Below, in pieces: positions 1 to 64,000 of a DNA stretch of 64,000 nt; position 1 is the first letter of the stretch; each line of letters starts with the position of its first letter. Made by a program: the position numbers and the translations under genes. Under the pieces are notes generated by a model. That model did no database searches, was not told the origin of the DNA, and saw only the letters and a list, made by a program, of their open reading frames with translations. Source of the DNA: Natronolimnobius baerhuensis (lineage in GTDB: Archaea > Halobacteriota > Halobacteria > Halobacteriales > Natrialbaceae); assembly GCF_002177135.1 (NCBI RefSeq), contig NZ_MWPH01000001.1:868001-932000 (forward strand), written 5' to 3'.

Positions 1-226
1 GGAACACGGCAAACGCCTCGGTCGGTCCGAGAAAGACGATGGGGAGCGCGAAGACGGCAAGCGTCGAGCAAAACTGCAAGACGACTGCGGCCATCATCTT
101 TCGCTCGAGGCTGTCGGCGATACCCAACCTGTCCATCGACGCCCAGAGCAGGGACTGATATCGTCCCCGGATGCTCGAGGGGCGCTCTCCGTTCGGACCA
201 AGGTGGTCCGTCGTCGACGTTGACAT
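1..226 (-). CDS. N-terminus of a membrane protein, probable chemotaxis transducer (partial)
   Basis: Reading leftward from an ATG at 226, 75 residues are open and the gene runs off the left edge. After a polar N-terminus comes LGIADSLERKMMAAVVLQF, then a hydrophobic stretch (about residues 45-70) typical of a first membrane helix. The 'LERKMM-AAV-LQF' arrangement directly before the first helix resembles haloarchaeal methyl-accepting transducers; this is recalled family resemblance, and the HAMP and signalling domains would lie outside the window. It is divergent from the helicase gene to its right. Membrane nature is fairly sure, transducer identity less so. Confidence 0.5.
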   Translation of the reverse strand, partial: MSTSTTDHLGPNGERPSSIRGRYQSLLWASMDRLGIADSLERKMMAAVVLQFCSTLAVFALPIVFLGPTEAFAVF

Positions 227-330
227 GCAGATGAGACTCGCCGAATGGAACCTAAACGGGTCGGGAGTTCCCACAGCGTAGTAATACCGTGGATGGCTAG
301 CCGTCGCTGTAGGCACACACGACCGGCCAA

Positions 331-346
331 GCGAAATCGGTTTACT
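331..346 (+). promoter_or_regulatory. Probable BRE/TATA for the XPB-like helicase gene
   Basis: GCGAAATCGG followed by TTTACT fits an archaeal BRE plus TATA element. The TATA centre lies about 26 bases before the GTG at 369, so the transcript would start at or next to the start codon (leaderless). This spacing supports 369 as the start. Confidence 0.4.
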
Positions 347-368
347 CGCGCCGCTGGTAGGCTCGGCA

Positions 369-2327
369 GTGACTGACGAACGTTCGACAGCGCCGTCGGC
401 GTCGCCCTCGTCGACAGACGAGCAGACCGAGGAGACCGACTCGGCTGCCGAGTCGACGGACAGCGAGGACGAACTGACGATTGCAGACTTTCACGAGGCC
501 AGCCAGCGCGAGGGCACTCCGGTGCTCACCGCCGGCGCAGTGGCCCGAACGCTCGAGTTGCCCCATGACACGGTACACGAGCAACTCGATACCCTCGCCG
601 AGCGTGGCGACCTTGAGCGCCGCTCCGTCTCGAACGATCCGGTCGTCTGGTATCCGAGTGAACTCGAGGACCTGACCGAGCGCGAGCGAGTCGTCGTCTT
701 TCCGAAACGGCGCGAAATCGTCGTCGACCGGCCGGACCAGTTCACGCGCGCCCAACTCGCCCAGTTCGCCCATCTCGAGGATGCAAACGGCGAGGAGGGG
801 TATCGCTACGCGCTCAGACCCGAAGATATCTGGCAGGCCCCCCACGACAACTTCGCGGACCTCGCGCGAACGATGCGCCAGGCACTCGGCCAGCGATCCG
901 ACCCGCTCGAGGAGTGGGTCCAGAGCCAGTGGACCCGCGCCCACCAGTTCCGACTCTACACGCACGACGACGGCTACACCGTGCTCGAGGCGGAGACACC
1001 CGAGGTCATGGGCAACGTCGCCCGGCAGAAATTGGACGAGGAACACGTCCACGCCCCCATCTCGGAAACCGAAGATTGGGTTCACGAGGGCTCCGAGGCC
1101 GCGATCAAGCGCATTCTCTACGAGGCGGGCTACCCCGTCCAGGATCATCGCGACCTCGAGTCGGGCGACGGGCTCGAGATCGACCTCGCGGTGTCGCTTC
1201 GGGACTATCAACAGACGTGGGTCGACCACTTCGCCGAGTCGGGCGAGGGCGTCTTCGTCGGCCCACCAGGAAGCGGGAAAACCGTGGCCGCGATGGGCGC
1301 GATGGCACACGTCGGCGGCGAAACCCTGATTCTGGTGCCGAGTCGCGACCTCGCTCGCCAATGGGCCGAGACGATTGAGGAGTACACGACGCTCGAGTCC
1401 CACCAGATCGGTCAGTATCACGGCGGTCAGAAGAACGTCCGCCCCGTCACCATCGCGACCTACCAGATCGCGGGGATGGATCGCCACCGCTCGCTGTTCG
1501 ACGACCGCGAGTGGGGACTGGTGGTTTTCGACGAGTGCCAGCACGTTCCGAGCGACGTCTACCGCCGGAGTACCCGCCTGCAGTCCCGACATCGCCTTGG
1601 CCTCTCGGCGAGCCCGATCCGGGAAGACGACCGGCAGAAAGAGATCTTCACCCTCGTTGGCCCACCAATCGGCACCGACTGGCAGGCCCTCTTTGAGGCC
1701 GGTTTCGTCGCCGAACCCGAACTCGAGATTCGCTACGTGCCGTGGGGCGAGGACGAACAGCAAAACGCCTACGTCTCAGCTGAGGGCCGCAAGAAGTACC
1801 GCATCGCCGCCGAGAATCGAGGGAAGATCGACGAGGTTCGCTATCTGCTCTCGGCTCATCCCGACTCGAGGGCGCTCGTCTTCGTCGACTATCTGGATCA
1901 GGGCCACGAACTCGCCGACGCGCTCGAGGCACCCTTCATCAGCGGCGAAACGCGCCATCACGAGCGCCGCCGGCTGTTCGAGGAGTTCCGGCGCAACGAA
2001 CGCGACCTACTGATTATTTCTCGAGTCGGTGACGAGGGGATCGACCTCCCGACGGCGGATCTGGCGATTGTCGCGTCCGGACTGGGCGGGTCCCGTCGAC
2101 AGGGCACACAGCGTGCCGGCCGGACGATGCGCCCCGCCGGCGGCGCGCTAGTCTACGTGCTCGCGACGCGTGGCACGCGCGAGGAGGATTTCGCCCGCCG
2201 GCAACTCCAGCACCTCGGTCGAAAAGGGATGACCGTCCGCGAACAGACGGTCGAGCGAACGGATGAGTCAGCAGACGAGGACGATGACGCGCCACAAGAG
2301 GAAGGCGACTCGAGCGACGCGGCGTAG
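369..2327 (+). CDS. XPB/Rad25-like superfamily 2 DNA helicase
   Basis: 652 aa, GTG start. A Ser/Asp/Glu-rich tail (1-35) precedes a winged-helix-like segment (about 36-100) and a domain resembling the damage-recognition region of archaeal XPB. The helicase core has Walker A GPPGSGKT at 298-305, DECQ at 388-391 in the DEAH position, LSASPIR as motif III, and a C-terminal RecA domain ending in a QRAGRTMRP motif VI. Archaeal XPB homologues are ATP-dependent helicases linked to nucleotide excision repair, often paired with nuclease Bax1; no Bax1 gene lies alongside here. The gene ends 3 bp before the convergent ATPase gene. A general SF2 helicase is the fallback reading. Confidence 0.85.
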   Translation: MTDERSTAPSASPSSTDEQTEETDSAAESTDSEDELTIADFHEASQREGTPVLTAGAVARTLELPHDTVHEQLDTLAERGDLERRSVSNDPVVWYPSELEDLTERERVVVFPKRREIVVDRPDQFTRAQLAQFAHLEDANGEEGYRYALRPEDIWQAPHDNFADLARTMRQALGQRSDPLEEWVQSQWTRAHQFRLYTHDDGYTVLEAETPEVMGNVARQKLDEEHVHAPISETEDWVHEGSEAAIKRILYEAGYPVQDHRDLESGDGLEIDLAVSLRDYQQTWVDHFAESGEGVFVGPPGSGKTVAAMGAMAHVGGETLILVPSRDLARQWAETIEEYTTLESHQIGQYHGGQKNVRPVTIATYQIAGMDRHRSLFDDREWGLVVFDECQHVPSDVYRRSTRLQSRHRLGLSASPIREDDRQKEIFTLVGPPIGTDWQALFEAGFVAEPELEIRYVPWGEDEQQNAYVSAEGRKKYRIAAENRGKIDEVRYLLSAHPDSRALVFVDYLDQGHELADALEAPFISGETRHHERRRLFEEFRRNERDLLIISRVGDEGIDLPTADLAIVASGLGGSRRQGTQRAGRTMRPAGGALVYVLATRGTREEDFARRQLQHLGRKGMTVREQTVERTDESADEDDDAPQEEGDSSDAA

Positions 2328-2330
2328 GCG

Positions 2331-3731
2331 TCACCGGTAGGCGTTCACGATGTCCGTCGGGGTGAATAGTGAGATGTCGTCTCGTTCTGCAGCCGTCTGT
2401 TGCAACCCCTCAGAAAAGCCGGATCGACAGAAACAGCAGTACTGCGGTGTCGACTCGCCACCGTTCGGTGGCGTCCACCGAATCTGTGCGGTGCTGCGCT
2501 CGAGGTCGGCCAGATCACCCTCATCCATTGGTCGGGTTGTGTACTTACACTCGCCAGCGACGAGCGTGCCATCGCCGCCGAGTCCGACGACATCGAGTTC
2601 GTGGTGATCGTGCCACCAGTAGCCGATGCCGTGATACGTTTTTGGGACGAGTTCCGGGAGCGCTTGCTGGCACACTCGTTCGAACATGGTGCCCATATAG
2701 GACGAGAACGTCGGCTCGACGAGTTGCTCGTAGGCGTCATCGCCAAGTTGGGCGAGTTTTGCTTGCTGCCCGTAGACGTACTGGAACCAGAACTGAAACA
2801 GCGGTTCCCGGAGTCGATAACGACTCTTTCTGGTCGTTTGCGGATTCGCCGTAACCGGGGTATCTCGTTCAATGAGTCGCAGTCGGCGGAGCTTCGAGAG
2901 GTACGAACCCACCGAATTCGATTCGATTCCAGCGAACCCGGCAATTTCACTCACCTCGCGTTTGCCCGTGGCGATGGCCCGAAGAATCGTATAGTAGGTT
3001 TGTGGGTCCCGAATGCCAAACTCCGTCCGAAGGAGGAACTCGGGTTCGTTGTGCAAGACGCCGTGTTCCGACAGAATATGTGTCTGGATATTTTCCGCGA
3101 GGGTACTCGACTGCGTCAGCGCCTGTAGATAGTACGGCGTTCCACCGAAGACGCCCCACGACCGGATGATCGAGTCAGGTTCCGAGTTCGGATAGAACCG
3201 CCGCGCGTCCCCAAACTCGAGCGGTGGTAAGTCAATTGCCCCGGTTCGTCGACCGTACAGCGGACTGCCGCCGCCCAGCACTTTCTCTTCCATGATGCTG
3301 ATCGACGAGCCGACGAGAACGAGCGTCATCGACGTCTCCTCGAGGTGCATGTCCCAGACTCGCTGGAGTTTCGACGGCAGGGACTCATCCGATTCGATTA
3401 GGTATGGAAACTCATCGAGGATAACGATAGTATCCTGCTGGCCGAGCGTTCGCAACACTGTCTCCCAGTCGCGTTTGAGATCCTCGATGAGGGGAACCGT
3501 CTCGCTGGCCGTTTCGACGAAGTCCTCGAGTTGGACGGCTGCAGTCTCTTCGGTTGCCTGCCAGTATACGGCATCGTCGCGCTCACCGATTGCCTCACGA
3601 ACGAGTGCGCTTTTGCCGAGTCGGCGACGCCCGTACACAACGAGCAAATCGGCCGTCTCCCGGTCAAACCGCGACCGCAACAGTTCGAGTTCGTCCTCGC
3701 GATTGACGAACTGCGGATGGGACATACACAC
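2331..3731 (-). CDS. Archaeal AAA ATPase with wHTH and DUF234-type nuclease-like C-terminus
   Basis: 466 aa; ATGs at 3731 and 3725 are both usable. The N-terminal P-loop NTPase has GRRRLGKS at 34-41 (Walker A) and VILDEFPYL (Walker B). A winged-helix region follows (about 255-320), then a C-terminal domain with ELDVVGLGGDGTLVAGECKY, which matches the spacing of a PD-(D/E)xK nuclease core (D...ExK). This order is typical of the archaeal ATPase family with a DUF234 C-terminus, whose role is poorly known; links to mobile elements or DNA processing are suspected. The gene stands alone, and its promoter carries two tandem palindromes, implying its own regulation. Confidence 0.85.
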   Translation of the reverse strand: MCMSHPQFVNREDELELLRSRFDRETADLLVVYGRRRLGKSALVREAIGERDDAVYWQATEETAAVQLEDFVETASETVPLIEDLKRDWETVLRTLGQQDTIVILDEFPYLIESDESLPSKLQRVWDMHLEETSMTLVLVGSSISIMEEKVLGGGSPLYGRRTGAIDLPPLEFGDARRFYPNSEPDSIIRSWGVFGGTPYYLQALTQSSTLAENIQTHILSEHGVLHNEPEFLLRTEFGIRDPQTYYTILRAIATGKREVSEIAGFAGIESNSVGSYLSKLRRLRLIERDTPVTANPQTTRKSRYRLREPLFQFWFQYVYGQQAKLAQLGDDAYEQLVEPTFSSYMGTMFERVCQQALPELVPKTYHGIGYWWHDHHELDVVGLGGDGTLVAGECKYTTRPMDEGDLADLERSTAQIRWTPPNGGESTPQYCCFCRSGFSEGLQQTAAERDDISLFTPTDIVNAYR

Positions 3732-3748
3732 ACTCCGAGGCCACAGAC

Positions 3749-3788
3749 GAAAATACTGACGATTAGCTTAATCGTGATTAGCTTAATC
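3749..3788 (-). promoter_or_regulatory. Promoter with tandem palindromic operator of the AAA ATPase gene
   Basis: GATTAGCTTAATC occurs at 3761-3773 and again at 3776-3788. Each copy is a perfect inverted repeat (GATTA-GCT-TAATC), the period is 15 bp, and a half-copy GATT follows at 3791. On the minus strand a TATA-like AGTATTTTCG (3749-3758) lies about 23-25 bases before the ATG at 3731. The palindromes therefore sit just upstream of TATA, where a repressor or activator dimer would bind. Direct sequence observation; the binding protein is unknown. Confidence 0.6.
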
Positions 3789-3824
3789 GCGATTTTACTA
3801 TCTGCTCTCGTGACGGCGTTCGTG

Positions 3825-4142
3825 TTAGCCCACCTCCATCACCGGCGGCGCGTCCGGTTCGACCGCTTCCACTCGGTCGACGCACTTCACGCCGAACCCG
3901 TCCTCGAGGGCACGCTCGCAGCAGGCGACGGTTTCGGCGTCGGTGAAGGCCACTCGAGCGTCGAGTGCGACGGTCGTATCGTTGAGACTTGGTGAGACCT
4001 GCTTGATGTCGACATCGGCGACGTGGTCGACGGTGTCGACGCGTTCGACGACGACCAGTGCGCCGTCGGCGAGGCTCCCCGTGGCGCTGAGTGGAACGCG
4101 AACGGTAAGCGATACCTCGACCTGCAGTGTGAGTGCGGTCAT
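3825..4142 (-). CDS. Small hypothetical protein
   Basis: 105 aa, acidic, no membrane segment or signal peptide. It alternates short hydrophobic beta-like stretches with Asp-rich turns and has a Cys-Cys pair plus a further Cys (ACCERALEDGFGVKCVDRV) near the C-terminus. I do not recognise the family. Composition and codon use fit the neighbourhood, so it is probably real. It is transcribed away from the structured intergenic region 4150-4498, which would be its 5' side; that region could be a long leader for this gene or an independent RNA. Its stop is 94 bp from the ATPase gene start. Confidence 0.6.
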   Translation of the reverse strand: MTALTLQVEVSLTVRVPLSATGSLADGALVVVERVDTVDHVADVDIKQVSPSLNDTTVALDARVAFTDAETVACCERALEDGFGVKCVDRVEAVEPDAPPVMEVG

Positions 4143-4149
4143 AGGTCCC

Positions 4150-4498
4150 CGTCGAGAGTCGAACTCGACGCTCGAGCGCTGGTCGGCGCTCGCGTGGTGG
4201 CCAGTACACTACGGGGACGGCATCCCCGCTGGCCGGACGTAGAACACGCAGACGGGACCACCCGTCAGCGGTGAGAGACTCCGAAAAACGGCGTCATCGG
4301 TTCCGTCCGGCCAGCGACGATTATACGGCGCGGACGGACGCGATTGCGACTCCAATCGAACTCGAGTGGAGTGCGTGACCGAGATCCCGTCCACGGCCGA
4401 TGGCCTCGAGCCAGGTGCCGAGGCCATAACGGGTGCAACGCCCACTGCTCGCCGCGAGTGCAAGCAGGCCATTGTGGCGAGTGAGCGTTTTCGGGATC
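4150..4498. ncRNA. Candidate structured RNA region (series of perfect hairpins)
   Basis: No convincing long reading frame, but a dense series of perfect inverted repeats. They are: 7-bp stem 4150-4156/4164-4170; 7-bp stem 4173-4179/4186-4192; 6-bp stem 4199-4204/4229-4234 enclosing GGGGA/TCCCC; 13-bp stem CGCTGGCCGGACG at 4227-4239 with its exact complement at 4304-4316, enclosing GACGGG-ACCA-CCCGTC; 9-bp stem ATGGCCTCG/CGAGGCCAT near 4400-4428; and GATCCCG at 4383-4389 with CGGGATC at 4492-4498. I could not match it to RNase P RNA, SRP RNA or a tRNA. An AT-rich promoter-like stretch lies at 4500-4560. Strand is undetermined; minus would make it a leader of the gene at 3825-4142. Confidence 0.45.
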
Positions 4499-4500
4499 AT
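4321..4500 (-). CDS. Possible 59-aa small protein (doubtful)
   Basis: An ATG-to-TAA frame of 59 codons starts MIPKTLTRHNGLLALAAS and ends IGVAIASVRAV. It follows the AT-rich stretch at 4500-4560 that could serve as a promoter. The product is basic and Arg/His-rich, unlike typical haloarchaeal proteins, and the frame overlaps the inverted repeats described for 4150-4498. It is either a genuine small protein or a by-product of a structured RNA; I favour the latter. Confidence 0.2.
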   Translation of the reverse strand: MIPKTLTRHNGLLALAASSGRCTRYGLGTWLEAIGRGRDLGHALHSSSIGVAIASVRAV

Positions 4501-4647
4501 CGATCAGCGAACCTGTTTCAACGATTATGCGCAATTGACATAATTGTTGTTGTAGTGTGTGCACACCCACCATGGTATCGCCCATGAGGCCAACGTTCAA
4601 GGGACCGCGTTCGAACTGTATGTAGCATGAACGACGCGGCCCCGCTC

Positions 4648-4654
4648 GAGGTGA
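4648..4654 (+). promoter_or_regulatory. Shine-Dalgarno sequence deciding the HerA-like start
   Basis: GAGGTGA, a good match to the archaeal anti-SD complement, lies 7 bases before the GTG at 4662. A 12-codon upstream frame starting with ATG at 4627 ends in a TGA overlapping that GTG (GTGA), an arrangement compatible with translational coupling. Confidence 0.45.
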
Positions 4655-4661
4655 GGATGCG

Positions 4662-6686
4662 GTGAGCGACGACGAGCAACGGAAGGTTCTCGTCGGCGAG
4701 ACGGACGACGGCCACGACCTGTGGCTCCCCGTCGTCGAACTGCTGACCGGACGCGGATTCGTCACCGGGAAATCCGGGTCTGGGAAGTCAAACACCGCCT
4801 CGGTGATCGCCGAGGAACTGCTCGAGGCTGGCTTCCCCCTCCTGATCATCGACACGGACGGCGAGTACTACGGCCTCAAAGAGGAGTACGAAATGCTCCA
4901 CGCGGGCGCGGACGAAGAGTGTGACATTCAGATCGGCCCCGAACACGCCGAACAGATGGCGGCGCTTGCACTCGAGGAGAACGTGCCGATCATCCTCGAC
5001 GTGTCGGGGTATCTCGACGAGGGCGTGGCGGACGAACTCATCAAGAAGGTCGCCCAGCAGCTGTTCGTCAAGGAAAAGAAACTGAAGAAGCCGTTCTTGC
5101 TCGTCGTCGAGGAGGTTCACGAGTACATTCCCGAAGGTGGCGGCGTCGGCGAGACGGGCAATCTCCTGATCAAGATCAGCAAGCGCGGCCGGAAACACGG
5201 CCTCGGTATCGTCGGCATCAGCCAGCGCCCCGCCGACGTCAAGAAGGACTTCATCACGCAGGCGAACTGGCTCGTCTGGCATCGCCTAACCTGGGACAAC
5301 GATACGAACGTTGTCGGCCGAATTATCGACACCGAGTACTCGGAACTCGTCTCCGAGTTGGGCGACGGACAGGGGTTCGTCCAGACCGACTGGACAAATG
5401 TCGAGGTCCAAAAGGTCCAGTTCCGGCGCAAACGAACCTTCGACGCCGGCGCAACGCCGGGACTCGACGACTTCGAACGACCCGAACTCAAGTCCGTTTC
5501 GGAAGCGCTCGTCGGCGACCTCCAGAACATCTCCGAGCGTAAAGAACAGGAAGAAAGTCGCATCCTCGAACTCGAGAACGAACTCGAGAAAAAAGAGAAA
5601 CGCATCGAGACCTTAGAGGACGACCTCGAGTCCGCACGCGATATTTCGAACGCCGCAAAGCAGATGGCTGATGCGCTGACCAAGCCCGAACTATTCCAGA
5701 CGCAACTGCCAACGGGTGACGACGGCGAACGCCGACTTCACGACGAAATTCTTGCACTCGAGGACGAACGCGACGACCTCGAGGAGACCCTCGAGACGCG
5801 CGACCAGCGCATTGAAACCTTGGAGGGCGACCTCGAGTCGCGAGCGGAGACGATTCGTCGTCTTCGCGAGGTGAACCAGAGCCTTCGCGAGCAACTTCAG
5901 GAGTTGGCATCGCGGGCGGCGGCCAACGAACTTGACGCTGATGCGGCCGAGGAGATTCTCCAGGTGAGTGGCGATCCACTCGAGTTCGGCTATACGGATG
6001 TCGACAACGAAGACGATGATTCGGAACTGGTGGTCGCCGGTCAACAGGATGGAGACCGCGCCAGCAGCGCACGCGGGACGGACGCAACTGCCGGGCCACT
6101 TTCGGGTTACGAAGGTGGCAACTGGCCGACCGTGAGTCGTGAACGGAATCTCGAGCGTGACGAGACCAACGACGACTCGATCACAGTCGCTGGCGAGGAT
6201 GCAGCAACTGACGACGACCGTCAGGCAGCAACCCGTGGCTACGCCGACCTCACCCACGCCGACAGCGAGCCAGACTCGAGTCAGGGCGCAGACTCCCGAC
6301 CTCGAAGACGGACTCAAACTGCGAGTCCATCGGGACAGTGGTCGACAGCGATTTCGACGCTCGCCGACCGCCTCGAGACAGAGTCAGTCGACACCGAACT
6401 CGAGCGTGCAAGCGAGCGCTCGCAGTGTTCACTCGAGACGACCGAGGCGATTCTCGCCGTTCTCGTCCGCGAGGGGCCACTCGAGGTTGTGCCGCTTGCC
6501 GAACAGGTCGACCGGTCGACTGTCGCCGTCCAGAGTCTCCTCTCGGAGTTGCGAAGTGAAGGGCTCCTCAGTCGGACCGACCAGCGAACCTACGGCCTCG
6601 AGGCGGACGTTCGGTCAGCGCTCGTTCCCCCCGAGGATGAGCCAGTAATGTCTGGTGAGGATAGCGGAGATGAGCAAACGAATTAG
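4662..6686 (+). CDS. HerA-like ATPase (DUF87) with coiled coil and C-terminal wHTH
   Basis: 674 aa, GTG start supported by an SD sequence. The N-terminal FtsK/HerA-type ATPase domain has GKSGSGKS at 36-43, LLIIDTDGEYYGL, a VVEEVHEYIP Walker B and a SQRPADVKK segment. From about 285 to 430 a charged heptad-rich region (ELENELEKKEKRIETLEDDL and similar) should form a long coiled coil. A low-complexity acidic linker follows (about 455-560), and the last 90 residues look like a winged helix. Classical HerA works with nuclease NurA in DNA end resection, but no nurA is adjacent and the coiled coil plus wHTH are not standard, so a different DNA-bound motor role is likely. Confidence 0.8.
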   Translation: MSDDEQRKVLVGETDDGHDLWLPVVELLTGRGFVTGKSGSGKSNTASVIAEELLEAGFPLLIIDTDGEYYGLKEEYEMLHAGADEECDIQIGPEHAEQMAALALEENVPIILDVSGYLDEGVADELIKKVAQQLFVKEKKLKKPFLLVVEEVHEYIPEGGGVGETGNLLIKISKRGRKHGLGIVGISQRPADVKKDFITQANWLVWHRLTWDNDTNVVGRIIDTEYSELVSELGDGQGFVQTDWTNVEVQKVQFRRKRTFDAGATPGLDDFERPELKSVSEALVGDLQNISERKEQEESRILELENELEKKEKRIETLEDDLESARDISNAAKQMADALTKPELFQTQLPTGDDGERRLHDEILALEDERDDLEETLETRDQRIETLEGDLESRAETIRRLREVNQSLREQLQELASRAAANELDADAAEEILQVSGDPLEFGYTDVDNEDDDSELVVAGQQDGDRASSARGTDATAGPLSGYEGGNWPTVSRERNLERDETNDDSITVAGEDAATDDDRQAATRGYADLTHADSEPDSSQGADSRPRRRTQTASPSGQWSTAISTLADRLETESVDTELERASERSQCSLETTEAILAVLVREGPLEVVPLAEQVDRSTVAVQSLLSELRSEGLLSRTDQRTYGLEADVRSALVPPEDEPVMSGEDSGDEQTN

Positions 6687-6692
6687 TCACCG

Positions 6693-7865
6693 TCAGCGCC
6701 GAAGCTGTGTTCCGACGTCTTCTATTGCGGCTGCATCGACGTGCTGGTGGACTGGCAGTGCGACGATTTCTCTCGAGAGACGGGTTGCCACCTCGTAGGC
6801 AGGGTCCTCGAGAACACTCCGAGAGAGTCGCGGCCAGTTGTATGCGCCGCCAGCCCCGGCGCGCTGGAGTTCCGTCAGGAACTGCTGTGGCTCGTCGGCT
6901 CGAACGGGCATCGCCTGCGGGCAGATGCCACGTGGCAGAGAGTCATAGACGAACTCGAGGTCGTCGCGGCTGGCGAGCAGTCGCTGCCAGGTCTGATAGT
7001 TCGTCCGGCGGCGGGTTCGAATCGTGTCTGGAGTCGATTCCTCGAGGATATGGGCAGTGAGTCGTGACATCTGTCGTTTGCCTTCCTCGTACCGTTCGTG
7101 TGGGCCGCCAACTGCTGGGGTGTCATCGTCCTCAGTTGCAAACATGGCATCGAGCGAGTCACGAATCGTTTCGTTCCCATCGAGGAGGTTCTGGACGACA
7201 GATTTGACGATAAACTGGCAGTCGGAGACGTCGAGTCCATCGCGAACGCCGGCAATCGGTGATGGCTGGAAGTTCTCGATGGTCTCAGCATCGTTTTGAA
7301 AGAGCACTGCGCCGTTTGGAACCGGCAGGAGTTTCCAGAGGCTCGTGATCCCAAGATGGCCACGGGTTCCGAGTAGTGTCCCATTGTCGACGCTCAATGG
7401 GGCATGAGCATTGTCATCAATGTGATAGCAGTCGTACTCATCGACGAGTCGGTGGAGTTCCTCGAGTCCGGGCTGTGGAAATCCGAAGTAGTTGACCGAC
7501 ATGATAGCCGCCGTGTTGGCGTCGATGCGTTGCTCGACGTCGACGAAATTCGGCGCGAACGAGGATTCGACACGATAGTATCGCGACTCGAGGCCGAGTT
7601 CGTGAAACGGCTCGACGACGGCATCTGGGACGTATGCCGGAATGAGGACGTTTTCGCCCGGTTCGACGAGTCCGGCGAGTCCGTCGCGCAGTGCTACCTT
7701 CCCTGCACCATAGAAGGTGTACGCTGCTGAATACTCTTCGAGGAACGAGTCGACGCCTGTTGGACTCGAGTGGTGTCTCGAGAGTGACCGGATCGACAAC
7801 GATGGTCCTGCACTGATCATATGAGACAACGGTTCCCAGTCAGTGATCCCCCGATCATCAACCAT
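6693..7865 (-). CDS. DegT/DnrJ/EryC1/StrS-type PLP aminotransferase
   Basis: 390 aa. The sequence follows the fold-type I sugar aminotransferase pattern: an N-terminal YTFYGAGKVALRDGL segment, IPAYVPDAVVEPF, a PLP-phosphate region, IDDNAHAPLS at 149-158 carrying the pyridine-binding Asp, and SLWKLLPVPNGAVL with Lys178 as the likely Schiff-base residue. Family members transaminate keto-sugar nucleotides for surface polysaccharides. The segment around Lys178 is not the textbook one, so substrate prediction is unsafe. It ends 6 bp from the HerA-like stop (convergent) and diverges from the phosphodiesterase gene. The 189-bp spacer 7866-8054 holds GTTATAC about 20-25 bases before this ATG. Confidence 0.75.
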   Translation of the reverse strand: MVDDRGITDWEPLSHMISAGPSLSIRSLSRHHSSPTGVDSFLEEYSAAYTFYGAGKVALRDGLAGLVEPGENVLIPAYVPDAVVEPFHELGLESRYYRVESSFAPNFVDVEQRIDANTAAIMSVNYFGFPQPGLEELHRLVDEYDCYHIDDNAHAPLSVDNGTLLGTRGHLGITSLWKLLPVPNGAVLFQNDAETIENFQPSPIAGVRDGLDVSDCQFIVKSVVQNLLDGNETIRDSLDAMFATEDDDTPAVGGPHERYEEGKRQMSRLTAHILEESTPDTIRTRRRTNYQTWQRLLASRDDLEFVYDSLPRGICPQAMPVRADEPQQFLTELQRAGAGGAYNWPRLSRSVLEDPAYEVATRLSREIVALPVHQHVDAAAIEDVGTQLRR

Positions 7866-8054
7866 ACGCGCATTAGATCGTATAACCCGAACAGGACCTT
7901 TAGTGATGGGGTCGATACGAGTGGTGGTGTCGTGACAGGCATCGCTTACACCGCTCAGACGCCGTGAGATCGGTGGTCCAATATCGGGTGAAAACGCGTC
8001 TTACAGTCAAAAAGCACTCGCATAACAAAGCCGGGTGACCGCAATCGACACCGT

Positions 8055-9686
8055 ATGACAGATTCGACTACTGATGACGACATGCAACTGCTCGTCATCG
8101 GACTCGATGCAGGCTGTCGCCCGGTTCTCGAGTCGTTGTTCGACGCTGGCAAAGCGCCAACACTCGAGTCACTGTTCGAGATGGGAGCGAGCGGTCCACT
8201 CGAATCGCAGATACCGCCGTGGACAGCAAGCGCCTGGCCGTCGATGTACACCGGAAAGAATCCGGGCAAACACGGTGTGTTTGATTTTCTCTCGTTCGAT
8301 GGCTACGACTGGGATGTCGTCAATTCGACGCACGTTCGAGAGCGACCAGTGTGGGAACTGCTCTCCGAACACGGGCTGACGAGTGTCGTCGTCAACCTGC
8401 CGGTCACGCACCCGGCATCGGAGTTCGATGGCGCGCTGATCCCCGGAATGACCGCGCCTGAAGACCCGGCGTGTCACCCTGAGGGAATTCTCGAGGATGT
8501 CAAAATGGAGTGTGGGGACTACCGGATCTATCCACAGAGCGGGCCCGAACCCGACCACTCTATCGAGGGCTACGAGAAGACAATCGAATTGCGAGGCGAG
8601 GCGTTTCGATACCTCTGCCGGCGGATGGAACCCGATTTCGGCTTCCTGCAGTTCCAACAGACAGACTCCGTCTTTCACGAGCGACCCGGCGACAAGGAGG
8701 CCATCGAGGCTGTTTACAGCGAAGTCGACACGCAGATCGAAGAAACCCTCGAGGAAGTCGATCCCGAGAACGTGCTGATCGTCAGCGATCACGGAATGGG
8801 CAAGATAACGGGCGACGAGTTCCGGATCAACGAGTTCCTCCGTGACGAGGGCTACCTGCAGGCCCGAAGCGGCGGCGAGGGGATGCCTGACTGGTCGCGG
8901 GCCTGGGAGAACGACTTACTCGAGGGTGAAGACGCAAGCGAGCACGACGAAAGCCCACTCGAGAAGGCGATGAACGTCGCCGCGAAAGTTGGGATTACGA
9001 CCCAGCGCGTCGCAGGTGCACTCGAGCGCGTCGGACTCAAAGAACCGATTGGCCGACGGGTGCCAAACGACATGATTCGCGCGGCCAGCGAACAGGTCGA
9101 TTTCCCCGAATCGACGGTCTACATGCGCTCGAAGAGCGAACTCGGCTTGCGCATCAATCTCGAGGGCAGAGAGCCGAACGGACAGGTACCGGAATCGGAG
9201 TACGAGTCAGTGCGAAAGGATCTCATCAAGCAACTTTCCGACGTGACGACACCGAGTGGCGAACCGATGTTCGATGCCGTCGGCCCGCGTGAATCGTTCT
9301 TCGAGGGGCCGTACCTCGAGCACGCACCGGATATTGTCACCGTCCCGACGGAGTTCAACAATGCGCTCGTCGCCGATCTCGGCCAGGAACAGTTTGGCGA
9401 GCCGATGGAGTCGTGGAACCACAAGCGAACGGGCGTCGTTGCCGCGGCCGGGCCGGCGTTCGACGAGGACCGGTCGCTCGAGGGTGACGATGCGACGTTG
9501 TTCGATGTTGCGCCGACGATCTGTTCGCTGTTCGACGTGCCAATCGATGCCGAGATGGATGGCGAGACGCTGCCGATAATCGACGCGGGAGCTGAAGCAG
9601 AGTACCCGGCCTACGAGCCGGAGCCGATCACGGCGACCGATGACCGCGCCGTCGAGGATCGACTCTCCGATCTCGGGTACCTATGA
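8055..9686 (+). CDS. Alkaline-phosphatase-superfamily phosphodiesterase/nucleotide pyrophosphatase
   Basis: 543 aa, cytoplasmic by sequence (no signal peptide). It opens with LLVIGLDAGCRPVLESL, giving the first metal-binding Asp, then PPWTASAWPSMYTGKNPGKHG from about 54, whose Thr57/Ser region supplies the nucleophile. VSDHGMG near 245 gives further metal ligands, and a late HKRTGVV block adds another. These are marks of type I phosphodiesterases of the AP superfamily, which hydrolyse phosphodiester or pyrophosphate bonds of nucleotides or sugar nucleotides. The stop overlaps the next gene's start by 4 bp, so the two are translationally coupled and probably share a pathway. Confidence 0.8.
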   Translation: MTDSTTDDDMQLLVIGLDAGCRPVLESLFDAGKAPTLESLFEMGASGPLESQIPPWTASAWPSMYTGKNPGKHGVFDFLSFDGYDWDVVNSTHVRERPVWELLSEHGLTSVVVNLPVTHPASEFDGALIPGMTAPEDPACHPEGILEDVKMECGDYRIYPQSGPEPDHSIEGYEKTIELRGEAFRYLCRRMEPDFGFLQFQQTDSVFHERPGDKEAIEAVYSEVDTQIEETLEEVDPENVLIVSDHGMGKITGDEFRINEFLRDEGYLQARSGGEGMPDWSRAWENDLLEGEDASEHDESPLEKAMNVAAKVGITTQRVAGALERVGLKEPIGRRVPNDMIRAASEQVDFPESTVYMRSKSELGLRINLEGREPNGQVPESEYESVRKDLIKQLSDVTTPSGEPMFDAVGPRESFFEGPYLEHAPDIVTVPTEFNNALVADLGQEQFGEPMESWNHKRTGVVAAAGPAFDEDRSLEGDDATLFDVAPTICSLFDVPIDAEMDGETLPIIDAGAEAEYPAYEPEPITATDDRAVEDRLSDLGYL

Positions 9687-10699
9687 CCATCGAAGTCACG
9701 ACGCTCGACCCCTGGACCGAGGCCGAGGAGTGGAACCGCTACGTCGAGGAATCGAACGGGACAAATCCCTTCTTCCGCGCGGAAGCGCTCCGCCTGCAGG
9801 CCGAGGATACCGGCACGACACTCCATCTCCTCACCGGATTCAAGGGGCAGGAAGCGGTCGGCATCTTCCCCGTCTTCGAGTACGCTCGTGGCCCGGTAAC
9901 TGGCGCGTTCTCGCCAGCCCCGCGCTCGTGGTCGCCATACCTTGGTCCCGCGACGCTCAACCTCGAGAAGGTCAAACAGCGGAAAGCCGACCAGCGAATC
10001 AAACGCTTTCTCGAGGGCGCACTCGAGTGGATCGAAACCGAAATCTCGCCGCTGTACACGCGGATCGTCGCCGCCGAGTTCGACGACGTGCGGCCGTTCT
10101 CCTGGAACCAGTATCAGGTCGAACCGGGCTATACGTACGTGGTCGATCTCGAGGGCACCGAAGAGGAGTTACTGAACCGATTCAGTAGCGACGCACGCAG
10201 TAACGTTCGTAACGCGGACGACGACGCTTACGTCGTCGAGGAGGGCACCGCGGACGATATCGAAGCCATCGTCGAGCAGGTCGGCCAGCGATACGAGAAT
10301 CAGGGCCGGTCGTTCCATCTGAGCCCTGATTTCGTCCGCTCGGCGCACGCGGTGTTGCCCGACGGCTCCGTTCGGCCGTACGTCTGTCGCTCCGCCGGCG
10401 AAGACGACGTCCTCGGTGGCATTCTCGTCGTCGAATCGGACACCACCCGCTACCGGTGGCAAGGCGGCGTCAAACCCGACGCCGACATCGACCTGCCGAT
10501 CAACGACCTGCTCGACTGGACGGTCATGCGCGACGGTCTCCGTGCGGGCCTCGAGCGCTACGACCTCGTCGGCGCTGGCGTTCCGAGCATCAACCGGTAC
10601 AAGGCGAAGTTCAACCCACGCCTCGAGACCAACTACACGATTACCAGGGGCGCGTTCGGGCTGGATCTGGCGATTGATCGGTACCGAAAGCTCGGTTAG
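9683..10699 (+). CDS. FemAB-like GNAT-fold N-acyltransferase
   Basis: 338 aa. The two-lobed GNAT/FemAB pattern is visible: an N-terminal half with NPFFRAEALRLQA and GIFPVFEYARG, LEGTEEELLNRFSSDARSNVRNA in the middle (typical of FemAB-like proteins), and a C-terminal half with DDVLGGILVVESDTTRYRWQGG and DLLDWTVMRDGLRAGLERYDLVG. Such proteins transfer acyl or aminoacyl groups to sugars or peptides; in archaea they recur in surface-glycan loci. Start ATG overlaps the upstream stop (ATGA). Paired with the AP-superfamily enzyme and near a sugar aminotransferase, an acyl transfer to an amino sugar is plausible but inferred. Confidence 0.75.
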   Translation: MTIEVTTLDPWTEAEEWNRYVEESNGTNPFFRAEALRLQAEDTGTTLHLLTGFKGQEAVGIFPVFEYARGPVTGAFSPAPRSWSPYLGPATLNLEKVKQRKADQRIKRFLEGALEWIETEISPLYTRIVAAEFDDVRPFSWNQYQVEPGYTYVVDLEGTEEELLNRFSSDARSNVRNADDDAYVVEEGTADDIEAIVEQVGQRYENQGRSFHLSPDFVRSAHAVLPDGSVRPYVCRSAGEDDVLGGILVVESDTTRYRWQGGVKPDADIDLPINDLLDWTVMRDGLRAGLERYDLVGAGVPSINRYKAKFNPRLETNYTITRGAFGLDLAIDRYRKLG

Positions 10700-10860
10700 G
10701 CTGGAGACAGGAGCGCCTCTGGAGTTTTGAGGTGTTTCTCGAGGAAACGCTCTGTGCCCGCGTGTAAGTGACGGGCAAATGGGTCGCTCGTTAGTATCGA
10801 CGGCAGCAGCATCGCCGCCAGCGCACTCGAGTACGATTGTCGTCGTCCCGAGCAGCCGAT
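10696..10860 (-). pseudogene. Coding-like C-terminal remnant (uncertain)
   Basis: On the minus strand one frame reads SSALAAMLLPSILTSDPF, then an Arg/His/Glu-rich helix-like tail ending in EALLSPA, before a TAA at 10698-10696 that overlaps the stop of the convergent GNAT gene. It looks like the end of a real haloarchaeal protein but has no good start: upstream it overlaps the wHTH gene in another frame, and the only internal ATG (10812) gives 38 residues. It may be the stump of a deleted gene or chance. Family not recognised. Confidence 0.25.
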
Positions 10861-10889
10861 CTGTGCGGGTGGAACGGGGGAGGCTGTGG

Positions 10890-11186
10890 TCAGTTCCCGA
10901 TAGTGTACTTCGACTGGCGGGCGTCCTCGAGACAGACGCGACTGGTGACGAAGTCGTCCTCGAGTTTACCGAGTGCATAGCGGACCGTTCGCGAACACAA
11001 ACGGGACTCTGCGGCGATCTCTTCCTGGGTCATCGAGCCCTCGTACTCGAGGACTTTGTAGACGAGTTTTGCGCTGGGTGGAAGGTCCGCGACGGAGGGA
11101 GGGTTGTCGCCGTCAGTTTCGGTCTCGGCCTCGGACTCAGCGTCGGCGGTACGGTCGCGGGAAACGTCCTGATCAGTTGCGCTCAT
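10890..11186 (-). CDS. Small winged-helix DNA-binding protein (MarR/TrmB-like)
   Basis: 98 aa. An acidic N-terminal tail (1-35) is followed by LPPSAKLVYKVLEYEGSMTQ, EEIAAESRLCSRTVRYALGK and LEDDFVTSRVCLEDARQSKY, a compact winged helix with the recognition helix around CSRTVRYALGKLE. Haloarchaea carry many such one-domain regulators. It is divergent from glmM; a palindromic GTATATAC at 11221-11228 lies 35-42 bp before its ATG and may be its TATA element. Its position suggests possible control of the neighbouring amino-sugar genes, which is inference only. Confidence 0.75.
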   Translation of the reverse strand: MSATDQDVSRDRTADAESEAETETDGDNPPSVADLPPSAKLVYKVLEYEGSMTQEEIAAESRLCSRTVRYALGKLEDDFVTSRVCLEDARQSKYTIGN

Positions 11187-11439
11187 AGCGAGTTCGTATC
11201 ACAACCCACGACAGTGTGGCGTATATACAGTGTCGACAGTTCAGAAATATAGGGAGGTACTAACGGCGAATTCACGGTCGAACGGGCCGGATTACGCGAG
11301 AACGGGAAAGGGCCCCTCACAGAATCATGTGGCGCACAACCGCGACTCTCTCGAGCGGACGGACTAGTACAGCCCTGATACTGTGGACATCCGTTTTAGA
11401 CCCAATATAGTAAGGCAATCCGTCTCGTCACCCACGACT

Positions 11440-12789
11440 ATGACCGAACTCTTCGGAACGAGCGGCATACGCGGAACGGTCGGTGAGGAGGTAACGGCGG
11501 ACTTGGCTCTCGAGGTCGGACGCGCGGTCGCCTCGGATGGCTACGAACGCGTCGTCATCGGACGTGACGTCCGCGACAGCGGCCAGATGCTCGTCGACGC
11601 CGTCACCGCCGGGCTTCGCGAGTGCGGTGCAGACGCCCTCGATGTCGGCCTCGAGTCGACGCCGACGGTCGCACGCGCGGTCGAGTCACTGGATGCGGAC
11701 GCGGGTATCGTCGTGACGGCGTCGCACAACCCCGCAACGGACAACGGGATCAAACTCTGGACGCCCTCGGCGAAGGCCTTTGGCCCCGAGCAGCGCGACT
11801 CTATCGAGCGCCGGATTCGCGAGGCGGACTACGACCTCGTGCGATGGGACGAACTCGGCCAGCGACGCAGTCGCGGACAGGTTCGAGCGAATCACGCGGC
11901 GGCGATTGCAGACGCCGTCTCGTTCGAACCCGCTGACGCGCCGACGGTTATCGTCGACCTCGGAAACGGTGCTGGTGGCGTTACGCCGTCCGTGCTCGCC
12001 GATCTGGCCTGTCACGTCCGCACGCTAAACGGCCAGCCGGATGGCTCGTTCCCCGGCAGACCGAGCGAACCCAACGCGGAAACGCTCGAGACGCTTGCAG
12101 CGCTCGTCTCCCAGACGGACGCCGACCTCGGCATCGCCCACGACGGCGACGCAGATCGGATGATGGCCGTCGACGAGACGGGGACGTTCGTGCCGAAAGA
12201 CGCGCTGCTCGCGATCTTTGCCCGCGACGCAGTCGGCGAGGGCGAGCGCGCCGCCGCGCCGGTCGATACGAGTCTCGCCGTCGAGGACGCACTCGAGGCG
12301 GCGGGTGCCGGGCTGACGCGGACGAAAGTCGGCGACGTCTACGTCGCAGAGCGAACGACCGAAGACGACGTGGTCTTCGGTGGCGAACCGAGCGGAGCGT
12401 GGATCTGGCCAGAAGAGACCCGCTGTCCTGATGGCCCGCTCGCGGCGGCCAAACTCGTCGATCTCGTCGCCGAACGCGGGCCGCTGTCCGAACTGGTCGA
12501 TGAGATCGAACAGTATCCGATTCAGCGAGCCTCAATCGAAGTCGAGGACAAGGCTGGCGTAATGGCAGCCGTTCAGGAACACGTCAGTGACCGTGACAAC
12601 GTGAATACGCTCGATGGCGTCCGCGTCGATACGGACGAGGGCTGGTTCCTCATCCGTGCCAGCGGGACCGAATCGCTCATCCGAATTACGGCGGAGGCAC
12701 GCAGCGAGGACGAGACAGCGCACATCTTCGAGGAGGCCCAGTCGCTCGTCGCCGATGCGGCCGGCCTCGAGACGCCACTGAGCGAGTAA
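11440..12789 (+). CDS. glmM: Phosphoglucosamine mutase (phosphohexomutase family)
   Basis: 449 aa from ATG 11440; the longer frame from GTG 11383 adds 19 residues unlike the family, which begins MTELFGTSGIRG. The catalytic phosphoserine loop TASHNPATDNG has Ser95, the metal site is DGDADR (about 235), and the sugar-binding GGEPSGAW and phosphate-binding RASGTESLIRITAEA segments are intact. It interconverts glucosamine-6-P and glucosamine-1-P. With glmU and glmS nearby the assignment to UDP-GlcNAc synthesis is strong, although phosphomannomutase activity cannot be excluded from sequence. Promoter-like TTTTAGACC and CAATATAGTAA lie at 11393-11411. Confidence 0.88.
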   Translation: MTELFGTSGIRGTVGEEVTADLALEVGRAVASDGYERVVIGRDVRDSGQMLVDAVTAGLRECGADALDVGLESTPTVARAVESLDADAGIVVTASHNPATDNGIKLWTPSAKAFGPEQRDSIERRIREADYDLVRWDELGQRRSRGQVRANHAAAIADAVSFEPADAPTVIVDLGNGAGGVTPSVLADLACHVRTLNGQPDGSFPGRPSEPNAETLETLAALVSQTDADLGIAHDGDADRMMAVDETGTFVPKDALLAIFARDAVGEGERAAAPVDTSLAVEDALEAAGAGLTRTKVGDVYVAERTTEDDVVFGGEPSGAWIWPEETRCPDGPLAAAKLVDLVAERGPLSELVDEIEQYPIQRASIEVEDKAGVMAAVQEHVSDRDNVNTLDGVRVDTDEGWFLIRASGTESLIRITAEARSEDETAHIFEEAQSLVADAAGLETPLSE

Positions 12790-12873
12790 CCCAGTGGGCG
12801 CTGTGCTCGAGTGAGTGCAGAGATACCGGTTGCTCGGTGGTGATGTGGACGAACGATATGCGCGAAAACAGCG

Positions 12874-13083
12874 TTATCGGGCTTCTTTCGGGATAAAATC
12901 AGACGTCTTCATTTCACGGTAGGTTGCACAGTCGGGGCAAGCGTGAACGACATCGCGGTTGTCGCCGAAGACGCGGGCGAACTGCGGGGTAACCTGGTTA
13001 CCACAGTTGACACAGCGAGGCGCGCTTGTTGCTTCTCGAGACGTCATCGGCGTCCACTTCGCGTCGGATGATTCGGTCGACAT
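12874..13083 (-). CDS. Small zinc-finger protein (DUF7563-like)
   Basis: 69 aa from ATG 13083; two TTG codons just upstream are less likely starts. Two CxxC knuckles, CVNCG and CPDCA, separated by about 25 residues should bind one zinc ion. The protein is otherwise polar and lacks an obvious nucleic-acid domain. I recall short haloarchaeal proteins of this shape as DUF7563; function unknown. On the minus strand TATA-like TATATTAAATA (13108-13118) lies about 30 bases before the ATG. Divergent from glmU. Confidence 0.75.
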   Translation of the reverse strand: MSTESSDAKWTPMTSREATSAPRCVNCGNQVTPQFARVFGDNRDVVHACPDCATYREMKTSDFIPKEAR

Positions 13084-13470
13084 CAACAATTCGTAGCCAC
13101 AGAAGGGTATTTAATATAGACCGCATAATCTCGAGATTCCGTGTTAGTCTCTAATTTAACCCCGATGATTCCGGTTTCACCAGCTACTAGAGATCGGCTG
13201 TCTGAGGGCAGTCTACTCGAGAAATACGGAATTACTGGCGAGAAATACACGATTTCACGGCCACAATCGGTGGACTGTGTATCAGGTACCGGACAGTGGC
13301 CGTGTTGTGATCGCCAACAGCCAACACCAGTGACGAACAGGACCCGGTTGGCGTGCAGCGGCGAGTCGGTAGTGATCTTCTGCCTGAGCACACTCTCTGA
13401 CCAATTGCAACAATTGTACGCACGAGTAGAACCCGTATAATTATCCCATGAATCGCCGTACATTGTCGAT
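13084..13470. promoter_or_regulatory. Divergent intergenic region between the zinc-finger gene and glmU
   Basis: 387 bp without a convincing gene. It holds the zinc-finger TATA at 13108-13118 (minus strand) and a glmU TATA, GTATAATTA at 13435-13443, about 32 bases before the glmU ATG. CAATTGCAACAATTG at 13402-13416 is an inverted repeat with a 3-base centre, placed about 20 bp upstream of that TATA where an operator could lie. A plus-strand frame from 13141 begins like a CopG-type antitoxin (IPVSPATRDRLSE) but soon loses protein character. Confidence 0.4.
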
Positions 13471-14652
13471 ATGCAAGCTGTCGTTCTCGCGGCGGGCGAA
13501 GGAACGCGGATCCGACCGCTGTCTGCAGCAGTGCCGAAACCAATGCTCCCGGTTGCTGATCGGCCGATGGCGGCTCACACGGTCGACGCCGCAATCGATG
13601 CCGGCGCTGACGAGGTCGTCCTCGTCATCGGCTACGAAGCAGACACGGTGCGGGAGTATTTCGGGACTGAGTATCGAGACGTTCCGATCAACTACGCGAT
13701 CCAAGAAGAGCAATCGGGAACAGCCGACGCAGTCAACGCGGCTCGAGAATACATCGACGGTGCGTTTGCGGTCCTCAACGGCGACAATCTCTACGATCCG
13801 GCGGCAATCGACGAACTGTTCGAGCGCTGTCCGGCAGTCTGTGCGGTCGAAGTCGACCAGCCACAGAACTATGGCGTGTTGAGCACGACGGACGGCACAA
13901 TCACAGATATCGTCGAAAAACCGGCCGATCCACCGACGAACCTCGCGAACGCCGGGGCGTATGCCTTCCCCGAGGAGGCCAGAGCGTGGCTCGAGGTGCC
14001 GGCAAGCGAGCGCGGCGAACACGAGATTACGGACGTGCTCGCACAGGTTATCGACGAGTACGCCGTCTCGCCGGTGACGCTCGAGCGCTGGATGGATGTC
14101 GGCCGACCCTGGGAGTTGCTCGAGGCCAACGAGTGGAAACTCGACACGCTCGAGCGCCGGATTGATGGCGAGGTTAGCGATCAGGCGCGACTCGAGGGCA
14201 ACGTTGTGATCGAGGAGGGCGCGACAGTCGAGTCGGGTGTGGTCATCGAGGGACCGGTGCTGGTCCGCTCGGGGGCAACTGTCGGGCCGAACGCCTACGT
14301 CCGTGGCGCGACGCTGATCGACGAGGGAGCGACAGTCGGTCACGCCGTCGAAGTGAAAAACAGCGTGCTCTCGCCGGGGGCAACGGTTGGACACCTCTCG
14401 TACGTCGGCGATAGCGTGCTCGGCCGCGACGTCAACTTCGGCGCGGGGACGACAGTTGGCAATCTCCGCCACGACGACGGCGACATAAAATTCACTGTCA
14501 AGGGTGACCGTGTCTCGACTGGTCGCCGGAAGTTCGGTGTCGTCGCTGGCGACGAGGTCAAGACAGGCATCAACACGAGTCTGACACCTGGTCTCAAACT
14601 CGAGACTGGCGCGACGACGCATCCGGGCGAGACGGTCGACCGGGATCGGTAG
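13471..14652 (+). CDS. glmU: Bifunctional GlcNAc-1-P uridylyltransferase/glucosamine-1-P acetyltransferase (archaeal GlmU type)
   Basis: 393 aa. The N-terminal nucleotidyltransferase has VVLAAGEGTRIRPLS (nucleotide loop), PKPMLPV, GTADAVNAA, NGDNLYD (metal Asp) and VEKP. The C-terminal third (about 230-390) is a left-handed beta-helix of hexapeptide repeats such as VVIEEGATVESG and VLSPGATVGHLSYVG, as in acetyltransferases. This is the archaeal ST0452-like bifunctional layout that acetylates glucosamine-1-P and then makes UDP-GlcNAc. Glucose-1-P thymidylyltransferase is the common misannotation, but the glmM and glmS neighbours argue for the amino-sugar role. Confidence 0.82.
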   Translation: MQAVVLAAGEGTRIRPLSAAVPKPMLPVADRPMAAHTVDAAIDAGADEVVLVIGYEADTVREYFGTEYRDVPINYAIQEEQSGTADAVNAAREYIDGAFAVLNGDNLYDPAAIDELFERCPAVCAVEVDQPQNYGVLSTTDGTITDIVEKPADPPTNLANAGAYAFPEEARAWLEVPASERGEHEITDVLAQVIDEYAVSPVTLERWMDVGRPWELLEANEWKLDTLERRIDGEVSDQARLEGNVVIEEGATVESGVVIEGPVLVRSGATVGPNAYVRGATLIDEGATVGHAVEVKNSVLSPGATVGHLSYVGDSVLGRDVNFGAGTTVGNLRHDDGDIKFTVKGDRVSTGRRKFGVVAGDEVKTGINTSLTPGLKLETGATTHPGETVDRDR

Positions 14653-15030
14653 CGCGGAGAGCAGCGGTTTTCTGTCACGGTGAGACGATCCCGAAATACG
14701 GGGACGACACGGCCTCAAGCACCCAACACCGTATCAATCAAGTGTGGGCTTTATGTAACTCGGAGCGGGTAGTTTACGTGGAGGGTGTCGATCAGTATCA
14801 CACCATTACTCGATCACTACGTCCCTCCGATCCGATTCCGACACCGAGTGCGAGTCGCGGATGACGTCGTGTGGACGACTGCTACGGGGGTGGCTGGCGT
14901 CCTGCGACCTCGAAGACTCGGACTCGAGTGCCGTTCTCTGCCGGGCCGACCATAGCCGTCGGTGCCGTCGAGAACGATTCTACGCGCTGCTGAGACAGAT
15001 ACCAGAAAACGCGCCAGTTGATCGCTCTCG
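14653..15030. other. Convergent intergenic region between glmU and glmS
   Basis: 378 bp between two convergent stops. No open frame has haloarchaeal protein character, and I see no tRNA, operator or long inverted repeat. Only short weak stems occur (for example CCGAC/GTCGG near 14950). It probably holds the two 3' ends only. Confidence 0.4.
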
Positions 15031-16848
15031 TTACTCGACCGTGACGCTCTTTGCGAGATTCCGCGGTTTGTCGATTGGGCGCTCGAGTAAGTCTGCAGCG
15101 TAGTACGAGACCAGTTGCAACTGGACGTTCGCGAGTAATCCGGCGAGATCGGCGTCAGTGTCGGGAATCTCGAGGTGGGCATCGGCCACGTCGACAGCGC
15201 GATGACCCTCGGGACAGACCGCAACGACGGGTGCACCACGCGTCTGGGCTTCTTCGGCGTTTTTCAGCGTCTTCTCGTCTTCTTCGCCGGTGAAGACCGC
15301 GAAGACGGGTGTGTCGGGAGTAACCAGCGCCAGCGGCCCGTGTTTGAGTTCGCCCGATGCGAAGCCTTCGGCGTGCTCGTACGTGATCTCCTTGAATTTC
15401 AACGCGCCCTCGAGAGCAACGGGGAAGCCAAGGCCACGCCCGATAAAGAAGTACGACTGACTCTGTTCGTACCGGCTGGCGAGTGCCTCGGCGTCGGAAC
15501 GCTCGAGCAATTCCTCGATCTGGTCCGGCATCTCGGCCAGTTCCGACAGGTACGATTCGATCTCGGTCGCTGCAGGCGTGCCGTGAATGTCTTCGGTGAT
15601 ACGCTGGACGAGCAGCGAGAGCATGACCGCCTGCGAGGAGAACGTCTTCGTCGCTGCGACGCCGATTTCGGGACCGGCGCGGATGAACAGCGCGTCGTCG
15701 GCCTCGCGTGCGGCAGTCGAACCGACGACGTTCGTCACGGTGAGCGTGTTTGCACCAGCCTCGTTCGCCTGGCGAAGCGCATTCAGCGTATCGGCAGTTT
15801 CACCGCTCTGGGTAACCGCGATCACGAGCGTGTTGTCGTCGATTGGCGGCGAGGCGACGCTGTACTCGTTTGCGAGCAGCGCCGTCGATTTGATACCCGC
15901 CTGATTCAGCGTGAGCGAGCCGTACAACGCCGCATGGTAGGACGTCCCACAGGCGATGAGTTGGACGTTGTCGATATCGTTGAACGTCCCCAGCTCGAGG
16001 TCCTCGAGTGCGATGCGGCCGTTTTCGGGGTCGACTCGTCCCTCGAGTGCCTGAGTGAGGGCGGTTGGCTGTTCGTAAATCTCTTTCAGCATGAAGTGCT
16101 CGAACTGGCCTTTGCCGGCCTGTTCGGGGTCCCATTCGACCGTTTCGGGTTCGCGTCGAATCGGATTTCCTGCCAAATCCGTGAACTCGATTCCGTCGTT
16201 GTCGACGACGACGACGTCGCCGTCCTCGAGATAGACGACACTGTCCGTGTACTCGAGGAACGCGGGGACGTCACTGGCGAGGAAAAATTCGTCGTCTTCG
16301 ACGCCGACGACCAGGGGCGAGCCTTTTCGGGCAGCGTAGAGGACGTGTTCGTCGGAGACCATCGCGGTGACGGCGTAGCTTCCCTCGAGTTCCTCGATTG
16401 CCGTTCGGAAGGCGTTCTCGCTGTCCATCCCGCTGTCGAGATAGTACTGGATGAGATGCGGAATGACCTCGGTGTCAGTGTCGCTCGTGAACTCATATCC
16501 TTTCGCGCGAAGCCACTCTTTGAGTTCGGCGTAATTTTCGATAATTCCGTTGTGGACGACTGCAACGTCTTCGGTGCCGTCCGTATGCGGGTGTGCGTTT
16601 GCGTCAGTTGGTGGGCCGTGTGTACTCCAGCGCGTGTGCCCGATGCCGATTTCCCCCGATAGCGTCGAACTGTCGATTGCTGATTTCAGTTCCTCGACTT
16701 TCCCAGAGCGCTTCTGGATCTTGATCCCGGAGCCGTTCTGCACAGCGACTCCGGCTGAATCATAGCCGCGGTACTCGAGGTTTTCGAGTCCAGTAATAAG
16801 TGTTTCAAGTGCGTTACCGTCGCCGACGTGACCGATAATTCCACACAT
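15031..16848 (-). CDS. glmS: Glutamine--fructose-6-phosphate aminotransferase (isomerizing)
   Basis: 605 aa, the usual family length. It begins MCGIIGHVGDGNALETLITG: the Cys after Met is the glutaminase nucleophile. The N-terminal Ntn amidotransferase includes IGIGHTRWSTHGPPTDANAH and HNGIIENYAEL. Two SIS sugar-isomerase domains follow (about 285-420 and 455-590) with ACGTSYHA and TQSGETADTLNALR, and the protein ends NLAKSVTVE as is typical. It makes glucosamine-6-P from fructose-6-P and glutamine, the first committed step of UDP-GlcNAc synthesis completed by GlmM and GlmU nearby. Confidence 0.95.
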   Translation of the reverse strand: MCGIIGHVGDGNALETLITGLENLEYRGYDSAGVAVQNGSGIKIQKRSGKVEELKSAIDSSTLSGEIGIGHTRWSTHGPPTDANAHPHTDGTEDVAVVHNGIIENYAELKEWLRAKGYEFTSDTDTEVIPHLIQYYLDSGMDSENAFRTAIEELEGSYAVTAMVSDEHVLYAARKGSPLVVGVEDDEFFLASDVPAFLEYTDSVVYLEDGDVVVVDNDGIEFTDLAGNPIRREPETVEWDPEQAGKGQFEHFMLKEIYEQPTALTQALEGRVDPENGRIALEDLELGTFNDIDNVQLIACGTSYHAALYGSLTLNQAGIKSTALLANEYSVASPPIDDNTLVIAVTQSGETADTLNALRQANEAGANTLTVTNVVGSTAAREADDALFIRAGPEIGVAATKTFSSQAVMLSLLVQRITEDIHGTPAATEIESYLSELAEMPDQIEELLERSDAEALASRYEQSQSYFFIGRGLGFPVALEGALKFKEITYEHAEGFASGELKHGPLALVTPDTPVFAVFTGEEDEKTLKNAEEAQTRGAPVVAVCPEGHRAVDVADAHLEIPDTDADLAGLLANVQLQLVSYYAADLLERPIDKPRNLAKSVTVE

Positions 16849-17526
16849 CTGTTAATCACCGTGCAAGCAAGCGCTCAGGCGCAGTAGCCACAGCAGTCAG
16901 TCGCGAACGGTCGGATTGATAGGAGGGACACAGCGTGCACTGGTCACTGGCTTGCCGAGCGTCCACGACACCGTGTCGCGGTCGGAGCGCGTGCATGGGC
17001 ATGATAGAGCACAAAGCAAGCCGCGGCCATTACTATAGATTGGCTACTCCACGCAGTAGCATCGCTGTACGCCAACCTCGAGCAACTGTCCATCGAACAA
17101 CCATCGAAGACAAACAGTCATTGCATACGATGGGTTTTTACCATGAATATTCGCCAATTAGGGTACAAAAACAACACTTGGAGAGTATTCAACTCCTCGG
17201 GTGAAGTATGTCAACCCAACGCGGCCATATTGGGAGGATACAGTGTCTCCAGCAGCCGTATATCAGCTACTACTCAGCCGTAGGCCGTGAAAACGGGGTG
17301 GTTTCGGGTGACCGCCTCGTCTCAGACGCTACCGCTGTGTGATGCTGTTACACGCGGGTAGCACAACCGGCGTGTGGCGACAGCAATCCAACGTTTTATT
17401 AGTGATCCGGGTTACAACGGCAGGTATACGACCTGAAACCGAGGACAGAACGATGCCGTCCCATCTGTAACACTCGCTCGGACGCAGGTAGGCCATCTCG
17501 ACGAGATCGCAGGAACCAGCGACGCC
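16849..17526. other. Divergent intergenic region between glmS and the antiporter
   Basis: 678 bp with no gene I can support. It is AT-richer around 17030-17180. TTTTATTA at 17394-17401 could be a TATA box for the antiporter, giving a leader of about 100 bases. CGACACCGTGTCG (16966-16978) is a perfect 13-base palindrome. A GTG frame at 17201-17290 encodes 28 plausible residues (KYVNPTRPYWEDTVSPAAVY at its start) that may be a gene remnant. A plus-strand frame at 16935-17204 has un-haloarchaeal composition. Confidence 0.35.
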
Positions 17527-19587
17527 ATGTACGCACCATTCATCGCCGCCGTCGATATTCCCCTTGAGGAGCCGGTGCTGGTCTTTACCGTCGCGATGGC
17601 GGTCTTTCTGATCGGCCCGTTGCTCGTCAAACGGTTCGGTCAGCCGGGTATCGTCGGCATCGTCCTGCTCGGGGCGATCATTGGCCCCGACGCTCTCGAG
17701 ATCGTCAGTGACTCCGATGCAATCGAACTGCTCGGCGAGGTGGGGCTGATCTATCTGCTGTTTACGGTCGGTCTCGAACTCGATATGCGCGGGTTCAAAG
17801 AGGCACCTGAAAATGCGGCGATCTTCGGGCTGGCGAGTTTCTTTATTCCGTTCATCATTGGTTCAGCCGCGCTGTATACGGTGTTGGGACTCACCGAATT
17901 GGCCTCACTCTTGCTCGCTGCAGTGTTTGCCTCCCATACGCTGCTTGCGTATCCAATCGTCAATCGGCTTGGCGTAACCAAGAATCGTGCCGTAACGGCC
18001 GTTTTCGGCGGCATTCTCTTTACCGATACGCTCGCACTGGTCGTGCTTGCACTCGTGATGGGCGCTGCCGATGGCGACCTCTCGGCCCTGCTGTTCGCGG
18101 AAGTTGGCCTGTCGCTTCTCATCCTCTTTGGCGCTGCCTGGTTCGTTATTCCACCACTCTCACGGTGGTTCTTCCAGGCATTTAGCCAGGAGAGTTACTT
18201 CGAGTTCCTGTTCGTGATGGTCGCCATCTTCGCGGCGGCAAGCCTCGCCGAACTGCTCGAGCTCTCACCCATTCTCGGCGCGTTCGTCGCCGGCATCGCC
18301 GTCAATCGGCTGATTCCAGAAGGCGGGACGCTGATGAATCGCATCGAGTTCGTCGGGAACGCCTTCTTCGTTCCCTTCTTCCTGTTGCACGTCGGGATGC
18401 TCGTCAACCCGACCGTGATCTTCGATGGCCTCGAGACGATCCAGATTGCGGTCTTCATCATCGGGATCATGCTGGTCACGAAAGGCGTGGCCGCCTGGCT
18501 CGTCTCGCGAGTACAGGACTACACCACGGCTGAGCGAAACGTCATTTTCGGCCTTTCGACCGGCCAAGCGGCCGCCGCGCTGGCGATTACGTTGCTCGGG
18601 TTCGAGGAAGGTCTGTTCGATGCCGCGGTGCTCAACGCAGTGGTCCTCATGTTGCTGGTCACCGCCGTCGTGAGTCCGTGGCTCACCGAACGGGCCGCAA
18701 CCGACGTTGCACTCGAGCGAGATGTCGGCGACGACGACACCGGGATTACGGATCCGACGATTTTGCTGCCGCTGTCACACAACGCCGAACTCCAACAGCG
18801 GCTCATGGAACTCGCGTTCGTCATCAAAGGCGAAGACAGCACTGAGCCAGTGTACGTCATGACCGTCGTCCAGCCCGGACAGGACGCCGATGAAACCGAG
18901 CGATACATTGCTGGCGTCACTGAAGAACTCGAGGAACTCGCAGCTGCGGGGAGCGCTGCTGAGACGCCGGTCGAAACCGAAACGCGAGTAAACCACAACG
19001 TCGCCTCGGGGATCGTGCAAGGGGCCGTCGAAGTGCAGGCAGATCAGATCATCATGGGCTGGGATGCAACACAGAGCTTCCAGCACCGAATTTTCGGAAG
19101 TATCATCGATCAGGTCCTCGAGCGCTCGAAGCGGCCAGTACTCATCAGTCGACTCGGACACCCGATCAATACGACGCGACGGATTCACGTTGTGGTGCCA
19201 CTCGGTGCGGACCACCACGAGGGATTCTACGAGGCGGTCCATCTGGTCACGCACCTCGCGATAAGCCTTGGTGCTGAACTGAACGTCCTCGTCGTCGATG
19301 GCTCGGCCCATCAGTTCGAGCATCTGTTCGAACTCGTCGAGGACGACGTCACGGCCGAGTTTGCATCGGTCGATGGCTGGGAGCGCCTCCGCCAGCAACT
19401 CGAGGACGAGGCGGAGGACGACGACCTGATCGTCGCGATTTCGCCGCGGCGTGGCGACGTGGGCTGGCACGCCGAACTCGCGGGGCTGCCGGCGGACCTC
19501 GCAGCGATGCCGCCGGAGTCGTTCATCACGATTCATCCCCGGCAGGGCGAGCCGGAGTACGACCGGCAGTACCTGCGATTTAAGTAA
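17527..19587 (+). CDS. Cation:proton antiporter (CPA2/Kef type) with C-terminal Usp-like domains
   Basis: 686 aa. The first 390 residues form about 12 membrane helices with CPA2 hallmarks: LLVKRFGQPGIVGIVLLGAI, GLIYLLFTVGLELDM in the conserved GLE-type helix, LGAFVAGIAVNRL, and a late FGLSTGQAAAALAITLLGF helix. The soluble C-terminus holds two alpha/beta stretches (about 405-535 and 545-680) resembling universal stress protein domains, including IIMGWDA. Such proteins exchange Na+ or K+ for protons, with the soluble part regulatory. An in-frame stop lies upstream with no better start between. Ion specificity cannot be read from sequence. Confidence 0.88.
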   Translation: MYAPFIAAVDIPLEEPVLVFTVAMAVFLIGPLLVKRFGQPGIVGIVLLGAIIGPDALEIVSDSDAIELLGEVGLIYLLFTVGLELDMRGFKEAPENAAIFGLASFFIPFIIGSAALYTVLGLTELASLLLAAVFASHTLLAYPIVNRLGVTKNRAVTAVFGGILFTDTLALVVLALVMGAADGDLSALLFAEVGLSLLILFGAAWFVIPPLSRWFFQAFSQESYFEFLFVMVAIFAAASLAELLELSPILGAFVAGIAVNRLIPEGGTLMNRIEFVGNAFFVPFFLLHVGMLVNPTVIFDGLETIQIAVFIIGIMLVTKGVAAWLVSRVQDYTTAERNVIFGLSTGQAAAALAITLLGFEEGLFDAAVLNAVVLMLLVTAVVSPWLTERAATDVALERDVGDDDTGITDPTILLPLSHNAELQQRLMELAFVIKGEDSTEPVYVMTVVQPGQDADETERYIAGVTEELEELAAAGSAAETPVETETRVNHNVASGIVQGAVEVQADQIIMGWDATQSFQHRIFGSIIDQVLERSKRPVLISRLGHPINTTRRIHVVVPLGADHHEGFYEAVHLVTHLAISLGAELNVLVVDGSAHQFEHLFELVEDDVTAEFASVDGWERLRQQLEDEAEDDDLIVAISPRRGDVGWHAELAGLPADLAAMPPESFITIHPRQGEPEYDRQYLRFK

Positions 19588-19694
19588 GGAGAGTGTTCAA
19601 CGAAGCAGTCTGTTCGGCTCTGAAACACGTATGAGCCACGTTCGGAGCCGCCATGAACCACCACACCTTTGAACCGGCGGGTGGTATGTAGCAT

Positions 19695-19880
19695 ATGGGT
19701 TTTGGTAGCTACGATGAATCCGAGCAGCAGCAACAGACGAGTGACGACGAGGACAACGGCGAGGCCGTCAACGTTCACGAACACGATCACGATGGGCAGA
19801 TGTCGTTCGAATCCGACGCCTCCACGGACGAACTCATCTCCCAGCTCGGTTCGATGAAAGACGAAGACGACGAGGAGTAA
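19695..19880 (+). CDS. DUF5786 family small acidic protein
   Basis: 61 aa, extremely acidic, starting MGFGSYDESEQQQQ and ending LISQLGSMKDEDDEE. The MGFGSYDESEQ opening and the LISQLGSMK tail match what I recall of the haloarchaeal DUF5786 family; function unknown. It contains HEHDHDG, a short His/Asp patch that might bind metal. It stands alone between the antiporter and a Bat-like regulator. Confidence 0.75.
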   Translation: MGFGSYDESEQQQQTSDDEDNGEAVNVHEHDHDGQMSFESDASTDELISQLGSMKDEDDEE

Positions 19881-19972
19881 CGACCTGCAGACGCCACCGC
19901 CGTGGTGACGCGGTGACAGCGACTGCGTCTCGAGTCAGACCATAAAAGAGTCGACCGACACACCTCACACTC

Positions 19973-20025
19973 CCGGACAACCAGCCGGACTGTCCGGCAG
20001 TAGTACTGCGACTGGGATTTTTGTT
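19973..20025 (+). terminator. Probable terminator after the DUF5786 gene
   Basis: CCGGACA at 19973-19979 pairs with TGTCCGG at 19991-19997 (7 bp, 11-base loop), followed by CAGTA-G-TACTG and then GGATTTTTGTTTG at 20014-20026. A hairpin plus T-run downstream of a plus-strand gene fits intrinsic termination; archaeal termination depends mostly on the T-run. Confidence 0.4.
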
Positions 20026-20081
20026 TGCGACTGCACCTCTCAGTGAGCGAGTGCTCGAGCGGAAAACGAACGCGTCAATTC

Positions 20082-20810
20082 TTACAGCGCCGACGTACAG
20101 AGTTCACCGATTGCGCGGCGGAGGCGCTGGGAGACGGCTGATTTCGAGACGCCGAGTCTGTCGGCCAGTTCGTCCTGTGAGATGCCACGGGGTACGTCGA
20201 AGTACCCCTCTTCGTGGGCGACCGCGAGGAGTTCCTGTTGCTTCTCGGTCAGCGCAACCACGCCGTCGTCTTCGTCATCGGAGACGCGCAGGTGATCGAC
20301 AGTCAGGGAAATACCCTGCCCGCGACAGTACTCGTTGAACGTGACCAGATCGTCTCGAGTCGGGAATCGAAGTTGGACACACCAGCCGTTTCGACAACTC
20401 GAGAGGTCGAGGATGCGGCCCTCAGCATCTGTGGTTTCGTCGACGAACGTGAGCGTGCGCTCGGTGCGTTCGAGGCGATAGACTCGCCGGTCGGGATAGC
20501 GATCAACGAGGACGGGGTTCGTGACAGTCGAGTCGACCTCGAGGGCGGCTTCGAAGGCGTCGAACGTCGACCCGTAGGCGGTGACGAAGACCTGTGTGCG
20601 CCCGGAGGAGGCGGTGGTCCAGTAGTCGGGTTCGACGGTGACATCGGTTGCGCGCCGGAGGGTTGGGCGCAAGAACAGTGCCGAGTGGTCGAGTCGAAGT
20701 TGTGCAACGATTCCGCCGTCAGCCTGGGACCGGAGTTCGGAGCCCTCAACATCGACGTCAACCTCAGGTTCGGCGTCGGCAATGTCGATGCTCATAGGTC
20801 CATCCGCCAT
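20082..20810 (-). CDS. Bat-like transcriptional regulator with HTH_10 domain
   Basis: 242 aa from ATG 20810; a second ATG at 20795 (MSIDIADAEPEVDV) is equally possible. The N-terminal two thirds form the bacterio-opsin-activator-type sensor region (LRLDHSALFLRPTLRRATDV, CRNGWCVQLRFPTRDDLVTF). The C-terminus is the HTH_10 DNA-binding domain: LTEKQQELLAVAHEEGYFDV, PRGISQDELADRLGVSKSAV and SQRLRRAIGEL. Haloarchaea use this family for energy- and light-related control. It is transcribed in the same direction as the large Bat-like protein upstream, separated by 219 bp. Confidence 0.85.
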   Translation of the reverse strand: MADGPMSIDIADAEPEVDVDVEGSELRSQADGGIVAQLRLDHSALFLRPTLRRATDVTVEPDYWTTASSGRTQVFVTAYGSTFDAFEAALEVDSTVTNPVLVDRYPDRRVYRLERTERTLTFVDETTDAEGRILDLSSCRNGWCVQLRFPTRDDLVTFNEYCRGQGISLTVDHLRVSDDEDDGVVALTEKQQELLAVAHEEGYFDVPRGISQDELADRLGVSKSAVSQRLRRAIGELCTSAL

Positions 20811-21029
20811 CCAGGGAGATGACCGATGTAAGTTGTCGTTACCGGGGACTCACTCATTACGTGGACGATTCGACTGGGAGTACATGGTCGTAGACGCTAT
20901 ACACGGAAATGCTTGGAAGAGAGATACCAATACTAATTCATCGATCAGTCTGCTGTCTGGAACTCACCGGAATAAATCACGTATTACCGGCTCTCGAGGC
21001 GAACGGGCTCTGTTGTAATTTGGGATTGA

Positions 21030-24020
21030 TCAACGTTCATCAGTGCGTTCGTCGAACAGCAACTCGAATAACTTCCGCTGTGCAACCCTGAGGTGCCGAC
21101 TGAATGTCGGCTGTGAAATCCCTAGTGACTCGGCGACATCCTCGCCCGTACTCTCGCGTGGCCAATCGAAAAAGCCCCCGTAGTACGCCGCCTCGAGCGT
21201 CCGCAGTTGCCGTTCGGAAAGTCGATCCCGCAGTTCAGTATCGAAGGCTCGAGCCGATGGCGTCGACCGATCACGCTCGCGTCGAGCGAGTAGTTCGGTG
21301 CCGGGATGTGTCCGCTCGATGGTTCGGACGAACGCCCGGACGTCGACGGTGCTTGAGAGGTCGATCACGAGTCGACTCTGTGCGTCGGCGGGGGTAATCG
21401 AGCGCAGGACGCCGCCGTACTCAGCGAGCGTTTCTGCGACGGTCGAGTCAGCGAGTGTCAGTTCGATTGGTGTTGGCTGGCTAGCATCGCTGGTGTCTGA
21501 CTCATCCGAAGTGTCACCGACGAACCGAACCGCTTCGACTGCCTCGAGAGCATCTACGATGCTGTTGAGTGCGTTTGGATCCGCCTCGAGAATCGTACAG
21601 TACACCGTCGATCCACCGCCAGATCGAGGGACGACCGACCGGACGTCGATCCGCGAGTCGAGACGCCGGGCGAGTGCCGAGAGCGGTTCGGACTCGTCGC
21701 GGACGATAATCTCGAGTTCGGCGAGGCTGTCGGCTAACAGCGCCTGTTTACGCTCGAGTGCGCCGATAGCGTAGCCGGCGACCTGTGCGAGGTGGTCACA
21801 TGTCGAGCGGAGCGCGTCGTCGAACGCTGCGGGCTGGGTGGCGTATGCGGTCAGCGTCCCGTACTGGAAGTCGCCGTTCCCAATTGGAACGCTGACCATC
21901 GAGCGCATGCCGTGTTCGAGTGCCTGCTCGAGCGCTGGCACGGACTCCCGGTCCGGATCGCGTACGACCGACTCGAGGTCGCCGACGACGGTACTGTCAC
22001 GGGTTGCAGCGGTCTGCCCAGTCGGCGAGCCGGCGCGTGGATCGACCGTGACTGTGAGTGACTCGAGAAAGTCTCCGTCGTCGCCGGCCCACGTCCGCGC
22101 TGAGACGGTCTCGCTGCCGGTGGCGACGCGGCCGACCCAGGCCAGGTCGATTTTGGGGCCTTCCGTGAGCGACACCAACCCCTCACAGAGGCGCGTTTCT
22201 ACGTCGACTCTGGTCTCAGCACGCAACAGGTCCCGCTCAATTGATCGAACCTGTCGTTCGCGAGCGAGTGTTGCCTCGAGTCGCTCTCGCGCGCGTTGAC
22301 AATCTCGAGCCTGTGTCTCCGCCTTGAGTCGGGCGAGGGAGACAGTTGCCGCATCCGCGAGTGCTCTGGGCGGGCCGAAATCGAGCGCTTCGAACGCCAT
22401 CGGATCGCTGTGTGTTGCAAGCACGACGCCGCGGTCACCGATTGGAACAACGAGCACGCGCTCGGCTCGGATCCCCGCGTGCTCGAGCAGTGACTCGAGA
22501 GCAACTCGGTCGAAGACGGTCGGCGAATCGACTGCGAGATGGTCGGTTTCGACTCCCTCTCGATCAAGTGGTGGCAGTTCGACCGGTGGCTGCTCGTCGG
22601 CCGTTGCGACCGCGGCGGCACTGAGCGTCTCCGACTCGAGACGATACCAGACTGCCAGTTCAGCGCCGACACAGGACCGAATACCGTTCGCGACTGACTG
22701 GGCCACGTGGGACCGCGCTGTCGCCTCACGTAACTCCTCGAGCGTCTCTGTGAGCGTCTCGAGTATTGCAGCGGGTGAGTCACGTCTATCGCGGACGAGA
22801 CAGAGCGTCCGGTCGTCCTCGTCCGGCAACGGCGTTACGACGACGTCGACCGGGATCAACTCGTTGTCGGTTCGAAGCTCACCACGAACGGGTTCCATCC
22901 AGCGCACGACGGGCGACCGTGCACGCTCGCGAATCGTCTTCGCGAGGTCGGCCTCGAACAGTTCCTCGAGGCCCTCGCCAATGAGCGAGCGCTCGCCGGT
23001 GAGATCGACCAGCGATCCGTTGACCAGTCGGATGGTCTCGTCCTCGAGAATCGCGATGCCGTCCTCGAGCGCGTCGATAGCGGACTCGAGGAGGGAGAGG
23101 CGCTCGTGCGTGCCTGCCTCGATTTCCGTGTCCACGTCGGTTTCGGCCGCATCGGCGACAGGTGCGCGGTCGTGATCGCTCGGCGAATCGTTTCGCTCGA
23201 GGGCATCAGTCGCCGTTTCGGTTGTCGTCGCCGTTGCCGTGACCACGATGCCGGCGACGTCCGGATCGGCGAGCCGATTACTGCAGGTGAGTTCGACGCG
23301 TCGCCAGGAATCGGCTCCGTCACCGACGCGAACGACCGTCCGCTCGCTCGATCCAAGTGGCTCACTCGAGATCGCGGCCACTGTGTTCAGTACCCGCTCA
23401 CGGTCATCTGGATGGACGATGTGCTCGAGGCTCGTTCGCTCGAGTTCGCTCGAGGTGTAGCCCAGTCGAGATTCGACAGCCGGACTCGCGTACGTGATCG
23501 AGCCATCCGCAGTCAGGACGAAGACGAGCGCATCGGCGTGCTCGAGAACGGTCTCCGAGCGCCGTTCACTCTCAGACCGGCGACCGTCGCGGCTGTCCGC
23601 ACGCTGGTACTGTCGGGCAGCGTTGCGGACACGCGTTGCGACGAGCGCCCGCGAATCGCCGGGGTTGACGATATCAGTCGCGCCAGCCTCGAGCGCCCGA
23701 TCAATCGCGGCAATGTCTGCGCCGTCTGTGACCGTAATGATCGGCACGTCAGTCTCGGCCTCGAGTGTCTGCAGTTGTGAGTCATCGAGACTCGTCCGGT
23801 CTGACCCGAACTCACAGACGAGACAATGGACGGGATCGTCGATTCCTGCGTCTGCGTCTGCCAGTCGTTCGCGTGCACCACCAATCGTTTGCTCGCGAAC
23901 CAGCGACGCAGGATCGAACGTCGACGAAAGAGCCTGTATCGCGGTTTCGATCCGCCTCGAGTCGCCGACGACGAGCACGCGTAACACGTCGCCCGCAGGA
24001 CGGACAGTCCCGTCGCTCAT
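21030..24020 (-). CDS. Large multi-sensor Bat-type regulator (REC-like, PAS, GAF, HTH_10)
   Basis: 996 aa. Order: receiver-like domain (about 10-140, with PIITVTDGADIAAIDRALEA and TDIVNPG), a PAS domain (about 155-280, LVFVLTADGSITYASPAVES, GYTSSELERT), a second PAS-like domain (about 305-420), two GAF-like regions (about 430-570 and 600-760), a Bat sensor domain (about 770-920) and a C-terminal HTH_10 (RQLRTLEAAYYGGFFDWPRE, AESLGISQPTFSRHL). No kinase domain is present, so sensing is joined directly to DNA binding. The receiver-like domain has HCLVCEFGSDRTS where the phospho-Asp would be, so phosphorylation is doubtful. Signal unknown. Confidence 0.88.
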   Translation of the reverse strand: MSDGTVRPAGDVLRVLVVGDSRRIETAIQALSSTFDPASLVREQTIGGARERLADADAGIDDPVHCLVCEFGSDRTSLDDSQLQTLEAETDVPIITVTDGADIAAIDRALEAGATDIVNPGDSRALVATRVRNAARQYQRADSRDGRRSESERRSETVLEHADALVFVLTADGSITYASPAVESRLGYTSSELERTSLEHIVHPDDRERVLNTVAAISSEPLGSSERTVVRVGDGADSWRRVELTCSNRLADPDVAGIVVTATATTTETATDALERNDSPSDHDRAPVADAAETDVDTEIEAGTHERLSLLESAIDALEDGIAILEDETIRLVNGSLVDLTGERSLIGEGLEELFEADLAKTIRERARSPVVRWMEPVRGELRTDNELIPVDVVVTPLPDEDDRTLCLVRDRRDSPAAILETLTETLEELREATARSHVAQSVANGIRSCVGAELAVWYRLESETLSAAAVATADEQPPVELPPLDREGVETDHLAVDSPTVFDRVALESLLEHAGIRAERVLVVPIGDRGVVLATHSDPMAFEALDFGPPRALADAATVSLARLKAETQARDCQRARERLEATLARERQVRSIERDLLRAETRVDVETRLCEGLVSLTEGPKIDLAWVGRVATGSETVSARTWAGDDGDFLESLTVTVDPRAGSPTGQTAATRDSTVVGDLESVVRDPDRESVPALEQALEHGMRSMVSVPIGNGDFQYGTLTAYATQPAAFDDALRSTCDHLAQVAGYAIGALERKQALLADSLAELEIIVRDESEPLSALARRLDSRIDVRSVVPRSGGGSTVYCTILEADPNALNSIVDALEAVEAVRFVGDTSDESDTSDASQPTPIELTLADSTVAETLAEYGGVLRSITPADAQSRLVIDLSSTVDVRAFVRTIERTHPGTELLARRERDRSTPSARAFDTELRDRLSERQLRTLEAAYYGGFFDWPRESTGEDVAESLGISQPTFSRHLRVAQRKLFELLFDERTDER

Positions 24021-24218
24021 CGGTGACGCACCTCGAGGGTGCCTGCCCGTCGGGTGCCACGCGAGCGACGACCCATACTGTGTGGCGATTGCACCCCCGA
24101 GTGGTTAATTATCGATTCCGTATCTGTGAGTAACAGTCGCCTACGGGACGCTGGGGCGCTCGAGGCAACTGGAGCAGCCGAGAGGGAGCGAACCCGCACA
24201 GGGGGAACGACCAAGACG

Positions 24219-24653
24219 CTACGTTTCGCGAACGGTCACGACCGGGACCGACGCGTTCCGGACGACTTCTTCGGCGACGCTGCCGACAAGGACGTTCTCG
24301 AGGCCGGAGCGTCCAACCGTTCCAACGACGATCAGATCACAGCCCAGTTCTTCAGCTGTCGCGATGATTTCGTCCTGTGGGACGCCGTGGCGAAGCGTCG
24401 TGGTCGCGTCGATGCCTGCCTCGCTCGTCGCGCGTTCAGCGTCCTCGAGTACCTGTACAGCCTCGTCTTCGTGATCGTGGCGCAACTCGTCGCGCTTTTC
24501 GGAGCTGTGTGGGCCGTCTTCCGAGACTGTGACGACGTGCAACGATGCCTCGAGTTGCTGGGCGAGGTCGATTGCGTGTGCCGTCGCCTGATTCGCCCCG
24601 TCACTGCCATCTGTCGCAAGGAGCACGTCCTGATACATGGAGTAATCGTTCAA
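24219..24653 (-). CDS. Universal stress protein (UspA family)
   Basis: 144 aa from ATG 24653; an internal ATG at 24638 (MYQDVLLATDGSDGANQA) is the more family-like start. It shows VLLATDGSDGA at the N-terminus and the ATP-binding signature VGTVGRSGLENVLVGSVAEE (G-2x-G-9x-G-S) near the C-terminus, so it should be an ATP-binding Usp. Single-domain Usps are numerous in haloarchaea and act in stress survival. It is followed by ccdA on the same strand after 75 bp but need not share its transcript. Confidence 0.92.
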   Translation of the reverse strand: MNDYSMYQDVLLATDGSDGANQATAHAIDLAQQLEASLHVVTVSEDGPHSSEKRDELRHDHEDEAVQVLEDAERATSEAGIDATTTLRHGVPQDEIIATAEELGCDLIVVGTVGRSGLENVLVGSVAEEVVRNASVPVVTVRET

Positions 24654-24728
24654 CGGCCTCCGTGAAACGCGCCAGACCTGCGGCTGCCGGGGTTGGACGC
24701 AGTCTTGAGAACGGGGCGCCGGTGGCGC

Positions 24729-25400
24729 TTAAATGACGCCAAGCAAGACGACCGAGAGATACAATTGGCCGAGTCCGGCGAGAATCATCACCGCGCCAGC
24801 AACCTGCTTGAGCCGCTGCCCGTAGCTGGCGAACTGTCCCGCTGCAACCAGTCCCATGCCAGTCGCCACCGTCAGCGACACCATCAAGAGGACGACGCTG
24901 CCGACGTACGTCCCAACGACCATCGCACCAGTCGTCGGCGGTGCCGACATCGCTCGAGCGACAACGCCGACGAACACCGGCGCGACACAGCCCGCGGCTG
25001 CCAGCGCGTACCCGGAGCCGAAGATGGCAAAGCCGAACACGCTCGAGCGCCGTTTCGGGAGTGCCACTGACAGCGACGGCGCGCGGTCGAAGAGGACGAG
25101 CACACCGAAGATGACGAGGAACGCACCAACAATCGGCTCGAAGTAGACGAGACTCGACAGCGTCGAGTGACTGACCTGAAACGCGACGAGAAAGAGGACG
25201 CCGAGTGTGACGAGCACGCCAGCACCAGCGATGAACCCGCGGCTGAGCGCTCCGCCGAGTGAGGCCTGTTCGCCCTCAGTCTGGCTGACGTAGTAGCCGA
25301 CGTAGCCGGGCAATAGCGGGTACGCACACGGCGAAAAGAACGTCGTAATGCCCGCAATCAGGGCAAACGACAGCGCAGAGAGGGCTGCAGCGTCGAGCAT
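24729..25400 (-). CDS. ccdA: CcdA-type cytochrome c biogenesis/thiol-disulfide transporter
   Basis: 223 aa from ATG 25400; the open frame extends further upstream but that part overlaps the TlpA gene and looks non-coding. Six hydrophobic helices and the two expected membrane cysteines are visible: TFFSPCAYPLLPGYVGYYV and AAAGCVAPVFVGV. CcdA passes electrons from cytoplasmic thioredoxin across the membrane to extracytoplasmic thiol proteins, needed for haem attachment and copper-site assembly. One base separates its ATG from the stop of the TlpA-like gene, so the two are co-translated. Confidence 0.9.
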   Translation of the reverse strand: MLDAAALSALSFALIAGITTFFSPCAYPLLPGYVGYYVSQTEGEQASLGGALSRGFIAGAGVLVTLGVLFLVAFQVSHSTLSSLVYFEPIVGAFLVIFGVLVLFDRAPSLSVALPKRRSSVFGFAIFGSGYALAAAGCVAPVFVGVVARAMSAPPTTGAMVVGTYVGSVVLLMVSLTVATGMGLVAAGQFASYGQRLKQVAGAVMILAGLGQLYLSVVLLGVI

Positions 25401-25401
25401 C

Positions 25402-25992
25402 TTACGTGGACTCGTCCTCGAGCATGGTCTCTGCCTCGAGTGCCTGTTCAATGCCAGCGACGAGTTCGTCGGCGGTTTTGATTCCGGAATCGCCCCACAC
25501 GACGCGGCCAGCGGTATCGATGGCGACCGCAGACGGGTAGTCCCCCTGTAGATACCGTTCGGTGAGTTCCGCGCGTGGGTCGAGCCCAAGCGTCCAGTCA
25601 CCGTCGTGATCGGTCCACCACTCGAGGAGTTCGTCCATCGTGATCGCCCGATTCTCGCCGATGGATTCGTTGGTTACTGAGAGAAACTGTACGTCGTCTC
25701 TGTCGCCGATTCGGCCGCTGGCCTCGCCAAGTGCTGGCATTTGCTCGATACAGGGCGGACACCAGGTGCCGAAGATATCGACGAACGTCACTTTGTCGGG
25801 GTCCGGAATCTGCACTGTCCCCGCGTCGCTGCCCGGCGCGTCGACCGTCTCGATCTCGAGGGGGTCATCGGCGTAGCCGCTCTCGTCGCCGGTGAGTTCC
25901 TCGACTGATGGGAGGCCGTAGATGGCGACCGCGCCAGCTCCGGCGACGACGCCTGCACTGCCGATTCCTGCGAGGATGTCACGTCTGCGCAT
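25402..25992 (-). CDS. TlpA/ResA-like exported thioredoxin
   Basis: 196 aa. A Tat-like N-terminus (MRRRDILAGIGSAGVVAGAG) directs export. The thioredoxin fold carries VTFVDIFGTWCPPCIEQMPA with a WCPPC active site (about residue 76-80), and YPSAVAIDTAGRVVWG contains the cis-Pro region. Such proteins reduce cytochrome c haem-binding cysteines or CuA-site cysteines. It lies between a SCO1-like gene (6 bp upstream) and ccdA (1 bp downstream), an arrangement that fits maturation of terminal oxidase or cytochrome c. Confidence 0.9.
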   Translation of the reverse strand: MRRRDILAGIGSAGVVAGAGAVAIYGLPSVEELTGDESGYADDPLEIETVDAPGSDAGTVQIPDPDKVTFVDIFGTWCPPCIEQMPALGEASGRIGDRDDVQFLSVTNESIGENRAITMDELLEWWTDHDGDWTLGLDPRAELTERYLQGDYPSAVAIDTAGRVVWGDSGIKTADELVAGIEQALEAETMLEDEST

Positions 25993-25998
25993 TGGTTC

Positions 25999-26859
25999 TT
26001 ACTCGTCGGGTTGGTTCTGGGCGACGGTTCGAGCATCGTCGACGATGACGCCGATATCGCCACCGAGGTCATCGCGTTCCGAGAGTGGCCCAGCCAGTGG
26101 ATAGGCGCGTTCGGTAATCCCCTGATTGTTTGCGAGCACGACCAGATTGATGTGGTTGAAGGTGTACTCGCCGTGGTCGTGGTTGTCGTGTTCGTCGCCG
26201 TTGTGGCTATCGTGATTATCACCTTCCGCGTCGTCACCGTTGTGACCATCGTGGTCGTCATCCTCGCCGTCGTGGTCCTGCTCACTGTCGTCCGCATCCT
26301 CGTCTTCGTCCTCGACTCGTTCAACCCCCATACCGAAGTCCTCCATGAGCCACTGTTCGCCCTCCTCGTAGCTCTCCGGCCGGAGGAAATGCCAGTTGTC
26401 CGCCTCGTAGTCGACGCTCTGTTCGATGCCGTACTCCTCGAGAACATCTGGCGTGTCGCGTTCGGGGTCGAACGTGTACGCTAACAGCGCGATATCGTCC
26501 TCGTAGCCGTTCTCGCGTGCGTCTTCCTGCACGCGGCGAAGTCGCGTCAACAGTGCGGGACAGGCACCGTCCGGACAAGAAGTGAAGAAAAACGTGATGA
26601 GAAGTGCGCGGTCGCCGATGAAATCCTCGAGTGAGACGGTCTCGTCGGCAATCGGGTCCGGAATCGCAAAGTCGGGGAACGCCTCGCCGTGAATCGGGTG
26701 CGATGGATCACCGCGAGTCTGATCCGGCGGGCTAAGGACGGTGTCGCTGTCGTCGCCGAGTCCGACAGTCCCCATTGCGTCGTCGAGACAACCGGCGAGG
26801 CCAGCGAGACCGGTGACACTCGCCGCACCGAGTGAGCCGAGGTACGTCCGTCGTTCCAT
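25999..26859 (-). CDS. SCO1/SenC-family lipoprotein with an Asp/His-rich insertion
   Basis: 286 aa. MERRTYLGSLGAASVTGLAG is a Tat-type signal ending in the lipobox LAGC. The thioredoxin-like SCO fold follows, with FFFTSCPDGACPALLTRL: the CxxxC copper-binding pair, here CPDGAC. HINLVVLANNQG carries a late His, the usual third copper ligand. Between about residues 187 and 233 the fold is interrupted by a run of Asp, Glu, His, Gly and Asn, unusual in length and likely to bind metal or solvate the loop. SCO proteins deliver copper to the CuA site of cytochrome oxidase. First gene of the SCO-TlpA-CcdA operon. Confidence 0.88.
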   Translation of the reverse strand: MERRTYLGSLGAASVTGLAGLAGCLDDAMGTVGLGDDSDTVLSPPDQTRGDPSHPIHGEAFPDFAIPDPIADETVSLEDFIGDRALLITFFFTSCPDGACPALLTRLRRVQEDARENGYEDDIALLAYTFDPERDTPDVLEEYGIEQSVDYEADNWHFLRPESYEEGEQWLMEDFGMGVERVEDEDEDADDSEQDHDGEDDDHDGHNGDDAEGDNHDSHNGDEHDNHDHGEYTFNHINLVVLANNQGITERAYPLAGPLSERDDLGGDIGVIVDDARTVAQNQPDE

Positions 26860-26868
26860 ACTAGCCTG

Positions 26869-26970
26869 TTAGCCGGTGTCCTCAAAGGTTCGTTGGTACA
26901 CCTCACGAAGCAGGGGCTGACAGATCGGCGTCGCGTCCTCGAGTGTCGGCGTATGTGGCGTTCGTTTCAC
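26869..26970 (-). CDS. Possible 33-aa small ORF upstream of the SCO gene
   Basis: A GTG frame encodes KRTPHTPTLEDATPICQPLL after the start and ends VYQRTFEDTG, stopping 9 bp before the SCO ATG. Composition looks haloarchaeal. The frame just upstream (ending FDAVRAAFGRRIE and TGA, overlapping this GTG as GTGA) also looks protein-like, so this could be a frameshifted remnant rather than a leader peptide. No family recognised. Confidence 0.22.
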   Translation of the reverse strand: MKRTPHTPTLEDATPICQPLLREVYQRTFEDTG

Positions 26971-27080
26971 TCGATTCGCCTGCCGAAAGCCGCCCGTACC
27001 GCGTCGAACGATTCAAAACTGTTCGCAGACGCGACAGTACGACTGCTATAACTATCAAATGGGGTCAAATACAGCCGGCT

Positions 27081-27254
27081 ATGTCTCGTTCGAATCGCTC
27101 ATCAATGCACATCGGCTGCCCTGAATGCGGTGCCACCGTCAACGGATTCGTCCCACCAGGCCCCGGCATCAGCACCGACGAAACGAACCGACTTCAGGGT
27201 CGTGAGACCACCTGTGACGGCTGCGGTCACGAACTCGAGTTCTACTTTTACTGA
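27081..27254 (+). CDS. Small zinc-ribbon protein
   Basis: 57 aa from ATG 27081; starting at ATG 27105 would give 49 aa. Two CxxC knuckles, IGCPECGATV and TTCDGCGHEL, separated by about 30 residues, should bind zinc, and the protein ends LEFYFY. No other domain. TATA-like CTATAACTATC lies at about 27042-27052, 29-39 bases upstream. The longer open frame from 26943 is not coding in character before this ATG. Function unknown. Confidence 0.65.
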   Translation: MSRSNRSSMHIGCPECGATVNGFVPPGPGISTDETNRLQGRETTCDGCGHELEFYFY

Positions 27255-27295
27255 TACTGATTCAGACTCGCCGTGAGCGCCAGCGCGTCAGTGCG

Positions 27296-28468
27296 TCAGC
27301 GCTCATGGATGCCACCCGTCTCCCAGCCACGCGGCGACTCGTTGAGCCGCTCTGCGCCATTGTCAGTCACTGCGACCAGATCCTCGATTCGAATCCCAAA
27401 GCGATCCTCGAGATAGATTCCCGGCTCGATGCTGAAGACCATGCCAGCCTCGAGTTTGCGGTCGTTGTCCGCGACGATGTACGGTGGTTCGTGGACCTCG
27501 AGGCCGACGCCGTGGCCGGTTCGGTGGACGAATGCGTCGCCGTAGTCCGCATCGGCGATGTGCTCGCGTGCGACTGCGTCGATCTCGCCGGCCGTGACGC
27601 CGGGTTTGACGGCGTCGACGGCGGCCTGTTGGGCCTCGGCAACGAGTTCGTGGATTGTCTCGTAGCCTTCGGGAGGGTCACCGACGACCATCGTTCGCGT
27701 CTGATCTCCGGGGTACTGTGTGTCGCCCGCGAGGTCGCTGTCGACGAACGCGCCGAAGTCCAGAACGAGTGGGTCGCCGCGCTGAATCGTCCGGTCGCCG
27801 CTGTGGTGATGGGGGCGAGCACTGTTCGGCCCGGACGCCACAATCGTCTCGAACGCGGGCTCGTGACCACCGTACTCTGCAAGCAGTCGGTCGATCTCGG
27901 CGGCTAGTTCGCGCTCGGTCAGCCCGCACAGTTGCTCGCCGCGCGAGCGAATCTCCATCGACACACGATCAGCGAGTTCGCCTGCCCGCGCCAGTGTCGC
28001 TAGTTCGGCCTCGTCCTTTCGAATCCGAAGTCCCTCGAGAACGTCACTCGCGAGGCCGAACTCGGCGGCTGGACAGAGTGACTGCAGATCCTGCATGAAC
28101 GTCGCCCACATGCGGTCGTCGACGAGAATCGCTGGCTGGCCGTCGCCCTCGAGGTCGAGATCGAACGACTCGAGCGTTCGTGAAATCGCCTCGAGCGGGT
28201 CGTCATTGTCGTCCCACAGCCGGAGTTTCAGCCTCGAGAGCGGCAGGTCCTCGAGTTGTGAGTTGTACATCGTGGGGGCGACGAACGTTGGTGATGCGTC
28301 CGCGCTCGCATGCGGGATAAACAATAGTAGGTGACGCTCGGACGGCGATTCGTCGAAGCCGGTGAGGTACGTCAAATTCGATCCGGGGGCGCACACGGCC
28401 AGTTGCGCCGGTCCGTCCTCGAGACGAGACTGACAGTCAGTGAGTCGCTGTTCGAACGGTGACTCCAT
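27296..28468 (-). CDS. M24 family metallopeptidase (Xaa-Pro aminopeptidase/dipeptidase type)
   Basis: 390 aa from ATG 28468; the first 33 codons of the longer frame lack family character. The N-terminal creatinase-like domain (about 1-150) has LTYLTGFDESPSERHLLLFI. The catalytic pita-bread domain has the five metal ligands: Asp in LVLDFGAFVD, a second Asp at YPGDQTRT, His in HRTGHGVGLEVHEPP, Glu in FSIEPGIYLE and Glu in IRIEDLVAV. It should cleave N-terminal or dipeptide bonds before proline. Stands alone, convergent with the zinc-ribbon gene. Confidence 0.92.
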   Translation of the reverse strand: MESPFEQRLTDCQSRLEDGPAQLAVCAPGSNLTYLTGFDESPSERHLLLFIPHASADASPTFVAPTMYNSQLEDLPLSRLKLRLWDDNDDPLEAISRTLESFDLDLEGDGQPAILVDDRMWATFMQDLQSLCPAAEFGLASDVLEGLRIRKDEAELATLARAGELADRVSMEIRSRGEQLCGLTERELAAEIDRLLAEYGGHEPAFETIVASGPNSARPHHHSGDRTIQRGDPLVLDFGAFVDSDLAGDTQYPGDQTRTMVVGDPPEGYETIHELVAEAQQAAVDAVKPGVTAGEIDAVAREHIADADYGDAFVHRTGHGVGLEVHEPPYIVADNDRKLEAGMVFSIEPGIYLEDRFGIRIEDLVAVTDNGAERLNESPRGWETGGIHER

Positions 28469-28759
28469 ACACAACGTAGCGCATGCGTCCAGAAGTACAT
28501 CCCGGAGCGGGCCATCAGTCGCTGCTGTGGGTGCGAAACGCGACTGAGGGCGTGGAACTACTCGCACACAGTGGAGGTGTTGACTAGGCTATAGCGAATC
28601 ACATGAACAAGTGTTTAGAATTAGTCATGTATTATGGATAATTGGATCGTTAAAACTGATTGACCGTTCATCTGCTCGAAACACTACGGCGGGTTATTAA
28701 ATCTCCATGCAGTTGCAGGCCACGAATCAACCCGTCGTGGGGCTGTGATATAGCAGCGA
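28469..28759 (+). promoter_or_regulatory. AT-rich divergent region upstream of otsA
   Basis: 291 bp between the M24 peptidase and otsA. The part 28575-28710 is clearly AT-rich for this genome. TTATTAAAT at 28694-28702 is a good TATA box, giving a leader of about 35 bases. ACATGA at 28601-28606 pairs with TCATGT at 28625-28630 and could be a regulator site upstream of that promoter. No gene seen. Confidence 0.45.
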
Positions 28760-30394
28760 ATGCGATTCACTGCAGCGCGTCCGTCGTCGAGTTCGGATCG
28801 ACAGTCGGTACGAGCCGACGGCGGTACTCGAGCGTTCGATACCGGGTCGAACTACCCCGAGTCGTTGATTGTTGTCTCAAATCGTCAGCCGTATCGCCAC
28901 ACCTACGAGGACGCCAGTGGCACGGATGGCGATGACGATAGTGACCGACCGATTTCGGTCGACGAACCAGCCGGCGGCCTGACCGCTGGACTTGACCCAG
29001 TCGTCCAGGAAACCAGCGGCACCTGGATCGCCTGGGGTGACGGCGATGCCGACTTCAAGGTCACTGACGAGCATAACTGCGTCAGTGTCCCACCCGAGGA
29101 GGATGCATACACACTGCGCCGGATCGACCTCAGCGACGAGGCCGTCGACTCGTACTACTACGGATTCAGCAACCGGGTCCTCTGGCCGCTCTGTCACGGC
29201 TTTACCGATCTCATCTGCCACCGTTCGGACGACTTCGACTGGTATCAGACGGTCAACGAGCGCTTCGCCGACGCCGTTGCTGACCACGCGAGCGAGGAGT
29301 CGGTTGTCTGGCTACAGGACTACCACTTCGCGCTGGCACCACGGATGATTCAGGACAATGAGGACGTTCCCGACTCGACAACCGTCGCCCAGTTCTGGCA
29401 CATTCCGTGGCCAACACCATCAGCCCTCCAGCGCTGTCCCGCCGCAGGCCACCTCCTCGAGGGCGTCCTCGGCAACGACTTGCTCGGATTCCACGTCGAG
29501 CGGTTCGCAGACCGCTTCCTCGAGTGCGTCGAGCAGTTCCTGCCGACTGCGGATGTCGACCGACAACAGCGGACTGTCACGTACGCTGGACAGACGACGC
29601 GTGCCGTCGCGACGCCGATGGGTGTCGATGCCGAGTCCTACGACCGAGATGCCCGCTCGGTCGACTCGAGCCAGATTTCGTCGCTGTTCGACGAGTACGA
29701 TGTCCACGAGGACACTGCCGTTGGTCTCGGCGTCGACCGCCTCGACTACACGAAAGGAATCCCCGAGCGATTCGCCGCCCTCGAGCGCTTCTTCGAAGAC
29801 AACCCGGAATGGCAGGGTGAGTTTACGTTCATTCAGAAGTCAACGCCCTCGCGAACGAACATTCCAGCCTATCAGCACCACGGCGAACTCGTTCGCAGCG
29901 AGGCCAAGCGAATTAACCACCGCTTCGGGACCGACGACTGGCAACCGATCATCTACACGGAAGCCTACCTCGAGCATGAGACGCTCTGTGGGCTGTACCG
30001 CCACGCTGACGTCATGGTCGTCAACCCGCTCATCGACGGGATGAATCTGGTCGCACAGGAGTTCGTTGCCTCGAACGTCGACGCGACGGGGACGCTCGTC
30101 CTGAGTGACCAGGCAGGCGCACATGATCGACTCGGTTCGCATGCGGTCTCTATCGACCCAACCGCCGTCGATGACATTGCCTCCGGAATCGAAGAGGCCC
30201 TTTCGATGCCCACCCAGGAGCGCCAGCGTCGACTGACCACGCTCCGCGAGCGCGTCTTCGATGGCGACCTCGAGCAGTGGATGGATGCCCAGTTCGACTG
30301 GATACACCACGTTCATCCCCACTCAGACGAACGAGATGATCCTGACTCGCGCCGCGACTCGAGCGACTACAAACCCCACGAACCCACTGCCTGA
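28760..30394 (+). CDS. otsA: Trehalose-6-phosphate synthase (GT20)
   Basis: 544 aa. Family blocks are present in order: LIVVSNRQPY, PAGGLTAGLDPV (N-terminal phosphate loop), VWLQDYHFALAPRMI, a FWHIPWP motif, GFHVERFADRFLECV, LGVDRLDYTKGIPERF and VNPLIDGMNLVAQEFVA. It makes trehalose-6-P from UDP-glucose and glucose-6-P. The N-terminus carries about 35 extra polar residues; no better start exists. otsB begins 3 bp after the stop. Trehalose is a compatible solute, so osmotic or stress control through the AT-rich upstream region is likely. Confidence 0.93.
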   Translation: MRFTAARPSSSSDRQSVRADGGTRAFDTGSNYPESLIVVSNRQPYRHTYEDASGTDGDDDSDRPISVDEPAGGLTAGLDPVVQETSGTWIAWGDGDADFKVTDEHNCVSVPPEEDAYTLRRIDLSDEAVDSYYYGFSNRVLWPLCHGFTDLICHRSDDFDWYQTVNERFADAVADHASEESVVWLQDYHFALAPRMIQDNEDVPDSTTVAQFWHIPWPTPSALQRCPAAGHLLEGVLGNDLLGFHVERFADRFLECVEQFLPTADVDRQQRTVTYAGQTTRAVATPMGVDAESYDRDARSVDSSQISSLFDEYDVHEDTAVGLGVDRLDYTKGIPERFAALERFFEDNPEWQGEFTFIQKSTPSRTNIPAYQHHGELVRSEAKRINHRFGTDDWQPIIYTEAYLEHETLCGLYRHADVMVVNPLIDGMNLVAQEFVASNVDATGTLVLSDQAGAHDRLGSHAVSIDPTAVDDIASGIEEALSMPTQERQRRLTTLRERVFDGDLEQWMDAQFDWIHHVHPHSDERDDPDSRRDSSDYKPHEPTA

Positions 30395-30397
30395 TCG

Positions 30398-31264
30398 ATG
30401 ACAGGGACAGCATCCGTTCCGTCGCCGCTCGAGGAGGCACTGCCATTGGTTCGAACCACACTCGAGTCTGCCTCGCAGCTGCTGGTCTGTCTGGACTTCG
30501 ATGGGACGCTCGCGCCAATCGTCGCTGAGCCGGACGCGGCGACGCCGACGCCAGCAAACCAGTCCGCAGTTGCGAGCCTCGCTAGCGAAGCGAGCGTGAC
30601 GACAGCAATCGTCAGCGGCCGCGCACTCACTGACGTCCGCGAGCGCATCGACGGGCCAACGATCTACGCCGGAAACCACGGCCTCGAGTTAGAACGCAAC
30701 GAGTCGGTTGCGGTCCATCCAATCGCACGCAAGCGGGCGACGACAATCGATCACGTCTGTTCGACCCTCGAGACCGTCCTCGAGCCAATTCCAAACGCAC
30801 GGATCGAGAACAAGCGCCTGACTGGGACCGTCCACGTCAGAGCCGTCCCAGACGCCGCACGCCCCGCTATTGCTCGTCTCACACAATCAGTCGTCGACCG
30901 TATCGGTGGCGACGCACTGACCGTGTCGGATGGGAAACGCATCCTCGAGATCGGGCCATCGGTGCCGTGGGGAAAAGGAAACGCCGTCGAGTTGATCGAA
31001 TCGACGTGTCCGCCCGCGACGGTGCCGATCTACATCGGCGACGACGTCACCGACGAATCCGCGTTTCAGGCGGTCGAGCCTGACGGCATTGGGATCAGAG
31101 TCGGCGATGAACAGCCATCGCAGGCGTCGTATCGGGTCGACTCACCCGCCGACGTTGCAGCCCTCCTCGAGTGGCTCGGATCTGCCGGACTCTCGATACT
31201 CGAGGACGACGCCACGCCGTCACAGTCGGGTGCTCGCGAACCCGTCACGCCCCGAAAGCGATGA
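30398..31264 (+). CDS. otsB: Trehalose-6-phosphate phosphatase (HAD family)
   Basis: 288 aa. HAD motif I is LLVCLDFDGTLAPIV, motif II IVSGRAL, followed by the TPP-typical YAGNHGLELE, and motif IV YIGDDVTDESAFQAVE. Lys in GPSVPWGKGNAVELI is the expected motif III residue. It removes phosphate from trehalose-6-P made by the preceding OtsA, with which it forms a two-gene operon (3-bp spacing). The C-terminal 40 residues after LLEWLGS are low complexity. Confidence 0.93.
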   Translation: MTGTASVPSPLEEALPLVRTTLESASQLLVCLDFDGTLAPIVAEPDAATPTPANQSAVASLASEASVTTAIVSGRALTDVRERIDGPTIYAGNHGLELERNESVAVHPIARKRATTIDHVCSTLETVLEPIPNARIENKRLTGTVHVRAVPDAARPAIARLTQSVVDRIGGDALTVSDGKRILEIGPSVPWGKGNAVELIESTCPPATVPIYIGDDVTDESAFQAVEPDGIGIRVGDEQPSQASYRVDSPADVAALLEWLGSAGLSILEDDATPSQSGAREPVTPRKR

Positions 31265-31490
31265 CACACACTCGCGACCTCGAGTCATGAGTGTCTCCCC
31301 GAAGACAAGTGCTGTTTTTCATCGAACAGGTCTGCAATACTGGATTTGTGTAATCGACATTCTGGGATTGTGAACCATCGGCATAGATATCATGCAGCGA
31401 TATTGCACAGGAATTCACAGTATTGTGGAACGAGAGCCGAAAGTCTTAGTTACCAGTGGAAATATAGTATTCGTACGAGAGTGAACCAGT

Positions 31491-31838
31491 GTGAAACTAC
31501 GTCAACCAACTGACTTCCTGATCCTCGAAGCACTCGAGGACAAGGGGCGAAACGTGGCAACGAACCTCGCAGCACATACGGGCAAGAGCCGAAAGAACAT
31601 CAACACCAGACTGCCAGTTCTCGAGGACTACGGACTCGTCGAGAAGATCGGCCCGGCCGAACGCTCCGGCCTCTACGAGATCACCTCGATGGGGAAAGCC
31701 GCACTGGTCTACCAGGACCAGTACGACGAGGCAGACGACTTCGAGGCGCTCATCGAAGGGCCAAGCGCGGGTTCGTCTGCGGGCGCCGACGCACAGGCCG
31801 AGTTCGTCCGCGGTGAGGACGACTCCGACGACGAGTAA
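31491..31838 (+). CDS. PhiH1-repressor-like winged-helix protein
   Basis: 115 aa, GTG start. KLRQPTDFLILEALEDKGRN, VATNLAAHTGKSRKNINTRL and PVLEDYGLVEKIGPAERSGL form a winged helix of the kind annotated in haloarchaea as phage phiH1 repressor protein; these are chromosomal regulators, not evidence for a prophage. The C-terminal 35 residues are acidic and disordered. GAAATATAGTATTCG about 25-30 bases upstream suggests a leaderless promoter. No other phage-like gene is nearby. Confidence 0.8.
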   Translation: MKLRQPTDFLILEALEDKGRNVATNLAAHTGKSRKNINTRLPVLEDYGLVEKIGPAERSGLYEITSMGKAALVYQDQYDEADDFEALIEGPSAGSSAGADAQAEFVRGEDDSDDE

Positions 31839-31946
31839 CGCTATCGAACGAGACAGTGGCTGGTTCGAAAACGCTGGGACGGGCCGTGGCGGCCCGCCGA
31901 ACTATGGCGTTCTGGGGTTCTCGTTTTCGACAGCTGAACCAGTTCC

Positions 31947-32714
31947 CTAATCGTCAGCAGCGCGAGCGGCGAGTGCGCGACGTGAACACGCCGAAAAAGA
32001 CAGACTGAGCGCTCGCTGACTGCTCTCTGGAACCGGATAGACCGATCCACAGTGGCTCTGCTCGCCGGCATAGTCGGACCCGAACGCGTACGTACTGAGC
32101 ATCGGCGTCGCGATACCGATTCCATCCTCACGAACGACAGCCCCGTGTTCGTGATCCAGTCCAAGCGCGTGACCGATTTCGTGCAACAGCACCTGCATCG
32201 TCCGCACTCGCGTCGTCACCGGAACGGTCCATGGGAACGCCGTCTCCGGGCCGGTCTCGAGGACGTCATCGAACGACTCGAGGACGGCGATGTGGCGTGC
32301 GCCGCCAACTGAGGCGATGCGGGGCATGCCGTAGCCTGTCGGTGCCACTCTCATCTGCCCATCAGTCACGAGGAGATTGACGTGGCGTGCTGGATCGATG
32401 TCGCCGAGACTGATCGCGCCCGACCCGACTTGAAGCGGCCACTCGCCGCGGCTCGTTACTCGCGCCCCGTCTTCGGTTCCGACTGCAACTGGGCCACCGA
32501 ACGAGAGGTCGACCGTCCAGAACTCGAAGTCGAAACAGCGGATGACGTACTCGCGGATTCGGCGCTTGAGGCCATCGTAGGTCGCCGCCTGCTCGGAGAA
32601 CCAGACACCAATCTCGAGAGTCTCGATAGGATCTCGAGTCGCGTAGGCGAGCGTCCCCAGTGATGCAACAGAGCCAATTGCACCGAGGAACGCTCGCCGG
32701 TTCATGACTGTCAT
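31947..32714 (-). CDS. Exported matrixin-like zinc metalloprotease
   Basis: 255 aa; ATGs at 32714 and 32705 (MNRRAFLGAIGSVASLGTLA), the latter giving a cleaner Tat signal. The zinc site LLHEIGHALGLDHEHG has the HExxHxxGxxH metzincin motif (near residue 182), and MLSTYAF could provide the Met-turn. Upstream beta-strands (LEIGVWFSEQAATY, HVNLLVTDGQM) fit an archaemetzincin/matrixin core. Likely secreted or membrane-anchored, substrate unknown. It stands between the phiH1-like gene (convergent) and a small hypothetical gene on the same strand. Confidence 0.8.
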   Translation of the reverse strand: MTVMNRRAFLGAIGSVASLGTLAYATRDPIETLEIGVWFSEQAATYDGLKRRIREYVIRCFDFEFWTVDLSFGGPVAVGTEDGARVTSRGEWPLQVGSGAISLGDIDPARHVNLLVTDGQMRVAPTGYGMPRIASVGGARHIAVLESFDDVLETGPETAFPWTVPVTTRVRTMQVLLHEIGHALGLDHEHGAVVREDGIGIATPMLSTYAFGSDYAGEQSHCGSVYPVPESSQRALSLSFSACSRRALAARAADD

Positions 32715-32759
32715 TGGAATCCGAACGATCCAATTACTCGTGGTTAACAGATGCAGCCC

Positions 32760-33152
32760 TTATCCGCCCGACTCGTCGTGACTCGAGTTTGACCTCGAGA
32801 ATCGGCGGGTGTCGACGACGCGTGCGCTCTCGCCACGAACGCGGATTTCGACCCACGACGGGGCGTTACAGACGTCGATAGCTGTCAACATCAACAGTCG
32901 CTTGCCGCCCGTTTCGACGAGTTGTCGGTCGGGGGTTGTTTGGCGGAGACAGAGTTGCCACGCCCCGCGTCGAAACTGACGTGAGACTTCCCATTCGGTG
33001 TAGTACTGTCCGTTCGATCCCTCGTAGAGTCGATCAACGGGTGTGTTTGCTACACCCGCCACAGGATCGCCTCCGTTCGCACTCGAGTCGGTCGCGTCCC
33101 CACACACGCGCCTCCCGAACCCGTTACACCAGCAATCATCACTCCCATTCAC
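32760..33152 (-). CDS. Small hypothetical haloarchaeal protein
   Basis: 130 aa; a GTG at residue 34 (VANTPVDRLYEGSNGQYY) is an alternative start that removes an odd Cys- and Gly-rich N-terminus. The core YYTEWEVSRQFRRGAWQLCL, then LMLTAIDVCNAPSWVEIRVR, suggests a small beta-sheet protein; the C-terminus is Ser/His-rich. No signal peptide. I do not recognise the family. It may be co-transcribed with the protease gene 45 bp downstream. Confidence 0.55.
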   Translation of the reverse strand: MNGSDDCWCNGFGRRVCGDATDSSANGGDPVAGVANTPVDRLYEGSNGQYYTEWEVSRQFRRGAWQLCLRQTTPDRQLVETGGKRLLMLTAIDVCNAPSWVEIRVRGESARVVDTRRFSRSNSSHDESGG

Positions 33153-33303
33153 TCGAATGGAGAGTCGGTCTCCCCATCGGGGCTTGGGTTCACATACGTG
33201 ATCTTTATGAAATAGTGACTGTCAGTGGTACCGGACACTCACTCCAGCGTGACTCGTGGGAAACCCGAAACCCACATTACATCGACGCCCCCACCTGCAG
33301 GTA

Positions 33304-33840
33304 GTGACGCGCGTCTGTCTCATCGGGAATCCCGACTGTACCCTCCAGTACGAACTGCTCTCGCGCGAGACGTCCCGTGAGGCACTCGCAACCTACGATC
33401 TCACCCGCCCGTTCGATAACGCACTCGCGATGCGGACGGTCAGCATCGGTGCCGCCGTCTCGCTGCTCAACGACCTCCAGTGGTATCTCACCCGGTTCGT
33501 CGACGAAGCACTGATCAAGGATCCAAGCGTCAGCACCGACGAGTGGCTCTCGCGCCCGCTCGCAGAGGCGCTCCGAAACGGCACCCTCGAGCCCGCAGAC
33601 ACGGGCGAGTACTGCAAAATCTACGGCCTCGAGCGCGAGTCGAACGCGTTGTCGGCCGACGACGCTCCCACGACTGAGGAGACGACACAACCGGACGAAA
33701 CGGCCTCGAGTCCGGGTCGGCCGCGACTGGTCGAACCACTGTACGTTCGCCGGACGAACGGCGAGTTGCCGACGTACGATCTACGCGATGTCGAGGAGAC
33801 GCTCATCGTTCGGCTCACGGAAGACGAATATTCGCCGTAG
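33304..33840 (+). CDS. DUF5804-like haloarchaeal protein
   Basis: 178 aa from GTG 33304, preceded by the palindrome ACCTGCAGGT (33293-33302); the open frame from 33256 adds 16 non-family residues. TRVCLIGNPDCTLQYELLSR, ETSREALATYDLTRPFDNAL, and the SLLNDLQWYLTRFVDEALI block match what I recall of DUF5804, a haloarchaeal family of unknown function. A Thr/Glu/Pro-rich linker precedes a conserved-looking tail RLVEPLYVRRTNGELPTYDL. TATA-like CTTTATGAAAT lies near 33202-33212. Soluble by sequence. Confidence 0.65.
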   Translation: MTRVCLIGNPDCTLQYELLSRETSREALATYDLTRPFDNALAMRTVSIGAAVSLLNDLQWYLTRFVDEALIKDPSVSTDEWLSRPLAEALRNGTLEPADTGEYCKIYGLERESNALSADDAPTTEETTQPDETASSPGRPRLVEPLYVRRTNGELPTYDLRDVEETLIVRLTEDEYSP

Positions 33841-33850
33841 CCGGCGTCTC

Positions 33851-34534
33851 TTACTCAGTTGAATCCGACTCACTCGCAGAGGCAGTCGCGAGACCGACTC
33901 CGTGTTCAGTGCCATCAGCGGCAGTGACTCGAGCCGAGAGATCCGTAACTGGCGAGCCGTCGATGGAGACGCGAACGAGCGCGCCGACTGCCGTCAGCGC
34001 CTGGGCACACATCGTATCGTCGTCTGTCTCGTCGCGGACTGCAGCCTCGAGCGTGAGCGTGTCGCTGGCATCTTCGCTTTCATCACCGACCGACACCTCC
34101 TCGACGATCAGTTCGTAGCAGTGAGTCGGTGCCTCGGCCTCGAGTGCGATCAGCGATGACTGCTCGAAAACCGTCTCGGCAATGAACTCCTCGAGTGAGT
34201 CGGCCAGGCCTCGAGCGGCGAGCCAGTCATCCGTTTCGTCCTGCTCTGTAAGCAGCGTTACGTCTGGTTTCTCGGGCAGATCAGAGTGACTGTACTGTTC
34301 GATGTCGTACTCGAGGCCGGTGTCGTCGCCATCCGTGTCGTCGTCTGTCTCGTCAGCCGCATCAGTTGTCTCATCGTCAGTTTCGGTATCGTCTCCGCGT
34401 TCGTTTGTGGCCGACTCATCGTCATCGGTCGGCCCATCCGTGTCATCAAAATCAGTGAGACAACCGGCTGTAAGCGAGAGTATCCCGGCACCGGCACACA
34501 GCAGTGTGCGGCGAGTGGAGGACTGTGGGGGCAT
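33851..34534 (-). CDS. Exported lipoprotein of unknown function
   Basis: 227 aa. STRRTLLCAGAGILSLTAGC is a Tat-type signal ending in the lipobox LTAGC, so the mature protein should be lipid-anchored outside the membrane. A very acidic Asp/Thr linker (about 27-75) precedes a globular domain with DIEQYSHSDLPEKPDVTLLT, EQSSLIALEAEAPTHCYELI and a Cys-containing MCAQALTAVGALVRVSIDG. Family not recognised. It ends 11 bp before the convergent DUF5804-like gene. Confidence 0.75.
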   Translation of the reverse strand: MPPQSSTRRTLLCAGAGILSLTAGCLTDFDDTDGPTDDDESATNERGDDTETDDETTDAADETDDDTDGDDTGLEYDIEQYSHSDLPEKPDVTLLTEQDETDDWLAARGLADSLEEFIAETVFEQSSLIALEAEAPTHCYELIVEEVSVGDESEDASDTLTLEAAVRDETDDDTMCAQALTAVGALVRVSIDGSPVTDLSARVTAADGTEHGVGLATASASESDSTE

Positions 34535-34593
34535 ACCAAGTCGTAGACCACGACGGATAAAGACCCTTCGCGTAGGTGAAAAAGCCGTTTGTC

Positions 34594-35586
34594 CTACGAC
34601 TCGAGGCCGTCGATATCGAACAGCCCGGTCGACAGATAGCGCTCACCGCTATCCCAGAAGACAGTGACGACGAGCGGGCAGTCCTCGACCGTCCCGCCGT
34701 CAGGTTCAGGTGTCGCCGTCGACTCGTCGAACGCGCCCGGAACGTCCGGACACTCGAGGTCGGGATCGGCGATTTCGCGGGCGATACGCTGAGAGACGAG
34801 GCTCGTCGCGCCGCTGGATTGGCCCACGAGGACGCCTTCCTCGCGAGCGAGGCGGCGACACTCGTCTTCAGCGTCCTCGAGTCGAACCGTTTCGACGCGG
34901 TCGATCAGATCGCGCTCGAGGTTCTCGCTGACGAAGCCGGGACCCATGCCTTGAAAGTCGTCACTGCCGGCTTCGCCTGTCGAGAGCACGGCGTTTCGTT
35001 CCGGTTCGACGGCGATGATGTCCATTTCGGGGAACGCCTCGCGGAGTCGCCGGCCGGTACCCGATATCGTGCCACCAGTCCCGACGCCCGCGACGAACGC
35101 GTCGATTTCGCGGTCGCCGACCTGCTCGAGGATCTCTGCGCCCGTCGTCCGGTAGTGCGCGTCGGGATTCGCCGGGTTGTCGAACTGGCCCAACTGGACT
35201 GCGCCCTCGGCCTCGAGTTCGTCGGCGCGCTCGCGAGCGTCGGACATGTCGCCGTCGACGAGCTCGAGATCTGCGCCGTAGGCTGCCATAATCTGCTGGC
35301 GCTCTTCGGATTTGTCGGCGGGCATGACGATGGTCAGATCGTAGTCGCGGGCGGCACAGACCAGCGAGAGGCCGATTCCGGTGTTGCCGCTGGTTGGTTC
35401 AACGAGTCGGTCACCGGGTTCGATCACGCCCGCTTGTTCGGCCGTTCGGATCATCTGCAGCGCCGGCCGGTCTTTCGCCGAGCCGCCGGGGTTGAACGAT
35501 TCGATCTTCGCGGCGACGGTCGCCCCCTCCGGCGACTCGACCTGGACGAGCGGTGAGCCAATCGTGTCCAGGATACTCCCTTTCAT
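34594..35586 (-). CDS. cysK: Cysteine synthase (PLP-dependent O-acetylserine sulfhydrylase type)
   Basis: 330 aa from ATG 35586 (MKGSILDTIGSPLVQVES). The PLP-lysine is in FNPGGSAKDRPAL, the substrate loop in EPTSGNTGIGLSL, and the phosphate-binding GVGTGGTISGTGRRL and the C-terminal VLVGQSSGATSLVSQ are intact. It forms cysteine from O-acetylserine and sulfide; cystathionine-beta-synthase-like activity is an alternative in archaea. It diverges from a thioredoxin gene; GCATATACTGTTTATT at 35619-35634 is the likely TATA region. Confidence 0.9.
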   Translation of the reverse strand: MKGSILDTIGSPLVQVESPEGATVAAKIESFNPGGSAKDRPALQMIRTAEQAGVIEPGDRLVEPTSGNTGIGLSLVCAARDYDLTIVMPADKSEERQQIMAAYGADLELVDGDMSDARERADELEAEGAVQLGQFDNPANPDAHYRTTGAEILEQVGDREIDAFVAGVGTGGTISGTGRRLREAFPEMDIIAVEPERNAVLSTGEAGSDDFQGMGPGFVSENLERDLIDRVETVRLEDAEDECRRLAREEGVLVGQSSGATSLVSQRIAREIADPDLECPDVPGAFDESTATPEPDGGTVEDCPLVVTVFWDSGERYLSTGLFDIDGLES

Positions 35587-35740
35587 TAGCAACGCATAGC
35601 GAGTCGACGCATATACTGTTTATTGTCCCGGCTGCCGGTACTGACTGCGGGCGCGCTCTCGAGGACCAGTTTCGACCATGCTATCGGAGCGCCCCGCCAG
35701 AAGCACGGTCGTTAAGCCCCCTGGCGCGTAACCACCGGGT

Positions 35741-36112
35741 ATGAGTCTCGAGACCATGAATCCGAATCCGACGTGGGACGCAGCCTCCTATGAGGACGCT
35801 GTCGACACACTCGAAGCACACAACGACGATCTCGTCTACACGGTCTGGGGCGGCGACTGGTGTAAGGACTGTCGAAAACTGCTCCCTGACTTCGGGGCCG
35901 CACTCGAGGCGGCCGACGTTCCCGACGAGCGTATCGACGAAATTGCCGTCGACGAAGATAAGCAGGGGCCAGGCGTCGAGGAATACGGCATTGAGTACAT
36001 TCCGACTGTCGTCGTCGAGGACGATGATGGCGACGAAATCGTCCGGTTCGTCGAAGAAGAGGACCTGCCACCAGCGATCTGGCTGGCACAGGAACTCGAG
36101 TCGAAACTGTAA
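35741..36112 (+). CDS. Cytoplasmic thioredoxin-family protein
   Basis: 123 aa. The active site is VWGGDWCKDCRKLLPDFGAA (WCKDC rather than WCGPC), with the cis-Pro in YIPTVVVEDDDGDE. No signal peptide, so it acts in the cytoplasm; the CKDC site implies a redox potential or partner different from classical thioredoxin. GTTAAG about 25 bases before the ATG suggests a leaderless promoter. Divergent from cysK, convergent with the Mqo-like gene, so a role in sulfur redox is possible but inferred. Confidence 0.85.
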   Translation: MSLETMNPNPTWDAASYEDAVDTLEAHNDDLVYTVWGGDWCKDCRKLLPDFGAALEAADVPDERIDEIAVDEDKQGPGVEEYGIEYIPTVVVEDDDGDEIVRFVEEEDLPPAIWLAQELESKL

Positions 36113-36156
36113 GAAGCGAGCATTTTTTCGCGAGTACGAGGGTCCGAATCTGCCCG

Positions 36157-37539
36157 TTAGTCACCCGCAGGAACTGGATCCGTATCCTGTTCCTCGTCGC
36201 CTTCGCGCGGGAAGTTCTCGATCGTCGCAGCCTCGAACTCGTCTTCAGCGAACTCGTAGTCGTCGCCGAGGAACTCGAGGACCTGTCTGGTGTCTTTCTT
36301 GGCGTTTTGCAGGCAGGTCGAAGCACCGGGCGAAGGCGTGATGTTGAAGATAATGCCGTCGCCGTGGATCTTGGCCTCGCCCATATCCAGCGATTTCGTC
36401 TCGGTGTTGACGATCTGCGGGCGGACGCCACCGTAGCCTTTCGCGCGCTCGATATCCTCGAGTTCGACCGTCGGAACGACCTTCTGGACGTGCGGGAGGA
36501 ACGCCCGTTTGCCGACCGCGGGCACGTCGTAGACGAGGTTCTTGAGCACGTAGGGGAACAGAATCCGATCCGCGAGGATGTTCCCGTAGCTCAGGAACGA
36601 ATCGAGGTTGAGTTCGAACACGTCATAGAAATCCGAGGCGGTCGAGATATTTCCGCGCTCGAGCATCGGGACGACCTTCGCGGTCGGGCCGAATCGGGTG
36701 AGGGTGCCGTCGTGGACCTCGGCATCGCCGTGGACGGCTGCAAACGGCAGTTTCTTCATCTGCAGGGTGTAGACCTTGCCGTTGAGCAAGTTCCGGTTGG
36801 CTTCGAAGAAGCTTCCGGCAACGGGGAGCAGCGACTTGTTCTCGCCGTAGCCCATTTTCTTGGCGATCTGGAGGCTGTGTGAGCCAGCGGCGACGACCGT
36901 CGAGTCAGCCCCAAACCAGCCAGCTTCTGTTTCGACGAGGAACTCGTCTTCGGTTTCGTTGATCGACTCGACTGCCGTCCCCGTGTAGACGTCGACGCCA
37001 TCCTCGTCGCGAACGTCATCAACAAACGACTGGGCGACCTCGCCGTAGTCGACCGTGTAGCCGTCGGGCGTCTGCAGTGCCAGCATGTCTGTGTGTGGCT
37101 CGCGGCCCTTGACGACGTTTGGCTCGATCTCTGCGATTTCCTCGCGGTCGATTGCGCGAAGTTTCGGGAACAGATCGCCAAAGCCTTCCTCGTCGTAGCG
37201 ATCTTCGAGTTTCGCGACTTCCTCGTCGCCGACTGCAAGCACCATCTTGCTGCGCTTGCTGTGCATCTCCCGGTCGGGGTCGTTCTCCTCGAGATAGCCC
37301 GCGACCATCTCAGCACCCTGTTTGACCGTCTCGGCCTTCTCGAGGGTGTAGTTGGTCTCGATGTCGCCGAAGTGAAGCGTCTGAGAGTTGTTCGTATGAT
37401 GCGAGTTGATCGCGGCAATCTCGTCTTCTTTTTCGATGAGCGCGACGCTCTCGATGTCCGTGAAGTTCGCGACCGTATACAACAGCGATGCGCCACTAAT
37501 GCCCCCGCCAACGATAATGAGGTCGTATTCTTCTTTCAT
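36157..37539 (-). CDS. FAD-dependent oxidoreductase, malate:quinone-oxidoreductase-like
   Basis: 460 aa from ATG 37539 (the TTG at 37545 is less likely). The N-terminal Rossmann loop is YDLIIVGGGISGASLLYTV, followed by LIEKEDEIAAINSHHTNNSQ, like the SS-NNAGT region of Mqo, and ADSTVVAAGSHSLQIAKKMG. The C-terminal GIIFNITPSPGASTCLQNAK carries the second FAD contact. It probably oxidises a 2-hydroxy acid such as malate or 2-hydroxyglutarate and passes electrons to quinone; the substrate is uncertain. Two tandem GACGAACGT repeats sit in its predicted 5' leader. Confidence 0.8.
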   Translation of the reverse strand: MKEEYDLIIVGGGISGASLLYTVANFTDIESVALIEKEDEIAAINSHHTNNSQTLHFGDIETNYTLEKAETVKQGAEMVAGYLEENDPDREMHSKRSKMVLAVGDEEVAKLEDRYDEEGFGDLFPKLRAIDREEIAEIEPNVVKGREPHTDMLALQTPDGYTVDYGEVAQSFVDDVRDEDGVDVYTGTAVESINETEDEFLVETEAGWFGADSTVVAAGSHSLQIAKKMGYGENKSLLPVAGSFFEANRNLLNGKVYTLQMKKLPFAAVHGDAEVHDGTLTRFGPTAKVVPMLERGNISTASDFYDVFELNLDSFLSYGNILADRILFPYVLKNLVYDVPAVGKRAFLPHVQKVVPTVELEDIERAKGYGGVRPQIVNTETKSLDMGEAKIHGDGIIFNITPSPGASTCLQNAKKDTRQVLEFLGDDYEFAEDEFEAATIENFPREGDEEQDTDPVPAGD

Positions 37540-37570
37540 GTCCAAAGATGCGCTATTGGTTGCCGTCAGT

Positions 37571-37685
37571 GACGAACGTTGACGAACGTACTAAACAGCT
37601 ACTATATGCGCCGGATACTCGCGTTACTGACCGGCAAACCGATAACACGTACCGAATGTTGATTCGGAAATAACGTGTGTTGTTC
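37571..37685 (-). promoter_or_regulatory. Tandem repeats and stem-loop upstream of the Mqo-like gene
   Basis: GACGAACGT occurs at 37571-37579 and 37581-37589, a 10-bp period that would put both copies on one DNA face. On the minus strand CATATAGTA just upstream (about 37600-37608) is a TATA candidate, so the repeats lie near the transcription start. Further out, ACACGT/ACGTGT encloses CCGAA/TTCGG (about 37648-37685). The gap 37540-37786 holds no gene. Confidence 0.4.
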
Positions 37686-37786
37686 TCCATCACTGGAAAC
37701 CCTCCAGACAAGAGAGAACGAAAACGCCACACCACCGTCAGTCAGCCCCACTCGAGTCTCGTACGCACCCAGCCGGGTCAGGAGAA

Positions 37787-39952
37787 CTAAAACGGACTCT
37801 CGTCGGGCGCGCTGTTGTGATCGGTCCGCCCCTCGAGCCACTCGAGCGCGTCGTCGACCTCGTGCGTCGGCGGCGAACAGGTCCGGTCGCGACAGACGTA
37901 CAGCGTCGGCTCACCGTCTCGAGCCTCGCGTTCAGCCCAGATCGGTGGGCTTTCCTCGAGATCCAATACGTCGAGCCACTCCGCGAGGCCGTCCTCGGTC
38001 GGCGGCCGTCGCGCGAGTAGCCGATCCGGATAGTACTGCTGTGCAAACGCGGCGCGCCACGCTTCGGGCAGGTCCGACGCTGCAACCGTTACCTCGAGTG
38101 GCCCGGCCTCGAGCCGGTCCGCACCGAGTGCGAGCGTCGCGTGCTCGAGAGCGTTCGACTCGATCCGGTTTGCGTGCGTCTCGAGCACGCTCGAGGCGAT
38201 CTCCGCAAACTCGTCGCCGGCAAAGTGGTCGAGCGCTAGCAGGACTTCGACAGCAACGCCGGCAGCGGCGGGCGTCGACTGGTCACCCAGTTCCTGGGGT
38301 CGGGTGACGAGTGACTCGCCGCTTTCGGGCGTGAAATACAGCGTCCCGGCCTCGGCGTCCCAGAACTCGGCGTCGATGACGCGAGCAAGGTCGAGTGCGA
38401 ACGCGAGGTGGTCGACGTCGCCGGTCGCCTCGTAGCACGCCAGTGCACCCCGGGCGAGGAAGGCGTAGTCCTCGAGATAGCCGTCGATGGCGACATCGCC
38501 GTCTTTGAACCGCCGCGAGAGACGCTGCTCGTCGTCGTCCCAGAGCCGGTCGCGAACGAACGCGAGGGCGTTCGTTGCCATCTCGGCGTAGGCGTCGTCA
38601 CCGAGTACGAGTGCGGCTTCGGCGCAGGTCGTGATCAGCAACCCGTTCCAACCCGCGAGCACCTTCTCGTCTCGATTGGGGCGAGGGCGCTGCTCGCGGG
38701 CCTCGAACAGCGTTTCACGAGCCGACTCGAGGCGATCCCGAACCTCGTCTTCGGCGAGGTCGTACTCCTCGGAAAGCGACTCGAGCGAGCGCACCCGATT
38801 TGGTTGAGACGAGCCTTCGAAGTTCCCCGCGAGGGTGATATCGTAGCGGTCACAGAACAGGTCGGCGGTGGTCTCGTCTCCAAGTACCTCCTGCACCTCT
38901 CCTGGCGTCCAGACGTAGAACGAACCTTCCTCGCGTTCGCCGGTCTCAGGGTCCTCGCTCTGAGCATCGAGCGTGCTGAAGAAGCCGCCAGCCTCGTGTG
39001 TGAGTTCGCGGTCGACGAACGCAAGCGTCTCCCTGACCACCTCGGCGTAGCGCTCCTCGCCGGTGAGTTGGTAGCCCGAAAGGAACGCACGCGGGATTTC
39101 GGCGTTGTCATAGAGCATCTTCTCGAAGTGTGGCACCGTCCAGTCCGCGTCGACGCAGTAGCGATGGAAGCCGCCGCCGACGTGGTCATAGAGGCCGCCC
39201 GACGCCATCGCCTCGAGCGATTCCTCGAGCACGTCGCGATACTGGTCGTCCCCCGTTCGGTCGTACGCACGCGCGAGCACCTGCAATCGCGACGGCTGTG
39301 GGAACTTCGGCCCGCCGGAGCCAAAGCCGCCGTTCCGGCGATCCGCGCTCCGGACCGCCGCGTCGGCGACCCGCTCGAGGACGTCACTCGAGGGTGGCTC
39401 CGAATCGGCGACGGAATCGGGTGTCTCCTCGAGTCGGTCTTTCGCGGCGTCGGTCCACTGTTCCGCGCGGTTTTCCATCTCTGGACGGTCGTCCGGGTTC
39501 GCCCACGACTCACTGAGTCGCTGACAGAGCTCGAGAAAGCCGGGCTGGTTCTGCTGGCTCTCTTTCGGGAAGTAGGTGCCGACGAAAAACGGCTTCCCCT
39601 CGGGGGTGAGCCACGCCGACAGCGGCCAGCCGCCGCGTCCGGAGACGAGCTGACAGACGGTCATGTAGATCGAATCGACGTCCGGGCGCTCCTCGCGGTC
39701 GACCTTGATCGGCACGAAGTTCTCGTTCAGTATCTCGGCGACCTCCTCGTCCGCGAAGCTTTCGTCCGCCATGACGTGACACCAGTGACACGCCGAGTAG
39801 CCGATGGAGAGAAAGATCGGCTTGTCTTGCTCGCGGGCCGCCTCGAGTGCCTGTTCGTCCCACGGCTGCCAGTTGACAGGGTTGTCCGCGTGCTGGCGAA
39901 GGTAGGGACTCTCCTCGTCGTCGAGTCGGTTGTGCTCGGTGGGCTGATCCAT
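37787..39952 (-). CDS. DUF255 thioredoxin-domain protein (YyaL/spermatogenesis-associated 20 family)
   Basis: 721 aa. MDQPTEHNRLDDEESPYLRQ and HADNPVNWQPWDEQAL open the DUF255 domain, whose active-site-like motif is GYSACHWCHVMADESF (CHWC). RPDVDSIYMTVCQ and GGWPLSAWLTPEGKPFFVGT follow. From about 190 on, an alpha/alpha six-barrel resembling glycoside hydrolases has GGFHRYCVDADWTVPHFEKM. Family members occur in all domains; the biochemical role is unsettled, with N-acylglucosamine-epimerase-like or redox functions proposed. It has its own leader and is followed by a small exporter gene on the same strand after a 72-bp reading gap. Confidence 0.9.
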   Translation of the reverse strand: MDQPTEHNRLDDEESPYLRQHADNPVNWQPWDEQALEAAREQDKPIFLSIGYSACHWCHVMADESFADEEVAEILNENFVPIKVDREERPDVDSIYMTVCQLVSGRGGWPLSAWLTPEGKPFFVGTYFPKESQQNQPGFLELCQRLSESWANPDDRPEMENRAEQWTDAAKDRLEETPDSVADSEPPSSDVLERVADAAVRSADRRNGGFGSGGPKFPQPSRLQVLARAYDRTGDDQYRDVLEESLEAMASGGLYDHVGGGFHRYCVDADWTVPHFEKMLYDNAEIPRAFLSGYQLTGEERYAEVVRETLAFVDRELTHEAGGFFSTLDAQSEDPETGEREEGSFYVWTPGEVQEVLGDETTADLFCDRYDITLAGNFEGSSQPNRVRSLESLSEEYDLAEDEVRDRLESARETLFEAREQRPRPNRDEKVLAGWNGLLITTCAEAALVLGDDAYAEMATNALAFVRDRLWDDDEQRLSRRFKDGDVAIDGYLEDYAFLARGALACYEATGDVDHLAFALDLARVIDAEFWDAEAGTLYFTPESGESLVTRPQELGDQSTPAAAGVAVEVLLALDHFAGDEFAEIASSVLETHANRIESNALEHATLALGADRLEAGPLEVTVAASDLPEAWRAAFAQQYYPDRLLARRPPTEDGLAEWLDVLDLEESPPIWAEREARDGEPTLYVCRDRTCSPPTHEVDDALEWLEGRTDHNSAPDESPF

Positions 39953-40024
39953 ACGCCAGCTACGGGCAGGGATAATAAAAGTCCGCGGTAAGTTACTAAC
40001 GCGTCCGCTGGAACGACGCCCGGA

Positions 40025-40522
40025 CTACGCGAGTCCGAGCAGCGACACGCCGTAGGCCGAAGCGGCCACCAGTGCGACTGTCCACGCGAGAATACCGGCG
40101 GTCATCCACCCCGCGACGGCCCGAGTCCGGCTGCCAGCCAGCAACGCAACGAGTGCAGCGATGTGGACGCCGGTCAACACTGGGCTCGCAATAGCCAACC
40201 CCGGAACGCCGTACCGGTCCCAGAGATCGCGTGCGCGAGCGTACCGGTCGCTCGAGTCATCCGACTCGCCCCGTCGTTGCTCGAGCCAGCGAGCGATATG
40301 CCGGTAGAAAACGATCAGCGCGTACACGGAGAGAATGTTCCCCGCGAACGCGAACAGTCCGGTCGCGAGCGGATCGAGACCCAGTCCGATTGCAATCGGG
40401 ATCACGACGAGGATTTCGACGATGGGTATCGCGGCGAAGACGAACACCAGCAGGTACTGGAGGAGACCCGAACTTTCCTCGAGCGTCGTGCCAACGTCGA
40501 CGAGCAGCGGGAGGAGCGACAT
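40025..40522 (-). CDS. Small multidrug-export-type membrane protein
   Basis: 165 aa with four to five hydrophobic helices: LLQYLLVFVFAAIPIVEILV, VIPIAIGLGLDPLATGLFAF, GLAIASPVLTGVHIAALVAL and MTAGILAWTVALVAASAYG. RYGVPGLAIASPVLTG and IPIVEILVVIPI fit the family annotated as putative small multi-drug export protein (Sm_multidrug_ex). A charged loop (about 78-100) separates the halves. Substrate and direction are unknown; SNARE/DedA-type proteins are a distant alternative. Confidence 0.8.
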   Translation of the reverse strand: MSLLPLLVDVGTTLEESSGLLQYLLVFVFAAIPIVEILVVIPIAIGLGLDPLATGLFAFAGNILSVYALIVFYRHIARWLEQRRGESDDSSDRYARARDLWDRYGVPGLAIASPVLTGVHIAALVALLAGSRTRAVAGWMTAGILAWTVALVAASAYGVSLLGLA

Positions 40523-40585
40523 GCGGTAGCGTCTATCCTCGAGTCGGGCCTGCGAGCGGATAGATGGCGCGGTTCGGTGTCTGCG

Positions 40586-41485
40586 CTACACGTACCGACT
40601 CTCGCTCTCGTACACCGACGGGTCCTCCCTGTACTTCTCTGCGACCGTCTCGAGGGCGACGAACTGGGCGTTTTCGTGGCTTGTGACGTACTGGATGAAC
40701 TCCTCGAAGAGCGGGATCATGTGGGGCAGGCCGTGGATGTCGGGGTGGATCGTGAACGTGTAGACGCCCGCCCCGCGGCGGTTGTAGAGGTAATCGAACT
40801 GGCGTTTGTAGTACTGTTCGTACATCATCTCGGGATCCTTGTAGCCGGCGTGGTAGATCGGCTGTTTGATGAACAGCATCGGCGGAATGTCGTCGCGGTA
40901 CCAACTAATCGGAATCTCGACGACATCGGTTTCCTCTCCGTACTGATAGGGCTCCATCCACGTCTCGGGAGTCTTGTCGTAGTCGATTGTCTCCCAGCTG
41001 TCGCCCTCGCGCATCCAGCCCGGCTCGAACATCCGTTCCATCAGGCTGCTATCGTAGTCGAAGCCGTGTTTCTGGACGAGTTCCGGTGTGTTCTCGCTGA
41101 ACTCCCACCAACTGGCGCGGTGGCCGACCGGCTCCGAACCGGTCACGTCCTCGATCAGGTCAATCGAAACCTCGAGAATTTCATCTTCTTGCTCCCTCGA
41201 GAGGTCGGTCGGGTTCTCGTGAGAGTAGCCGTGGACCCCGAGTTCGTGGCCGTCAGCTGCGACCGCCTCGATTTCGTCGCGAAAGGTTTCGATGGTGTGG
41301 CCGGGGACGTACCACGAGGTTCGGATATCCTGCTCATCAAAGAGGGCGAGCATCCGCGGGATGCCCTCGTTGCCGGCAGCGATTCCCCTCGAGAGGTCAG
41401 CGGGTGAGTCGGCCCCGCCGTAGGAGCCAAGCCAGCCAGCGACACAGTCCGCATCGACGCCGATTGCGACATCAACTGTTCCCAT
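40586..41485 (-). CDS. Polysaccharide deacetylase family protein (PuuE-like)
   Basis: 299 aa from ATG 41485; ten extra codons up to 41515 are not family-like. IGVDADCVAGWLGSYG gives the metal Asp pair, and HELGVHGYSHENPTDLSREQ has HGYSH, the H-x3-H metal motif of NodB-type deacetylases. HRASWWEFSENT and the late FTIHPDIHG match the PuuE/allantoinase-like branch. Substrates could be an N-acetyl sugar or a cyclic amide; no purine-degradation gene is nearby. Cytoplasmic by sequence, monocistronic, next to acnA. Confidence 0.85.
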   Translation of the reverse strand: MGTVDVAIGVDADCVAGWLGSYGGADSPADLSRGIAAGNEGIPRMLALFDEQDIRTSWYVPGHTIETFRDEIEAVAADGHELGVHGYSHENPTDLSREQEDEILEVSIDLIEDVTGSEPVGHRASWWEFSENTPELVQKHGFDYDSSLMERMFEPGWMREGDSWETIDYDKTPETWMEPYQYGEETDVVEIPISWYRDDIPPMLFIKQPIYHAGYKDPEMMYEQYYKRQFDYLYNRRGAGVYTFTIHPDIHGLPHMIPLFEEFIQYVTSHENAQFVALETVAEKYREDPSVYESESRYV

Positions 41486-41589
41486 GCAGTGCTCACTCTC
41501 ACGAAGCAGCGCCAAAGAAGCGTATTGTGGCTCGAGGTGACCGTCTCGAGCGTCAACTGGTCGATGCGGTGCCGATCAGTGGATCGGCG

Positions 41590-44355
41590 TTAGGTATCCA
41601 GTTCGTCCTGCAGCAGGCGTCGGAGCACGAGGTGGAGCACGCCGCCGTTCTCGACGTACTCGACAGCCATCGGCGTATCGACCTGTGCGGTCACCGTGAA
41701 CTCGGTCACGTCCCCGTCGTCGTCCTCGGCGGTGACATCCAGCTCGGCGTTTGGCTCGAGGCCGTCCTCGAGACCGGAGAGCTCGTAGTACTCGTCGCCC
41801 TCGAGGCCGAGTTCCTCCCAGCCCTCGCCCGCTTCGAACTGCAGGGGCAGGACGCCCATGCCGATGAGGTTGTCGCGGTAGATGCGCTCGTAGCTCTTGC
41901 CGATGGTCGCGCGGATGCCGAGCAGGTCGGTACCTTTCGCGGCCCAGTCGCGGCTCGAGCCGGTCCCGAGTTCGTCGCCGGCCATGACGATCAGCGGCGT
42001 CTCTTCCTCACGATATCGCTCGGAGGCGTCGAAGACGGTGGTCTCCTCGCCTGTTGGATGGTGGATGGCGTAGCCACCCTCGACGCCGTCGAGCATCTCG
42101 TTTTCGATGCGGACGTTCGCGAACGTCCCGCGCATCATGACCTCGTGGTTTCCACGGCGGGAGCCGTAGGTGTTGAACTCGTACGGTTCGACGCCGCGTT
42201 CTTTGAGCCACTGGCCGGCGGGCAGGTCCTCGCTGAACGGCCCGGCCGGGCTGATGTGGTCGGTCGTGACCGTATCGCCGAGCGTCATGAGCGCGCGTGC
42301 GTCGGACACGTTGTCGACGCCGGGCTTCTCGAGCGGGAAGTCCTGGAAGAACGGCGGCTCGCGGATGTAGGTGGACTCGTCGTCCCAGTCGTAGACCTCG
42401 CCCGTGGGCGCGTCGAGCGCCTCCCAGCGCTCGTCGCCTTCGTAGACGCTCGCGTACTTCTCCTCGAACATGTCGGGCGAGACGCTGTCGTGGATCGTCT
42501 CGCGGATCTCTTCGGTGTCCGGCCAGATGTCCTCGAGGTAGACCTCCTCGCCCTCGTCGTTCGTGCCGATTGGCTCCTCCTCGAGGTCGATGTCCATCCG
42601 ACCCGCGAGGCCATACGCGACGACCAGCGGCGGGCTGGCGAGGTAGTTCGCCTTGATCTTCGGGTGGATACGCGCCTCGAAGTTGCGGTTGCCCGAGAGG
42701 ACGCTCGTCGTCCAGAGGTCGTGTTCGTCGATGGCATCCTCGATTGGCTCCGGCAGCGGTCCGGAGTTACCGATACAGGTCGTACAGCCGTAGCCAACGA
42801 CGTGGTAGCCCAGTTCCTCGAGGTCGTCGAGCAGGTCCGCGCGCTCGAGATACTCCGTGACGACGCGGCTGCCGGGTGCGAGACTCGTCTTGACGTAGTC
42901 GGGAATCTCGAGGCCCTGTTCGGCGGCGTTGCGCGCGAGCAGGCCGGCACCGACCATCACGGACGGGTTCGAGGTGTTCGTACAGGACGTGATCGCGCTG
43001 ACGAGGACGTCGCCGTGGCCGATCTCGACCTCGCGGCCGTCCTCGAGTTCGACGGGAACTTTCTCGTCGAGCGGGAGGCCGGGGCCGGACCCGCTCGAAT
43101 CGGCTGCTGCCGCGCCGCTGCCGTCGCCGATTGCGGGCTCGCCGCCCGCGCCGATGACGCCTTCGTCCTGCAGCAGGGCCGGGAAGTGCTCGTCGAGATT
43201 GCCCATCGGGATCCGGTCGTGGGGCTTCTTGTGGCCCGCCAGGCTCGGTTCGACCTCGCCGAGATCGAAGTCGACGGTTTCGGTGTACTCCGGTTCCTGC
43301 TCGCCGAAGAGGCCCTGTTCCTCGAGATATGCGCGTACGAGATCGATGTGATCCTCGTCGCGACCCGTGAGTTCGAGGTACTCGAGGGTCTTCTCGTCGA
43401 CGGGGAACATGCTGATCGTCGAGCCCTGTTCGGGAGCCATGTTCGAGATGGTTGCCCGGTCCGCGACCGAAAGCTGGGAGACGCCGGGGCCGTAGAACTC
43501 GACGAACTTGTCGACGACGCCGACCTGACGGAGCTTTTCGGTGATGTGAAGCACGAGGTCAGTCGCGGTCGCCCCCTCGGGGAGGTCGCCCTCGAGGCGG
43601 ACGCCGACGACTTCGGGCAGGCTCATGTTGATCGGCTGGCCGAGCAGTGCCGCTTCGGCCTCGATCCCGCCGACACCCCAGCCGACGACGCCGATGCCGC
43701 CGATCATCGGGGTGTGGCTGTCCGTGCCGACGAGCGTGTCGGGGACCAGCCACTGGTCGCCGTCAACTTCGCGCTCGTGGACGACGCGTCCGAGGTGCTC
43801 GAGATTGACCTGGTGGACGATCCCGGTTCCTGGGGGGACGACCTCGAAGTCCTCGAAGGCCTGCTGTGCCCACTTGATCGCACGATATCGCTCTTCGTTT
43901 CGCTCGTACTCGATCTCGACGTTCTTCTCGTAGGCGTCGTCGCTGCCGAAGTGGTCGACCTGCACGCTGTGGTCGATCACGAGGTCGCAGGGGACTTCGG
44001 GCTCGACGACCGTCGGGTCGACGCCCTTGCGGTCCGCCGCGGAGCGAAGCGCCGCGAGGTCGACGACTGCGGGAACGCCGGTCAGGTCCTGCAGGACGAC
44101 CCGCGACACCGTAAACGGAACCTCGGCGTCCGGTACGTCCGGCTCCCAGGACGCTGCCGCGCGAATCGAATCCGCATCGATCTGTTCTCCGTCAGCGTTT
44201 CGTAAGACTGACTCGAGCAGAATACGGATGCTCACTGGCAGTTTCTCGAGGTCACAGAGGCCCTGCTCCTCGAGGACGGTAAGATCTGCCATCTTATACG
44301 TTTCGTCGTTGTGTTCGAATTCCCGGATTGCGTCCGAGAACGCATCGTCTGACAT
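41590..44355 (-). CDS. acnA: Aconitate hydratase (AcnA type)
   Basis: 921 aa from ATG 44355; 33 upstream codons in the open frame lack family character. The [4Fe-4S] cysteines are in VSAITSCTNTSNPSV and GYGCTTCIGNSGPLP. GTDSHTPMIGGIGVVGWGVG, then GSSRDWAAKGTDLLGIRA in the swivel domain, match IRP1/AcnA-type aconitases. It isomerises citrate and isocitrate in the TCA cycle. A low-complexity Gly/Ser/Ala insertion (VIGAGGEPAIGDGSGAAAAD) lies mid-protein. On the minus strand AAATATTG near 44410 may be its TATA. The 201-bp upstream gap also has CTATTTTCAAATAG (44528-44541), a 6-bp inverted repeat. Confidence 0.96.
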   Translation of the reverse strand: MSDDAFSDAIREFEHNDETYKMADLTVLEEQGLCDLEKLPVSIRILLESVLRNADGEQIDADSIRAAASWEPDVPDAEVPFTVSRVVLQDLTGVPAVVDLAALRSAADRKGVDPTVVEPEVPCDLVIDHSVQVDHFGSDDAYEKNVEIEYERNEERYRAIKWAQQAFEDFEVVPPGTGIVHQVNLEHLGRVVHEREVDGDQWLVPDTLVGTDSHTPMIGGIGVVGWGVGGIEAEAALLGQPINMSLPEVVGVRLEGDLPEGATATDLVLHITEKLRQVGVVDKFVEFYGPGVSQLSVADRATISNMAPEQGSTISMFPVDEKTLEYLELTGRDEDHIDLVRAYLEEQGLFGEQEPEYTETVDFDLGEVEPSLAGHKKPHDRIPMGNLDEHFPALLQDEGVIGAGGEPAIGDGSGAAAADSSGSGPGLPLDEKVPVELEDGREVEIGHGDVLVSAITSCTNTSNPSVMVGAGLLARNAAEQGLEIPDYVKTSLAPGSRVVTEYLERADLLDDLEELGYHVVGYGCTTCIGNSGPLPEPIEDAIDEHDLWTTSVLSGNRNFEARIHPKIKANYLASPPLVVAYGLAGRMDIDLEEEPIGTNDEGEEVYLEDIWPDTEEIRETIHDSVSPDMFEEKYASVYEGDERWEALDAPTGEVYDWDDESTYIREPPFFQDFPLEKPGVDNVSDARALMTLGDTVTTDHISPAGPFSEDLPAGQWLKERGVEPYEFNTYGSRRGNHEVMMRGTFANVRIENEMLDGVEGGYAIHHPTGEETTVFDASERYREEETPLIVMAGDELGTGSSRDWAAKGTDLLGIRATIGKSYERIYRDNLIGMGVLPLQFEAGEGWEELGLEGDEYYELSGLEDGLEPNAELDVTAEDDDGDVTEFTVTAQVDTPMAVEYVENGGVLHLVLRRLLQDELDT

Positions 44356-44556
44356 TGCGCGGTCTACGAACCGATCACATTTGAAACTGCCGAGAACCGT
44401 GCGAAGAGACAATATTTGCCCCACATTTGTCGGGTATGGGTCAGAATGCACCAACGCACACGACTAGTTCCCCGTTATTGCACCCTGTATCTGTTATAGA
44501 GAACAGTGACTAACCTGTACGCGGTGGCTATTTTCAAATAGTAACTGAGTCCGCAG

Positions 44557-45099
44557 TCACCGACCGTACTCGACGAACGCGAAGCCATCGCGCTCATCGC
44601 GCTCGAGTTCGTCCCAGGTTTCGGGATTCCAGTTCGGGAACTGCGTATCACCGTCGGGTTCCCGGTGAACTTCCGTGACGATCAGGCGCTCGAGCACGGG
44701 CAGGAACTGCTCGTAGACGGTCGCGCCGCCCGCGACGAAGATGTGGTCCGCGTCGTCGTGGCGCTCGCGCGCAACTCGGTCGGCTGTCTCGAGTGCCTCC
44801 TCGAGACTGCCAGCCGTCACGGCGTTATCGGGCGTCTCGAGGTCGCGAGTCGTCAGGACGACCGTCGTCCGGCCGGGCAGCGGTTCGCCAAGCGCCTCGA
44901 GAATGCCCTCGTAGGTGACGCGGCCCATGATGACCGGGTGGTCCATCGTGGTCTCCTTGAAGTGGGCCAAGTCTTCGGGAATGTGCCACGGCATGTCGCC
45001 GTCCTTGCCGATCACGCCGTTGTCTGCGACGGCGACGATGCCGACGAGTTCGCGGTCGACGCGCTCAGCAAGCACATCGCCGGCCCCGCGGTCGCTCAT
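44557..45099 (-). CDS. folA: Dihydrofolate reductase
   Basis: 180 aa. ELVGIVAVADNGVIGKDGDM, then PWHIPEDLAHFKETTMDHPV, carries the substrate-site Trp and Asp/Glu; VIMGRVTYEGI, TTVVLTTRD and IFVAGGATVYEQFLP are the NADPH-binding blocks. It regenerates tetrahydrofolate from the dihydrofolate that thymidylate synthase releases, and its ATG overlaps the thyA stop by 4 bp, so the two enzymes are made together. About 15 extra N-terminal residues precede the fold. Confidence 0.95.
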   Translation of the reverse strand: MSDRGAGDVLAERVDRELVGIVAVADNGVIGKDGDMPWHIPEDLAHFKETTMDHPVIMGRVTYEGILEALGEPLPGRTTVVLTTRDLETPDNAVTAGSLEEALETADRVARERHDDADHIFVAGGATVYEQFLPVLERLIVTEVHREPDGDTQFPNWNPETWDELERDERDGFAFVEYGR

Positions 45100-46112
45100 T
45101 CGGCGACTCCGAATTTGATGCCGCCGTGGGAGTCGTACTCCGTCAACTCGACGTCGTCCGGCGAGAGGTCATCAATCGAGACGTCTGCAATTTCGAGGGT
45201 CGGGCGCTCGAGTGGCTCTCGAGAGAGCTGCTCGAGGAGGCCGGGTACGTGGTCTTTCCGTTCGTCGCCCTCGGCTTCGGCGGGCGCTTCGGACTCGAGC
45301 CACTCCGTGACTGCGAGGTACTCCTCGCGGTCGTCGACATCGGCGAGGCGGGTCTGGAGCGCCTCGAGGTTGTCCGCGTACCACTCACCGCGCGCGCCGC
45401 GGCCGCAGTAGACGTGGGCGTCGACGACGGTGTGGGCGAACGTGCCGGGTTCGAACCCGGTCTGCTGGGCGATGAGTTTCGTCAGGAGCGCGTAGGCTGC
45501 AATATTAAAGGGAATCCCGAGTGCGATGTCGCCCGAGCGCTGGGTGAGGTGGCAGTTCAGTCGGTTGCCCTGGACGTTGAAGACGAACGAGTAATGGCAG
45601 GGCGGCAGCGTCGAGACGGTCGCGTTCGCGGGATGCCAGGCGTTGACGATGAGCCGCCTCGAGTTCGGCGAATCCGACAGCGTATCGATGACGTACTGCA
45701 GTTGGTCGAACGTCCGCCGCCCGTCGGCTTCCTCGGTGACCCACTGCTGGTCGGCGTCGGGCCAGGACTCGCCCGGAAGCTGCGCCGAGTCTTCGGGAAC
45801 TGGGTAGCGCCGCCAGAAGCGGCCGTAGGCGGTGTCGAGGTGTCCCTCGTCGTCAGCCCAGGCGTTCCAGATTTTGGTCTCTTCGCGCAGGTCGCGGATG
45901 TGCTCGTCGCCGGAGAGATACCAGCACATCTCGTGGATCATCGAGTTCCAGCGAAAGCCGTCCAGTTTCTTCGTCGTGAGCAGCGGATACCCCTTCTGGA
46001 GGTCGATCTCGTAGTGCTCGCTAAACGACGAAATCGTATCGACGCCGGTTCGATTGGGCTTGTACGCCCCCTCTGACAGGGCCGCGTCGACTAACTCGAG
46101 GTACTGTTGCAT
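45096..46112 (-). CDS. thyA: Thymidylate synthase (ThyA)
   Basis: 338 aa from ATG 46112; eight upstream codons to 46136 are possible but not family-like. The catalytic Cys is in STLPPCHYSFVFNVQGNRL; RSGDIALGIPFNIAAYALLT and HVYCGRG (in the usual DxHxY position) are the dUMP-binding blocks. It converts dUMP to dTMP using methylene-tetrahydrofolate. An acidic insertion (LESEAPAEAEGDERKDHVPG) lies before the C-terminal core. Overlaps folA by 4 bp. Having ThyA means the flavin-dependent ThyX need not be present. Confidence 0.96.
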   Translation of the reverse strand: MQQYLELVDAALSEGAYKPNRTGVDTISSFSEHYEIDLQKGYPLLTTKKLDGFRWNSMIHEMCWYLSGDEHIRDLREETKIWNAWADDEGHLDTAYGRFWRRYPVPEDSAQLPGESWPDADQQWVTEEADGRRTFDQLQYVIDTLSDSPNSRRLIVNAWHPANATVSTLPPCHYSFVFNVQGNRLNCHLTQRSGDIALGIPFNIAAYALLTKLIAQQTGFEPGTFAHTVVDAHVYCGRGARGEWYADNLEALQTRLADVDDREEYLAVTEWLESEAPAEAEGDERKDHVPGLLEQLSREPLERPTLEIADVSIDDLSPDDVELTEYDSHGGIKFGVAE

Positions 46113-46168
46113 TATCGCGCCATTCGAAGTCCCCAACTAAAGTATTGACTTCTCGTACGGGAGGGTGT

Positions 46169-46378
46169 TCAGATTCCCCGTTCGTTTCGGTCGTGAATCG
46201 CTTCGCGCAGTTCTTCGGCTTCCGCTTCAGAGAGTATTCCCGCCAGGTCAAGCAGCGAGCGGTCACCGACGATTCGTTCAACAGTGTCGGAGAGTGACTC
46301 GCCATCCAGACGTTGATCCTCGAGTTTCTGGTACGCATCTTCGCTGATCCGAATTGTTCGATACGTGGTCTCGTCCAT
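46169..46378 (-). CDS. VapB-like antitoxin, no toxin partner adjacent
   Basis: 69 aa from ATG 46378 (a second ATG lies two codons upstream at 46384). MDETTYRTIRISEDAYQKLE, DQRLDGESLSDTVERIVGDR is the ribbon-helix-helix-type pattern of archaeal VapB antitoxins, followed by a short C-terminal helix that would wrap a PIN toxin. No vapC follows: the next 56 bp are non-coding, then thyA. It may be an orphan antitoxin or a stand-alone regulator. Confidence 0.75.
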   Translation of the reverse strand: MDETTYRTIRISEDAYQKLEDQRLDGESLSDTVERIVGDRSLLDLAGILSEAEAEELREAIHDRNERGI

Positions 46379-46483
46379 ACACATCGCAGTATACGATGGT
46401 CATACTCGTTAGTCTAGGCCGTTCCACTTTTACCGCGCTGTCCAAACCCTCTTTGTCCCCCCGTGCCTCCCGACCAGTAACCG

Positions 46484-48049
46484 ATGACCGCTCGAGCCGA
46501 TACCACGCTCCTCGCCGTGTCACCGACTGCAATCCGTGATCGGCCGGTGGCGACGCTCGCAGATATCGACGCGACGCTCGAGCCGGACGCCGTCTGGGTG
46601 CTGGGGCCTACCCGCGAGCCACAGTCCTTTGCGCGTGCGCGCAGTTCGTTCGACGCACCGGCGTTTCACCCGCCGCTCGAGACGGGCGACGGCGCAGTGT
46701 GCCGACAGTCAATCGGCGACCACGAGGTCCTGAGCGTCCAGAGTGTGAGAGCCATCGAGCCGTCTCCAGAAGCGGTCTCAAGTTCGCTTTCGGATCCCGA
46801 CGTCGTGGCGCTTCTCTGTGACGATATCGCAACGGAGACGCGGCCGACGGCGCTCGAGACCACCCTCGAGCACGCCGACATTCTCGCCGCGGCGCTTCCG
46901 GCCGGTTGCGTCACGACCGTCCTGACGGGAGCCGAACCCGCGGGCTACGACGAGTTGTGGCATCTCGAGGCCGAGACGGGTGCTGTCCAGCACGTGGATC
47001 ACGACCCCGCACTCGCCTGCGAGCCCGCTGGCGACGACTGCGTTTCCGTCCGCGTGCAGGGCGTCGGCCCCGTCGAGGGCTACGGCACTGCGGCCTCACT
47101 TGCACTGCTCGAACTCGAGGCCGAGGGCGTCACGAACATCGAGACGTACTCGGCGACGGATTTCGGCCTCGAGGCGGTGTCCGGAATCGGCCCGAAAACG
47201 GCGACTCGGCTGGCCGAGCACGGCGTGACGGCGCGCGAGGAGTTACTCGAGATGCCGGTCGATCAGCTGGCTTCCCTCCCCGGCGTTGGTCGCGAGCGCG
47301 CACAGGCGATGCACCAGCACGCAGCAGTCCTCGAGACGGGCGAGGCGCGCCGCCTCACCGACGAGTCGCTGCCCGGCGAACACTGGTCGACACCGCCGCT
47401 CTGTATCGACATCGAGACCGACGGGCTCTCGCCGACGATCATCTGGCAGATCGGCGTCTACGACCCGGCGAGCGACGAGTACCGCGCGTTCGTCGAGCGA
47501 GACGACCCGAGCGATCCGGCGTCCGTGCTCGAGGCGTTCTGTGACTGGCTGCTCGGCGTTCACCCGAATCGGGCGCTGCTGACGTGGAACGGCTGGCGCT
47601 TCGATTACCGACATCTGAGCGCGTTCATCGCCACACACGCCCCCTACTACGCCGAGGAGTGGGAGTCGATTCCCAAATTCGATCTCTATCTCTGGGCCGT
47701 CACGGACGAGAACGCGATGCTCCCCGGTCGGACCAACAGACTCGAGGCCGTCGCATCCGCGCTCGGTTACGAGGACGCAGAAACGGGCCTCGACGGCGCA
47801 CAGACTGCGGCGGCGTATCAGCGATTCATGCGCACGGGCACGCCACTCGAGTGGGAGCGCCACGAAGCCTACTGCGAGGACGACTGCCGCGCGCTGTGGC
47901 ACGTCTACGAGCGGGTGCGGGAGGCACCGCATCTCGAGGCGACCGACTCGAGCGCGAGCAATTCGAACTCGAGGTGGGCTAAAACAGGGACGTCACGCAA
48001 CGTGAGCAACACAGCAGACAGCGAGCAAACCGGACTAAGTGATTTCTAG
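46484..48049 (+). CDS. HhH and RNase-H-like exonuclease, MrfB/YprB-like
   Basis: 521 aa. Residues 1-215 match nothing I recognise. Residues 232-290 form tandem helix-hairpin-helix motifs (VSGIGPKTATRLAEHGV, LASLPGVGRERAQAMHQHA). From 305 on is a DEDD-type RNase-H-like exonuclease: LCIDIETDGLSPTIIWQIGV with Asp309 and Glu311, LLTWNGWRFDYRHL, and HEAYCEDDCRALWHVYE. This is the YprB RNase-H-like family; in Bacillus MrfB is such an exonuclease working with helicase MrfA. The next gene, an MrfA-like helicase, starts directly after the stop codon. Confidence 0.8.
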   Translation: MTARADTTLLAVSPTAIRDRPVATLADIDATLEPDAVWVLGPTREPQSFARARSSFDAPAFHPPLETGDGAVCRQSIGDHEVLSVQSVRAIEPSPEAVSSSLSDPDVVALLCDDIATETRPTALETTLEHADILAAALPAGCVTTVLTGAEPAGYDELWHLEAETGAVQHVDHDPALACEPAGDDCVSVRVQGVGPVEGYGTAASLALLELEAEGVTNIETYSATDFGLEAVSGIGPKTATRLAEHGVTAREELLEMPVDQLASLPGVGRERAQAMHQHAAVLETGEARRLTDESLPGEHWSTPPLCIDIETDGLSPTIIWQIGVYDPASDEYRAFVERDDPSDPASVLEAFCDWLLGVHPNRALLTWNGWRFDYRHLSAFIATHAPYYAEEWESIPKFDLYLWAVTDENAMLPGRTNRLEAVASALGYEDAETGLDGAQTAAAYQRFMRTGTPLEWERHEAYCEDDCRALWHVYERVREAPHLEATDSSASNSNSRWAKTGTSRNVSNTADSEQTGLSDF

Positions 48050-50713
48050 ATGAGCGAGTACGGACACGACACGGACGCAACCGACGTGGCAATCACCGGC
48101 GACGAACTACTCGACACGTTCCCCGGTTCCCGCGCCGCGGACGATATCACGACCCTCGAGTTGCCCGGCCGAGACGCATCAACGGTTCCGAACGAGGAGA
48201 TTTTGCAACCTGAACTCGCGGCCCCACTCGAGTACGACCTCTACTCGCACCAGGCTACAGCGCTCGAGGCGCTGGCTGCCGGCGAGAACGTCTGCGTCGC
48301 GACGAGCACTTCCTCAGGAAAGACGCGCATTTACGCGCTCCAGATCGCCCGAAACGTCCTCGAGGCCCGCGCTCGAGGCGAGGAGTCGACAGCGTACGTC
48401 TGCTACCCGACGAAGGCCCTCTCGCGGGATCAAGAGCGCGAACTCAACGACCTCTACGACGACCTCGGCCTCGAGATCACGGTTGCAGTGTACGACGGCG
48501 ATACGGAACGCGGCGAGAACCGACGCCGGATTCGCGAGAAAGCCGACGTGATCATCACGAACTTCGCGGGCGTGAATACGTACCTGCACGACCACGACCG
48601 CTGGGCGCGCTTTCTCTCGGCCTGTGACCTCCTCGTGATCGACGAATCCCACACCTACACCGGCGTCCACGGGATGCACGTCGCCTGGATTATCCGCCGG
48701 TTGAAACGGGTGCTCGAGTACTACGGCGCGGACCCACAGTACGTCCTCACGAGCGCGACCATCGGCAATCCCGGCGAGCACTCCGAGGCCCTGATCGACG
48801 AGTCCGTCACCGTCGTCGACGAGGACGGATCGCCGACCGGACCGCGTGAGCTGGTGCTGTGGAATCCGCCGCCACGGGCGCGCGAGGACGAGCGCGGCAA
48901 GGAGTTGGAGGAAGATCCCACAGACGCTATCCTCGAGCGCGTCCCCGCCACCGTCGAAGCGCCGCGCGTACTCTCGCATCTCACCTATCAGGATGCCCAG
49001 ACGCTGCTGTTTACGCCCTCGAGAAAGCTCGCGGAACTCTCGGTCAAGCGCGCCGCGAAATTCCGTGACGAGAATCATTACTACGCGAATCCCGAGCGCG
49101 CCAGCGGAATCGAACCCTACCATGCGGGCCACTCGCGCAAGAAACGCCACGGCACCGAACACCAGCTCAAGACCGGGATTCTGGACGGCGTCGCCTCGAC
49201 CAACGCCCTCGAGTTAGGGATCAACATCGGCGAGATGGACGCCACCGTGCAGTTGGGCTATCCCGGCCAGCGCCAGTCGTTCTGGCAGCAGATCGGCCGC
49301 GCGGGCCGGGGTGAAAAGCGCGCGCTCTCGGTGCTCGTCGCCGAACATCGCACGCTAGATCAGTACGTCATCACCCACCCCGACTACCTCCTCGAGAACG
49401 ACGTCGAGGACGCGGTGGTCGATATCGACAACGACGCCGTCTTCGCCACCCATCTGCGGTGTGCAGCGGCTGAACTCGCACTCGATGAGAGCGATGCCGG
49501 CGTGTTCGCCGAGCGCGAACGACTCGAGCGCGCCGTCGAGATGTGGCGACGCGCCGGGCAGTTACAGGGCGCACTCGAGACGGGCGTCTCCTACGTCGGG
49601 CCGCCGCGTCCGCAGGGGTCCGTCTCACTGTACGCAACGACGGGCGAGGAGTACGAAGTACAACTCGCCGACGGCGTCGACGAACGCCACGACCCAGAGA
49701 TGGAGCCGCTCGCAGAGGAACGCGTTTTGCGGGATTTTCACGAGGGAGCGGTCCGGTTGCATCAGGGCCGACAGTACGAAGTTGTCGACGTGGATCACGA
49801 GACCCCCCGCCCCGCAGTGACGCTGCGCCCGACGGACGTGGACTACTACACGCGCACGCAAACGGACGTGACGGTCCTTGATGCGGTCTCGGAGGAGTCC
49901 CGCGACATCGACGACTTCACGCTGCATTTCGGCCGCGGCCGAGTGCTGGTGTATCACGGCACCTACGACAAGGTCGCCGTCCACGGCGGCAAAAAGAAAG
50001 CCCAGGCGATCCCCACCGAGAATCCGCCGTTGTCCATCGACACCCACCTCTGCTGGCTCGAGGTCCCCCAGTCTATCGAGGACGCGCTGGTCGAGAAGTA
50101 TCGCAACTTCGATGTACCAGGAATGGACGGCGAATTCGCAGAAACGGCTCACCTCGGCTACGCAGGCGGGCTTCACGCGGCCGAGCACGCGACGATTGGC
50201 GTCGCCCCGCTCGAGTTGATGGTCGACAAGCGCGATCTGGGTGGGTTGGCGACGTTATCAATCGACTCGCATCTCGCACAGGACAGTGTCGAAGCGGACG
50301 CAAATGGGCACAGGAATGCAGCGGACGACACCGCCGCGCCACAGAACATCGCCGCCGCCGAGGCGACCGTTCGAGAGATTGCGATGGGTCTCGAGCACGA
50401 GCCAGCCAGCGGCTGGTTCATCTACGACGGGATCGACGGGGGCCTCGGATTTGCGCGGGCGATCTACGAGAATTTCGAGGCGGTCGCGCGACGGGCACGC
50501 GAGCACATTGCGGACTGTGACTGTGGCCGCGTCGATGGCTGTCCCGCCTGCGTGATGGACGAGCAGTGTGGAAACGACAACCAGCCGCTCCATCGAGAGG
50601 CGGCCGTGGACATCCTCGATCAATTGCTCGGTGATGCTGGAGACGACATGCTCGAGGATATCCAATCTGAGGAGTACGGCGGAGATCGGCGGCCGCCGCT
50701 GTTTTACGCGTGA
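48050..50713 (+). CDS. DEAD/DEAH helicase with C-terminal zinc-binding DUF1998, MrfA/YprA-like
   Basis: 887 aa. Helicase core: Q-type YSHQATALEALAAGENVCVA, Walker A TSTSSGKT at 85-92, LVIDESHTYTGVHG (DESH), LTSATIGNP, and NALELGINIGEMDATVQLGY plus QQIGRAGRG in RecA2. The C-terminal domain ends in CDCGRVDGCPACVMDEQCGN, four or five cysteines typical of the DUF1998 zinc site. This is the YprA/MrfA/Hrq1 class of 3'-5' helicases for cross-link or mitomycin damage. It abuts the MrfB-like exonuclease gene (zero spacing), indicating one complex. The N-terminal 50 residues are acidic. Confidence 0.88.
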   Translation: MSEYGHDTDATDVAITGDELLDTFPGSRAADDITTLELPGRDASTVPNEEILQPELAAPLEYDLYSHQATALEALAAGENVCVATSTSSGKTRIYALQIARNVLEARARGEESTAYVCYPTKALSRDQERELNDLYDDLGLEITVAVYDGDTERGENRRRIREKADVIITNFAGVNTYLHDHDRWARFLSACDLLVIDESHTYTGVHGMHVAWIIRRLKRVLEYYGADPQYVLTSATIGNPGEHSEALIDESVTVVDEDGSPTGPRELVLWNPPPRAREDERGKELEEDPTDAILERVPATVEAPRVLSHLTYQDAQTLLFTPSRKLAELSVKRAAKFRDENHYYANPERASGIEPYHAGHSRKKRHGTEHQLKTGILDGVASTNALELGINIGEMDATVQLGYPGQRQSFWQQIGRAGRGEKRALSVLVAEHRTLDQYVITHPDYLLENDVEDAVVDIDNDAVFATHLRCAAAELALDESDAGVFAERERLERAVEMWRRAGQLQGALETGVSYVGPPRPQGSVSLYATTGEEYEVQLADGVDERHDPEMEPLAEERVLRDFHEGAVRLHQGRQYEVVDVDHETPRPAVTLRPTDVDYYTRTQTDVTVLDAVSEESRDIDDFTLHFGRGRVLVYHGTYDKVAVHGGKKKAQAIPTENPPLSIDTHLCWLEVPQSIEDALVEKYRNFDVPGMDGEFAETAHLGYAGGLHAAEHATIGVAPLELMVDKRDLGGLATLSIDSHLAQDSVEADANGHRNAADDTAAPQNIAAAEATVREIAMGLEHEPASGWFIYDGIDGGLGFARAIYENFEAVARRAREHIADCDCGRVDGCPACVMDEQCGNDNQPLHREAAVDILDQLLGDAGDDMLEDIQSEEYGGDRRPPLFYA

Positions 50714-50753
50714 TCGACGGACATGTCTGCTCGGACACCTGCCACACGCGTGC

Positions 50754-51173
50754 CTACGCGTTTGCTTCGTCTCGAGTTCCCGGTGGGATATCCAGCGGCA
50801 GATCAACCTCGATTGAGTCATACCAGACCGTTGGTCGTTTCCGCCGTCCGTCCTCCTCGAACTCGAGGAGGTGTAGCGACTCGAGTTCCTCGAGATTCGT
50901 ATGCACCTGTCGAACGTCACGGTCGACGAGGCGAGCCGTCTCCCGAATGCTTTCGGGTTCGTGCTGGACGAGCGCACGAAGCAACTCGAGGTTCTTTGGC
51001 CGCGTGACGCGGTGAACGTCGTCAGGGTGGTCGAAGATTACCTCGAAGTGTGGCGCAACCTCCTCGCCGCGGTCGAGTCCCCGCAGTGCATCACGGAGGC
51101 TATCCTCGTCACCACGCTGGAAGCGAATGTGCATCGTCCGTTCGTCGGTCGTTGAGTTACCAGTGTTCGCCAT
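50754..51173 (-). CDS. HVO_A0114-type wHTH antitoxin/regulator of the TumE pair
   Basis: 139 aa from ATG 51173, overlapping the end of the toxin gene by 17 bp; starting further upstream adds non-family residues. RFQRGDEDSLRDALRGLDRG, then PKNLELLRALVQHEPESIRE and TARLVDRDVRQVHTNLEELE form a winged helix with N- and C-terminal arms. It matches haloarchaeal 'HVO_A0114 family putative DNA-binding' proteins that are encoded next to TumE-type toxins. Likely role: neutralise the toxin and repress the pair. Toxin-first order is the less common one. Confidence 0.72.
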   Translation of the reverse strand: MANTGNSTTDERTMHIRFQRGDEDSLRDALRGLDRGEEVAPHFEVIFDHPDDVHRVTRPKNLELLRALVQHEPESIRETARLVDRDVRQVHTNLEELESLHLLEFEEDGRRKRPTVWYDSIEVDLPLDIPPGTRDEANA

Positions 51174-51474
51174 GCGTACGTACCTCCTGTTTGAAGCGGT
51201 CGTAGAGCGGTTCAAGGCCGGTGAATTCGATGTCCTCGACATCACCGTTCGACAGATGTTTGTGATGTTGTGCAGCGTCGGGATGGTCCGGGAAGTTGTC
51301 GTATCGGATGATCGTCTCGCCGTCTGTCGTGCCGTACTGCATCGAGTATTTTACCCCGTCAGGGTATCGATCAGACGACGGAACGTTCCACGCGCGAATT
51401 TCAGCGAACGTCTCACCGAAATCCTTCGTCACGTCGATGACCGCGACGGCTTCGTCGTCCTCACGACCCGTCAT
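51157..51474 (-). CDS. TumE-family toxin (DUF6516-like)
   Basis: 105 aa. AWNVPSSDRYPDGVKYSMQY, IIRYDNFPDHPDAAQHHKH and FTGLEPLYDRFKQEV match the TumE family, whose mark is a Y-D-N-x-P-x-H-P ... H-H-K-H block. Family members are proposed to be toxins of type II systems; biochemical target is not settled to my knowledge. TTTATGG about 26 bases upstream of the ATG suggests a leaderless promoter. It overlaps the wHTH partner gene by 17 bp. Divergent from purD. Confidence 0.72.
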   Translation of the reverse strand: MTGREDDEAVAVIDVTKDFGETFAEIRAWNVPSSDRYPDGVKYSMQYGTTDGETIIRYDNFPDHPDAAQHHKHLSNGDVEDIEFTGLEPLYDRFKQEVRTHGEHW

Positions 51475-51628
51475 CAGCTGTTGTTACTCGGCACAACACC
51501 ATAAACGATGTGGTCAATCACAACAACGTCTCACAATGCTCGCGACGGAATCGGTGCAGACACGATTGTGCATACTTTCACTCGAGAAAAGAGCAACGCT
51601 TACAGGTTCGTGCGTCCCGCTATTTCCC

Positions 51629-52921
51629 ATGCGAGAGAACGTGCTTCTGATCGGTGGTGGCGGCCGCGAACACGCAATCGCCCGCGCGCTCGAGGATAGC
51701 GAGGCAGACCTCTACGCCTGCGCTGGGAACCGAAATCCCGGCATCGCACAGATTGCCAGCGAGTTCGAGACGCTCGAGACGACGAACCCGAAGGCTGTCG
51801 TCGAGTACGCCGAGGATGTCGACGCGACGATTGCCGTTATCGGCCCGGAAGCACCGCTCGAGGCCGGCGTCGCGGACGAACTCGAGAACGCGGGCGTCTA
51901 CCCGTTCGGCCCGAAAGAGGCCGACGCCCGCATCGAGACGGACAAGGCGTTCCAGCGCCGGTTCATGGCAGAGCACGACATTCCGGGCTGTCCGGATTTC
52001 GAGACGTTCGACGACCCGGAGGCGGCGTGTGACTTCATCGACGAGTACGACGGCGACCTCGTGATCAAGCCCGCGGGGCTGACGGGCGGGAAGGGCGTCA
52101 AAGTCATCGGCGATCAGGTGACCGCCGAGGAGGGCAAGGAGTACATCCGCGACTCCGACTACGACCGGATCGTTCTCGAGGAACGGCTCATCGGCGAGGA
52201 GTTCACCGTGCAGGCGTTCGTCGCCAACGGCTCGTTCGAGACTGCGCCTGCCGTCCAGGATCACAAGCGCGCCTACGAGGGCGACGAGGGACCAAACACG
52301 GGCGGCATGGGCAGCTACTCCGACGCCGCAACGGCGCTGCCGTTTATGACCGACGCAGACTACGACGAAGCCGTCTCGATCATCGAGGCGACCGTCGACG
52401 AACTCGAGGACTATCGCGGGATTCTCTACGGCCAGTACATGCTCACCAGCGAGGGGCCGAAAGTCATCGAGTTCAACGCCCGCTTTGGCGACCCTGAAGC
52501 GATGAACACGCTGCCGGTCCTCGAGACGGACTTCCTCGACGTGCTCGTGGCCGCCCGCGACGGCGAGTCGGTGCCAGACCTCGAGTTCGCCGACCAGGCA
52601 ACGGTCTGTAAGTACGCCGTGCCGGAGGGGTATCCGACGAATCCCGACGCTGGTGCTCAGGTTAAAGTCGATGAAGAGAGCGCGGGCGATGCGTTGCTCT
52701 ACTACGCGAGCGTGGACGAACGCGACGACGGCATTTACACGACGACCTCGAGATCGTTCGCACTCGTTGGCCTCGCGGATTCGATCACCGAAGCCGAAGC
52801 AATCGCCGAAGACGCCCTCGCAGTCGCTGGTGAGGAGGGACTGCACATGCGCCACGACATCGGCAAACCCGACCTCGTCCAGCAACGGATCGACCACATG
52901 GACGAGATTCGCGGCGAGTAA
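51629..52921 (+). CDS. purD: Phosphoribosylamine--glycine ligase
   Basis: 430 aa from ATG 51629 (MRENVLLIGGGGREHAIARA), the family's usual opening; the frame runs upstream without family character. ATP-grasp blocks DLVIKPAGLTGGKGVKVIGD, EFTVQAFVANGS, GPNTGGMGSYSDA and EFNARFGDPEAMNTLPVLET are intact. It makes glycinamide ribonucleotide, step two of purine synthesis. AACGCTTACAGG about 29 bases upstream is a TATA candidate. No other pur genes are adjacent, as is common in haloarchaea. Confidence 0.96.
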   Translation: MRENVLLIGGGGREHAIARALEDSEADLYACAGNRNPGIAQIASEFETLETTNPKAVVEYAEDVDATIAVIGPEAPLEAGVADELENAGVYPFGPKEADARIETDKAFQRRFMAEHDIPGCPDFETFDDPEAACDFIDEYDGDLVIKPAGLTGGKGVKVIGDQVTAEEGKEYIRDSDYDRIVLEERLIGEEFTVQAFVANGSFETAPAVQDHKRAYEGDEGPNTGGMGSYSDAATALPFMTDADYDEAVSIIEATVDELEDYRGILYGQYMLTSEGPKVIEFNARFGDPEAMNTLPVLETDFLDVLVAARDGESVPDLEFADQATVCKYAVPEGYPTNPDAGAQVKVDEESAGDALLYYASVDERDDGIYTTTSRSFALVGLADSITEAEAIAEDALAVAGEEGLHMRHDIGKPDLVQQRIDHMDEIRGE

Positions 52922-52959
52922 CGCGGCTCATATCGCGTTACAACGATTTACTGCTTACC

Positions 52960-53199
52960 TCACTGGTTCCCGCGCTCGGAGCCGACTCCGGGGACGTCCT
53001 CGAGACTGCCCTCATCGACCGCTTGCGTGAGCGTTTCGACGTCGACGTCGGCGTCTGCGTTGTCCGTTGCAGACCGGAGCGCGCGTCGGACGCCGATATA
53101 CGCTGCCAGCGCGATTGCACCGGAGGCGACTGCGCCGGGAATGCCGTATCGTTTGTAGCCGTACGTTGCTGCCTTTTTCGCGACCGTCAGTCCAATCAT
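52960..53199 (-). CDS. Small hypothetical membrane protein
   Basis: 79 aa from ATG 53199. MIGLTVAKKAATYGYKRYGI, then PGAVASGAIALAAYIGVRRA, contains one hydrophobic helix (about 21-38) flanked by basic residues, followed by an acidic soluble tail (NADADVDVETLTQAVDEGSL). Single-pass membrane proteins of this type are frequent in haloarchaea; no function known. The longer open frame above it has no coding character. It converges with purD (38 bp apart). Confidence 0.6.
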   Translation of the reverse strand: MIGLTVAKKAATYGYKRYGIPGAVASGAIALAAYIGVRRALRSATDNADADVDVETLTQAVDEGSLEDVPGVGSERGNQ

Positions 53200-53305
53200 C
53201 GTACAGTATGTCGGAGCGTCAACGGCAAGAACTGGTGGCTTTCGTACGACGACACGGTTTGGATAAGTAACCACAGCGACCGGTGAACGTCTCGAGGCAG
53301 CCGAC

Positions 53306-53755
53306 TCACTCGGTGACGTAGAGCACGGCGGACATCGAGCCGGGTTCGAAGTGTGGTTCGCAGAAGTAGACGTAACGCCCCGGAACCTCGAACGTGTGCT
53401 CGAACGTCTGTCGCGGCCCAATTCGCCCGCCTCGGGAGTCGTGCCAGGCTGCTCGAGCGGTTGCTTCGTCGTCATACCCGCCGCTTGCAAAGTACTCCGC
53501 GTCGTCGGGAATGCCGTCCTCGAGTGCGGTGACAGTGTGGTCGGCACCGCTTGTGTTCTTCCAGACGACGGTGTCGCCGACGGACGTTTCGTACTCCTGG
53601 GGGAGAAACGAGTTACGGCTCATACCGATATCACAGTCCTCGCCGCTGCAGGGGTTGGATGGGTCATCATCAAAAAGACTCAGTGCGGAGGTACACCCTG
53701 CGAGACTCGCAGCAACGGAGGTTCCAGCGGCGGCGAGATAGACGCGCCGGTTCAT
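53306..53755 (-). CDS. Blue-copper lipoprotein (plastocyanin/halocyanin-like)
   Basis: 149 aa. MNRRVYLAAAGTSVAASLAG is a Tat-type signal with lipobox LAGC, so the protein is membrane-anchored outside the cell. The cupredoxin fold shows VGDTVVWKNTSGADHTVTAL (first copper His) and VPGRYVYFCEPHFEPGSMSA with the Cys-x2-His-x5-Met ligand set. CSGEDCDIGMSRNSF adds a Cys pair near the anchor. It is probably a mobile electron carrier of the respiratory chain, in keeping with the SCO/CcdA system elsewhere in the window. Divergent from the phosphatidyltransferase gene. Confidence 0.88.
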   Translation of the reverse strand: MNRRVYLAAAGTSVAASLAGCTSALSLFDDDPSNPCSGEDCDIGMSRNSFLPQEYETSVGDTVVWKNTSGADHTVTALEDGIPDDAEYFASGGYDDEATARAAWHDSRGGRIGPRQTFEHTFEVPGRYVYFCEPHFEPGSMSAVLYVTE

Positions 53756-53884
53756 ACTCGATTCTCGGCCTGCGTGAGATATAACCGCCCCGGTTCGTTC
53801 CCACGGACTTGGAGCCGTCGAATGACGGGGTCACCCCGTGGCAAACAAAAACACGTAAGGTATCGGCCCGTCGATTCCGCGCAT

Positions 53885-54616
53885 ATGCTTCCGCGGTTCG
53901 TCGGCCGACTCGGCATTGCCGACGCAGTGACCGTCGCAAACGCTGCGCTCGGATTCGTCGCCGTCGTTGTCGCCATGGTCGATATCGATCTCGCTGCTCG
54001 CCTGATCCTGCTGGCTGCCGTCGCAGACGGTCTCGATGGCCTCCTTGCACGCCGCTACGGCGGCACCGACGCCGGCCCCTACCTCGACTCGCTTGCCGAC
54101 GTCGCCTCCTTTGCCGTCGCCCCCGCCGTCCTCGCCTTTCTCGTCGTGACCGACGGCCTGACGATCACCCTCGAGACCGTCACACTTGAACTCGTACTCG
54201 TCGCCATCGTCTGTGCGATGTTCGTCGCGGCCGCCGTCGTCCGCCTCGGCATGTACACAGCCTACGACATCTCGGGGAACTACACGGAAGGTGTCCAGAC
54301 GACGCTCGCAGCGACGATCCTCGGCGCGGCGATTTTAGCTGGCGTCACGGATCCGTGGCTGATCCTCGCGATCACCGGCGCGTTCTGTTACCTGATGGTC
54401 TCGCGCATCCGCTACCCCGACCTGCTCGCACGCGACGCCGGCATTATGGGCGTTGTCCACGTCCTTGCGATTCTGATTCCCAACGTCGCCGGGCGAACGT
54501 TTCCGTATGCGCTCTTGACGCTTGGAATCGCCTACATGGCGTTCGGACCATGGCTCTACTGGCGGTCAGCCGAGGAATCACAGGCAGCCGAGACCGACGC
54601 GCATGGAAACGCTTAG
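53885..54616 (+). CDS. pssA: CDP-alcohol phosphatidyltransferase, probable archaetidylserine synthase
   Basis: 243 aa from ATG 53885 (MLPRFVGRLGIADAVTVANA); the open frame begins far upstream but overlaps the copper-protein gene. The family motif D-G-x2-A-R-x8-G-x3-D-x3-D is present as DGLLARRYGGTDAGPYLDSL followed by AD. About six to seven membrane helices follow. It joins a CDP-activated archaeol to serine, giving the precursor of archaetidylethanolamine, and related haloarchaeal enzymes act with the archaeosortase (ArtA) protein-anchoring pathway. The serine specificity is inferred from family similarity. Confidence 0.82.
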   Translation: MLPRFVGRLGIADAVTVANAALGFVAVVVAMVDIDLAARLILLAAVADGLDGLLARRYGGTDAGPYLDSLADVASFAVAPAVLAFLVVTDGLTITLETVTLELVLVAIVCAMFVAAAVVRLGMYTAYDISGNYTEGVQTTLAATILGAAILAGVTDPWLILAITGAFCYLMVSRIRYPDLLARDAGIMGVVHVLAILIPNVAGRTFPYALLTLGIAYMAFGPWLYWRSAEESQAAETDAHGNA

Positions 54617-54681
54617 GGCGATCCTGACACGACCGTAAAACATGAACACAGTCACGCGTCGGCGTCGTCCCGGGTGGTACC

Positions 54682-56064
54682 ATGAGTGAGGACGAAACGA
54701 ACGGTGACGAGTCACCGGAGACAGACGACACGGAACCCGTCGATCTCGAGGCCATTCGAACCCGTCTCGACGGACTCGAGGACGACCTCGAGGAACTAGA
54801 TTCGAATCTCGAGTCGGCCGAGACTGAACCCGATCTGGACGTCGTCGAAGCCGACCTCGAGTCGTTCCGCGAGGAACTCGAGTCGGTCGAGATTCCAGAG
54901 CCACCGGAATCGGACGACGAGGATGACGAAGACGACGAACCAGCCCCCGAGGAGGAACTCCAAGAGCGCCACGACGACATCGAAAGCGACCTCTCCGATC
55001 TCGAGGACGATCTTGAGGACCAGCGCGGTCCCTACGGCGAGGACGTCATCAGCGAAATAGAGGGCGTCAGCGGGACGATTACGGGTACCCGCTGGAGCGT
55101 CGAAGGCGACGAGGAACTGATCGTCGCCGTCGATGAGTTCCTCGCGGAGTTCAACAGTTTGCTCGGCAGCGATGTGGCCGTTCCCGGTGACCTCGAGCCT
55201 GCAAGCGGAGCCGAACTGGGCGACAACGCAGTCGAAAACGGTCAAGCGGTCCGCGAAGGACTCGGCGACACGCTCGCGGAGGCCACCGACGCCGTCGAGG
55301 CAGCAGACCTCGACGCCGACGATGACGCCGAGACGATTGCCGCCTTGCTCGAGGCGACCGACGACTTCGAAGACGACATCGACGAGGCCACCGAGTGGAC
55401 CGACCTCGAGGTCCGTGAACAACTCCGCCGTGAAGGGTTCTATGACGTTCTCGATCACGTCAAGGACTTCCCGCCGGAGTGGCACGCCCTGAAGGTCCAC
55501 GAGAAACGGGGGAACGTCGACCAGATCCTGCTGGCCTACGACAGCCTCGGCTCGGAGTTCATGGAAGATCACTGTCTCGAGGCCTTAGAACGAATGGGGC
55601 CCGAAGCGGCCATCGAACCGATGGTCCAAAAGGCCGGCCGCCGAGATACGGCGGCGATGCGGATTCTCGGCAAGATCGGCGTCGCAGACGAAGAAGTCGT
55701 TGACGCGCTCGTCGATTACGTCGACTCCAACCCGGACCTGCAAAAGCCCGCCTTCAGAGCACTCGGTGAAGTAGGGGCTGCAGACGCTGTCGAGCCACTC
55801 GCCCAACAACTCGCCGAAGACAACGCCGACGTGCGAAGTTGGGCCGCTCGCGCACTCGGTCTGATTGGTGATACGCGAGCCATCGACCCGCTCGCGGACA
55901 TCCTCGCGGACGACGAGGAAGATCGCGTCCGCGCAAGTGCCGCCTGGGCACTCGCCCAGATCGGGACCGTTGACGCCCTCGAGATCGTCGCCGACTACGA
56001 CGACGACCGCGCCTACCTCGTCAAAGCCGAAGCCGATAACGTCGACCTCGAGCCAGTCGCCTGA
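54682..56064 (+). CDS. HEAT-repeat protein with acidic coiled-coil N-terminus
   Basis: 460 aa. Residues 20-120 are rich in heptad-like Leu/Glu/Asp (IRTRLDGLEDDLEELDSNLE, LQERHDDIESDLSDLEDDL) and should form a coiled coil. The C-terminal half (about 275-450) holds at least five HEAT-like repeats: MGPEAAIEPMVQKAGRRDTA, KPAFRALGEVGAADAVEPLA, RSWAARALGLIGDTRAIDPL and RASAAWALAQIGTVDALEIV. HEAT scaffolds of this type bind proteins or act as phycobilin-lyase-like domains. Partner unknown. It begins 65 bp after pssA and may be co-transcribed. Confidence 0.82.
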   Translation: MSEDETNGDESPETDDTEPVDLEAIRTRLDGLEDDLEELDSNLESAETEPDLDVVEADLESFREELESVEIPEPPESDDEDDEDDEPAPEEELQERHDDIESDLSDLEDDLEDQRGPYGEDVISEIEGVSGTITGTRWSVEGDEELIVAVDEFLAEFNSLLGSDVAVPGDLEPASGAELGDNAVENGQAVREGLGDTLAEATDAVEAADLDADDDAETIAALLEATDDFEDDIDEATEWTDLEVREQLRREGFYDVLDHVKDFPPEWHALKVHEKRGNVDQILLAYDSLGSEFMEDHCLEALERMGPEAAIEPMVQKAGRRDTAAMRILGKIGVADEEVVDALVDYVDSNPDLQKPAFRALGEVGAADAVEPLAQQLAEDNADVRSWAARALGLIGDTRAIDPLADILADDEEDRVRASAAWALAQIGTVDALEIVADYDDDRAYLVKAEADNVDLEPVA

Positions 56065-56090
56065 GCCAGCCTGTTCTGTTGATTCAGCGA

Positions 56091-56816
56091 CTACGGGTGG
56101 CGATACGTTGACTCGAGGTACGCAACGAGTTCGTCGACGAGATCGCGTTCATACGTCCAGAATCCGTAAAATGAGCCAGGTTCCCGTTCTTCTGCCAGCA
56201 GTGCACATTGCTGGCCGTCGCTGCCGCCGTCGAAAATCACGAACCAGAACACGCCGAGTTCCATCGCAACGTTCGAAACGACGGTCACATTCTCGAGCGG
56301 TGTATCCCAGTCCTCGCGTAGGAAGACGACCACCGAGAGGTCATGATGGCTTCCCAGCCGTTCGTAGACGTCCGTTTGCGCCGAGAGCGCGGCTTCGGTC
56401 TGGAAACCAGTATACAACGTTCCAGTCCCAGTTCGCCACGCTCGTTCTTCGATTTCGCGAGCGGCGGCCAGCATCTGTTGTCGGTCGTAGGAGCTAAAGA
56501 GCGTATTCTCGAGGAAATCAAACAGTTCAGTCAGGTCGGTATCGGTCGTCTCGGCCTCCCAGGGAGGCAGTACATCAGGCGAAATCAGCGCCTCGAACCG
56601 GTCGAGACCGAGTGCAGCCAGGAAATCGCCATTCCCTGTCCGAAGAACGGCGAACCCTGGGGGCTTCTGTCCTGCCAGCGAGCGGGAGACAACATCGACA
56701 TGTCGTGTCGCGAACTGCTGTTTGAGTTCGACTGCTATCTCGGAATCGGATGCATACACCTCGAGTTCCTTCTGTCGGGTTCGGACGGAATCGAGAGCGT
56801 CGTGAAGGCCGTTCAT
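56091..56816 (-). CDS. DICT-domain sensory protein
   Basis: 241 aa. The N-terminal region (about 1-105) has VYASDSEIAVELKQQFATRH and PPGFAVLRTGNGDFLAALGL. The middle, LFDFLENTLFSSYDRQQMLA and AAREIEERAWRTGTGTLYTG, is characteristic of the DICT sensory domain found in haloarchaea and cyanobacteria, often with light or two-component signalling. No DNA-binding domain of its own; instead its ATG overlaps by 4 bp the stop of the DUF7344 winged-helix gene, so sensor and regulator are translated together. Confidence 0.8.
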   Translation of the reverse strand: MNGLHDALDSVRTRQKELEVYASDSEIAVELKQQFATRHVDVVSRSLAGQKPPGFAVLRTGNGDFLAALGLDRFEALISPDVLPPWEAETTDTDLTELFDFLENTLFSSYDRQQMLAAAREIEERAWRTGTGTLYTGFQTEAALSAQTDVYERLGSHHDLSVVVFLREDWDTPLENVTVVSNVAMELGVFWFVIFDGGSDGQQCALLAEEREPGSFYGFWTYERDLVDELVAYLESTYRHP

Positions 56817-57175
56817 TCGGTTTCGTCGACCCCGAGAAACGTATACATCGCATCGGGAATGCCAGTCTCTTTGACTGTTCCTGTTTCGTGATCGAACGTG
56901 ATCCAGCCGAACTCCTCGAGTCGTGGGAGCGTTGCATGATACAGCTGTCGTTGGATTTGGTCGAAGTCTTGCTGGGTCGCGAGTCGGTCGTCAGTGACCG
57001 CAACGGAGCCGGCACAGACAGTGCTCAACTGCTCGAGCGTGGTGTCTGGCCGCGAGTAAAGCGCCGCAATCACTGTTCGAACGTGTGGACGCGAACACAA
57101 TCGAAGTATGTCGTCGATAGAGTGGTCTAGGGCTGCCTGCCGTAGGTCCTCGACCGATCCATACTGATTGTTCAT
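56813..57175 (-). CDS. DUF7344 winged-helix regulator
   Basis: 120 aa from ATG 57175; the frame above it lacks coding character. ALDHSIDDILRLCSRPHVRT, VIAALYSRPDTTLEQLS and LYHATLPRLEEFGWITFDHE form the haloarchaeal DUF7344 winged helix, a probable DNA-binding domain. It is the first gene of a two-gene unit with the DICT protein (4-bp overlap), the arrangement expected for a sensor-regulator pair. Divergent from the phospholipase-D-like gene across 126 bp. Confidence 0.78.
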   Translation of the reverse strand: MNNQYGSVEDLRQAALDHSIDDILRLCSRPHVRTVIAALYSRPDTTLEQLSTVCAGSVAVTDDRLATQQDFDQIQRQLYHATLPRLEEFGWITFDHETGTVKETGIPDAMYTFLGVDETE

Positions 57176-57265
57176 CCTCTTCGTCGAAGATTTGCCACCA
57201 GTACACAAGTATTCTCTGCCGGAACACGCTCGCAGTTTCGAGTCCGTCCCGTGGCACATCGGTTC

Positions 57266-57278
57266 GAGGATTTATATA
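57266..57278 (+). promoter_or_regulatory. Strong BRE/TATA promoter of the PLD-like gene
   Basis: CGAGGA followed by TTTATATA (57271-57278) is a close match to the archaeal BRE-TATA consensus. Its centre is 27 bases before the ATG at 57302, consistent with a leaderless mRNA and with that start rather than the longer frame from 57251, which overlaps the promoter. Confidence 0.6.
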
Positions 57279-57301
57279 CGAACGGGCGGCCAGAGAGAGC
57301 G

Positions 57302-59128
57302 ATGGGTCGATACGTCGCCCTGTGCCTGCTCGTACTCGTTGTCATTGGGACGGGTGGCGCTCTCACTAGCATCGCTGCCACGTCGACGCTCGAGGCGGGC
57401 ACGCATCACGACGTGATCCGACACGGGGCAGCGACAGGGGACTCACTCGACGACCCAGCCTGCCCACGAGCACAGATCGCTCAAGCTAGGGGTGAAAACG
57501 CGGCAACAGGACACACCGCTGTCGCCGACGCCGGTTCCCACTCGAGCGCGAGCGACCACCAAGCCGCGCCACAAATCGTTGAACTCTATCCTAATCCGAC
57601 GACGTACGGCAACGCCGGTGAGTATCTCGTCCTCGAGACGCCGCCGAAGACCACACTCGAGAACTGGTCGCTGACTGACGGGCATACGACGGCGAGGCTA
57701 CCGAACGAGACTGTCTCCGGACGCGTCGCCGTAAGCATGAACGCCACCGAAACTGCGCAGTTGACCGACGAACGCGTGCTCGAACTCGAGGGGACACTTC
57801 GGCTCGCTGTTGACGGTGACACACTGACGCTGCGCGCTGACGGCGATCCCGTCGATCAGGTGTCCTACGAGCGTGCGCCACTTGCCGACCAGTGGTACCG
57901 AACAGCGCACAGCGCTCCCGCGTCGGCGACGGCACAGACCCCGACAGACGCAGACGGCCAGTGGTGGCCTCGAGACGCGACCTGTCTCCCCGTCTCGAGT
58001 GCCGAGGTCGAGTCGGCAACTGTGTTCGTCCTGCCGGACGGTCCGGACATCCCACTCGAGACGATTCGCGAGGCCGAGGACCGACTCCTGCTTGCGGGCT
58101 ATACGCTCACCTCGGAGTCGGTCGCCGACGAACTCGTTGCGGCCCACGAACGCGGTGTCGACGTCGCCGTCCTCCTCGAGAGTGGGCCAGTTGGTGGCAC
58201 CCCTGAGACGACAGAATCGCTCCTCGAGATGCTCGAGGAGAACGGCGTTGAGGTACGTGCAACTGGTGGTGAAGGCGCTCGCTACCGGTATCACCATCCG
58301 AAGTACGCCGTGGCCGATGACCACGTACTCGTGATGAGCGAGAACTGGAATCCATCAGGTGTTGGCGGCGAATCGAGTCGCGGCTGGGGTGTCTCACTCG
58401 AGGACGAAGCCCTCGCGGCAGACCTCGAAACCGTTTTTGATACCGACTTCGCGGGCTGGGATACCGCCTCGAATGCAGCCTACCGAGCGAACGCAACGTT
58501 CGTCGATGACGAGGCGAACACAGGCCAGTCCTTCCCCGCGACTCACGACCCCGAATCGGTCCCAGTCGAGTCGGCAGAACTCCTCGTCGCTCCCGATAAC
58601 GCCGAAGGTCGTCTCAACGAACTACTCGCTGGCGCTGACGAGGAAATTCTCATCAAGCAAGCCAGCCTCGATGCAGACCTCTCGCTGGTCGACACCGCCC
58701 TCAAGGCTGCCGACGACGGTGTCGACGTCAAACTCCTGCTCGACTCGACGTGGTATCACGAAGACGAAAACGCTGCCGTCGCAACCGAACTCGAGCAGGC
58801 GGTCGACAACGACGCCTCACTCGAGGCCCGACTGCTCGAGGACACGTCGTCGTTCGAAAAGATTCACGCGAAAGGCGTGATCATCGACCGCGAGGTCGCC
58901 GTCGTTGGCAGCGCAAACTGGAACGAAAACGCGTTTCAGAACAATCGTGAAGTCCTCGTTGCCCTCCACGGCGAGGCTGCGGCGAGTTACTACGCGACCG
59001 TCTTCGAGGACGACTGGGACGGCGACACCTCGAGACTGCCGTTCGGGCTCTCACTAACCGTGATTATCGCACTGATCATTGCCGCGTTCGTTGGCCATCG
59101 CTATCTCCGATTCGGTGACGAACACTAA
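57302..59128 (+). CDS. Exported phospholipase-D-like protein with lamin-tail-like domain
   Basis: 608 aa from ATG 57302. A Sec-type signal (MGRYVALCLLVLVVIGTGGA) is followed by a Ser/His-rich linker, a beta-rich lamin-tail-like domain (about 92-195: QIVELYPNPTTYGNAGEYLV, NWSLTDG) and two PLD domains, each with an intact HxKxxxxD: HPKYAVAD and HAKGVIID followed by VGSANWNENAF. A C-terminal helix (LSLTVIIALIIAAFVGHRYL) anchors it to the membrane. PLD enzymes hydrolyse or transfer phosphodiesters in lipids or nucleic acids; an extracellular nuclease or lipid-processing role is possible. Confidence 0.88.
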   Translation: MGRYVALCLLVLVVIGTGGALTSIAATSTLEAGTHHDVIRHGAATGDSLDDPACPRAQIAQARGENAATGHTAVADAGSHSSASDHQAAPQIVELYPNPTTYGNAGEYLVLETPPKTTLENWSLTDGHTTARLPNETVSGRVAVSMNATETAQLTDERVLELEGTLRLAVDGDTLTLRADGDPVDQVSYERAPLADQWYRTAHSAPASATAQTPTDADGQWWPRDATCLPVSSAEVESATVFVLPDGPDIPLETIREAEDRLLLAGYTLTSESVADELVAAHERGVDVAVLLESGPVGGTPETTESLLEMLEENGVEVRATGGEGARYRYHHPKYAVADDHVLVMSENWNPSGVGGESSRGWGVSLEDEALAADLETVFDTDFAGWDTASNAAYRANATFVDDEANTGQSFPATHDPESVPVESAELLVAPDNAEGRLNELLAGADEEILIKQASLDADLSLVDTALKAADDGVDVKLLLDSTWYHEDENAAVATELEQAVDNDASLEARLLEDTSSFEKIHAKGVIIDREVAVVGSANWNENAFQNNREVLVALHGEAAASYYATVFEDDWDGDTSRLPFGLSLTVIIALIIAAFVGHRYLRFGDEH

Positions 59129-59147
59129 GGACTCGAGTCAGACCCGC

Positions 59148-59576
59148 TCAGTCCGCACACCCACCGGCCTCGAGGAGTTCACAGCAGTCGTTTTCCGCAT
59201 CGAAACAGTCCGGACACTCTTCCGGGCGGTCGATGATCGTATCGAGGCGCTCTGCAACCGTATCGTCGATGACGCTCTCGAGTGCGTGGGCCTCATCGCG
59301 GAACTCCTCGACCTCGAGAACGTTTGCGAGGAATCGCTCGATGATACAGTAGGTCTGGAGGGCGTTGTGTGCACGCTCGAGACCCTCATCGGTGAGCGTT
59401 GCCCCTTTATACTTCTCGTGTTCGACCAGTCCACGGTCCTCGAGTTTGCCGATCATTTCGTTGACGCTGGCTGGGCTTACCTCGAGGAGGTCTGCGAGTG
59501 TGCCCGTCGATGCTGGGCCGTCTTCGATACGTTGTGCGAGATAGACTGCCTTGAGATACTGATCTGCTGTATTCAT
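59148..59576 (-). CDS. sirR: DtxR/SirR-family metal-dependent repressor
   Basis: 142 aa from ATG 59576 (MNTADQYLKAVYLAQRIEDG). The winged helix ADLLEVSPASVNEMIGKLED, RGLVEHEKYKGATLTDEGLE is followed by the metal-binding dimerisation domain with RFLANVLEVEEFRDEAHALE (metal-ligand Glu/His). The C-terminus is cysteine-rich, ECPDCFDAENDCCELLEAGG ending in Cys, suggesting an extra metal or redox site. No SH3-like third domain. It probably represses iron- or manganese-uptake and storage genes. It follows the ferritin-like gene on the same strand. Confidence 0.9.
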   Translation of the reverse strand: MNTADQYLKAVYLAQRIEDGPASTGTLADLLEVSPASVNEMIGKLEDRGLVEHEKYKGATLTDEGLERAHNALQTYCIIERFLANVLEVEEFRDEAHALESVIDDTVAERLDTIIDRPEECPDCFDAENDCCELLEAGGCAD

Positions 59577-59652
59577 CGCGTTCCTCCGGTGACCGTGTCT
59601 GTCTCGATGGATGTCCCCACTGCTCGCGTTGCGGTGTGAGTCGTCGCGCCGG

Positions 59653-60147
59653 TCATGCTCGTCGCTCCATGATCTGCGTGACTGCCTCGACGCCCTCTTT
59701 TTCCTCTTCGCGGATCTCATACAGCGTCTCGAGGACGCGCTCGCGTTCGATTGCGAAGTCACTCTCGGACGCTTCGATGGCGTCGATCAGATCGTCATAG
59801 AACTTGTAGGCCGTCTCCTCGTTTGCCAATTGATCGTAGAGGACGCCGTCGGTATCCTCCGGCGGGCCGTACTGGGCGTCGACCAAAGCGTTGATCTCCT
59901 CGTAGGGGACCGTTTCGGCGTCGAGTTCGGCGATCAACGCCTCGAGTCGTTCGCGATGCTCGGCCGATTCGTTGGTGGCCTCCTCGAGCAGTTCCTGGAC
60001 CGCTTCATCGAGATCCGCCCGGTCCTCGGCGGGCAGCGACTCGCGATGATGGGCGGCACGCGACTCGACGACCTCCTCCAGGACGACCCCGATCTGGAGC
60101 AATCGGGCCAACTGGTGGTCGCTCGAGACACGCTGTCCTAAACTCAT
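59653..60147 (-). CDS. Ferritin-like (rubrerythrin-type) diiron protein
   Basis: 164 aa from ATG 60147 (the GTG at 60153 is less likely). A four-helix pattern is visible with paired carboxylates: LLQIGVVLEEVVESRAAHHR, EEATNESAEHRERLEALIAE, NEETAYKFYDDLIDAIEASE and YEIREEEKEGVEAVTQIME. The Glu and Glu-x2-His spacing supports a diiron site, and no rubredoxin tail is present. It may store iron or remove peroxide. Context is telling: suf genes lie upstream and the DtxR regulator 76 bp downstream, on the same strand. Confidence 0.78.
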   Translation of the reverse strand: MSLGQRVSSDHQLARLLQIGVVLEEVVESRAAHHRESLPAEDRADLDEAVQELLEEATNESAEHRERLEALIAELDAETVPYEEINALVDAQYGPPEDTDGVLYDQLANEETAYKFYDDLIDAIEASESDFAIERERVLETLYEIREEEKEGVEAVTQIMERRA

Positions 60148-60270
60148 ATCCACACAAGCGGGCCGGGGTCACTTAGTCGTCTCGGAGAGTGGCTGCGATG
60201 GGCACTAATGCAGTCACTCGGGAGTGACGAGACGGATCGTAATCGCAAAAACAACAGGATCGCCGCGGCC

Positions 60271-61488
60271 TTACTCGCGCTGGCGGAGTCGAGCGCCCAC
60301 CAGTTCCTCGAGGTCTTCGCGGAGTTCGTCGACGGCGATTTCCTCCATGACGGGGACGAAGAAGCCTTCGACGAGCATGTTGCGCGCGGAGCGGGGATCG
60401 ATGCCGCGGGAGGTCATGTAGAACAGGTCCTCCTGGTCGATCTGACCGACCGTCGCGCTGTGGGAGGCTTCGGTGTCGTGGTTGTTGATGATCAGTTTCG
60501 GCGAGGCGTCGGCCTCGGACTCATCCGAGAGCATCAGCGTGTTCTCGCGCTGGTAGGAACTGGTGTCCCAGGCGTCGCGGCCGACGTCCTGAACGCCTTC
60601 GTAGACCGAGCGCGCAACGTCGTCGGTGACGCCGCGGGTGACGAGGTCGGCCGTCGTGTGTTCGGCACGGTGCCAGACCTTCGCGTCGATGTCGAAGTGC
60701 TGGTCGTTGTGGCCGTAGAACGCACCGACGATTTGCGTCTCCGAGGAGTCGCCATTGAGCTCCGTCGAAACGCCGGATTTCGTCAGCTGCGTCCCGAGGT
60801 TGACTTCGATCCAGTCAATCGTCGCGTACGTGCCTGCGTCCCCGCGCTTGAGCGAGAAGTTGTAGGCCTCCTCCGAGAGATTCTGGAGACTGCCGTACTG
60901 GACGTTGCTGTTCTCGCCGGCGATGACCTCAACGATACCGCTGTAGTACTGTTCGTCCTGCTCTTCACCAGTGGATTGACGCTCGAGAATCGTCACTGAA
61001 CTCGATTCCTCGGTGACGACGAGCGTGTAGTTGAACAGCGAGCGGGAGTTCTGCTCGGTTCGGATCGTCACGTCCTCGGCGTCGACGCCTTCGGGAACGT
61101 AGATGACGGTTCCGGTGCTAAAGAGCGCCGTCGACAGCGCCGTCAGATAGTTCTCCTGTGGGTCGACGATAGAGCCAAAGTGCTCTTTGATGAGGTCTTC
61201 GTGCTCGGCGACTGCCTCTGCCCACGGCAGCACGTCGACGTCGTCTGGTCCAACCTGATCCTTGTTCTCCGCTGCGTTCAGCGGATCCACGAGCGATTCG
61301 TAGTCGAGTTCGTGGAGATTCGTCCAGTCGCGACCCGGCGTCCGAATCACGTCTGGCATCTCGAGGTCTTCGAGTGCCTCGAGGGCCTCGAGACGCGTCT
61401 CGAGCAGCCACTCGGGTTCGTCTAAGTCGCCCGAAATTTGGCGTACCTGTTCGTCAGTCAGATTGGCGTGTACCTGCGTCGTGCTCAT
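60271..61488 (-). CDS. sufD: Fe-S cluster assembly protein SufD
   Basis: 405 aa. An N-terminal helical region (VRQISGDLDEPEWLLETRLE) precedes the SufB/SufD beta-helix core: SVTILERQSTGEEQDEQYYS, NVQYGSLQNLSEEAYNFSLK, and a C-terminal SDESEADASPKLIINNHDTE, ASHSATVGQIDQEDLFYMTS with the conserved His. It forms the SufB-SufC-SufD scaffold on which [Fe-S] clusters are built. One base separates its ATG from the sufB stop. No sufS or sufE/U gene follows, so the sulfur donor lies elsewhere. Confidence 0.93.
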   Translation of the reverse strand: MSTTQVHANLTDEQVRQISGDLDEPEWLLETRLEALEALEDLEMPDVIRTPGRDWTNLHELDYESLVDPLNAAENKDQVGPDDVDVLPWAEAVAEHEDLIKEHFGSIVDPQENYLTALSTALFSTGTVIYVPEGVDAEDVTIRTEQNSRSLFNYTLVVTEESSSVTILERQSTGEEQDEQYYSGIVEVIAGENSNVQYGSLQNLSEEAYNFSLKRGDAGTYATIDWIEVNLGTQLTKSGVSTELNGDSSETQIVGAFYGHNDQHFDIDAKVWHRAEHTTADLVTRGVTDDVARSVYEGVQDVGRDAWDTSSYQRENTLMLSDESEADASPKLIINNHDTEASHSATVGQIDQEDLFYMTSRGIDPRSARNMLVEGFFVPVMEEIAVDELREDLEELVGARLRQRE

Positions 61489-61489
61489 A

Positions 61490-62920
61490 TTATCCGAGGC
61501 TTCCCTCCATCTCGAGTTCGATGAGGCGGTTGAGTTCGACCGCGTATTCGATTGGCAGTTCTTCCGTGATCGGCTCGATGAAGCCGGCGACGATCATCTT
61601 CTTGGCGTCGTCGTCGTCCAGGCCGCGGGACTGAAGGTAGAAGATGTCCTCGTCGCCGATTTTACCGACGGTTGCCTCGTGGGCGACGTCGACTTTCGAC
61701 TCCTCGATCTCCATGTACGGCATGGTGTCCGAGGTGGACTCGTTGTCGAACATCAGGGCGTCACACTCGACGGCAGTGCTCGAGTTCTCTGCACCGTCGG
61801 CGATGTGGACGAGACCGCGGTAGTTGGTGCGGCCGCCGTCTTTGGAGATCGACTTGGATTCGATGGTCGAACTCGTCTCGGGTGCGTTGTGGTAGACCTT
61901 CGCACCAGTGTCGATGTTCTGTCCCTCGCCCGCGAAGGCGATGGTGATGTGGGTGTCCGTCGCGCCGCGGCCCTTGAGGATCGTACACGGGTAGAGCATG
62001 GTCGCTTTCGAGCCCATGCTGCCGGAAACCCACTCCATCGTGGCGTTTTCTTCACAGATGGCGCGTTTGGTGTTCAGGTTGAACGTGTTCTTCGACCAGT
62101 TCTGCACGGTCGAGTACTGGACGTGAGCGTCCTCGCCGACAAAGACCTCGACGCAGCCCGAGTGAAGGTTGTGGGCACCGTATTTTGGTGCGGAACAGCC
62201 CTCAATGTAGTGGACTTCCGAGCCTTCCTCGGCGACGATGAGCGTGTGCTCGAACTGCCCCATCCCTTCCGAGTTCATCCGGAAGTACGCTTGGACCGGC
62301 ATCTCGACGGTGACGTCCTCGGGAATGTAGACGAACGATCCACCGGACCAGACGGCACCGTGGAGTGCAGCGAACTTGTTGTCGCTTGGGGGCACACAGG
62401 TCGTCATGAAGTACTCCTTGACGAGTTCTGGGTGCTCTTTGACCGCGCGGTCCATATTCATGAAGACCACGCCTTTCTCCTCCCACTGTTCTTGCATGTT
62501 CTGGTAGACGACCTCAGACTCGTACTGGGCACCAACACCCGAGAGGGCGTTCTTCTCGGCTTCCGGAATACCCAACTTGTCGAAGGTGTCTTTGATCTCG
62601 TCTGGCAGCTCCGTCCAGTCATCGACGCCTTCGCGCTTGTCGACGTCCGGGCGGATGTAGGGAACGATCTCCTCGATATCCAGTTCGGTTAGATCCGGCT
62701 GGCCGGGCCAGTCGGTCGGCATCGGCATGTTGTGATACTGCTTGAGCGCGCGGAGACGGCGCTCGAGCATCCACTCGGGCTCGTCTTTGTCCTCGGAGAT
62801 CATGCGGATGACCTCTTCGGTTAGCCCCTTGCCGGATCTGACTGCGGAGTTCTCCTCCTTCTTGAACTCGAACCGGGCCTCAGTGTCTGTCTCTTTTAGG
62901 TGGTCTTGATCGGAACTCAT
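61490..62920 (-). CDS. sufB: Fe-S cluster assembly protein SufB
   Basis: 476 aa. VRMISEDKDEPEWMLERRLR, ALKQYHNMPMPTDWPGQPDL, VPPSDNKFAALHGAVWSGGS and FVYIPEDVTVEMPVQAYFRM are classic SufB blocks. HYIEGCSAPKYGAHNLHSGC gives the conserved cysteines, and VAHEATVGKIGDEDIFYLQS carries the C-terminal catalytic His region. It is the scaffold subunit carrying the nascent cluster. It lies 61 bp after sufC and 1 bp before sufD. Confidence 0.96.
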   Translation of the reverse strand: MSSDQDHLKETDTEARFEFKKEENSAVRSGKGLTEEVIRMISEDKDEPEWMLERRLRALKQYHNMPMPTDWPGQPDLTELDIEEIVPYIRPDVDKREGVDDWTELPDEIKDTFDKLGIPEAEKNALSGVGAQYESEVVYQNMQEQWEEKGVVFMNMDRAVKEHPELVKEYFMTTCVPPSDNKFAALHGAVWSGGSFVYIPEDVTVEMPVQAYFRMNSEGMGQFEHTLIVAEEGSEVHYIEGCSAPKYGAHNLHSGCVEVFVGEDAHVQYSTVQNWSKNTFNLNTKRAICEENATMEWVSGSMGSKATMLYPCTILKGRGATDTHITIAFAGEGQNIDTGAKVYHNAPETSSTIESKSISKDGGRTNYRGLVHIADGAENSSTAVECDALMFDNESTSDTMPYMEIEESKVDVAHEATVGKIGDEDIFYLQSRGLDDDDAKKMIVAGFIEPITEELPIEYAVELNRLIELEMEGSLG

Positions 62921-62981
62921 GATTTGTATGTAGTCGTGTTTACGGCTCTGGCGTTATTACGGTTGTTCTAGCCACAAACGG

Positions 62982-63890
62982 TTACGCGGTGCCGTAGACT
63001 TCGTCGCGGACCCAGTCGTACCCCTTATCCTCGAGTTCTTCGGCGAGTTCTGGACCGCCGCTTTTGGCGATCTGACCGTCGAGCATCACGTGGACGTGAT
63101 CCGGCTCGACGTAATCGAGGATGCGCTGGTAGTGGGTGATCTGAAGGACACCAGTGCCCTGCTCGTCGCGCAGCGCGTTGATGCCGTTCGAAACGTCCTG
63201 TAGGCGGTCGATGTCCAGCCCGGAGTCGATCTCGTCGAGCACGGCGACCGAGGGCTCGAGGATGGCTGCCTGAAGGACTTCGTTCTGTTTCTTCTCCCCA
63301 CCGGAGAAGCCGGCGTTGAGGTAGCGCTGGGCGAACTTCTCATCCATGTCCAGTTGTTCCATCTTCTCCTGGAGGATCTGCTGGAACTCGGCGACGCCAA
63401 CTTCGCCCTCGTCGACGTTGCCCTCCATGGGCGAGGTCTCGAAGCCGTCGTCTTCGTCGTCTTCGTCGATACCCTCGTCGTCCTCAAAGAGCTCTTCGCG
63501 CTCTTCGATCTTGGCGTTCAGTGCGGTTCGCAGGAAGTTCGTCATCGTGACGCCGTCGATCTCGGCGGGATACTGGAACGCGAGGAAGATACCGAGTGCC
63601 GCGCGCTCGTTTGGCTCGAGGTCGAGGAGGTCCCAGGTGCGCTGGTCCTCGTCGATCTCGATGTCCGCGCCGAACTCCTCGTCCTCGAGGTGAAGCAGTA
63701 CTTCACCGTCGGTGACCTCGTAGGCCGGGTGGCCAGCGATGACCTTGGCCGTCGTCGACTTCCCGGAGCCGTTTGGACCCATCAGGGCGTGAATTTCGCC
63801 CGACTCGACCTCGAGGGAAACACCCTCAAGAATCTTCTCGTCGCCCTCCGCCACTTCTGCGTGTAGGTTGCGTAGTTCGAGACGTGCCAT
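62982..63890 (-). CDS. sufC: Fe-S cluster assembly ATPase SufC
   Basis: 302 aa, longer than the usual 250 because of a strongly acidic insertion (about 125-165: LFEDDEGIDEDDEDDGFETS). Walker A MGPNGSGKSTTAKVIAGHP, the ABC signature FSGGEKKQNEVLQ, Walker B VAVLDEIDSGLDID and the H-loop ITHYQR are intact. SufC drives the conformational change of SufB-SufD during cluster assembly. First gene of the operon; its promoter carries a TATA element and an 18-bp palindrome. Confidence 0.96.
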   Translation of the reverse strand: MARLELRNLHAEVAEGDEKILEGVSLEVESGEIHALMGPNGSGKSTTAKVIAGHPAYEVTDGEVLLHLEDEEFGADIEIDEDQRTWDLLDLEPNERAALGIFLAFQYPAEIDGVTMTNFLRTALNAKIEEREELFEDDEGIDEDDEDDGFETSPMEGNVDEGEVGVAEFQQILQEKMEQLDMDEKFAQRYLNAGFSGGEKKQNEVLQAAILEPSVAVLDEIDSGLDIDRLQDVSNGINALRDEQGTGVLQITHYQRILDYVEPDHVHVMLDGQIAKSGGPELAEELEDKGYDWVRDEVYGTA

Positions 63891-63936
63891 AGTACTCTGT
63901 CGTGTGAACGGTCGGTCGTTGGCCTGATAACGGTTT

Positions 63937-63975
63937 CGTATCCAATTGGATACGGTCCCACAAGAGCAAAATAAG
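63937..63975 (-). promoter_or_regulatory. suf operon promoter with an 18-bp perfect palindromic operator
   Basis: CGTATCCAATTGGATACG at 63937-63954 is a perfect inverted repeat of 18 bp. On the minus strand the TATA-like CTTATTTT (complement of 63968-63975), preceded by CGAAAA, predicts transcription starting near 63946, inside the palindrome. A bound dimer would block initiation, so this is a likely repressor site. A DtxR/SirR-type regulator is encoded 4 kb away, but I cannot show that it binds here, and no second copy was noticed in the window. Confidence 0.65.
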
Positions 63976-64000
63976 TTTTCGAAAGGGAAAATCGAATTGC

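What the first reader, a model, noticed from the sequence alone, without database searches (positions are those of the whole stretch)
4150..4498. Chain of perfect hairpins between two genes: candidate new structured RNA
Within about 350 bp there are at least six perfect stems of 6-13 bp, including a 13-bp stem (4227-4239 with 4304-4316) and a 7-bp closing pair 103 bases apart (4383-4389 with 4492-4498), with no convincing protein gene. I checked for features of RNase P RNA, SRP RNA and tRNA that I know and found none. It is either an independent ncRNA or a long structured leader of the small gene at 3825-4142. The stems are seen; the function is inferred.
Basis: partly seen in the sequence, partly recalled or inferred. 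Interest (0 to 1): 0.7.

Follow-up and report, generated by a model that had tools for sequence, protein, structure and literature searches.

The report
tRNA-shaped leader abutting a start codon
Across salt-loving archaea, the RNA ahead of a small unknown gene ends in a false tRNA exactly where protein coding begins, probably so that a tRNA-trimming enzyme cuts there and makes a ready-to-translate message.

Summary
The stems are real, but they are not a free-standing ncRNA. On the minus strand the stretch is the conserved leader of the 105-aa gene at 3825-4142 (ORF2, no known family, found only in haloarchaea).

In 88 genomes from 9 families, upstream of ORF2 homologues, the T-loop GTTCGA is invariant, acceptor and T stems covary strongly (93% of cells paired; score 0.57 against 0.16 shuffled), position 74 is T in 80/83, and the ATG lies 22-23 nt after the T-loop G in 77/88. 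Anticodon and D arms are degenerate or absent. The geometry equals that of the haloarchaeal 5S rRNA t-element, a published tRNase Z substrate, measured here as a control. A second gene family (DUF5658) carries the same element.

Best explanation: a t-element cut by tRNase Z that turns a long transcript into a leaderless ORF2 mRNA. The structure is shown; the cleavage is inferred. One genus lost the T-arm, which remains unexplained. New variant of a known kind.

The parts
4537..4548 (-). Promoter, AACAATTATGTC (BRE/TATA-like)
   Evidence: GAAACnATTATGT-type box at the matching place in 18 of 18 Natrialbaceae loci examined; coordinates
4512..4520 (-). Expected transcription start, about 24-28 nt after the TATA box
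   Evidence: inference from archaeal promoter geometry; not measured
4321..4500 (-). Small ORF 1 (59 codons, MIPKTL...SVRAV*), probably a translated leader ORF
   Evidence: conserved ATG and stop in one open frame in 17 of 18 f1 loci; picked in 76 of 88 loci of 7 families, C-terminal -AA in 48; also kept in the f17 genus; weak constraint on sequence
4303..4337 (-). Hairpin enclosing the ORF 1 stop codon (CCGUCCG 4337-4331 with CGGACGG 4309-4303)
   Evidence: present in nearly all f1 loci and, with different sequence, in other families; median 17.5 enclosing pairs against 11 in shuffles; paired change CCAUCC/GGAUGG in L049
4227..4316 (-).
   Evidence: exact; 12 of 13 bp kept in G001; in other genera not better than swapped partners, so its conservation is unproven
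4145..4218 (-). tRNA-like structure (t-element): acceptor 4218-4212 with 4151-4145, T-arm GUCGAGUUCGACUCUCGAC 4169-4151, G53 at 4164
   Evidence: ARAGORN; homologues; covariation; own-genome covariance-model hit 61 bits
4143..4144 (-). Discriminator C73 (4144) and U74 (4143); predicted tRNase Z cut between them, leaving 5'-U-AUG
   Evidence: position 74 is T in 80 of 83 loci; same spacing as the 5S t-element; the cut itself is inferred
3825..4142 (-). ORF2, 105 aa, small protein of unknown family with predicted ferredoxin-like fold
   Evidence: no Pfam or NCBIfam match; AlphaFold pLDDT 79.8, b-a-b-b-a-b; found in 158 of 293 order genomes and in none of those outside the order in a phylum sample

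Best explanation
The region is the leader of ORF2's mRNA and ends in a t-element, a tRNA mimic made of a seven-pair acceptor stem and a canonical T-arm. Transcription starts at the conserved promoter near 4540 (-). The RNA carries a short translated leader ORF, a hairpin over that ORF's stop codon, and then the t-element. tRNase Z recognises the acceptor stem and T-arm as it does a pre-tRNA and cuts after the discriminator base (between 4144 and 4143). This removes about 370 nt and leaves an ORF2 mRNA of 5'-U-AUG..., i.e. leaderless, the form haloarchaea translate best. RNase P may also cut at the 5' side of the element. The leader ORF probably tunes the process by ribosome occupancy. Shown here: the structure, its conservation and covariation, its fixed distance to the ATG, and identity of geometry with the 5S t-element. 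Inferred: transcription start, cutting by tRNase Z, leaderless translation, and any role of the leader ORF.
For: T-arm invariant (GTTCGA, C61) in 88 genomes of 9 families; G53-to-ATG 22 or 23 nt in 77/88; T at 74 in 80/83. Covariation: 93.4% of cells paired against 70.6% shuffled and 40-50% when slid; score 0.574 against 0.160 +/- 0.014; 0 of 500 shuffles reach it. The extra 80 loci were taken only because they had ORF2: 61 carry the element, 61 of 64 outside one genus. Only the acceptor and T-arm are kept; the other arms shrink to a 10-20 nt insert, which is the minimal tRNase Z substrate (general knowledge). Positive control: in 9 of 9 5S loci that have a t-element, GTTCGA/GTTCAA lies at the same distance from the 5S 5' end with T before it (L254 is shifted by one in the model alignment). 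H. volcanii tRNase Z makes the 5S 5' end at this t-element, and t-elements release crRNAs in vivo through RNase P and tRNase Z (PMC4326828, PMC4946936, PMC3296008, PMC7714728). 72% of H. volcanii mRNAs are leaderless, defined as 0-5 nt (PMC4983044). No TATA box or Shine-Dalgarno fits in the structured 70 nt before the ATG; two ORF2 paralogues without the element do have GAGGTGA before the ATG (L061, L168). An independent gene family, DUF5658 membrane proteins, has the same arrangement.
Against: No RNA evidence for this locus was available. In genus g45 of family f17 (16 genomes) the T-arm is gone although ORF2 and the leader ORF remain, so the element is dispensable there. Two other loci (L150, L168) lack it and in L160 it lies further from the ATG. 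Position 1-72 of the acceptor is often unpaired (23 of 59). The acceptor 5' strand was chosen by best pairing, which inflates its score somewhat (own 7/7 Watson-Crick 33% against 6.5% swapped); the T stem is free of that bias.
Confidence: 0.76

Rival explanations
1. The tRNA-like structure is not cut but acts in place, as an internal ribosome entry device that sets the ribosome on the adjacent AUG, like the tRNA mimic of viral intergenic IRES elements.
For: The structure abuts the AUG at a fixed distance and no Shine-Dalgarno is present.
Against: Only acceptor and T-arm are conserved; the anticodon arm, the part an IRES mimic needs, is degenerate or absent. The fixed U74 and the match to the 5S t-element are unexplained by this reading.
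Confidence: 0.08
2. It is an operator: ORF2 protein, or a tRNA-binding protein, binds the tRNA mimic and represses translation, as threonyl-tRNA synthetase does on its own mRNA in E. coli.
For: ORF2 is the constant partner of the element; its predicted ferredoxin-like fold resembles several RNA-associated small proteins, though weakly (best Foldseek E 0.009, TM 0.43).
Against: An unrelated membrane protein family (DUF5658) carries the same element. The AUG spacing and U74 are not needed for an operator.
Confidence: 0.08
3. It is a decayed or unusual tRNA gene, or a tRNA fragment left by an integrating element.
For: ARAGORN calls tRNAs here in some genomes (Asp, Gly, Arg, '???').
Against: The predicted anticodons differ in every species and the loop is often 2-4 nt; the element sits at the same gene and distance in 9 families; stems covary rather than decay.
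Confidence: 0.02
4. It is an independent structured ncRNA, whose 3' end is the tRNA-like domain, with ORF2 only a neighbour.
For: A stable 370-nt fold; after cutting, the 5' piece could persist as an RNA.
Against: The upstream part evolves fast and encodes a conserved reading frame; the only order-wide constant is the element plus the ORF2 start codon. No Rfam family.
Confidence: 0.06

Closest known systems
t-element of haloarchaeal 5S rRNA (Hoelzle et al. 2008, RNA 14:928; reported in PMC4326828, PMC3296008, PMC7714728)
   Same: Acceptor plus T-arm tRNA mimic directly before the functional RNA; same G53-to-product distance and T74, measured here.
   Different: The product is a protein-coding start codon instead of 5S rRNA; mid arms more reduced; a leader ORF precedes it. 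Cutting not yet tested.
tRNA punctuation of mitochondrial transcripts
   Same: tRNA-shaped structures between coding parts mark where RNase P and tRNase Z cut (textbook knowledge; discussed in papers).
   Different: Here no functional tRNA is released; the tRNA shape seems to serve as signal only.
MALAT1/mascRNA tRNA-like domain (from memory)
   Same: A tRNA-like domain used as an RNase P/tRNase Z processing signal.
   Different: There it makes a long RNA's 3' end; here it would make an mRNA's 5' end.
[quoted passage not shown] 2012, Biochimie 94:940)
   Same: Same research line on t-elements; may list elements near ORFs.
   Different: Could not be read here; overlap with this finding is unknown.

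Membership tests
Haloarchaeal t-element | tRNA-like acceptor stem and T-arm with canonical T-loop | tested here: met
Haloarchaeal t-element | position 73/74 junction lies at the 5' end of the downstream functional RNA | tested here: met
   ATG 22-23 nt after G53 in 77 of 88; 5S control has the same spacing
Haloarchaeal t-element | cleaved by tRNase Z (and RNase P) | not testable with these tools
   needs in vitro cleavage or 5'-end mapping
Functional tRNA gene | 7-nt anticodon loop on a conserved anticodon stem, constant anticodon | tested here: not met
   loops of 2-8 nt or absent, anticodon different in each species
RNase P RNA, SRP RNA or any other Rfam family | match above gathering score | tested here: not met
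tmRNA | tRNA-like domain formed by both ends of the RNA around an internal tag ORF; alanine identity G3:U70 | tested here: not met
   the element is a local 50-80 nt structure after the ORF; pair 3-70 is C-G, U-A or G-C in 58 of 59 sequences, never G-U
Leaderless mRNA (0-5 nt leader, PMC4983044) | mRNA 5' end 0-5 nt before the start codon | tested here: inconclusive
   the predicted cut leaves 1-4 nt, but no 5' end was measured

The most novel reading that the evidence does not exclude
The leader is a new class of archaeal riboregulator: ribosomes translating the small ORF, whose stop codon sits inside a hairpin, decide whether the downstream t-element can fold and be cut, so that translation of the leader ORF gates the release of a leaderless ORF2 mRNA.
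Probability: 0.25. Interest if true: 0.88.

Novelty: new variant of a known kind. Interest (0 to 1): 0.72.

Why it matters
Most haloarchaeal mRNAs are leaderless, and this is thought to be set by where transcription starts. Here two unrelated gene families in whole clades carry a tRNA mimic fused to the start codon, which would make a leaderless mRNA by cutting instead. That would extend tRNase Z from tRNA and 5S rRNA to mRNA in archaea, bring mitochondrial-type tRNA punctuation into free-living cells, and link a conserved leader ORF to mRNA processing. It is directly testable in Halobacterium salinarum, which has the locus (L181), and it explains spurious tRNA calls in these genomes.

Tried and rejected
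Independent ncRNA, RNase P, SRP and other Rfam families: no match. Plus-strand structure: equally stable by energy, but all conservation is on the minus strand with ORF2. Decayed tRNA: rejected by covariation and fixed position. A trp-like attenuator with competing helices (4395-4387 with 4337-4329, then 4337-4331 with 4309-4303, then the 13-bp stem): suggestive in this genus, but the 13-bp partner pairs no better than swapped partners in other genera (8.9 against 8.2), so not claimed. The 7-bp closing pair: not kept in G001. Small ORF as an ordinary conserved protein: frame and ends are kept, but pN/pS ranges from 0.35 to 1.65 and codon-position GC is weakly coding (0.63/0.66/0.76 against 0.81/0.47/0.83 for ORF2), so a leader ORF is likelier. 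tmRNA-like reading: rejected, see membership test. ORF2 function: no family in Pfam or NCBIfam, Foldseek hits weak. Named-genome search by ORF2 protein alignment failed, so a DNA pattern was used instead.

Full report
Observation. Rfam finds nothing. ARAGORN reports a strange tRNA with a four-base anticodon at 4218-4144 on the minus strand. That was the lead.

Where the conservation is. A 386-nt query finds a full-length relative only in the sister species G001 (88%), but short hits in several genera fall just upstream of homologues of the small gene at 3825-4142. That gene (ORF2) is found in 158 of 293 genomes of the order, 54 of 87 genera, and in a phylum-wide sample only within the order. 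It has no Pfam or NCBIfam match and a predicted ferredoxin-like fold (pLDDT 79.8) whose closest solved structures are only weakly similar.

The tRNA-like structure. Read upstream from ORF2's ATG, 27 of the first 29 homologues showed GTTCGA 22-25 nt before it. I then fetched 80 more upstream regions chosen only for having ORF2. In all, 88 genomes of 9 families carry a T-arm with invariant GTTCGA and C61, followed by the 3' acceptor strand, one discriminator base, a T at position 74 (80 of 83) and the start codon. Acceptor stems include GTCCCCG/CGGGGAC, GCCTCCG/CGGAGGC, GCCGACG/CGTCGGC, GCGTCCG/CGGACGC and GTTCCCG/CGGGAAC. On 59 sequences 93.4% of cells pair, 11 of 12 pairs show changes on both sides, and the covariation score is 0.574 against 0.160 +/- 0.014 for shuffles and at most 0.134 when slid. 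One caution: the acceptor's 5' strand was placed by best pairing; with swapped partners 6.5% instead of 33% reach seven Watson-Crick pairs. The T stem needs no such choice. D and anticodon arms vary freely and in the Halobacterium group shrink to a 15-20 nt insert.

Specificity. A pattern for T-arm, acceptor and ATG scanned over all GTDB species genomes gives 25 hits: 24 are haloarchaea, and each of those is in front of ORF2, including Halobacterium salinarum DSM 3754 (L181); the last is a true bacterial tRNA. In the window's own genome the covariance model finds this site at 61 bits and one other at 31 bits. The second is in front of a DUF5658 membrane protein, and all 20 relatives whose loci were fetched have the same T-arm before their ATG. 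In 45 genomes of the order a stricter pattern gave 15 hits; 11 are these two families, and the remaining four lack a T stem by eye.

The control that suggests the mechanism. In Haloferax volcanii a tRNA-like 't-element' lies directly before 5S rRNA, and tRNase Z cuts it to make the 5S 5' end; such elements are substrates of RNase P and tRNase Z and have been used in vivo to release crRNAs (PMC4326828, PMC4946936, PMC3296008, PMC7714728). I measured these elements in relatives: the T-loop G lies 22 nt (21 in one) before the modelled 5S start, with T just before it. The geometry at ORF2 is the same. A cut after position 73 would leave U-AUG or up to 4 nt before the AUG, which meets the published definition of leaderless (0-5 nt; 72% of H. 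volcanii transcripts, PMC4983044). ORF2 has no room for its own promoter or Shine-Dalgarno in the structured stretch, while two paralogues without the element have GAGGTGA there.

The rest of the leader. A promoter box GAAACnATTATGT stands at the matching place in 18 of 18 family members examined. Between it and the tRNA-like structure lies a small ORF, in one open frame from conserved ATG to conserved stop in 17 of 18 and picked in 76 of 88 loci overall, usually starting MT or MI and ending -AA (the picker favoured such ends, so the first count is the cleaner one). Sequence between the ends is weakly constrained (pN/pS 0.35 to 1.65). The stop codon sits in a hairpin (median 17.5 enclosing pairs against 11 in shuffles). 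This looks like a translated leader ORF. How it acts is not known.

What does not fit. In one genus of family f17 (16 genomes) the T-arm is lost, although ORF2, the small ORF and often an outer GCTCCCG/CGGGAGC stem remain. Either the element is dispensable there or another route replaced it.

Verdict. Shown: a conserved, covarying tRNA mimic fused to the start codon of a haloarchaeal gene family, preceded by a leader ORF. Inferred: tRNase Z cuts it to yield a leaderless mRNA. It works like a t-element; membership is met for structure and position and untested for cleavage. It is a new variant of a known kind.

Noticed in passing
G000:C1:748524-748591 (+), outside the window; loci L212-L231: A second gene family, DUF5658 membrane proteins, has a tRNA-like element ending 1-3 nt before the ATG in all 20 Natrialbaceae loci fetched, without an obvious leader ORF.
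   Followed up: partly
L090, L091, L093, L094, L096, L099, L101-L103, L108-L112, L119, L121 (family f17, genus g45): The T-arm is lost in this genus while ORF2 and a small ORF ending ..TTPTA* remain; an outer stem GCTCCCG/CGGGAGC is often kept 8-17 nt before the ATG.
   Followed up: partly
L061 and L168 (second ORF2 copies): ORF2 paralogues without the tRNA-like element have a Shine-Dalgarno-like GAGGTGA before their ATG.
   Followed up: no
L033, L035, L036, L059, L160: ARAGORN calls these elements tRNA-Asp, Gly, Asp, Arg and Cys; public genomes may hold such false tRNA genes.
   Followed up: no
L253 (G001) and L261 (G000): Some 5S rRNA copies in this genus lack a t-element upstream, while another copy (L254) has it.
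   Followed up: no
window 2331-3731 (-): An ATPase_2/DUF234 gene stands between ORF2 and the XPB-like helicase gene (369-2327); in several relatives ORF2 lies directly against the helicase end.
   Followed up: no
L150 (G122), last 120 bases: Upstream of one ORF2 copy lies a more complete tRNA-like sequence (TAGCTCAAGCGGCAGAGC...AATCGACTCC), not fitting the GTTCGA form.
   Followed up: no
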